Shown here: positions 1-32,395 of the stretch, piece after piece
Layout: the number at the start of each line of letters is the position of its first letter
How positions within the stretch are numbered: position 1 is the first letter of the stretch
Assembly: GCA_030427465.1 (NCBI GenBank)
Contig: JAUIAZ010000007.1
Span: 1-32,395 of the forward strand
Direction of reading: 5' to 3'
Length of the DNA: 32,395 nt
From: Gammaproteobacteria bacterium
GTDB lineage: Bacteria > Pseudomonadota > Gammaproteobacteria > Pseudomonadales > Oleiphilaceae
Translations under genes and position numbers: made by a program
Notes under the pieces: generated by a model
What the model was told of the DNA's origin: nothing
The model's input: the letters and a program-made list of their open reading frames with translations, nothing else
Database searches by the model: none

Positions 1-1905
1 GACCACGATTTTCTGCAAGCGCGGATCCGATGGGGGCAGATAGCCTTCCACCCGCACACTCAGACCCAGCCTGGTGGCCGCAGCCGCCAGCGCGTCCAGA
101 ATACCAACGTAGGCCTCCAGCGAGCTGACCGGTGGCAGGAAAACATAGAGATCCCCCTGCCGGACTTCTGCCGACAATGCCGTGTGGATGGCCATACTGG
201 CCAAGGGACGTTCCTGCGCATCCGACAGCGGTTTGATCTCCTGCGGCACGGGCTCAAAGGGATCGCGTGCGAACACCTCGTAAAGATCACTCTCCTCGTG
301 CCGGGACAGGCTATCCAGTGGCAGTCGATAGCCGACGGGTGAATCACCTGGCAGCAGGAACATGGCCCCCTGCTTGAAGCGCCAGAGACAGGTTGTCCAC
401 AGACCCGACACTGGATTGAGCGCCAGCGGCAGCACATAGCCCGTACACTGGTTCAGGCCCTGTTTCATGACACGCGCCAGGGTTTTCTCGCCCATGCGCT
501 CCGGTTCGAAGTCCACCGGATCAACATCTACCGGTAACTGCCTGGATTGCCACAAGGCATGAAAAGGGTCTTCGTAGGCCGGGTGAATGGCGCTGTCTGA
601 CAAGCCCATCTCGGCACAGAAACCAGAAATGATGGCCCGTGCGTCGTCCCGCTTGGCATCGTGAGAGAAGCGATCCTGCGGCCCTTTCCACAAGGGTTCG
701 CCATCCTTGCGCCAGTACAGCGCGTACTGCCAGCGTGGCAGCGGCTCTCCCGGATACCACTTGCCCTGGCCATAGTGCAGCAGCCCCTGCGGCGCATAAC
801 GCTTCTTCAACTTCTGAACCAGGTCAAAAGCCAGCGCACGCTTCTCCGGGCCATCGGCATCGGTGTTCCACTGCTTGGATTCCATGTCATCAATGGAAAC
901 AAAGGTTGGCTCCCCGCCCATGGTCAGGCGCACATCATCGGCTTCCAACTGTTTATCGACGGCTTGACCCAGGGCATCAATTTCCAGCCAGTCCTGATCG
1001 GTAAACGGTTTGGTCACCCGGGGATCTTCCCGGACACGACTGACCTCATTGCTGTAACTGAAGGTGACCTCACATTTGTCGACCGCCCCGCTGATGGGTG
1101 CCGCGTCCTGGGGGTTCGGGGTACAGCAAAGTGGTATGTGACCCTCAGCAGCAAAGAGGCCGGACGTTGGATCCAGCCCCAGCCAGCCAGCACCGGGCAG
1201 GTAGACTTCACACCAGGCATGCAGATCCGTGAAGTCCGTTTCGGGGCCGCTTGGACCATCCAGTGACTTCTGGTCCGAGGTCAGCTGCACCAGATAACCC
1301 GACACAAACCGCGCCGCCACTCCGAGGTGACGAAACAGCTGTACCAGCAACCAGCCGGAATCACGACAACTGCCCAAGGCTTTGTGCAGGGTTTCCTCCG
1401 GTGTCTGTACACCCGGCTCCAGCCGCACGGTGTAGTCGATGTCCTGTGACACGCGCTGGTTCACATCCACCAAAAAGTCGATGATCGCCCGTTTGTCTCT
1501 GGAAATACCCTGAAGGTACTTGCTGAACAAGGGCCCACAATCTCCGTGCTCAAGAAACGGCGCCAGCTGTGAGCGCTGCTCGGCGGTGTACTGGAAAGGG
1601 TAATGCTCGGCATATTCTTCAACGAAGAAATCGAACGGATTATAGGGTGTCAGATCAGCCACCAGATCGACACTGACCTCGAGCCGATCGGTTTTTTCGG
1701 GAAACACCAGCCGCGCCATGTAATTGGAAAACGGATCCTGCAGCCAGTTGATGAAGTGGGGCTTCGGCACCACATTCATTGAGTAGGCCCGGACGGGCGT
1801 GCGACAGTGAGGCGCCGGACGCAATCGGATGGTATGCGGTGACAGGCCAACCAGCCGGTCATAGTCATAGGTCATTGTGTGCCGGATACCGACATATATA
1901 CTCAT
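1..1905 (-). CDS. Transglutaminase-like / DUF2126 family protein, C-terminus cut off by window start
   Basis: Manual translation of the reverse complement from ATG at 1905 (MSIYVGIRHTMTYDYDRLVGLSPHTIRLRPAPHCRTPVRAY...) is open to position 1 (635 codons). Transglutaminase Cys/His/Asp motifs are visible: GSCRDSGWLLVQLFRHLG...DLHAWCEVYLPGAGWLGLDPTSG, then LTMGGEPTFVSIDD. Absent from the ORF track because it runs off the edge. Confidence 0.93.
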   Translation of the reverse strand, partial: MSIYVGIRHTMTYDYDRLVGLSPHTIRLRPAPHCRTPVRAYSMNVVPKPHFINWLQDPFSNYMARLVFPEKTDRLEVSVDLVADLTPYNPFDFFVEEYAEHYPFQYTAEQRSQLAPFLEHGDCGPLFSKYLQGISRDKRAIIDFLVDVNQRVSQDIDYTVRLEPGVQTPEETLHKALGSCRDSGWLLVQLFRHLGVAARFVSGYLVQLTSDQKSLDGPSGPETDFTDLHAWCEVYLPGAGWLGLDPTSGLFAAEGHIPLCCTPNPQDAAPISGAVDKCEVTFSYSNEVSRVREDPRVTKPFTDQDWLEIDALGQAVDKQLEADDVRLTMGGEPTFVSIDDMESKQWNTDADGPEKRALAFDLVQKLKKRYAPQGLLHYGQGKWYPGEPLPRWQYALYWRKDGEPLWKGPQDRFSHDAKRDDARAIISGFCAEMGLSDSAIHPAYEDPFHALWQSRQLPVDVDPVDFEPERMGEKTLARVMKQGLNQCTGYVLPLALNPVSGLWTTCLWRFKQGAMFLLPGDSPVGYRLPLDSLSRHEESDLYEVFARDPFEPVPQEIKPLSDAQERPLASMAIHTALSAEVRQGDLYVFLPPVSSLEAYVGILDALAAAATRLGLSVRVEGYLPPSDPRLQKIVV

Positions 1906-1956
1906 GTCAAACTCCTTGTCGGGCGGTTCGCAGTAACCCGAGTCCTGTTGCCAAAA

Positions 1957-2700
1957 TCAGTCTTTTTCCCAGTCAAAGGGCGGAAGTCCGTTGAACAAAG
2001 TCAGAAGGCCCTCGCCCCACTGCTTGCGCAGGCGGGCGTAGTAAGGGGAATTCAGTTTCAGATGCATCACCTGTGCCGGTTCGAAAGCATCACGCTCGTA
2101 GATCAACAGATCGAAGGGCGGAGCGACCGACAGGTTACTGCGCATGGTGGAATCCATGGACACCAGTGCGCAGCGGGCGGCCTCCTCCAGGGTCATATTG
2201 TTGCGTATAACCCGGTCGAGTATCGGCTTGCCGTACTTGGTCTCACCGATCTGCAGAAACGGATTATAAGGAGAGCTCTTGATGTAGTTGCCCTCCGGAT
2301 AAACCATGTAGATCCCGGGGTCGCCTCCCTCTACCTGACCACCCACCAGAATAGTGGCACCGAACTGGTTGCTCTGCCCTTCACTCTGGCTGCGACCATG
2401 GTACTTCTGCAAGTCCACGCAGACGCCTCCGATATAGCGAGCCGCATCGGCAAGATCATCGCAGTCAGCCAGGCTGTAAACTTCCGCATCATCCGCATCC
2501 AGATCCCGGCCGACGCGATGGACCACCGCCTGAGTCGTGGCCAGGTTGCCCGAGGTCATCAGCACGAAGAAACCCTTTCCGGGTATCTGGTACCGGAACA
2601 TTTTCGGGTAGGTATTGACATTGTCAACGCCCGCATTGGTGCGGGAATCCGAGGCAAACACCAGCCCCTTGTCAATAGCAATCGCGACGCAATAAGTCAT
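1957..2700 (-). CDS. Anbu-type proteasome-like (HslV-related) Ntn peptidase
   Basis: MTYCVAIAIDKGLVFASDSRTNAGVDNVNTYPKMFRY..., with Thr after the initiator Met as expected for an Ntn hydrolase. Start at 2700 chosen over the longer ORF (2874) because homology-like sequence begins at MTYCVAIA. Lies directly upstream of the transglutaminase gene. Confidence 0.92.
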   Translation of the reverse strand: MTYCVAIAIDKGLVFASDSRTNAGVDNVNTYPKMFRYQIPGKGFFVLMTSGNLATTQAVVHRVGRDLDADDAEVYSLADCDDLADAARYIGGVCVDLQKYHGRSQSEGQSNQFGATILVGGQVEGGDPGIYMVYPEGNYIKSSPYNPFLQIGETKYGKPILDRVIRNNMTLEEAARCALVSMDSTMRSNLSVAPPFDLLIYERDAFEPAQVMHLKLNSPYYARLRKQWGEGLLTLFNGLPPFDWEKD

Positions 2701-2866
2701 GGGGGCACACTCTGAGAATTGATTACCGCATGTTAGGTAAGCCCCTGTCACTTGGCAATAAGGCTCCGGATTATATTCCAGGCCGGATTCGCACTGAAAA
2801 TGGCAACGGCATTTGGCGAGGCCGCCCGCTGACGCTATGCTGGAGACTTTGTTCTGAATTTGTCTC

Positions 2867-3493
2867 ATGGTCACACACTCAGCCGCACTTTTCCCCTGTC
2901 CCCAGTCCCCCCTGAGCGAATGGCTGCCCCCCGGGTGCCGCCCGCTGTCGGTCGAAGGCCGCTCCGTACTGGCGGTCTGCCTGTCTGAAGCGGTTCCTTC
3001 CGATCACGATCCGGAGCGGCTTACTTTCAACCTGCACCTCAAAGCGCCGACCACAGGCCGACCTGATGAAGGGCCCGGTTCAGAAAGCAAAACCTGGATC
3101 AGGCAGCTCACCCACCCAGAGCTGCAGTGGACACAGATTGCCTGCCTGCCGCTGAACCCGAAAGGAATTGTGACCGCACATTTTTCTGCGGAGGGCTGGT
3201 TTGTGCAGGCGCTGGAAGACTCCCGGGTCCTGCTCACGCTCTCGGGTCAACCCGGTCGCTCCCTCGGCCTGCCGACTGTGAGCAGCCCACACCCCTTGCC
3301 GATCGACCTGCCGCCCAAAGGGCGCTTGCCCTTGTTGCGTCGCAACCTGAGACTGCTGAACCGGGGCAGTCTGACGCTGACAATCAACAGCCAGTTACAG
3401 GGCGATGCAACTCTCGATCTGCTCAGGCGACTTCAACTGGATCACGCCACCCCGTTGTTCGCAATACAACATGCGGATCGTGCACCTAAATAA
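2867..3493 (+). CDS. Hypothetical protein (208 aa), no family recognised
   Basis: Open frame of 208 codons divergent from the Anbu gene, with no competing conserved ORF. Composition is plausible but no domain was recognised. Confidence 0.5.
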   Translation: MVTHSAALFPCPQSPLSEWLPPGCRPLSVEGRSVLAVCLSEAVPSDHDPERLTFNLHLKAPTTGRPDEGPGSESKTWIRQLTHPELQWTQIACLPLNPKGIVTAHFSAEGWFVQALEDSRVLLTLSGQPGRSLGLPTVSSPHPLPIDLPPKGRLPLLRRNLRLLNRGSLTLTINSQLQGDATLDLLRRLQLDHATPLFAIQHADRAPK

Positions 3494-3698
3494 TTCATTC
3501 CATCGCCCCAATGCCCCAGACAAGTGCCGGAATCCCCGGCACCCGGGCCTGCGTCACAAACGTCAGACCGGGCTGAATCCGGATTAGCGGGCAGACCAGG
3601 GCAGAGACGGTCCCCTGGCATATCCTGTGCAGTGCAAACCCTGCAGTAGCCTGAACCCCTACAGCACCCGTTTTTCAATCATAAAGAAGGATTTTTGT

Positions 3699-3809
3699 AT
3701 GAAAACTGTAAGCCATGACTCCCTGCTGTTCGCCCTGACCCACCCCTACGAAGTCAGCGCCATGAAAGAGCTGCGCGACTATTTTGACTGCATGTATTTC
3801 GCCAACTGA
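3699..3809 (+). CDS. Putative 36-aa small protein MKTVSHDSLLFALTHPYEVSAMKELRDYFDCMYFAN
   Basis: ATG at 3699 preceded by an AAGAAGGA Shine-Dalgarno-like sequence. Stop TGA at 3807-3809, followed 11 nt later by a GC-rich hairpin. Confidence 0.5.
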   Translation: MKTVSHDSLLFALTHPYEVSAMKELRDYFDCMYFAN

Positions 3810-3820
3810 GCCGTCATTCC

Positions 3821-3840
3821 GGGGTGCCAGCCGGCACCCC
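3821..3840 (+). other. Perfect hairpin GGGGTGCC-AGCC-GGCACCCC after the small ORF
   Basis: 8-bp perfect stem with a 4-nt loop. No following T-tract, so not a canonical intrinsic terminator. Confidence 0.6.
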
Positions 3841-3934
3841 GACACTCCCCTGACACATTTTATCGCCTACAATGTATCCTGCCTGATGGCATAAGCCACG
3901 GCTCCCTTGTTTTTCAGAAAAGCAGGATCCCGAA

Positions 3935-5041
3935 ATGGAGTTTGATGAAGAGATAGTCAGGGAAGTCATGGACTCCTTCAATGACCTCTACACCGAGATT
4001 GATGGCCTTCTGGTTCAGCTCTCCGATCATGGCGCCGATGACCCGGACCAGCTTCATGCCCTGTTCCGGGCGGTACATTCCGTTAAAGGCAATGCCGCCA
4101 TGCTACAGGTTGATCCGATCGTTCACTTTACCCATGCGCTGGAAGAAATCGTTGATTCACTGCGTGCCGGCCGCTATCCGCTGACCCGTCTGATCTGCGA
4201 GGTTCTGCACCTGGGAATGGACCGGGTGCGTGATCTGCACCACCGCGACATCATGGGGCTTTCCGCAGACAATTTGCAGGAGGAGACGATCGGACCGCTG
4301 ATGAAGCAGATGGCCGAGAAAGAACCGGGCGAAATTGAGCAGGCCGCTTATGAAGTACTGGCGGCTTTTGGTGTGGAAATGGCCGTGGCCGAACATGCTC
4401 CGGAGCAAAAGGCCGCTGCGGTTTCCGGGAACGTGGTGTCCGTTGCTTTGGGCGATGAACGACGCCGTGCTGACCTGGACCTGTTCAGGTCACTGGCCGC
4501 TCAGGTCGATCAGCAAAGCCAGTTCTGGGAAGGCCGCACCCAGAACATTTTCAGCTGGGCACAGAAACTCAATGAAATAGCCGGCTCACCGGTCGACTCA
4601 CAGCAACTGGCTGCCGCAATCTACATGCACGATATCGGCATGGCCTTTGTGCCTTCACGCATTCTGGACAAGGAAGGGAAGCTGAGTGCGGAAGAAGTTG
4701 CGCAGATCCGTCATCACCCCACCTGGGGACACGGCCTTCTGAGCCGCATGCCGGGCTGGGATGAGGCGGCGAGGATGGTACACGAACATCAGGAACACTT
4801 TGATGGCAAGGGATACCCGCAGGCGCTCGCCGCTGAGAGTATTCATCCGGGTGCCCGGATACTGGCCGTGATTGACGCCTTTTTCTCGATCACCAACGGA
4901 CGCGCAGACCGCAGTCAGCGCCGTTCCGTGGTCAGGGCGGTATCCGAGCTCAATGCACGCTCGGGATCCCAGTTCGACCCGGCTTGGGTCAGCGCGTTCA
5001 ACGATCTCGTCAAAGCGGAAATCAAGGCAGGCAATCTGTAA
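3935..5041 (+). CDS. HPt domain plus HD-GYP-like domain protein
   Basis: N-terminal HPt motif LFRAVHSVKGNAAML. C-terminal MHDIGMAFVPSRILDKEGKLSAEEVAQIRHHPTWGHGLL...HEHQEHFDGKGYP resembles HD-GYP. Confidence 0.85.
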   Translation: MEFDEEIVREVMDSFNDLYTEIDGLLVQLSDHGADDPDQLHALFRAVHSVKGNAAMLQVDPIVHFTHALEEIVDSLRAGRYPLTRLICEVLHLGMDRVRDLHHRDIMGLSADNLQEETIGPLMKQMAEKEPGEIEQAAYEVLAAFGVEMAVAEHAPEQKAAAVSGNVVSVALGDERRRADLDLFRSLAAQVDQQSQFWEGRTQNIFSWAQKLNEIAGSPVDSQQLAAAIYMHDIGMAFVPSRILDKEGKLSAEEVAQIRHHPTWGHGLLSRMPGWDEAARMVHEHQEHFDGKGYPQALAAESIHPGARILAVIDAFFSITNGRADRSQRRSVVRAVSELNARSGSQFDPAWVSAFNDLVKAEIKAGNL

Positions 5042-5046
5042 CGCAG

Positions 5047-5313
5047 TCAGTAGAGCGCCGCTTCGTCTTCCAGGGCTTCTTTCAGAACCTCGATAAACAG
5101 CTTGTCCGCGTCACTCATTTCTTCCGGAATCCGGATACGGGTTGACGAGCTGATTTCATCCGCCATCTTGCGATCCGCATCAGGCTCATGCTGCAAGCGT
5201 CTTCCGATTTCCATACACTGCGCCGGTATGGTGGGGTCAGACAACACCTTCTTGATGAACCCTCGCATTTCCGCGATCATTTTAGCCTGTCGGCTTTCTG
5301 TAGCACTTCCCAT
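5047..5313 (-). CDS. Hypothetical 88-aa protein
   Basis: MGSATESRQAKMIAEMRGFIKKVLSDPTIPAQCMEIGRRL...; AAGGAGA Shine-Dalgarno on the minus strand about 10 nt before ATG. Confidence 0.65.
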   Translation of the reverse strand: MGSATESRQAKMIAEMRGFIKKVLSDPTIPAQCMEIGRRLQHEPDADRKMADEISSSTRIRIPEEMSDADKLFIEVLKEALEDEAALY

Positions 5314-5343
5314 TTCTACTGCTCTCCTTAGAATCCTAAAAGG

Positions 5344-7005
5344 ATGTATAGCTTAAAAACCGCCCCAAAAAAAGAGCCTTTGCGTCCGGAGACCCTCTCC
5401 GGCCAGTTTTACTATCTGCAAAATTTTCACCAGGTTCTCGACTCGGTGGAAGCGCTCTACGAGGATATCCTGCCGCCGTCCAGCCGGGAGTTCATCGAGC
5501 ACTTTCGTCATCTGCCCCTGGATGCCCAGGCACTTCTCATCCGCCTGCACAGCCGCAAAGGCCCCATCATTCGGGAAGACAAGCTTTCTTACCCGGAGAT
5601 TGGCGATGTTGCGGAGGCTATCCGCCTGCTGGCCGATGTCCGTTGGCTTCAGGTCAATCCACCCGTAACCGAGGATTATCTGTTGGCAACACTGACCAAG
5701 GCAGAAATCAGCGCCGGGTTCGGGGTGCCGCAGCACGGGCTTTCACGACCCGCGATGCTGGCGACCCTGCACGTCACCCCTGCCGAAATCTACGCCACCT
5801 TTGCCACACGATTTCTGCTGCTCACCTGTCATGAATACCTGCAACCCCTGCTGGATGCCTTCTTCGGCAGCCGGGATCAGGATCTGAGCGCCTTTATCGT
5901 CTCGGAACTCGGACATATCCGGTATCCGGACTACCCCCTGGAACGTCGCTCGAGACGTTTTCACAGTACAGGCGACCTGCAGGAATATGCTGACCTGGAA
6001 GACACTTACAGCCGCTACCGCGAATGGCGCGCAGACCCGGAGGCCCCCCTGGAGGACTTGCTGGAGCTGGTGCCCCTGATCCCCGCCATTGCCCGGAACC
6101 GGCCCTGGCGCTATCGTTGTGACCGTCTGATCAACCGGATTGGCCGGGCTTGTGAGCGCGCGGGTGAAGTCGAAAGGGCGCTCGAGCTGTACGCCATGAG
6201 TGAACTGCCGCCTGCCAGGGAACGTCGTGTGCGCCTGTTTGCCGCAACGCACGACTGGTACAGCGCGTACACCTTGTGCCTGCAGATGCAGGAAGCCCCT
6301 GCCGATTATTCAGAGCGGCATTTCGCCCGCTTCTTCATGCCCCGCATTCTGAAGCAGCTGGGTCTGCCCGCCGCTTCCAGACGCCCTGCGCCCAGGATCC
6401 AGCGTCTGGAAGGTGGCAAGCCGGAGGACCGCCCGGAGCTGAGAGCCATGCAGGCACTAGGAACCGACAATGGTGACTGGCACTATGTCGAGAACTGGCT
6501 GTTCAACGCCTGGCTCGGGCTGTGGTTCTGGGACGTCATCTACAGCGATGCTCCGGGCGCCTTCACACACCCCTTCCAGATAGCTCCTCACGACCTCTAC
6601 GAGCCCGGGTTTCGCCAGCGCCGCGAGAAACTCATTCGCCAGAGACTGGCCATGCTGGAAGAAGGTTCCCTCTCAGAACGTCAGCAGGTTCTGCTGGAGA
6701 CCTGGCAGGCGCATGAGGGCAAGGCCAATCCCTTTGTCGGCTGGTATGAAGGCGGGGCTGCGTTGCTGGAAAAAGCCCATGCGCATATTCCGGCCCGGCA
6801 CATCCGCGTCATCGCCGAGCGCTGGCTCAGCGACCTGAGGAATCACCGTTCCGGTTTTCCTGACCTGATCCAGTGGCGTCATGATGGCGGCTATGAGCTG
6901 GTGGAAGTCAAAGGGCCCGGTGATCAGCTCAGGCCCAACCAGACTGCCTGGCTGCAGTTCTTTGGGGAAGAAGGCATTCCCGCCAGAGTGGTGTATGTCG
7001 CCTGA
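5344..7005 (+). CDS. VRR-NUC domain (FAN1-like) nuclease
   Basis: C-terminal RNHRSGFPDLIQWRHDGGYELVEVKGPGDQLRPNQTAWLQFF matches the VRR-NUC/FAN1 signature (G-F-P-D-L...E-V-K-G-P-x-D-x-L...Q..W). Confidence 0.92.
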   Translation: MYSLKTAPKKEPLRPETLSGQFYYLQNFHQVLDSVEALYEDILPPSSREFIEHFRHLPLDAQALLIRLHSRKGPIIREDKLSYPEIGDVAEAIRLLADVRWLQVNPPVTEDYLLATLTKAEISAGFGVPQHGLSRPAMLATLHVTPAEIYATFATRFLLLTCHEYLQPLLDAFFGSRDQDLSAFIVSELGHIRYPDYPLERRSRRFHSTGDLQEYADLEDTYSRYREWRADPEAPLEDLLELVPLIPAIARNRPWRYRCDRLINRIGRACERAGEVERALELYAMSELPPARERRVRLFAATHDWYSAYTLCLQMQEAPADYSERHFARFFMPRILKQLGLPAASRRPAPRIQRLEGGKPEDRPELRAMQALGTDNGDWHYVENWLFNAWLGLWFWDVIYSDAPGAFTHPFQIAPHDLYEPGFRQRREKLIRQRLAMLEEGSLSERQQVLLETWQAHEGKANPFVGWYEGGAALLEKAHAHIPARHIRVIAERWLSDLRNHRSGFPDLIQWRHDGGYELVEVKGPGDQLRPNQTAWLQFFGEEGIPARVVYVA

Positions 7006-9349
7006 AATCCGCCTCAGTGTCCATCAGGTACTGCACTTTTTCCGCCCGGCCGGCGCCTGTGACATCCCGGTTCAGGCCCCCGTTCTCTCCGCAGATGGCC
7101 AGAGATGTCATCGCCGCGAACAGGCCAGCTGGCCGGCCGGCGTTGAAACCGAGAAAACCCTCAGTATCGACCTGCCTCTGCACCAGGGCTTTGCCCGGAT
7201 CACCGGCAAGGCTGACGGATTCACCGCTAGCCTGGCCCGACCCGTCTTCCTGGAGATCAAGACCGAGCGTAATCCGGACGCGCCCCTGGATGAACGTCGA
7301 TTACTGCGTTATCAGGATCAACTGCGTCTGTATGCCTCGCTTTGGCTCCGGCAACAGGCCGCCGACGGGCAGACCTTGCCAGAAAGCATTGGCTTTGCCC
7401 TGCACCGGGTGCCCTTATCTGCCCGCAAGAGCACGCGTATCGAGGCGTGGGAAGAAAGCACGACGGAGATAAGCACCCACTGCGAGCGGATTTTCTCGCG
7501 CGTCAGCAGCTGGCTTTCCGAGCGCCAGAAACATCGCCGGGCCCGTCAGCCCTTCCTGAAGGAACTGGCCTTCCCGTTTGCGGATTTCCGGCCGGGCCAG
7601 CGAGCACTGGCTGCCGCCGCTTACCGATTTACCGGAGCGGGTGAAGATGCCCTGCTGGAAGCCCCCACCGGCAGTGGCAAATCCCTGGCCATGATCTTTC
7701 CCCTGCTGCGCCGCATGGGCGAGGGGCAGATACGGCAGATCATGCAACTGAGCGCTCGCAATGAAGGACAGCTCAGTGCTCTCGAGGCGGTGGCTTGTCT
7801 GACCAAGGGCGCCGGGGTGTTCTTCCCTCTGCGCGTATTACAGTTACAGGGGCGAGACAAGCTTTGTCTCGAAAGCATGTGCCTGGGGGACGCGTGTCCC
7901 AGACGCGCAAACTTCTATGAGCATTTGCCCGCAGCCAGTCAGGCCGCCAGCGAGAAAGCCTTTCTTGATACCGCTGCCTTGAAGGCTCTCGCCATCGAAC
8001 ACGGAATCTGTCCACACGCATTGCAAGCCTGGCTGGCCCCCTGGTGGGACATACTGATCGGCGACTACAACTATGCTTTCGCACCCGGTTCACGGCTGGA
8101 TTTCACCATCACGGACAATCAACCGGTTTTGCTGATGGATGAAGCCCATAATTTACCCGCGCGGGCGCGGGAGATGTTCTCGGCACAGCTGGACACGCGT
8201 CAGCTCGGGCGCCTGCGTCGGGTTCTGCTCAAAGGTGGTCGGGCCCGGCGCAGCCTTGGCAGCCTGTTGCGACACCTGGATCAGTTGTCATTACAGTCCG
8301 CCATCGATCAGAAAGCTCTGCAGACGCTGTCGCAAAAAGTGGCACAGACTCTCGCGGACTGCTTCGAGGAGCCCACCGATGAACTGTCACCCGAGGACCA
8401 TCCGATACGTAATGAGGCGCTCAGTGCCCTGCAGCAATGGCAGTCGGCTTTTGAACTGAGCCCGGACAGCTATCGTGTCCACTGGCCGAACACGGAGCGT
8501 CTGGTGCTGGATTGCCTGAGTGCTGCCCAGGCTCTGAATACACTGAGCCGCCCCTGTCATAACCGCATCGCCTACTCTGCCTGCCTGACACCGCCGGATT
8601 TCTACGGCCTGGAAATGGGCCTGTCGGAAGATTGCCAGCGCTTCCGGCAGCCCAGCCCGTTCCGGCCCGAGCAGGCCCTGATCCTGCAATCCCGGGATAT
8701 CTCCTTACGCTGGCAGGACCGGCCCCGCAGCCTTCCGGCGGTGGTCGACTACATCGCGGCTTTGTGGCAGACCCGGCCGGGTAATTACTGGGTTTTTTCG
8801 CCCTCCCATGATTATCAGAATCTACTGTTGGACGCTTTTCGCGAGCGACATGCCGACATACCCAGTCATTATCAGATTCCCGATATGCCGCCGGAACAGC
8901 GTCAGGCTTTTCTGCAGCAATTCCGCAATGACCCACAACACGGACTGGGCTTCGTGGTACTCGGCAGCCTGTTCAACGAGAGCGTCGATCTGCCCGGCGA
9001 TGCCCTGCTTGGCGTGGCGGTTCTGGGAACGGGCCGCCCGCCGCCCTCCGAGCGGCTGGATCGCATCGCGGCTTGGTACAATGAGCGTGGCTATGACGGA
9101 GAGCGCTTCGCCTATACCCTGCCCGGCTGGCAGAAAGTGGTGCAGGCGGTCGGCCGGGTTATCCGCCGGGATGACGACCGCGGCGTGGTGCTTCTGCTCG
9201 ACCAGCGCCTGCAAAACGCCCCTTTCCGCACACTGCGCCCACCACACTGGCAGGTACAGGCCTGCCAGAACCCGATGCAGGCCCGCGAAGTGCTGACACA
9301 ATTCTGGGCCGACGAGAGCCCACAGGGTGAGCAATTAACACACAATTGA
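6995..9349 (+). CDS. XPD/DinG-like ATP-dependent DNA helicase with N-terminal PD-(D/E)XK nuclease-like domain
   Basis: Walker [16 protein letters not shown] box [14 protein letters not shown] motif [14 protein letters not shown], Cys cluster [11 protein letters not shown]...C. N-terminal GKADGF...FLEIKTERN...QLRLY fits a Cas4/RecB-like nuclease fold. Start placed at 6995 ([11 protein letters not shown]...), overlapping the upstream gene by 11 bp. Confidence 0.9.
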
Positions 9350-9383
9350 CGTAGAATACGCGCAGTTTTTCCCGGAGTTAACC

Positions 9384-11621
9384 ATGCAAGCCGCGCAACC
9401 GCTGTTTTCCTATCCCGCTTACTGGGCTGAGTGCTATGGCACATCCGCCTTCCTTCCCATGAGCCGGGAAGAAATGGACCAGCTGGGCTGGGACAGCTGC
9501 GACATCATTATCATCAGCGGGGATGCCTACGTGGACCATCCCAGCTTTGGTATGGCCGTGGTAGGCCGTGTCTGGGAAGCGCAAGGTTTTCGCGTGGGCA
9601 TCATTGCGCAACCGGACTGGCGATCCAAAGCCGACTTTGAGCGACTCGGCCGCCCGAACCTGTTTTATGCGGTCAGCGCCGGCAACATGGACTCCATGAT
9701 CAACCGCTACACGGCAGACCGCAAGATCCGTCAGGATGATGCCTATACCCCCAACGACGAAGGGGGCAAACGTCCGGATCGCGCCGTGATCGTATATGCC
9801 CAGCGCTGCCGTGAAGCCTTTGCCGATGTGCCGGTACTGATCGGAGGCATTGAATCTTCCCTGCGCCGTATCGCCCATTACGATTACTGGAGTGATCAGG
9901 TCCGACGCAGTGTATTGCTCGACGCCAAGGCAGATCTGCTGGTGTATGGCAATGCGGAAAGGGCCATTGTCGAAATCGCCCACCGGGCGGCTCGCGGAGA
10001 AGCCCTTAACGAAATGCGCGATATTCGCGGCACGGCTGTGATCCTGAACCAGTTACCAAAGGGCTGGACCTACAAGGACAGTCGCAGTATGGACACCCCG
10101 GGCAAAGTTGATCCGCTGCCCAACCCATACCAGTACAATCCGGACGAAGACCAACAGGACGAACAAGGAAGCTGCGCGCCCAGCAAGAACCGCAATCCGG
10201 CCTTACTGGAGCCGGATGAGCAGGTGATCCGCATACTCCCACCACCGGGCCAGGACCGCGAGTTTGTGCTGCTCCCTTCCTTTGAGAAGGTCCGCAACGA
10301 TGCCGTGCTCTATGCCCATACCTCGCGGGTTCTGCATCTGGAAACCAACCCGGCGAATGCGCGGCCACTGGTGCAACCACACGCAGAACGCTATGTCTGG
10401 CTGAATCCGCCCGCCATTCCGCTGACCACAGAGGAACTGGATGGCGTCTTTGAGCTGCCCTATCAGCGGGTGCCGCATCCGGCCTATGGCGATGCCAGGA
10501 TTCCCGCCTACGAGATGATCCGCTTTTCCGTGAACATCATGCGTGGCTGCTTTGGTGGCTGTTCCTTCTGTTCCATCACTGAACATGAAGGCCGCTGGAT
10601 CCAGAGCCGCTCGGAAGAATCCATTCTTGAGGAGATCGGCAAGATCCGTGATATGACGCCCGGTTTCACCGGCACCATCAGCGATCTGGGCGGCCCGACC
10701 GCCAACATGTATCAGCTGAACTGCAAGAGCGAAGAAATTCATGCGCATTGCCGGCGCCTGTCCTGCGTATTTCCGACGATCTGCAAGAACCTCAAGACGG
10801 ATCATTCTCCGACCACCCAGCTTTATCGCAAGGCCAGGGCCATTCCTGGCGTGAAGCGCATTCTGATCGCCTCGGGTCTACGCTACGACCTGGCAGTTCT
10901 GGATGAAGAGTATGTCGAGGAGCTGGTTACCCACCATGTGGGTGGCTATCTGAAGATCGCACCGGAACACTCCGAGAGCGGGCCCTTGTCCAAGATGATG
11001 AAGCCGGGAATGGGCACCTATGACAAGTTCAAGGAGCTGTTCGAACGTTACTCCCGCAAGGCCGGAAAAGAACAGTATCTGATTCCCTACTTCATTGCGG
11101 CGCATCCCGGTACGTCTGATGAAGACATGTTGAATCTTGCCTTGTGGCTGAAGCAGAACCGCTTCCGGCCGGATCAGGTACAGGCGTTCTACCCCTCTCC
11201 GATGGCCATGGCAACGGCGATGTATCACAGTGAGCGGGATCCGCTGCACCGGGTCGGCTACAAGAGCCAGCGTGTGACCATTCCCCGGGGCGAGCGGCAG
11301 CGTCGTCTGCACAAGGCCTTCCTGCGCTACCATGACCCCAAGAACTGGCCCATGCTGCGCGCCGCACTGGAGAAAATGGGCAAGGCGCATCTGATTGGCC
11401 GGGGCAAGCAGCACCTGGTTCCTCCGGCGAGCCCGGGAGAAAAACGCAAGCGGCATCATCAATCAGCCTTCGGATCGTCCCCTGACACTGGACAGGGCAG
11501 GACAAGTAAAAGGCACCAGCCCAGACAACCACGCCCCGGTGTAGCGCTGACCCAGCATACGGGCCTTCCTCCCCGGGAAGATGGCTCACCACGTAAGGCC
11601 AGAAAAAAGCCCAGAAAGTGA
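9384..11621 (+). CDS. ygiQ: YgiQ family radical SAM protein
   Basis: [58 protein letters not shown]; radical SAM CxxxCxxC motif in [20 protein letters not shown]. Confidence 0.95.
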
Positions 11622-11626
11622 TCTGA

Positions 11627-11690
11627 TTGTTCTGGCGCAACGAATAGCTAAAGTGACTCGTTGCAAAAGCAGCCCGGGAGGCCAGAACAA
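11627..11690 (+). promoter_or_regulatory. Composite inverted-repeat RNA structure in the ygiQ to DUF6482-like intercistronic leader
   Basis: TTGTTCTGGC (11627-11636) pairs perfectly with GCCAGAACAA (11681-11690). Immediately inside it GCAACGA (11637-11643) pairs with TCGTTGC (11658-11664). ATG of the next gene is at 11692. Confidence 0.6.
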
Positions 11691-11691
11691 C

Positions 11692-11928
11692 ATGAACATC
11701 GATGAGTTGAAGCAAAGCCAGGAACAACTGAAGTCCGTCAACATTCTATCCAATGAAGGCGACATCTATCTTGTCGAAGCCCTGTTCGACAGTGGAAAGC
11801 AATTGCTAACGGACGGCAGTGGAAAACCCAAGCGCTTCCACAGCGTGTTTGAGGTCAAAGAGTCTCTGCAGGGCTTGAGCAACCCGCAGTTCAGACTGGT
11901 CTTCGACTCTCCCTACGAAGAGATCTGA
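11692..11928 (+). CDS. DUF6482-like small protein (78 aa)
   Basis: MNIDELKQSQEQLKSVNILSNEGDIYLVEALFDSGKQLLTDGSGKPKRFHSVFEVKESLQGL...; GGGAG Shine-Dalgarno upstream. Confidence 0.75.
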   Translation: MNIDELKQSQEQLKSVNILSNEGDIYLVEALFDSGKQLLTDGSGKPKRFHSVFEVKESLQGLSNPQFRLVFDSPYEEI

Positions 11929-11933
11929 AGCCT

Positions 11934-14507
11934 CTACGGGTCAGCCTGTACTGCAGGTTTCAGCCACTGCACGTAATCAGTGTAGTGGCTGTCGGACGCA
12001 AAGTCACTGAGGGGCACTTTCTGCCAGGCCTGGTTCAGCCACAGTGATCGCGCCGACTCATAGTGCGCAGGTCCCGGCTGATCATTTTGGCCGCTCGCCA
12101 GCGACAGCAACAAGGGTTCCGGCTGACTGAAGTCAACCAGCATGCGCATGGCTGGTACGTTCCATACCTTGAAATCCAGGCCTTCCGAGTAGCCCGCCAC
12201 GTTGACCGTGTAACGATTGCCACCCACCGGGTAGGGCCCTCTGTCCAGTTGCGAGGCTATCCACTTGAGCGCAATACGTTCGGGTCCGGTTTGCCAATCG
12301 AGCGACTCACCCGGCCCGCTGCGCCAATGTATCCGGTGAAGTTCCCCCCATGACCAGGGTTTGTCTCCGAAAACCGCCTGCAGTGATACGCAAGCTTTGG
12401 TCAGTGCACCTGCGAGTATCTCTGCCGGCTTTTCGGGATGTGGCGTATTCAGATTGTCCCAGAAAGGACTGCCATCACGCTTCAGCACATGGTCCTGCAG
12501 GGCCGAATACCGGATCGCTGACAAGCGCGTAAAGTGCCGCCACAAGGCGCCATCTGCCGGGCCGAGCTCATCTGCGAACAGTTCCTGCTGCAAATGGTGT
12601 GTGAACATGCCCCAGGCAGCACCCGTGCCGGAGTCTGCTGAGAGACGCCCATCCCAGGCAGTAAACTGGTCCAGCATGTTTTCCCGGCAGCCACTCTCCT
12701 CTGGCGCTTCTTGGCGCAGGGCCGCCTTCAGTGAAGCCCGGCGTGCCGGATTGCGTAACCAGCGCTTGCGCCACTTGCCAAAGAAGCCGTCATACTGGTC
12801 TATCTGCAGGGCCAGCATCTCCTCGCGGTCGAACTGTCTCTGCGTACCGAGCACCTGTTCGATGCGCTCAATCCGTTCGGGGGCATACCAGGAGGACGAC
12901 AGCACAAATGGGGCCTTGCCTGGCATAACAGAGCGGTGGTTAGCTGTGGCCAGCTGGCCACTCTCCGGGCTACGGCTGGCCGGGTGCAGTGAGCGCGGCT
13001 GAATACCTTTCCAGCCTGCGCCCGGCAGCCAGCCAGGCCTCGGGAACTGACCACGACCCCAGCCCCGCAGGGGGAAAGAGCCAGTGACCTGCCAGGCAAT
13101 ATGTCCGGCATCCGCCAGCAACAGGTTCAGCGGCGCCAGGTGAATGCGCTGACTGGCCTCCCACGCCTCATTGAGGTTCCGCGCCAGATTCAGCTGGCGA
13201 AAGCCCTCGTAATCCTGAGAAGGCAGCCCCAGGATATGCTGAAGCGCCAGGCCATACTCACTGAAGACCGCAGGCGGCTGCAGGGGAACCGGGGAGGCCT
13301 GACTCAACGCCGTATTGATCAGTGGTCCGTGACGGGTACTCAGAAGCTCAAAAACCTGCGGCTCGGCATCTGCGGCATAAAAAATCTCCCGCTTCACCTC
13401 GGCTTTTTCCCAGCCATCCTCGGTTTCATACCACCACTCCTGGCTTCTCTCGATCAGACGTTCCAGAACCAGATCCTGCGTGTCTGCCATCACCATGGTC
13501 ATTCCCCAGGCAACTGAGCCGTTGGTGCCGGCAATCACCAGCGGTGATCCCGGAATAGCCAGCCCGGCCACCCGTCGTCCGGGACTCTGCAGATTGACCG
13601 GCATCCACAGGGCCGGTTCGGTCAGCAGCAGATGGGTATCGTTGGCAAGGATGGACATCCCCCCGCGGGTCCTGAAGGGAGCCAGTGCCCAATTATTGGA
13701 CGCCGCCTGGGTACTGAAGATTCCCGGCGACCCAGGAGCCGAGAGTTGGCTTGCCATCAGGGCCGGCGCTGTCAGCTCACGCAGCCCGCGCACCTCTTCA
13801 TGATTCAGCGCTTCATCCGGGTAAACGGGCAACAGCCACGGCAGCAACTCAGGAGAAAGCCGTGACCAGAGGGCAAGGGCCAACAGCTCCTCAGACAGAT
13901 TCAGGGACAGCGCATGGGCCAGGAACAACTGTATCTTGAGGGCATCCTGAGGTGACCAGGGTTCCGGCTGGTAGGGGCTTAGGGATACCAACCCATGACT
14001 TCCCCGTTGTTGCAGGAAGGCGTTGACCCCGTCACTGAAATCCCGAAGCTCTTGGCGGGCCTCCTCACTCAGTCCTTGCCAATGCGCCGCGGCGTGCTCC
14101 GGCAATCGCAGTCCACGCATCAGGATGTCGCTGCCCAGATAGGCCCTGCCAGCCAGTTCTGCCATGCGACCTTCCGCCAGCAGTCGCAAGCCCAGCATCT
14201 GGCTGAGCCGGTCTTCTGCCATCACCCAGCCCAGGGCCTTCATCAGATCGGCGGTGTTCTCCGCACGGATTCGCGGTATGCCCACATCATCGCGGGCAAT
14301 GATAACCCGCTGCTCAAGCCCCGCAAGCGTATCCGACTGATACAGGGTATCCGGCGCATGCACCTGAACCCGCAACCACAAGGCACCAGCCACCACCATT
14401 GTTACAAGCGACACAGCAGAGACAAAGAGCAGCAACAGCACCCACGACCCCGCCTGATTCGCTACCCAGAGAGATCTGAGGTGGCGAAAAGGACTAAAAC
14501 TGACCAT
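11934..14507 (-). CDS. Penicillin acylase (penicillin amidase) family Ntn hydrolase
   Basis: Autoprocessing and catalytic Ser region QAASNNWALAPFRTRGGMSILANDTHL; N-terminal transmembrane segment; VIIARDDVGIPRIRAENTADLMKALGWVMAEDRLSQM typical of the alpha subunit. Confidence 0.93.
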   Translation of the reverse strand: MVSFSPFRHLRSLWVANQAGSWVLLLLFVSAVSLVTMVVAGALWLRVQVHAPDTLYQSDTLAGLEQRVIIARDDVGIPRIRAENTADLMKALGWVMAEDRLSQMLGLRLLAEGRMAELAGRAYLGSDILMRGLRLPEHAAAHWQGLSEEARQELRDFSDGVNAFLQQRGSHGLVSLSPYQPEPWSPQDALKIQLFLAHALSLNLSEELLALALWSRLSPELLPWLLPVYPDEALNHEEVRGLRELTAPALMASQLSAPGSPGIFSTQAASNNWALAPFRTRGGMSILANDTHLLLTEPALWMPVNLQSPGRRVAGLAIPGSPLVIAGTNGSVAWGMTMVMADTQDLVLERLIERSQEWWYETEDGWEKAEVKREIFYAADAEPQVFELLSTRHGPLINTALSQASPVPLQPPAVFSEYGLALQHILGLPSQDYEGFRQLNLARNLNEAWEASQRIHLAPLNLLLADAGHIAWQVTGSFPLRGWGRGQFPRPGWLPGAGWKGIQPRSLHPASRSPESGQLATANHRSVMPGKAPFVLSSSWYAPERIERIEQVLGTQRQFDREEMLALQIDQYDGFFGKWRKRWLRNPARRASLKAALRQEAPEESGCRENMLDQFTAWDGRLSADSGTGAAWGMFTHHLQQELFADELGPADGALWRHFTRLSAIRYSALQDHVLKRDGSPFWDNLNTPHPEKPAEILAGALTKACVSLQAVFGDKPWSWGELHRIHWRSGPGESLDWQTGPERIALKWIASQLDRGPYPVGGNRYTVNVAGYSEGLDFKVWNVPAMRMLVDFSQPEPLLLSLASGQNDQPGPAHYESARSLWLNQAWQKVPLSDFASDSHYTDYVQWLKPAVQADP

Positions 14508-14557
14508 GGGCTATACTCAAACGGATCCCTTTATTTCATGTATTTCCGGTAACCATT

Positions 14558-15640
14558 TTGACATACCCCAGCAATGAGTCCAGTCTTCTCGACCGCCTGC
14601 AGCAGGAAGAAGACCGCGCCCTGCGCGTGATCCGGGCCCTTGGCTACAGCGCCTCTCTGGTTGCTCTTGGAATCGGCCTGAAATCCTGGTTCTCAGACCA
14701 CTACCTGCATGCCTGGACACTCTTCAGTTTTGCCCTGCTGATGGCCGCCAACTGCCTGCTCTTTGACCGCCGCCGACGCCCCCTGCTGTTCCGCAGTGTG
14801 TTCGTGGTGCTGTGTGCCACCCTTTTCATGTACCTGATTGCAACCGGTGGTGAGAGCAATACCGGTCATCTCTGGTTCTTTGTCTTTCCGCCTTTTGTTT
14901 TCTACATTTCCGGGCCACGTATGGGACTCGCGGTGATGTTGGGGATGATGACTGCCGTAACCCTTATCTTCCAGTTTCCGGAAGCCTCCTTTGTCAGCGC
15001 CCGCTACGGTACGGATTTTCAGATCCGCTTCTTCGCCTCGACCATCTTCCTGACCATTTTTTCCTATGTGCTCGATCATTCCCGTCGACGTGCCTACGAC
15101 CAGCTGGTGCAGATGGCGGCCCTGCATGAGCGCGCTGCCCGTACGGATGAACTGACCCGGCTGCCCAACCGGCGGGATATGAAGAGCCACCTGGAAAAGG
15201 AACACGACCGCTACAAGCGTCATGGCAGCCACTTCTCTGTAATTCTCATGGATATTGATCATTTCAAGCAGATCAATGACACCTACGGTCACGATGCCGG
15301 TGACTATATTCTGGTGAAGTTTGCTGAAATGCTGCAGGACAGCTGTCGCAAGATGGATCTGGCTGCCCGCTGGGGGGGTGAGGAATTCCTGATCCTGCTA
15401 CCGGATACCTCTCTGGTACAGGCGCTGGCGATGGCTGAACGGTTCCGTAAGCGGGTCGAGAGCTTCAAGGCCAAATTCAAAAACCAGACCATCGTCTTCA
15501 CGACCAGCTGCGGCGTCTGCTCGATCAGTCAGACCAAGGATCTCGAAGTACTGATGAAGCAGGCAGACATCAATCTTTATCAGGCCAAAATGAAAGGGCG
15601 GAACATGGTGATTCCGCTGGTGGTGCAGAAAGTTGACTAG
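14558..15640 (+). CDS. Membrane diguanylate cyclase (GGDEF), TTG start
   Basis: Several N-terminal TM segments, then RTDELTRLPNRRDM...MDIDHFKQINDTYGHDAGD...RKMDLAARWGGEEF. Active-site GGEEF and I-site RxxD (RKMD) five residues upstream. Confidence 0.93.
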   Translation: MTYPSNESSLLDRLQQEEDRALRVIRALGYSASLVALGIGLKSWFSDHYLHAWTLFSFALLMAANCLLFDRRRRPLLFRSVFVVLCATLFMYLIATGGESNTGHLWFFVFPPFVFYISGPRMGLAVMLGMMTAVTLIFQFPEASFVSARYGTDFQIRFFASTIFLTIFSYVLDHSRRRAYDQLVQMAALHERAARTDELTRLPNRRDMKSHLEKEHDRYKRHGSHFSVILMDIDHFKQINDTYGHDAGDYILVKFAEMLQDSCRKMDLAARWGGEEFLILLPDTSLVQALAMAERFRKRVESFKAKFKNQTIVFTTSCGVCSISQTKDLEVLMKQADINLYQAKMKGRNMVIPLVVQKVD

Positions 15641-18236
15641 AATCTGCCTGCTCATATCCGTGCTGTTTCTGATCCTGGCTGGCTCCGTTCAGGCACGACC
15701 GGTAACCCTGCTGAATGACTCAGCCCGGATTCAGCCGGTTCTGGAGTTCTGGCAGGAGGGTTCGCTGCCGGACAAACCCGACCTGCAGTCACTGATCGAA
15801 TATCTCGAAGCGCATCCGGGGCAAGACGTAAAAAGCGAGTCTGCCGGCTTCGGATACACGACGGAGGCCCACTGGTTCCGGCTTGAAGTGATCAACCCCG
15901 ATGACTTTTACCGCCAGCGCCTGCTGGTCGTACCGGCTCCTCAACTGGATGAAGTCTGGTTCCTGAAAACCGTTGACGGCGAGATTGTGGAAGAAGCGCG
16001 CACCGGGGAGAACTATCCCTTTGCCCAGCGTGCCCTGCCTGTGCCGGAATATGCTTTCCCCGTTACCCTGCCCCCAAGAAGCCTACAGGTCTATTACTTC
16101 AGGGCCCAGAGCGAAGGCTCACTCCTGTTTCCACTGAAAATATGGAAAGAGCGCGACTACCTGCTGGCAGAGGAGAAGCGCTCCGCCGGACGCGCCCTGT
16201 ATTACGGTCTGCTGCTGTTCATCATCATATTCAATTTCTTCCTCTACCTGACCCTGCGCGAACCCGTATACATACTCTATGTCGGCTTTATCTCTGTCCT
16301 GCTGCTGGTACAGGCCACGCTTCATGGCAAGACCTTTCAGTATCTCTGGCCCAGCATGCCTTATCTGCAGAACGGAACCATTCTGATTGGCGTCCCCCTG
16401 ATGGTATTGCTGGCCAACGAGTTTTCCCGGCACTTCCTCGCAATGCCGAGTGCGGCACCGCGCCTGAATAAAGTGCTCATCGGTCTGGGTGCTCTCTGTG
16501 GGCTGAACATTGTGGCCTCTTTCTTTGTCTCTCCAGAACTCGCCAAAGGGGGGGCACTGCTCCTGGCTCTGATCACCATCGTGGTCCTTTTGCTGGCGGG
16601 GCCCTTGCTGTGGCTACAGGGTCTGCGTCAGGCCAGGTTGTATACCTGCGGCTGGTTACTGCTGCTGATCGGCTCCAGCCTCACGGCCTTGCTAGAGTTT
16701 GGCCTGCTACCCTATTCCGTTCCCACGGCTTACGGCGTACAGATCGGCTCTGCTGCCGAAGCGATCATTCTGTCTCTCGCCATCGTCGACCGCGTTTACC
16801 ATGAGCGACAGGAACGACTGAAGATCCAGGAAGACATTATTGAGGCCCAGCGCCAGCAACAGCAGACCGAAGCCACGCGCCTGCACGAAGCCACTCATTC
16901 GCATACCTCGGAACTGCCGAACCGGGCCTTCCTGCAAGGCCTGCTCAAACAGCAGCTGCGCCATCACCCCTCCGAAGCGCTGCAGCTTGTGCTGGTGCGC
17001 ATCAACCGCTATCACGACATTGACCGCACCCTGGGGCAGGATCTGGCCGACCAGCTGATCTATCAGATCGGGATCCGGATCAATGAGTTTCTTGCCGGTC
17101 TGGATGAGTTCGAAAGCCTGGAGCAGGGGCGGGAAGGCCCCATCTACCTGGCCGCGCTGGATGAAAGCACACTCGCCCTGCTATTGCGCGAGCCTCCTTC
17201 CCCACAACCGGCACCGGTGGCTGCACTGGCGGACTATCTGCTGGAACGTATCCAGTACGGGCACATGTCACTCGACCTTGATCCTCGACTCGGCATCGCC
17301 TGTTACCCAGAAGACAGTGAAACAGTCGACGGAATGATCAGGGCCGCGAAAGTGGCCCTGGATTCCACCCGGCACCTCGTCGGCTGCATAGCGCGCTACC
17401 AGCCCGACAACAACCCATACAGTGAACGCCGCCTGACCCTCATGGCCGAATTGGACCAGGCCATGAGTGACAACCACCTGTATCTGTGTTTCCAGCCCAT
17501 TCTGAACATGCATACCCGTCAGATCGTGGCCTTCGAGGGCCTCATTCGCTGGAATCACCCACAGCACGGGGAAATCTCACCGGCTGAATTTATTCCGCTG
17601 GCAGAGCAGTCCGGCAACATCGTGAAGCTGACCCAGTGGGTGATCCGAAAGGGACTGGGCTATCTTCAGGAACTCAAGAGCCTCGGCATGGAGGACATCG
17701 GCATCCATCTGAACTTGTCCGCCGTGGACCTTGAATCGAGGGACTTCCTGAAACTTCTGGACCGGCATATTGAAGAGGCCGGACTGACCCGGCCCAACCT
17801 CACGCTGGAGCTGACCGAAACCTCAGTCATGAAAGAGCCGCGTCTGGCTCTGTCGATCCTGAGTGATCTGAAAGCCAGGCAGATTCAGGTGGCCATGGAT
17901 GATTTCGGCACTGGTTACAGCTCTCTGTCCTATCTGCGAGATCTGCCCCTGCAGAAGATCAAGATCGACCGGGCCTTCGTCCACGAGCTGGACCAGTCCG
18001 AAGACGCCCGCGTCATTATCAATACGGTCGTCAGCATGTGCCAGTCACTTGGGTACACGGTGGTTGCCGAAGGGGTCGAAACCGAAGAAACCGCGGTCGC
18101 ACTGTGGAAGCTGAAATGTGATGAACTTCAGGGCTTTTGGCTGGCTCGTCCGATGCTTTGGGATTTCGCAGTGGAATGGCTGAAAGCCTACCGGGACGAG
18201 GGTGGCCACGAGCGCATGACTCGCCTGTTTCATTAG
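15633..18236 (+). CDS. 7TMR-DISM sensor with degenerate GGDEF and EAL domain (probable c-di-GMP phosphodiesterase)
   Basis: N-terminal signal and 7TMR-DISM-like extracellular domain plus TM region. Degenerate GGDEF region. EAL domain FEGLIRWNHPQHGEISPAEFIPLAEQSG...MDDFGTGYSSLSYLRDLPLQKIKIDRAFV...AEGVET. TTG start overlaps the upstream stop by 8 bp. Confidence 0.92.
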   Translation: MTRICLLISVLFLILAGSVQARPVTLLNDSARIQPVLEFWQEGSLPDKPDLQSLIEYLEAHPGQDVKSESAGFGYTTEAHWFRLEVINPDDFYRQRLLVVPAPQLDEVWFLKTVDGEIVEEARTGENYPFAQRALPVPEYAFPVTLPPRSLQVYYFRAQSEGSLLFPLKIWKERDYLLAEEKRSAGRALYYGLLLFIIIFNFFLYLTLREPVYILYVGFISVLLLVQATLHGKTFQYLWPSMPYLQNGTILIGVPLMVLLANEFSRHFLAMPSAAPRLNKVLIGLGALCGLNIVASFFVSPELAKGGALLLALITIVVLLLAGPLLWLQGLRQARLYTCGWLLLLIGSSLTALLEFGLLPYSVPTAYGVQIGSAAEAIILSLAIVDRVYHERQERLKIQEDIIEAQRQQQQTEATRLHEATHSHTSELPNRAFLQGLLKQQLRHHPSEALQLVLVRINRYHDIDRTLGQDLADQLIYQIGIRINEFLAGLDEFESLEQGREGPIYLAALDESTLALLLREPPSPQPAPVAALADYLLERIQYGHMSLDLDPRLGIACYPEDSETVDGMIRAAKVALDSTRHLVGCIARYQPDNNPYSERRLTLMAELDQAMSDNHLYLCFQPILNMHTRQIVAFEGLIRWNHPQHGEISPAEFIPLAEQSGNIVKLTQWVIRKGLGYLQELKSLGMEDIGIHLNLSAVDLESRDFLKLLDRHIEEAGLTRPNLTLELTETSVMKEPRLALSILSDLKARQIQVAMDDFGTGYSSLSYLRDLPLQKIKIDRAFVHELDQSEDARVIINTVVSMCQSLGYTVVAEGVETEETAVALWKLKCDELQGFWLARPMLWDFAVEWLKAYRDEGGHERMTRLFH

Positions 18237-18273
18237 GCGGCGCAAAGCAGAGGCCGTATGCACGCGGACGGGA

Positions 18274-19134
18274 TTAACTGCGCTTGCGGATCAGGGCTTC
18301 CTGGGTTGTCGAAGCCACCAGACGACCATCACCATCATAGATCAGGCCGCGGTTGTAGCCCCGGCCACCCGACGCATTCGGGCTGTCCATACTGTAGAGA
18401 AGCCAGTCATCGACCTTGAAATCCCGGTGAAACCATACCGCATGGTCGAGGCTCGTCACCTGCATGCCGCGCTGGTAGAACGTCGTCGCATGAGGGTGCA
18501 AACTGGTGCCCAGCAGGCCGAAATCCGAGGCGTAGGCAAGAATACAGTGATGCCACCAGATTTCCTGCGGCACTTCCGAAATGGTGCGAAACCAGTTCTG
18601 CTTGACCGCCGGTATCGCCTCGGGAGCAAAGGGGTTAACGTGCTGCAGAGGACGGATTTCGATGGGCCGTTCCCGGGTCAGTTGATCGCGTACTTTTTCC
18701 GGGATCAGGTCGGCGGCCTTGCGACGCATTTCCAGCTCTGACTTAAGACCCTCCGGACCTTTCACTTCGGGTGCCGGTGCGTAATGCTCGAAGCCATCTT
18801 CAGGCTCCTGGAAAGACACCATCATGCTCAGGATTTCCTGGTTATGCTGGCGGGCGATGACCCGTCTGGCACTGAATGAACGTCCGTCCCGGATACGGGT
18901 CACTTCATAGATGATGTCGTGGTCAGGATCACCGGCACGCAGGAAGTAGGCATGCAGACTGTGCGCCAGACGCGTCTCACCCACCGTGCGGTAGGCAGCC
19001 ATCAGGGACTGGCCAATAACCTGACCACCAAATACGTTCTTGAACCCCAGATCCTCACTGCTGCCCTGAAACAGGCAGTCATCCAGCGCCTTCAGTCTCA
19101 ACAGTTCCAGAAAGCGACTAACGACTTCACTCAT
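18274..19134 (-). CDS. tesB: Acyl-CoA thioesterase II
   Basis: FLELLRLKALDDCLFQGSSEDLGFKNVFGGQVIGQSLMAAYRTV...LHAYFLRAGDPDHDIIYEVTRIRDGRSFSARRV; typical TesB double hotdog. Confidence 0.95.
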   Translation of the reverse strand: MSEVVSRFLELLRLKALDDCLFQGSSEDLGFKNVFGGQVIGQSLMAAYRTVGETRLAHSLHAYFLRAGDPDHDIIYEVTRIRDGRSFSARRVIARQHNQEILSMMVSFQEPEDGFEHYAPAPEVKGPEGLKSELEMRRKAADLIPEKVRDQLTRERPIEIRPLQHVNPFAPEAIPAVKQNWFRTISEVPQEIWWHHCILAYASDFGLLGTSLHPHATTFYQRGMQVTSLDHAVWFHRDFKVDDWLLYSMDSPNASGGRGYNRGLIYDGDGRLVASTTQEALIRKRS

Positions 19135-19251
19135 CTCTCAAGCTCCTTTACCAATCCCCTGCTTTGGCGCCACTATAGCCGATTCTTTTCTCATCTTGCA
19201 GTCTGTGGCACAGTGCTGGTTTGTATGGACACAATTTGAGCTGATTTGATT

Positions 19252-20727
19252 ATGAAAACACGCGCTACCCTGGTAGCTATTGTCTGCGCCGCCCTGCTAC
19301 TGCAGAGCTGTGCCACCCCAACCCTGGATACCGTCGCTGAGCCCGCCAGTGGCGAGCTGCAGGAGCAGTTCCAGAGCCTGCAAAATGCCAAGAAATCCGA
19401 GAAGGATCTGGTTGCCCCCCTGGCATTTTCTGATGCCATGGAAGCTTACGATGAAGCCGCCAAAACGCAGGGTAACCGGCGCCCGCAAGCCATCCTGGCC
19501 AGTGAACAGGCGCTCGAACGCTTCCAGAAAACTGCAGACTGGCAGGCAGGTAAGCTGGGCCCCATCCTTCAGGCCAGAGCAGATGCCATCGTAGCGGGAG
19601 GCCGGCAGAACCAGCCAGATGCCTTCGCCGATCTGGAGGAGCGCCTGAGCAATCTTGCTGCCACGCTGGAAAAGAACCCCGATACGCCCCTGAGCAAATG
19701 GCTGGCCGAGTTTTCAGAAGATTACCGCAAGCTGGAGCTGCGCACCCTGAAGAGCAACATTCTGGATGAAGCCCGGAACGCCATCGAACTGGCCCGAAAT
19801 CAGGAAGTCGACGATTACGCCCCGAAAACCCTGGCCCGGGCCGAGGAAGAACTGCTCATGGGGATTGCCATTCTTGAGCGGGATCGCAGCAAGCAGGCCG
19901 AAGCCCGCCAACAGGCGGCAAACAGTCTGGCGCAGGTGGCCCATGCGCGTGAGATCATGGCTCAGGCAAAGAAGTTCGAACAGGAAAAAGCCACCTATGA
20001 AGATATGCTGTTGTGGCACGAGGGCTTCGTTGCCGAAGCTTTCGGCGCTCTGTTACCCGAGCAGATGAACCGTCTGCCTTCGGCCGCCAAACTCAGCGCA
20101 ACACTGGACACTCTGATTCAAGGCAAGCGCGAGGCTGAATCGCGGGGGGACAGACTGCAGAATGAGCTTTTGACCGCACAAAAACGTGAAGAGCAGCTGC
20201 GCCAGCAAAGCGTGGCCACACTGGAGGATGCCCAGCAAGCCCTGCTCGCAACCCAGCTGGCAGCAGATGCCGAACGTCGCCTGGCAACTCAGCGCGAAGC
20301 CCGTCTGCGCACGGTGCGCGATCTCTTTGCCCCGACAGAAGCAGATGTTTACCAGCAAGGCGACAACATTCTCATCCGGGCACACGGCTTCGAATTCCCG
20401 GTGGGCTCCAGCAAGGTGGGAGCAGTCAACCTGCCACTGGTTTCCAAAATCATCAGTGCCATTGAGCAGTTTCCTGATCGACGCGTCCGGGTGACCGGTC
20501 ATACCGATAGCCTGGGCGATGACGGACTCAACCGCACGCTGTCCGAAGATCGGGCGCGTAGCGTGGCAACCATGCTCACCGACATTGGCCTGATCGACGC
20601 ATCACGGATTGACGTTGCCGGTCTCGGGGAAACTCAACCGGTGGCCAATAACGAAACGGCGGCAGGCCGTGCAGCCAACCGCCGTGTTGAGGTAGAGATT
20701 CTCTCGACAGATTCTCCAGCCCCCTGA
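19252..20727 (+). CDS. OmpA-family lipoprotein with coiled-coil N-terminal region
   Basis: Lipobox-like LLLQSC after a signal peptide. C-terminal OmpA motif VRVTGHTDSLGDDGLNRTLSEDRARSVATMLTDIG...NRRVEVEI. ORF extends to 19246 (MIM); either ATG is possible. Confidence 0.9.
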   Translation: MKTRATLVAIVCAALLLQSCATPTLDTVAEPASGELQEQFQSLQNAKKSEKDLVAPLAFSDAMEAYDEAAKTQGNRRPQAILASEQALERFQKTADWQAGKLGPILQARADAIVAGGRQNQPDAFADLEERLSNLAATLEKNPDTPLSKWLAEFSEDYRKLELRTLKSNILDEARNAIELARNQEVDDYAPKTLARAEEELLMGIAILERDRSKQAEARQQAANSLAQVAHAREIMAQAKKFEQEKATYEDMLLWHEGFVAEAFGALLPEQMNRLPSAAKLSATLDTLIQGKREAESRGDRLQNELLTAQKREEQLRQQSVATLEDAQQALLATQLAADAERRLATQREARLRTVRDLFAPTEADVYQQGDNILIRAHGFEFPVGSSKVGAVNLPLVSKIISAIEQFPDRRVRVTGHTDSLGDDGLNRTLSEDRARSVATMLTDIGLIDASRIDVAGLGETQPVANNETAAGRAANRRVEVEILSTDSPAP

Positions 20728-20754
20728 ACGCAGAAAATACGTGGCGCGACCCGC

Positions 20755-21897
20755 TCAGGCGGACATCGCGTCACTCATTTCCTTGCCCAGTTTCTGCTTG
20801 TTGGACACCCCGGCACCGGCCAGCGCAAAGCCCACCAGCTTACCGGAATCATCCCGGCACTCAGCCGTAATATCCAGCTCGGAATCCGCAGTCACCTGCC
20901 AGCTGCCCTCTGAAACCGGCGGTACAACCACGACCGGACAAGCTGGCGTCTTGATCTGTATCGGCATCAGCGGATACCTGATGGCGGTTTCGGTGCCCGA
21001 CAAAGTGGCAGCCAGCGCCCGGGCGCAGTTCATCAGGGGCAAAACATACAACAGGTTTTGACCATTCACTTCAGCACAGTCTCCCAGGGCATAGATATGC
21101 TCTGCGCTGGTGCGGCAGAACTCATCCGTCTGGATCCCGAGATTCACGTCCAGCCCCGCTTCGAGGGCTAGTCCGGTTGCCGGTTTGAGCCCGATCGCCG
21201 AGATCACGACGTCTGCTTCAAGAGTCTCGCCATCATCCAGCGTCAGCACCAGAGCACCGTTCTCTCCCTGATCGACCGAGCGCGCAAAGCGGCCAAGACG
21301 GAAGGCCACACCCTGTGCGCTCAACCCCGTCTTCACTGCCACCGCAACGGAATCGGGCACCAACAGGGGCAACACCGTTTCTGAAGGCGCGATCACCGTC
21401 ACCGGGTAGTCACCACTGACAAAATCATTGGCAAACTCACAGCCGATCAGACCTGCACCCAGAATGGCGACCCGGCTGCCAGCCGGCAGACCATCTCGCA
21501 AGCGACGATAGTCCATCAGGTCATTCACACTCAGTACCCGGTCGGCTGCATTGCCATCTATCGGAACACGTCGAACCTCTGCGCCAGTGGCCAGAACCAG
21601 ATCCTCATACACTACCGCTTCATCACCGATCCACAGTGTGCGGTTTTGCGGGTCTATCCGGTCTACCCGGGTGAAGGTGCGGATTTCTGCCTGGAACTGC
21701 TCCGCCATGCGAATGGCATCTGCCTGAACCAGCTCATCCGGCAGTTTGGCCTTGGCCACCGCCGTTGAGAGCATGGGCTTGGAATATGCCGCCCCATCAT
21801 CTGAGGTGATGAGCATGATGGGTCGTTCACAGCCTTTCTTGCGCAACTCACGCAGCAGGGAATATCCGGCAAGTCCTGTTCCGATAATAACGATCAC
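20755..21897 (-). CDS. rubB: Rubredoxin reductase (FAD-dependent NAD(P)H oxidoreductase)
   Basis: MIVIIGTGLAGYSLLRELRKKGCERPIMLITSDDGAAYSKPMLSTAVAKAK...; GAGLIGCEFAND; adjacent to rubredoxin. Confidence 0.93.
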   Translation of the reverse strand: MIVIIGTGLAGYSLLRELRKKGCERPIMLITSDDGAAYSKPMLSTAVAKAKLPDELVQADAIRMAEQFQAEIRTFTRVDRIDPQNRTLWIGDEAVVYEDLVLATGAEVRRVPIDGNAADRVLSVNDLMDYRRLRDGLPAGSRVAILGAGLIGCEFANDFVSGDYPVTVIAPSETVLPLLVPDSVAVAVKTGLSAQGVAFRLGRFARSVDQGENGALVLTLDDGETLEADVVISAIGLKPATGLALEAGLDVNLGIQTDEFCRTSAEHIYALGDCAEVNGQNLLYVLPLMNCARALAATLSGTETAIRYPLMPIQIKTPACPVVVVPPVSEGSWQVTADSELDITAECRDDSGKLVGFALAGAGVSNKQKLGKEMSDAMSA

Positions 21898-21899
21898 GA

Positions 21900-22064
21900 T
21901 CAGACCTCAACCATTTCGAAATCTTCTTTGCCAACGCCACAGTCCGGGCAAACCCAGTCCTCGGGCACATCTTCCCAGGCGGTACCGGGCGCGATTCCAT
22001 CGTCCGGCCAACCTTGCGCTTCATCGTATATAAGACCACAAACGATGCACTGCCATTTACGCAT
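21900..22064 (-). CDS. rubA: Rubredoxin
   Basis: [54 protein letters not shown] with the two CxxCG/CPxCG metal motifs. Confidence 0.97.
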
Positions 22065-22221
22065 AAGATTTTCTCCGCTGTTTACTTTGCTGCTGTTTAT
22101 ACCGGGACTGAGCATCACGCACAAGAATAATTGTCCTACAATCTGACAGGGTTCTCAAGCCGGATGCATGTCCCACTTCAAATGTTTACTATACGTCTTT
22201 TCCCGCCAAGGTATTGAGAGG

Positions 22222-22776
22222 ATGACCCATTCAACTCCCCTTCCGCAGCTGTCTGACGCAGACCAACTGTATTCCCTCGGGGATGTACACGCTGCGATCC
22301 GGAGTGTGGCGGAACAGATCAACCGGGATCTGTCAACGCTCGATCCCGTTGTGTATTGCGTACTTTCGGGCGGCATCGTATTTGCCGGTCAGCTCCTGCC
22401 AATGCTGGATTTCCCCCTGGAACTCAGCTATCTGCACGCGACCCGCTACCGTGGAGCCACAGAGGGCAGTCACGTCCGCTGGATAGCCACACCCGATGTG
22501 TCCCCCATGGACCGCAACATCCTCATACTCGATGACATACTTGACGAAGGGCACACGCTGGAAGCCATTCTCAAAGAATGCAAAGACCTTGGCGCTGCCA
22601 GTGTAAGGACTGCGGTGCTGGTCGACAAGCAGCACGAGCGCAAAGCTTACCCGGGTATGCGCTGCGACTATACCGGCCTGACGGTTCCCGATCGCTATGT
22701 TTTCGGGTGTGGAATGGACTACCGCGAATACTGGCGCAATGCCCCCGGCATCTACGCACTCAGGGAGTCTGACTGA
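22222..22776 (+). CDS. hpt: Hypoxanthine-guanine phosphoribosyltransferase-like protein
   Basis: PRPP motif [68 protein letters not shown]. Confidence 0.9.
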
Positions 22777-23645
22777 TGCTGGCGACGCTATACCAACAGA
22801 TTCCCCACTATGTGGCCCTGACCCGCCTGGACCGCCCGGTCGGCATCTGGTTACTCTTGTGGCCCACATTATGGGCACTGTGGATTGCCGGCGAAGGGCA
22901 GCCCAGCCTGAGCAATGTGATCATTTTTGCACTGGGTGTGATCCTGATGCGATCGGCCGGCTGTGTGATCAACGATTACGCCGACCGCCACATTGATGGC
23001 CACGTGCAGCGCACCCGCGAGCGCCCCATGGCCAATGGCAGAGTTGATGAAACCGAGGCGTTGCTGCTGTTTGCCATCCTTTGTCTGCTGGCTTTTATTC
23101 TGGTCTGCTTTACCAATCTGGCCACCCTGTCCCTGTCCGTCGTGGGGGTGCTCCTCGCGGCCGTCTACCCGTTCATGAAGCGCTATACGTTTTTCCCACA
23201 GATTTTTTTGGGTGCCGCATTCGCATGGGCCGTTCCCATGGCCTTTTCGGCTCAGACTGAAGGGGTCGGCAGAGCCGCCTGGCTGATCTATCTGGCGACC
23301 CTCCTGTGGACGGTGGCCTATGACACAATGTACGCCATGGTGGACCGGGAGGATGACCTGAAGATCGGTGTCAAATCCACGGCCATTGTGCTGGGTGACA
23401 TGGATCGTGCAGGGGTTGCTCTGTTACAGGCCGGCACCCTGGGGGTTCTGGTGCTTTTGGGGCACCAGGCCGGTCTGGGTGATTTTTACTATGTCTCCCT
23501 GATGGGCGCTGCTGCGCTGTTCGGCTATCAGCAATGGCTGATCCGCAAGCGTGAGCGCGAAGCCTGCTTTGAGGCTTTCCTCAATAACAAGTGGGTTGGA
23601 GCTGTCGTTTTTGTGGGCATTGCCGGGCAATATCTGCCGGCCTGA
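22776..23645 (+). CDS. ubiA: 4-hydroxybenzoate octaprenyltransferase
   Basis: [22 protein letters not shown]...[29 protein letters not shown]...[14 protein letters not shown]; start overlaps the upstream stop (TGATG). Confidence 0.96.
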
Positions 23646-23663
23646 TCCCGGCTCTGTTATACT

Positions 23664-23681
23664 CTGTCATATATTTGTAAC
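23664..23681 (+). promoter_or_regulatory. Pho box (PhoB binding site) upstream of phoB
   Basis: CTGTCAT-ATAT-TTGTAAC matches CTGTCATA(A/T)A(T/A)CTGT(A/C)A(C/T) at all but one position, about 49 bp before the phoB start. Confidence 0.75.
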
Positions 23682-23729
23682 ACGCAGCGATTTTAATGGC
23701 GTATCAGGAAGTTGAGGAGGACTATCCGA

Positions 23730-24422
23730 ATGCCAGACAAATCCGTTCTGATTGTTGATGATGAGCCCGCGATAAGGGAGATGATCGCTGTTGCTCTGGA
23801 AATGGCGGATTATCGCTATCTTGAGGCCGGTGACAGCCGGGAAGCCCACTCTCTGATTATTGATAACAAGCCGGATCTTATTCTGCTGGACTGGATGCTT
23901 CCTGGCGTTTCAGGTATTGAATTTGCGCGGCGCCTGAAGAGAGATGACGCCACCGCCGAGATCCCCATCATCATGCTGACCGCCAAGACCGAAGAAGATA
24001 ACAAGGTACAGGGCCTGGAAGTCGGCGCCGATGACTACATTACCAAGCCGTTTTCTCCCAGGGAACTGGTGGCGCGCCTGAAAGCGGTTCTTCGCCGCAC
24101 CAGCATCAAAGGGGTCGAAACCCCTGTTGAAGTGGACAGCCTGTATCTGGACCCGATTTCCCACCGGGTCACCTCGAATGAAGTCCCCCTGAGCATGGGG
24201 CCGACAGAATTCAAGTTGCTGCAGTTCTTCATGACCCACCAGGAAAGAGTCTACACCCGCGGGCAATTGCTCGACCAGGTCTGGGGTGGTAACGTCTACG
24301 TCGAAGAACGCACGGTTGATGTTCATATCCGTCGCTTGCGCAAGGCCTTGTCTCCCAGCCACGACCATCTGGTGCAAACGGTCAGGGGTACCGGATATCG
24401 ATTTTCAACCAAAGCCGGCTAG
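23730..24422 (+). CDS. phoB: Phosphate regulon response regulator PhoB
   Basis: [25 protein letters not shown]...REC plus winged-helix [38 protein letters not shown]. Confidence 0.96.
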
Positions 24423-24453
24423 GGCAAAGCCGTCAGGCTGAGGAAATCGCTGC

Positions 24454-25767
24454 ATGCAACGACATGTGTCGCTGTTCATCAACAGATTGGTGCTGGCACT
24501 TACCGTGATCGCCGTGATTGGCTGGATCACCGGATTTTTCTGGGAGTTCGTTGCGCTCGGCCTGCTTTCCTATCTGTGCTGGACAGTACTCCAGGCCTGC
24601 CGCCTGCACCGCTGGTTGCATGAAGGCCTGCTCTCTGATCCGCCGGTCAGTCATGGCCTCTGGGGAGAGCTGTTTGATTCCATCTACCGGCTGCAACTCA
24701 GGCAGCAACGCAGTCACGACAGCCTGCAGGCACTCATTGATCGCGTACAGGAATCCACCAACTCACTGTCGGAAGCGGTCATCATGACGGATAAATCCGG
24801 CAGCATGGACTGGTGGAATGAAGCCGCAGAAAAACTGCTGGGGTTTCGCTATCCCGCAGACCGGGGGGTTCTCATTCACAACCTGCTACGCGCCCCCGAG
24901 TTCAAACAGTACTTTCAGAAGAAGCGTTACGATGAGCCGCTGCAACTGCGGTCACCCCGTAACTCCGATGTCACCCTGCAGATCCAGATCACCCTGTTCG
25001 GAGAAGATGACCGGCTGATTCTGGCCCAGGACATTTCGCGCCTGGTGAAGCTGGAGCAAATGCGGCGTGATTTCGTATCCAATGTCTCGCATGAGTTGCG
25101 CACCCCGCTGACCGTCATCAGTGGCTATCTGGAAACATTACTGGACCATTCAGAGACGCTTCACCCGCGCTGGGACAAGGCCTTAAAGCAGATGCAGAGT
25201 CAGTCAGCCCGCATGGAGGCCCTGATCACGGACCTGCTCCTGCTGTCCCGGATCGAAAACCAGGGCCGGGATTTCGTTGCCAAACCGGTCCGGATGAGCG
25301 GCCTGCTCCAGAGTATTCATCATGATGCCAATGCGCTGCGCTCGGAGGATAGCCCGAGTATCGAACTGAGCATAGAGAGCGATTCCGAGATCTATGGGGA
25401 CGAAACCCAGCTGCGCAGTGCCTTTACCAACCTGGTGGTGAATGCCATGAAATACACACCCAAGCCGGGCGGCAAGGTCAGGATGCGCTGGTACACCGAG
25501 GGGAATCAGGTGGTGTTCTCGGTTGAGGATACCGGCATCGGAATCGACCCGGTGCACATACCCCGCCTGACCGAGCGTTTTTACCGTGCAGACCCGTCAA
25601 GACACAGCAGCAGTGGCGGCACCGGCCTCGGGCTTGCTATTGTCAAGCATGTGCTGCTGAACCATGAGGCGGTGCTGACCATTGAGAGCACTCTCGGTGA
25701 GGGCAGCTGCTTTCAGTGTCGCTTCCCCAGCTCCCGGTTTACCCCAAAAGCACTGAAGGCCGGTTGA
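24454..25767 (+). CDS. phoR: Phosphate regulon sensor kinase PhoR
   Basis: TM segments, PAS-like region, HisKA FVSNVSHELRTPLTVISGYLE, HATPase VEDTGIGIDPVHIPRLTERFYRAD; follows phoB. Confidence 0.96.
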   Translation: MQRHVSLFINRLVLALTVIAVIGWITGFFWEFVALGLLSYLCWTVLQACRLHRWLHEGLLSDPPVSHGLWGELFDSIYRLQLRQQRSHDSLQALIDRVQESTNSLSEAVIMTDKSGSMDWWNEAAEKLLGFRYPADRGVLIHNLLRAPEFKQYFQKKRYDEPLQLRSPRNSDVTLQIQITLFGEDDRLILAQDISRLVKLEQMRRDFVSNVSHELRTPLTVISGYLETLLDHSETLHPRWDKALKQMQSQSARMEALITDLLLLSRIENQGRDFVAKPVRMSGLLQSIHHDANALRSEDSPSIELSIESDSEIYGDETQLRSAFTNLVVNAMKYTPKPGGKVRMRWYTEGNQVVFSVEDTGIGIDPVHIPRLTERFYRADPSRHSSSGGTGLGLAIVKHVLLNHEAVLTIESTLGEGSCFQCRFPSSRFTPKALKAG

Positions 25768-25795
25768 AGACAGATCGTGCCGGACGCCCCGTCTG

Positions 25796-26701
25796 CTAGT
25801 TGAAGCGGGCAATATACTTCGACAGCGACGCCATTTTATCCGGGTCCTCATCCACGAAACGAATGATGATCTGTACAAAATCGGTATCTATACGTTTATC
25901 CACGGCTTTCAGGCTGTGGACATAGCCGTTGATGCGCTCCAGTACCTCTTCTTCATCCACTTCGATATCAATAACCGCCGGATCCAGAATCATCGGGAAC
26001 TGCTGGCCACGGCGGGCCACGACCTGCACTTCATTCAGGGAAATGGCCTTGATAACACAAGGCAGGGAAAAGTCGGCAAAACGGACTTTCGCCATCCCTT
26101 TGAGGGGCGCACCTGTGCTTCCGGACCCCTGGCTCTGGGCTGATCTGGCCGCCGGATTGGCAGACGTTCCCGCGGCAGGCTTTCCCGTCAGCAGATCTGC
26201 CGTAGATGCCGTTGCTATGGGAGCAGAGGGGGCCGGTGCTGCCCCCTTGGCTTTTGCAGAGGCCCCTGTCAGAAGGGCCGCACTGTCTCCGCCAAAACCT
26301 CCTGATCCGCTGGTTTTTGCCTTCAGTTGCCCGCCCATTGCCTTGGTCACTTTCTGGACCAGCATTTCGGCATTGAAAGGCTTGCCAAGGTAGTCGGTCA
26401 CCCCCTGCTGGGCGGCTTCCACCACATGCCCGCGGTCTCCCCGGCTGGTAACCATCACGAATGGCACTTTTTTGTAATGTTCGGTTGACCGGACCCACTG
26501 CAGAAGCTCCAGGCCGCTCATTTCCGGCATTTCCCAGTCACACAGAATCAGATCAAAACGCTGCTTGCTCAGCAGTAACTGAGCCTTGCGGCCATTGACC
26601 GCTTCTTCCACCTGAACCTGCGGGAACTGCGCCCGCATGGTTCGCTTGACCAGATCCCTGACAAAGGTGGCGTCATCCACCACGAGGACTTTCAATGCCA
26701 T
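25796..26701 (-). CDS. CheY-like REC domain protein with long low-complexity linker and PilZ-like C-terminal region
   Basis: MALKVLVVDDATFVRDLVKRTM...LILCDWEMPEMSGLELLQWV; Ala/Gly/Ser-rich linker; C-terminal FADFSLPCVIKAISLNEVQVVARRGQQFPMILDPAVIDIEV. Confidence 0.88.
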   Translation of the reverse strand: MALKVLVVDDATFVRDLVKRTMRAQFPQVQVEEAVNGRKAQLLLSKQRFDLILCDWEMPEMSGLELLQWVRSTEHYKKVPFVMVTSRGDRGHVVEAAQQGVTDYLGKPFNAEMLVQKVTKAMGGQLKAKTSGSGGFGGDSAALLTGASAKAKGAAPAPSAPIATASTADLLTGKPAAGTSANPAARSAQSQGSGSTGAPLKGMAKVRFADFSLPCVIKAISLNEVQVVARRGQQFPMILDPAVIDIEVDEEEVLERINGYVHSLKAVDKRIDTDFVQIIIRFVDEDPDKMASLSKYIARFN

Positions 26702-26753
26702 GACTTCACCGCCCTACAAATATTCTCTAAGGCTAGCAGAGAATGCACACAGG

Positions 26754-27488
26754 TCACCCGGTGGCATGTCTGGGATAGGACAGCCACTGCCGTACACCGC
26801 CAGCTACAGCGGCCTGCATGACCACCAGATTGATGACCGGAATCAGTGTCAGTAACCAGGTGGCCAGACCAAAGCCCAGGCAGCGCCAACGGTTCTCCGC
26901 CATGTCCCGCTTCAGGAATTTCAACTTCTGACCGTTATTGTCGGAGGGAAAGTCCAGGAACTCCAGCGCAATCATCCAGGCAGACAGCAAGGCCCACAGA
27001 AACGGCGATACCGCATTGAACACCGGGATCAGGGTGAGTATCAGCACCAGCAGAAGCCGCGGCAGATAGTAGGCCAGCTTGCCCAGCTCTCTGGCCAGTG
27101 TACGAGGCACAAGCTTTATCAGAGTCACCCAATCCATGCGACTGTCAGGCGCCTCACCCTGCAGCACTTTCTGCACCTGCTCGGCCAGCAATCCATAGAA
27201 GGGAGCGCCAATCAGGGTCGCCATGAAGACAAAGGTGTACACCCATACAAACAGCAAAGCGAGCGCGAAAACAAACCAGACAACCGGCTCCAGCAGACTG
27301 AGCCAGTCGGGCAAAGTGGCTACCAGGCTGTCGAGCCACTGACCAAAGAAGCGTCCGGCCAGCCAGAACAGCAGCACAAAGAACAATACATTAATCAGCA
27401 GCGGCACCACCACGAACAGCCGCAGACGCGGCTGACGAATCAGTCGGAAGCCTTCCCTGAGATCTTCAAAACCCGCCATCAGGCTCAT
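26754..27488 (-). CDS. cysZ: Sulfate transporter CysZ
   Basis: GFEDLREGFRLIRQPRLRLFVVVPLLINVLFF...FMATLIGAPFYGLLAEQV...LEFLDFPSDNNGQKLKFLKRDMAENRWRCLGFG. Confidence 0.93.
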   Translation of the reverse strand: MSLMAGFEDLREGFRLIRQPRLRLFVVVPLLINVLFFVLLFWLAGRFFGQWLDSLVATLPDWLSLLEPVVWFVFALALLFVWVYTFVFMATLIGAPFYGLLAEQVQKVLQGEAPDSRMDWVTLIKLVPRTLARELGKLAYYLPRLLLVLILTLIPVFNAVSPFLWALLSAWMIALEFLDFPSDNNGQKLKFLKRDMAENRWRCLGFGLATWLLTLIPVINLVVMQAAVAGGVRQWLSYPRHATG

Positions 27489-27549
27489 ACTTTATTCCTC
27501 CCTGGCAAAATGCGTACTATATCGCCTCCTTTCCTGACTAAGAACCCGC

Positions 27550-27930
27550 ATGCCCCAGGCCACAGAACAATCCCTGCTGAAAAAATGGCAGGGCCCCCTC
27601 GGCAGATACAGCCTGCTGACCCTGTTTGCCGGAATTCTGCTCGTGGCGCTGCTGCCAAGCGAGAACCTGCCGCAGACGCAACACCTCACGGACAAATGGC
27701 AGCACGGGCTGGCCTTCTTCAGTCTGACACTGATGTTGGGTCTTCACAGACCGCAGTGGCAGGGAGGCCTGCTGCTCCTGATGATGGCGGGCTATGGACT
27801 GCTGATGGAGGGCCTGCAGGGCTTGAGTGGCTATCGTCTGGCTGAATGGGGCGACCTTCTGGCTGATATGCTCGGTACACTGGTCGGGCTCTTTGTGCGC
27901 TTTGTCATACGGAAGCGATACCTGTTGTAA
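27550..27930 (+). CDS. VanZ-like family membrane protein
   Basis: LPQTQHLTDKWQHGLAFFSLTLMLGL...LMEGLQGLSGYRLAEWGDLLADMLGTLVG, VanZ-like signature. Confidence 0.85.
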   Translation: MPQATEQSLLKKWQGPLGRYSLLTLFAGILLVALLPSENLPQTQHLTDKWQHGLAFFSLTLMLGLHRPQWQGGLLLLMMAGYGLLMEGLQGLSGYRLAEWGDLLADMLGTLVGLFVRFVIRKRYLL

Positions 27931-27944
27931 GAAATCTCTTACAA
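27925..27944 (+). promoter_or_regulatory. GacA/UvrY-type upstream activating palindrome TTGTAAG-AAATCT-CTTACAA
   Basis: Exact match to TGTAAG-N6-CTTACA with perfect 7-bp arms; overlaps the vanZ stop codon; upstream of a GGA-repeat small RNA. Confidence 0.85.
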
Positions 27945-28100
27945 GACCTTAGGACATATCGGAAATATCACGTCAGCAAGCAGGTCGAATTTATCCGAAA
28001 AAATCATAAGCAACTGAAATATAATAACTATATCGAAAAGGCCCACAGCGACCCAGTGTTACCGTTCGGAACACCCTCCCCTCTTTTTCGTCGAAATCAG

Positions 28101-28106
28101 TACAAT
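28101..28106 (+). promoter_or_regulatory. Candidate -10 element TACAAT for the small RNA
   Basis: TACAAT just before the first GGA-rich segment; no good -35, consistent with an activator-dependent promoter. TATAAT at 28020-28025 is an alternative. Confidence 0.45.
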
Positions 28107-28111
28107 GGGAA

Positions 28112-28302
28112 CCATGGACGAAACGGAAAGGACGACTGCAAGGACGTTATCTCGACAGGATGTTCGAGGGAAGCAAGGACTTACGGAAGCGGCTTGAGGG
28201 ATTTTTCTAAAGGATTTAGTGGAGACAGGGAGTCTTCAATCAGGGAAGACTGAACAGGGATTGTCCAGACATGAAAAGGCGCCAGGAAGGCGCCTTTTTT
28301 TT
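28112..28302 (+). ncRNA. CsrB/RsmZ-type CsrA(RsmA)-sequestering small RNA (5' end uncertain)
   Basis: 16 GGA motifs between 28108 and 28287. Hairpins presenting GGA/AGG: CTCGA-CAGGATGT-TCGAG, CTAAA-GGA-TTTAG, AGTCTTC-AATCAGG-GAAGACT. Terminator AAAAGGCGCC-AGGAA-GGCGCCTTTTTTTT. GacA-type palindrome upstream. No plausible conserved ORF. Confidence 0.88.
28274..28302 (+). terminator. Intrinsic terminator of the small RNA, probably bidirectional
   Basis: AAAAGGCGCC-AGGAA-GGCGCCTTTT plus further Ts: 10-bp perfect stem, 8-T tract; the A-tract on the left arm makes it usable from the minus strand. Confidence 0.9.
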
Positions 28303-28340
28303 GTCTTTCTTCTTTTTTGTCTTTCTTCGTGTCCCTCCGT

Positions 28341-29030
28341 TCAGCCCGCCTCGCCTGAACGGTAAAGACGAACCTGTCTGAACTCTGCCAGTTCACCCAG
28401 ATCTGGCCAGGTTATTGCCTCACCCTGCCCCCAAAGCCTATACCCCGGTTCCTCGAGGTTCCGCACCCGGGAATCTGCCAGCCAGACTTCAGCAGCCAGA
28501 CCTCTGAACTGCTGCAGGAGCGGACGATTGTCCGCGTCATACAGAATGTCTGCGGCGGTAACCAGATCAAACCCTCCCTGTGCCGGGAGTTCCCGCTGCC
28601 AGTCTACCTGGACACCCATCGCTGCGGCATTCGCTGCGATGGCCAGGCCTGCACCAGAGTCGCAGTCACAGGCGACAACTTCAGCAGCCCCAACCATTGC
28701 TGCGGCGATGGCCACCACGCCGGAGCCGGAGCCGACATCCAGCACACGACGACCACTCACCTGGTCCGCGTTATCCAGAATCCATCGTGCCAGCACCTGG
28801 CCACTGGCCCAGCAGAAACTCCAGTATGCCGGCTCAGCGACCGCTGCCTGGGCTTCCTCATGGGTCAGGGGCTCACTCATGCTGAGTGGATCGACCAGCA
28901 TCAGAGAAATTTCCGGCACCAGCGGCAGTGGCTGCAGGGAAAGTTTCCGGCCCGGCAAGCCCTGCCAGAAATACGCCTGCAATTTGTCTGTGAGGGAAAA
29001 AGAATGGTCTTTTGCCGTTAAATTATCCAC
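28341..29030 (-). CDS. Class I SAM-dependent methyltransferase, ETFB-lysine/PrmA-like
   Basis: GRRVLDVGSGSGVVAIAAAMVGAAEVVACDCDSGAGLAIAANAAAMGV...FDLVTAADILYDADNRPLL. Confidence 0.88.
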   Translation of the reverse strand: MDNLTAKDHSFSLTDKLQAYFWQGLPGRKLSLQPLPLVPEISLMLVDPLSMSEPLTHEEAQAAVAEPAYWSFCWASGQVLARWILDNADQVSGRRVLDVGSGSGVVAIAAAMVGAAEVVACDCDSGAGLAIAANAAAMGVQVDWQRELPAQGGFDLVTAADILYDADNRPLLQQFRGLAAEVWLADSRVRNLEEPGYRLWGQGEAITWPDLGELAEFRQVRLYRSGEAG

Positions 29031-29122
29031 AATCAGATTCCGTCGAGTGAAACACGCTTAAAACAATAATCTTCACTTTAATCAACAGCCTTCAGGCTAC
29101 CCAACTTGGAGAGAGACTACTC

Positions 29123-29950
29123 ATGAATCCGGAAGACATCCAGAAGTACATCGATACCGGTGTGGAAATGGTCATGGCTTATGCCCCGCAACTGCTCCTG
29201 GCCATTCTGACCCTCATCATCGGCATGTGGATCATCAATCGCGTGCTGAAAGCGGCAGACAAAGCCCTGTCGAAAAAGTTTGACCCCACCCTCACCCGTT
29301 TCGTTCAAAATCTGGTCGGCATTGGCCTGAAACTGATACTGCTCATCAGTGTCGCGGGCATGGTTGGTATCGAAACCACCTCCTTCATCGCGGTACTCGG
29401 TGCAGCCGGTCTGGCCATTGGTCTGGCCTTGCAGGGCAATCTGGCCAACTTTGCAAGTGGTGTGTTGATACTGGTCTTCAAGCCGTTCAAGGTCGGTGAT
29501 TTTATCGAAGGCGGCGGCAAAATGGGCACTGTGCGGGAAATCCAGATCTTTACCACCGTGCTGATGACGCCGGATAACAAGAAAGTCATAGTGCCCAACT
29601 CTTCCATCACGGGCGATGCCATCACCAACTTTTCAGCAGAAACCACCCGACGGGTGGATTTTGTTTTCGGGATTGGCTACGACGACGACATCGATAAAGC
29701 CCGACAGACTCTGAAAGCGCTGATTTCAGAGGACAAACGTATTCACAAAGACCCGGCAGAAGTTATCGTGATTTCCGAACTCGGCGACAGCTCCGTCAAT
29801 TTCACCGTACGAGTCTGGGTGAATGCGGCAGACTACTGGGGCGTGTACTTCGACATGCATGAGAATGTGAAGAAGCGCTTTGATTCCGAAGGCATATCCA
29901 TTCCGTTCCCGCAGCGGGATGTTCACATCTATCAGGAAGCATCCTCCTGA
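29123..29950 (+). CDS. Small-conductance mechanosensitive channel, MscS family
   Basis: GAAGLAIGLALQGNLANFASGVLILVFKPFKVGDFIEGGGKMGTVREIQIFTTVLMTPDNKKVIVPNSSI. Confidence 0.95.
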   Translation: MNPEDIQKYIDTGVEMVMAYAPQLLLAILTLIIGMWIINRVLKAADKALSKKFDPTLTRFVQNLVGIGLKLILLISVAGMVGIETTSFIAVLGAAGLAIGLALQGNLANFASGVLILVFKPFKVGDFIEGGGKMGTVREIQIFTTVLMTPDNKKVIVPNSSITGDAITNFSAETTRRVDFVFGIGYDDDIDKARQTLKALISEDKRIHKDPAEVIVISELGDSSVNFTVRVWVNAADYWGVYFDMHENVKKRFDSEGISIPFPQRDVHIYQEASS

Positions 29951-29994
29951 TTGACTGCTATACTCAGGCGATAGAACAACAAACGAGGTGAAGA

Positions 29995-31275
29995 ATGCCC
30001 ATTATGAAACTGAAATCCGTACTGGCCGGCATCTGTCTGGCTGCAGTGGTTGCACCGTCCCAGGCCCGGGATTTTGACAGCAGCGGTTACTTTACGTTGC
30101 TTGGCGGTTATACCTTCTTCGATGAGGAGCGTAACATCGAAGATGATCCGAGTATTGCCGCAGGTCTGGGCTATGAGTTCAACCGCAACTTTGCGGCTGA
30201 GGTTCTGTATGGGGGTGCCAACCTCGAGCCCGACAATGGCGCCACCAGCGAATTCGATGGGCGCTTTACCCGTTTGGATGTGCTGTACCACTTCGATGAT
30301 GGGGATGCCTGGCGCCCCTTCCTCATCGGAGGGGGTGGCAATTATGATTTCAGCAGCGACGGCTCTGAGTTTGACGAGACTCAGTGGAACCTCGGGGCAG
30401 GCCTGAAGCATGAGATCAGTGATTCCACCGATCTCCGCTTCGATGCACGAGGAGTGTACGGTACGGACAATGAAACCAAGGATGTGATGCTGAACCTCGG
30501 TATCAACATGCTGTTCGCCGGCCTTGTTGTGCCGCCTGAAGACTCCGATGGTGATGGCATCTATGACGACGAGGATCGCTGCCCGGATACGCCCTACGGC
30601 GCCAAGGTTGACACCAATGGATGTGAAATCATTGGCGATGCCGATAATGATGGGGTGAAAGACGATGTCGATCAGTGTCCAAATACACCAGCGGGCGCCC
30701 AGGTGGATGAGAAAGGCTGTGCCGCTGATGAGGACGGTGATGGCGTAGCGGATGTCGCAGACAAGTGTCCGGGTACACCGGCCGGCACCAAGGTCGATGA
30801 AACCGGATGCCCGGCGGACAAGGATGGTGACGGCGTAATGAACAGCGCCGATGCCTGCCCTGATACACCGGCCGGTGCAAAAGTGGATGCCAGGGGCTGC
30901 CAGCTGGTGCTGACAGAGACCGTGTCCATCAAGCTGAATGTCAACTTCCCGAGCGGCTCAGCCATTGTACCGGAGTCAGAAATGGCAGAGGTTGAGAAAC
31001 TGGCGACCTTCCTGAGACAGTATCCTTCTGCCAGCATCACGGTTGAAGGGCACACCGACAGCCAGGGTTCCGATACCATCAACCAGGTGATTTCCGAGCA
31101 GCGCGCAGATGCTGTCCGGGACGCTGCCATCCAGCGCTTTGGTGCTGACCCCAGCCGTATCAGTGCTGTCGGCATGGGCGAAGCTCAGCCCATCGCGGAT
31201 AACAATACCGCTGAGGGGCGCCGAGTGAACCGTCGCGTGGTTGGTGTCGCAGAAGCTACCGCCAACAAGGAGTAA
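29995..31275 (+). CDS. OmpA-family outer membrane protein with beta-barrel and thrombospondin type 3 repeats
   Basis: Signal peptide, 8-strand barrel-like N-terminus, D-rich TSP3 repeats, C-terminal OmpA SITVEGHTDSQGSDTINQVISEQRADAVRDAAI. Start could be ATG at 30004. Confidence 0.93.
   Translation: MPIMKLKSVLAGICLAAVVAPSQARDFDSSGYFTLLGGYTFFDEERNIEDDPSIAAGLGYEFNRNFAAEVLYGGANLEPDNGATSEFDGRFTRLDVLYHFDDGDAWRPFLIGGGGNYDFSSDGSEFDETQWNLGAGLKHEISDSTDLRFDARGVYGTDNETKDVMLNLGINMLFAGLVVPPEDSDGDGIYDDEDRCPDTPYGAKVDTNGCEIIGDADNDGVKDDVDQCPNTPAGAQVDEKGCAADEDGDGVADVADKCPGTPAGTKVDETGCPADKDGDGVMNSADACPDTPAGAKVDARGCQLVLTETVSIKLNVNFPSGSAIVPESEMAEVEKLATFLRQYPSASITVEGHTDSQGSDTINQVISEQRADAVRDAAIQRFGADPSRISAVGMGEAQPIADNNTAEGRRVNRRVVGVAEATANKE
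30541..30903 (+). repeat. Four tandem TSP3-type calcium-binding repeats (about 35-36 codons each)
   Basis: DSDGDGIYDDEDRCPDTPYGAKVDTNGC / DADNDGVKDDVDQCPNTPAGAQVDEKGC / DEDGDGVADVADKCPGTPAGTKVDETGC / DKDGDGVMNSADACPDTPAGAKVDARGC. Confidence 0.88.
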
Positions 31276-31313
31276 GGTTCAGCGCCAACGGCAATAAAAT
31301 TGTCATCAAAATG

Positions 31314-31340
31314 AGGGAAGCTTCGGCTTCCCTTTTTATT
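31314..31340 (+). terminator. Intrinsic terminator after the OmpA gene
   Basis: AGGGAAGC-TTCG-GCTTCCCT followed by a T-rich tract: perfect stem with TTCG tetraloop. Confidence 0.93.
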
Positions 31341-31429
31341 TGACATTCTGTTACAACTTCAGACTAAACAAGGCTGAAAAATAGGGCTATGTTCAAATAA
31401 CAAGCAGATCAGCAAAACGGGAGGCCTTT

Positions 31430-31966
31430 ATGCCGGTTGCAGCCCTCAAGCGTCATCTGGAAAAAAACGGGGTTCCTTTCACGACCCTGACTCATCAACC
31501 CGCTTTTACCGCACAGGAAGTCGCGCACAGCGCGCACGTCTGTGGCAAAACCCTGGCCAAAGTGGTGATCATCCTGATCGATGGTGGCATGGCCATGGTG
31601 GCGATGCCCGCCACATCCAAAATCCGCTGGGATCGCTTCATGTCGGCCATGGGAACCGATTTCATCGAACTGGCTGATGAAGAGGACTTCAAGGACCTCT
31701 TCCCCGATTGCGAGGTGGGTGCCCTGCCTCCCTTTGGCAGTCTTTACGGCATGCCGGTTTACCTTGATGGCAGCCTGACCCGCAATGAAGACATTCTTTT
31801 CAGCGCCGGCACTCACAACGAGCTCATCAAACTCAGTATGCAGGACTATCTGAGCCTGGAGCACCCGATGACACTGGAAGAAGGATTTGCGCCCATTGCC
31901 CGTCGCAACAGCCGCTTCGCCTCACGCCGTGATACGCCAGGAGAAGCTCTGCCAAGGCCCGCGTAA
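31430..31966 (+). CDS. YbaK/ProX-type aminoacyl-tRNA deacylase
   Basis: LKRHLEKNGVPFTTLTHQPAFTAQEVAHSAHVCGKTLAKVVIILIDGGMAMVAMPATSKI...LPPFGSLYGMPVYLDGSLTRNEDILFSAGTHNELIKLS. Confidence 0.92.
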   Translation: MPVAALKRHLEKNGVPFTTLTHQPAFTAQEVAHSAHVCGKTLAKVVIILIDGGMAMVAMPATSKIRWDRFMSAMGTDFIELADEEDFKDLFPDCEVGALPPFGSLYGMPVYLDGSLTRNEDILFSAGTHNELIKLSMQDYLSLEHPMTLEEGFAPIARRNSRFASRRDTPGEALPRPA

Positions 31967-32013
31967 AGACGGGTTCCAGCCCGCTGGTATCTTGATCTGA
32001 CCACTTCGGGTGG

Positions 32014-32395
32014 TCAGCGAATCTGTATGTAGAAGGTCGCGTCACCACGCAGAATCTGAAGCACGACGGCGCGGGACAGGCCCAGTGCCTTCTGCAGGCT
32101 CTCGACATCACTGACCCGGAAGCGATTGGCCGCGATAATCAGGTCGCCCGGTCGCAAGCCACTGCGGTACGCCAGACTGTCATTCTGCAAGCGCACGATG
32201 CGCACGGCCAGAGATTTGCCCTCCTCCCGGAAAGTCTCCAGCTCCACACCGTCAAGTTGTCTGGCCAATGAACGTCCGGTGACCCGGTCGGGGTTCATGG
32301 CATCGAGATTCACCCCGATCTGCACCTGACGCCCCTGCCGCCAAAGATTGAGTTGTACCGCCTCTCCGGCAATCAGCAATCCCATCTGATTACGA
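32014..32395 (-). CDS. Do/DegQ-like periplasmic serine protease, C-terminal PDZ part only (N-terminus outside window)
   Basis: GEAVQLNLWRQGRQVQIGVNLD...VRIVRLQNDSLAYRSGLRPGDLIIAANRFRVSDVESLQKALGLSRAVVLQILRGDATFYIQIR; PDZ signature; frame open to window end. Confidence 0.8.
   Translation of the reverse strand, partial: RNQMGLLIAGEAVQLNLWRQGRQVQIGVNLDAMNPDRVTGRSLARQLDGVELETFREEGKSLAVRIVRLQNDSLAYRSGLRPGDLIIAANRFRVSDVESLQKALGLSRAVVLQILRGDATFYIQIR

Follow-up and report, generated by a model that had tools for sequence, protein, structure and literature searches.

Among the described systems, the csrB and csrC genes are those at which phosphorylated UvrY footprints an 18-nt repeat located far upstream, IHF being required at csrB and not at csrC (PMC4682653). 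In P. aeruginosa, the sites of GacA are found at −196 at rsmZ and at −75 at rsmY, and in P. protegens the A+T region of rsmZ is bound by IHF (PMC4950607). The arrangement identified in the window, namely, the entire stretch of 32,395 nucleotides that was analysed, is by analogy of the rsmZ/csrB type. It shares with rsmZ of P. aeruginosa and P. protegens a distal upstream activating sequence (UAS; about 196 bp upstream in P. aeruginosa), an A+T-rich linker, which carries IHF sites in P. protegens and a degenerate IHF-like site in the window, and a GGA-rich RNA of the kind that binds CsrA/RsmA (PMC4950607), but differs from it in the vanZ/methyltransferase neighbourhood, in the lack of an Rfam sequence match, in the family-specific centre of the palindrome, and in that the UAS is also the vanZ stop codon. 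With csrB of E. coli and Salmonella, which depends on BarA–UvrY and on IHF, it has in common a far-upstream 18-nt inverted repeat and, across the family but with two mismatches in the window, an IHF site before the promoter (PMC4682653), whereas the RNA is shorter here and unrelated in sequence (14.2 bits with Rfam CsrB RF00018 in the window, the gathering threshold of 71 not being reached).

The RNAs CsrB1/CsrB2 of Shewanella oneidensis and CsrB/CsrC of Marinomonas mediterranea were likewise predicted via a GacA box and AGGA/ARGGA motifs; their expression was shown to depend on a system of the BarA/UvrY type (PMC3171408, PMC8523701), whereas the RNA considered here is predicted from sequence and conservation. 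According to the evaluation of the locus and of its relatives, the palindrome is very probably a distal UvrY/GacA activating site which, with an IHF bend, would serve a CsrA-titrating sRNA at 28113–28306.

Palindrome and predicted GGA-rich RNA in the window

The features of the locus are given in Table 1. The palindrome had been described in the first-pass annotation as an exact match to TGTAAG-N6-CTTACA, and this was confirmed for both 6-base arms of the core 18-mer TGTAAGAAATCTCTTACA (27926–27943), with the pairing of the arms reaching the 20-mer given in the table. The coordinates in that annotation were all correct, including those of the elements TACAAT (28101–28106) and TATAAT (28020–28025). 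Judged by base composition, the expected number of exact occurrences of TGTAAG-N6-CTTACA is 0.0009 for the window and 0.11 for the genome. The genome scan for further sites that had been proposed revealed no other exact one in the 3.96 Mb assembly; palindromes with one mismatch occurred five times elsewhere in the genome, and no GGA-rich RNA was found beside these five.

Table 1. Features of the palindrome–RNA locus in the window
Feature	Position	Strand	Basis or remark
vanZ-like gene	27550..27930	+	NCBIfam NF037970, 24.5 bits (cut-off 20)
UvrY/GacA upstream activating sequence (predicted), TTGTAAG-AAATCT-CTTACAA	27925..27944	.	Exact consensus and 89 related loci
Degenerate IHF-like site TAAGCAACTGAAA, compared with YAANNNNTTGATW	28007..28019	+	2 mismatches
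A/T tract with TATAAT, adjoining the IHF-like site	28020..28035	+	Not conserved as −10
−10 element TACAAT	28101..28106	+	Alignment of 89 loci
CsrB/RsmZ-like RNA (predicted)	28113..28306	+	Start inferred from the −10 element
Rho-independent terminator, 11-bp stem, AGGA in the loop	28273..28305	+	Terminator scan
PrmA-like methyltransferase gene, convergent with the RNA, synteny anchor	28341..29030	−	Pfam PrmA/Methyltransf_16

The predicted RNA contained 15 GGA motifs in 193 nt, against an expectation of about 6 from composition and a maximum of 12 among 1000 shuffles, and was the spot of the window most densely occupied by GGA on either strand (16 per 194 nt, the next best having 11). The ANGGA form was present 12 times. 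In the modelled structure, five motifs would be unpaired with P > 0.8, hairpin loops accounting for three or more of these, and the GGA of the terminator loop had P(unpaired) = 1.00. The fold was better than that of 199 of 200 dinucleotide shuffles (z = −2.85).

A search of the window at the gathering and relaxed thresholds of Rfam revealed no match to CsrB, RsmY or RsmZ, and no Rfam family was matched in 14 related loci. The covariance model R1, which was built for the family, gave 63.5 bits (E = 1e-10) for the window RNA and 71–90 bits for its relatives; the 5′ end of the window RNA deviates from the family consensus and is, together with the IHF-like site, among the less typical ones of the family. 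In the genome of the window, R1 recognised this locus only (other matches, E ≥ 1.8), and in a 195-genome sample of the order, searched with strict filters, it detected the RNA in each of the eight genomes of the family, the other 187 yielding no match. Alignment of 35 RNA 5′ domains revealed a stem that has covarying base pairs (C-G/U-A, A-U/G-C) and displays AGGA in its loop. Since the matches of R1 in this sample were limited to the family, the RNA is a family-specific Csr/Rsm member by predicted function, not by detectable homology to CsrB/RsmZ. It appears to be a previously unannotated member of the Csr/Rsm class that is not recognised by Rfam, the mechanism itself being already known from rsmZ and csrB. 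It is likely the Csr/Rsm antagonist RNA of a family of common marine bacteria, among them Marinobacter, Hahella and Halospina, for which Rfam recognises no such RNA. Full-text literature searches revealed no report on GacA and sRNA in Marinobacter or Hahella; the RNA may nevertheless have been predicted computationally before in these two genera.

Conservation of the locus and layout of the promoter region

The vanZ gene was dropped as a synteny anchor, being too divergent, and the methyltransferase gene was taken instead. The latter was matched in 120 of 121 family genomes, and the 98 with a long orthologous match were the genomes examined; its named carriers included many Marinobacter, as well as Hahella, Halospina, Halovibrio, Tamilnaduibacter and Mangrovitalea. 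The anchor followed by the palindrome and a GGA-rich RNA was found in 89 of these 98 genomes, a count that leaves out at least one genome (G025) whose palindrome falls beyond the search range. At the anchor, the arrangement was missing in seven genomes of the Oleiphilus-like genera g3 and g4. The form of the palindrome typical of the family, TGTrnGAnATnTCnyACA, fixes bases in the usual N6 as well; it was detected in 110 of the 121 genomes, mostly once or twice in each (once in the genome of the window), against 3 matches in total for the reversed-pattern control. Perfect palindromes were also present elsewhere in the order, where some precede short GGA-rich stretches (L024, L025 and L027) and most do not. 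When the locus was compared with 58 relatives by BLASTN, a self-match only was returned; therefore, DNA similarity alone fails to reveal the conservation of the locus. The mean pairwise identity was about 0.4 in the linker parts, whereas it reached 0.82 in the palindrome and 0.71 at the 5′ end of the RNA.

The palindrome is located 175 bp upstream of the −10 element of the GGA-rich RNA in the window, and the distance between the starts of these two elements was 174–176 bp in 81 of the 89 loci; it should be noted that the −10 elements of the relatives were placed by multiple alignment, and the spacings may look slightly too regular. At the aligned position, the −10 element was TATAGT in 57 of the 89 relatives. 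A promoter scan of the window found no −35 element or sigma-70 pair for the −10 element at 28101, and the absence of an apparent −35 is consistent with an activator-dependent promoter. The TATAAT at 28020 had been put forward as an alternative −10 element that would centre the palindrome at about −98. This option was dropped, because only the element at 28101 was conserved among the relatives, and TATAAT is probably not a promoter element. The centre of about −178 that had been proposed for a start near 28113 held, with the start placed about 12 bases past the first base of the conserved −10 element.

The linker, previously called AT-rich, was moderately so (57% AT vs. 42% window-wide), with a maximum of 71% in 27991–28045. 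Of the 89 loci, 70 have a match to the IHF consensus at 60–64 bp downstream of the palindrome; 12 of these matches are exact, 32 contain one mismatch and 26 contain two. The dinucleotide-shuffle expectation was 0.2 exact and 6.4 one-mismatch sites for the best match anywhere in the linker. The A/T tract of the window sits in an AT-rich block downstream of the IHF-like site, as in the relatives. The looping by a DNA-bending protein that the first-pass annotation had suggested is favoured by the family-wide conservation of the IHF site and of the distance, the site of the window itself being weak. Approximately 90 promoters with a fixed distance and IHF position and a drifting sequence represent a natural data set, and the looping model of rsmZ/csrB thereby becomes testable by comparison and by spacing mutants.

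Immediately downstream of the palindrome, a further block resembling a half-site (GT..GA..tT) was conserved across the family. In the window, this degenerate half-site (GTRRGANAT-like) is located at 27949–27965; it is possibly a second UvrY contact.

The vanZ stop codon inside the palindrome

The vanZ-like ORF, in addition to its NCBIfam match, scored 29.7 bits with Pfam PF04892, marginally below the cut-off of 30.1. Its TAA stop codon (27928–27930) falls within the left arm of the palindrome. Among the 89 family loci, vanZ was located upstream of the palindrome in 79 and was absent from ten. The vanZ stop codon coincided with positions 3–5 of the palindrome in 38 loci belonging to genera g1, g12, g14 and g16 (TGA in 31, TAA in four and TAG in three), and in fourteen other loci it was found 21 bp before that position. 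The 5′ arm supplies the stop codon because TGTRRG contains TRR (TAA, TGA, TAG) in one frame; therefore, any ORF entering in that frame must terminate there. The overlap is thus genuine and recurrent, and no special mechanism is required for it. Since vanZ terminates within the palindrome in 38 genomes, which represent four genera, the earlier claim of a single DNA segment doing both coding-end and regulatory work appears to be well founded. Five g9 genomes and others are devoid of vanZ and retain the palindrome, the spacing and the RNA, so that the regulatory role of the palindrome would be independent of vanZ.

It may be speculated, with considerable reserve, that the locus combines a rigid UvrY–IHF–polymerase layout of fixed length with a vanZ stop codon locked, in a large subset of genomes, into the UvrY site, and that transcription or translation of vanZ entering the site could modulate its occupancy by UvrY. 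If this were true, vanZ expression would be coupled to the Csr switch.

Regulators, proposed mechanism and rival readings

A GacS/GacA (BarA/UvrY) cascade had been implied from the palindrome, with the absence of a gacA/uvrY homologue named as the finding that would speak against it. The regulators are present in the genome: a response regulator of the UvrY/SirA/GacA type is encoded at C106:21925–22569 (305 bits vs. the NCBIfam equivalog cut-off of 280), and CsrA/RsmA is present in a single copy (89 bits vs. 27). BarA/GacS was found in two pieces, comprising residues 4–354 at the end of contig C281 and residues 314–889 at the start of contig C486, each of which alone was below the cut-off. The ends of these contigs share 127 bp, and therefore the BarA/GacS gene spans an assembly break.

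The analysis showed directly that the sequence elements and the regulators are present, and that the elements and their distances are conserved; that the RNA is transcribed, UvrY binds, IHF bends the DNA and CsrA is titrated are steps that we infer from the sequences. BarA/GacS would drive the phosphorylation of UvrY/GacA, which in the phosphorylated form would bind the palindrome at about −178. IHF would bend the linker at approximately 28007–28035, and the bend would bring UvrY to the RNA polymerase at the −10 element, which has no recognisable −35. The RNA would then titrate CsrA via its GGA motifs, while the 5′ arm of the palindrome also provides the vanZ stop codon. The interpretation offered in the first-pass annotation, including the looping and the dual use, appears to be largely right.

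The linker allows another reading, according to which UvrY acts distally and the AT-rich segment is mainly a silencer under a protein of the H-NS/MvaT type, IHF being dispensable. The weakness of the IHF-like site in the window agrees with this, as does the dispensability of IHF at E. coli csrC (PMC4682653); however, the exact and one-mismatch IHF sites at a constant offset, together with the constant length between the palindrome and the promoter, speak for a bend whose position is fixed, and the silencer is considered unlikely. As for the palindrome, its overlap with the vanZ stop codon and the 7-bp hairpin that is possible in the vanZ mRNA could be taken to mean a hairpin or terminator at the 3′ end of vanZ, or the site of another regulator, with a match to the GacA box by chance. 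Against this, the terminator scan scored none at the palindrome and no T-run follows it, the vanZ-less loci of the g9 genomes and others keep the whole arrangement, and the number of exact matches expected by chance in 160 upstream positions is about 4e-6, which leaves this explanation highly improbable. Scarcely any credence is given to the GGA-rich stretch being a short coding gene and not a non-coding RNA: an open frame of 65 aa does exist at 28056–28253, but it begins upstream of the conserved −10 element, and the homologous RNAs vary in length by non-multiples of three (88–102 nt for the same segment) and retain both GGA and the covarying stem. The distal UvrY/GacA site with an IHF bend is therefore the preferred reading.

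Several observations were made at other loci. A second GGA-rich RNA was detected in Marinobacter (approximately 1500–2000 of each of the loci L272, L277, L278, L280, L281, L287, L290 and L291); it has a UvrY-type palindrome of its own and directly precedes a comEA-like gene of the helix-hairpin-helix type. This RNA shares with that of the window the family-form palindrome and a GTCA-GGA-TGAC-like start of the GGA-rich RNA, but differs in that its palindrome is located about 61 bp from the −10 element and no IHF linker is present, as in rsmY/csrC, of which it is likely the counterpart. In locus L294 of the Hahella-like genome G036 (C1:1596429–1596755), two family-form palindromes are located about 310 bp apart, each followed by a reverse-strand GGA-rich stretch and a terminator-like hairpin; this arrangement probably represents two Csr-type RNAs in tandem. 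Similar spacing of palindromes was found in genomes G018, G024 and G030. Genome G065 of genus g5 contained 23 exact family-form palindromes, compared with 1–7 elsewhere, which suggests a much enlarged UvrY regulon or a repeat family. Finally, a response-regulator receiver, the C-terminal part of which had no Pfam match, is encoded in the window at 25796–26701 on the minus strand, and its homologue adjoins the palindrome in the g9 locus L022, where vanZ and cysZ are absent.

Follow-up and report, generated by a model that had tools for sequence, protein, structure and literature searches.

The window analysed in this work is a stretch of 32,395 nucleotides from the draft genome of a bacterium of the family Oleiphilaceae (contig JAUIAZ010000007.1, positions 1 to 32,395). 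An earlier note on this DNA had read the interval 28101-28302 as a CsrB/RsmZ-class small RNA that acts as a sponge for CsrA. The question was whether this interval is really an independent gene of that class, or whether its richness in GGA triplets has another explanation. We consider it highly probable that the region is a stand-alone gene for a CsrA-sequestering RNA of about 190 nt, switched on by GacA.

GGA content and predicted structure of the RNA

Counting in 28101-28302 gave 16 GGA triplets, all of them between 28108 and 28287, as the earlier note had claimed for about 180 nt. This was the maximum per 180 nt on either strand of the window, the next best stretch of the forward strand having 10 and the best of the reverse strand 9. 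The value of roughly three triplets expected by chance, also proposed in that note, holds as the window-wide average (mean 3.0 per 180 nt, sd 1.9) but not for the local base composition (6.8 expected) nor for dinucleotide shuffles (10.3), at least 16 triplets being found in 4 of 2000 shuffles. Since composition and shuffles already give such numbers, the count is partly plain G/A richness, and the GGA density taken alone is suggestive but not decisive.

The predicted fold was more stable than those of the shuffles (z −2.4), and the GGA bases had a mean unpaired probability of 0.64 vs. 0.43 for the whole RNA, only 2 of 15 motifs being predicted as buried. The RNA thus shows the multiple GGA motifs (15-16), many in exposed hairpin loops, that characterise the CsrA-sequestering class. 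The hairpins listed previously were all present in the fold, on the forward strand. The hairpin CTCGA-CAGGATGT-TCGAG (28151..28168; in RNA, CUCGA-CAGGAUGU-UCGAG) carries GGA in its loop and sits where the relatives have the covarying helix 2. In CUAAA-GGA-UUUAG (28207..28219) the GGA is the whole triloop, with an unpaired probability of 0.59, and AGUCUUC-AAUCAGG-GAAGACU lies at 28231..28251. Both the fold and a terminator scan identified an intrinsic terminator at 28273..28302, with an 11-bp stem, the AGGAA loop (hairpin 28273-28299) and a T-run after it. The 5′ hairpin of the relatives, GUCA-AGGA-UGAC, is degenerate in the window RNA. Regarding coding potential, few of 30 relatives had an open frame over the 135-nt core (6, 2, and 3 for the three frames, respectively); there is no conserved reading frame and the 65-aa ORF of this interval is spurious, as had been supposed.

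Predicted GacA site, putative promoter and RNA start

A perfect TGTAAG-N6-CTTACA palindrome, reading TGTAAGAAATCTCTTACA, was found at 27926..27943 (no strand assigned). It matches the consensus of the GacA upstream activating sequence (UAS; PMC4950607) with 0 mismatches, its position and spacing are conserved in the relatives, and the 3.96-Mb draft genome has no second exact copy. This predicted GacA/UvrY-type site is the best evidence that the earlier note overlooked. From its start to the start of the covariance match described below (28111) there are 185 nt; the sites of rsmY and rsmZ, with the same consensus, are at −75 and −196, respectively (PMC4950607).

A putative −10 element, TACAAT, is located at 28101..28106 on the forward strand, and TATAGT or TATATT is found at the same place in the relatives. 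No good −35 was identified upstream of it, and a generic sigma-70 promoter scan reported no promoter there. Activator-dependent promoters usually lack a good −35. By its position 3′ of TACAAT, the RNA start is most likely near 28111-28114, and therefore the GGA at 28108 is probably upstream of it. As a result, the interval 28101-28302 proposed previously stands overall, its left boundary being slightly off. From the covariance match and the GGA counts, the gene was placed at 28111..28302 (forward strand, about 190 nt, 15 GGA).

Covariance and conservation

The covariance model R1 was built on 30 aligned relatives with the window excluded, and its consensus consists of hairpins bearing GGA in their loops. 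Searched against the window, it gave a single match, 28111-28232, of 52.6 bits (E = 5.7e-15), so that a window-free model places this RNA in a family of the Marinobacter clade. No other convincing match was found in the genome of the organism; the remaining hits scored at most 17 bits, and the ones inspected were rejected, as they seemed to be protein-coding and their GGA counts were unremarkable. Across 196 genomes of the order, convincing R1 matches were confined to this family in a scan filtered so strictly that weak members may escape it. One hit outside the family (L112 in genome G258, E 6e-4), with at most 10 GGA and coding-like surroundings, was judged to be due to chance.

In the sequence-only alignment of the 30 relatives, 96.4% of the pairs were standard, and cells changed on both sides numbered 24 vs. 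8.5 in shuffles, none of the 500 shuffles being as high. Pairing collapsed once the partners were slid by 1-3 columns, a control biased in favour of the structure because this was derived from the same alignment. The GGA loops are carried on the covarying stems while the spacer sequence drifts. When the window was compared with the four relatives nearest to it, 33 of 42 GGA columns were invariant, compared with 28 of 116 in the rest of the RNA and 14 of 157 in the spacer between site and RNA. Conservation of motifs within drifting sequence is a further trait of the CsrA-sequestering class, and it is the opposite of the pattern, conserved flanks with unconserved GGA, that the earlier note had named as refuting its reading. 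Judged from these alignments, the conservation of the GGA columns reflects selection on the presumed CsrA motifs.

Genomic context and distribution among relatives

The RNA gene lies between a VanZ-like gene (27550..27930, forward strand; Pfam PF04892, 29.7 bits, just below the cut-off of 30.1), which is context only, and a class I methyltransferase gene of the PrmA/Methyltransf_16-like type (28341..29030, reverse strand; conserved beside the RNA in the relatives), which is the constant neighbour. Pseudomonas rsmZ lies near rpoS. That neighbourhood is not shared here, and the flanks agree with the position previously described.

A search of the taxonomic family for the exact UAS led to five genuine sponge RNAs, of which four share the locus of the window RNA and one is of a second type. 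The layout of the window, a GGA-rich RNA behind an exact site, was repeated at four loci (L009, L011, L012, and L015), in three of which the same methyltransferase is downstream. The upstream gene varies (PhoR in L009; divergent genes of the response regulator or CysZ-like kind in L011, L015, and L012), and the RNA is retained despite this change. This search overlooked most Marinobacter since their usual site, TGTGAGATATNTCNNACA, has diverged from the exact palindrome. A DNA-level search of the relatives found them too diverged, the sole match being a terminator-like fragment.

Using the methyltransferase as bait, 80 loci of named genomes were collected, spanning Marinobacter, Hahella, Halospina, Halovibrio, Tamilnaduibacter, Mangrovitalea, and some more distant groups. 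With at least 11 GGA in 200 nt of the best strand as threshold, 69 of the 80 loci were GGA-rich, or 68 after discounting L053, which exceeded the threshold without a UAS and looks coding. In 68 of 80 the GGA-rich RNA is opposite in strand to the methyltransferase, and most have a UAS-like site. The distance from UAS to RNA was 185-190 nt in all 50 loci in which both ends could be measured automatically, and 185 nt in the window. Cultured species with the orthologue include M. similis (L051) and M. salarius (L086). The loci without the RNA belong mostly to Cellvibrionaceae, Pseudoteredinibacter, Oleiphilus, and other non-Marinobacter lineages. Synteny and conservation, proposed earlier as a check, thus hold across Marinobacter and relatives. 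Separately, one metagenome-assembled genome (L057, about 4300-4783, reverse strand) showed an apparent internal duplication of a hairpin module giving a longer sponge, in which GGATGGTTTCTTCGCACGGACTGCGAAGGGAAGCAAGGATGAGGGA comes after a first copy.

Comparison with known systems

At both gathering and relaxed thresholds, Rfam gave only chance-level or sub-threshold matches in the window. Neither CsrB (RF00018), PrrB_RsmZ (RF00166) and RsmY (RF00195), the families in which the earlier note had suggested looking, nor CsrC (RF00084) reached its gathering threshold, the best score of the class being 14.2 bits for CsrB against a cut-off of 71. Likewise, no family was above cut-off in 20 relatives. 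The same tool gave 380 bits for E. coli csrB as positive control. As this RNA was detected and the tested members were not, identity with RsmZ or CsrB in the Rfam sense does not hold. In one close relative (L106, 1623-1739) a CsrC score of 21.2 bits (E 0.005, cut-off 61) hints at a distant similarity. The window RNA is a clade-specific RNA of a known class, and the branch formed by Marinobacter and relatives is missing from Rfam.

Pseudomonas RsmZ, RsmY, and RsmX (RF00166, RF00195) also have many GGA hairpins and an intrinsic terminator, and rsmZ shares the perfect upstream palindrome at a similar distance (about 185 nt here; −196 in rsmZ, PMC4950607). However, they differ in their neighbours and in the lack of an Rfam match for the window RNA, which has about 15 GGA whereas RsmY has 7 (PMC4950607). 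E. coli CsrB and CsrC (RF00018, RF00084) have a similarly high GGA content, 22 and 14, respectively (PMC11882849), and the proposed mechanism is the same; CsrB is 369 nt long, the window RNA is shorter, and its similarity to both is only sub-threshold. Pf1-Pf3 of Pseudoalteromonas fuliginea, recognised by GGA repeats, promoter, and terminator, are likewise clade-specific marine Csr sRNAs (PMC9927453, PMC11882849). In contrast to the window RNA, they belong to a different order and were experimentally tested; the window RNA has a clear GacA palindrome. The literature search retrieved no paper about this RNA in Marinobacter or Hahella, where it may nevertheless have been predicted before.

Pathway genes and a second candidate RNA

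The genome of the organism encodes CsrA, GacA, and GacS, as expected for this class of RNA. The canonical CsrA gene sits after lysC. The GacA orthologue, with 55% identity to E. coli UvrY, is directly upstream of uvrC, which is the classic arrangement. The gene for the GacS/BarA-type kinase is split over two contig ends (C281 and C486) that share an overlapping protein stretch of 41 letters, and for this reason the split was attributed to a break of the draft assembly and not to a broken gene.

The majority of Gac/Csr systems employ more than one sponge RNA. With this in mind, an intergenic stretch of contig C167 (L115, 1848-2159, forward strand) was considered a candidate partner sponge. It has a near-perfect GacA site (TGTAGGAAAATGCTTACA) and an intrinsic terminator with GGA in its loop. 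Counted from the site up to the terminator there are 10 GGA, of which about 9 lie behind the site; a DNA search gave no homologue, and the evidence is much weaker than for the window RNA. In a relative (G060, L010), a GacA site at 1518 is followed on the reverse strand by a second GGA-rich RNA, which reaches to about 1270. This RNA precedes a gene for a ComEA-like helix-hairpin-helix protein and is separate from the methyltransferase-linked RNA. It matched R1 weakly (14.6 bits).

Alternative explanations

The GGA richness could be a compositional accident of an intergenic region devoid of RNA function, and the shuffle mean of 10.3 does account for much of the count. Composition offers no reason, however, for the conserved GGA columns, the covariation, the fixed distance to the GacA site and the synteny over many species, and the match of the held-out R1 model refutes it; we give this explanation practically no weight. 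The position of the RNA, downstream of vanZ and on the same strand, would also suit a cis-acting leader or the 3′ UTR of the VanZ-like gene. This is very improbable, because the upstream gene changes in the relatives and the RNA stays, because the RNA has its own UAS, −10-like element, and terminator, and because the gene that follows has the opposite orientation.

There is also precedent for GacA-dependent sRNAs that do not titrate RsmA, such as RgsA (PMC2375449), so that the window RNA might act mainly by other means, for instance Hfq base-pairing, with CsrA binding as a secondary property. Nevertheless, RgsA has one GGA and the window RNA about 15, conserved and mostly exposed, and we regard such a role as no more credible than a leader or 3′ UTR. 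The anatomy, conservation, covariation, and pathway genes were all observed directly, and the RNA is real, conserved, and previously unannotated. Its reading as a CsrB/RsmZ-class sponge is very probably correct, given the conservation, the GacA site, the synteny, and the CsrA, GacA, and GacS genes, and the view that it works like CsrB/RsmZ is strongly supported. All the computational checks able to contradict this reading came out in its favour.

Proposed mechanism and significance

By analogy with its class, the gene would be expected to work as follows, from transcription under GacA control to the binding of CsrA and the effect downstream. When GacS/GacA is active, phosphorylated GacA would bind the palindrome at 27926-27943 and turn on the promoter about 185 nt downstream. 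The transcript of about 190 nt would stop at its own terminator and display about 15 GGA, many in hairpin loops. Each RNA could then take up several CsrA dimers, releasing the mRNAs that CsrA represses.

Beyond this locus, we lean slightly towards a clade-wide family of GacA-driven sponges, absent from Rfam and kept at one locus beside the methyltransferase throughout Marinobacter and relatives, which would work together with a second unlinked sponge and may have arisen separately from Pseudomonas RsmX/Y/Z. Although the sponge principle is already established, the R1 model could extend RNA annotation where Rfam sees nothing. For Marinobacter and its relatives, which form a widespread marine group, this RNA seems to be the RNA component that the Gac/Csr switch had been lacking.
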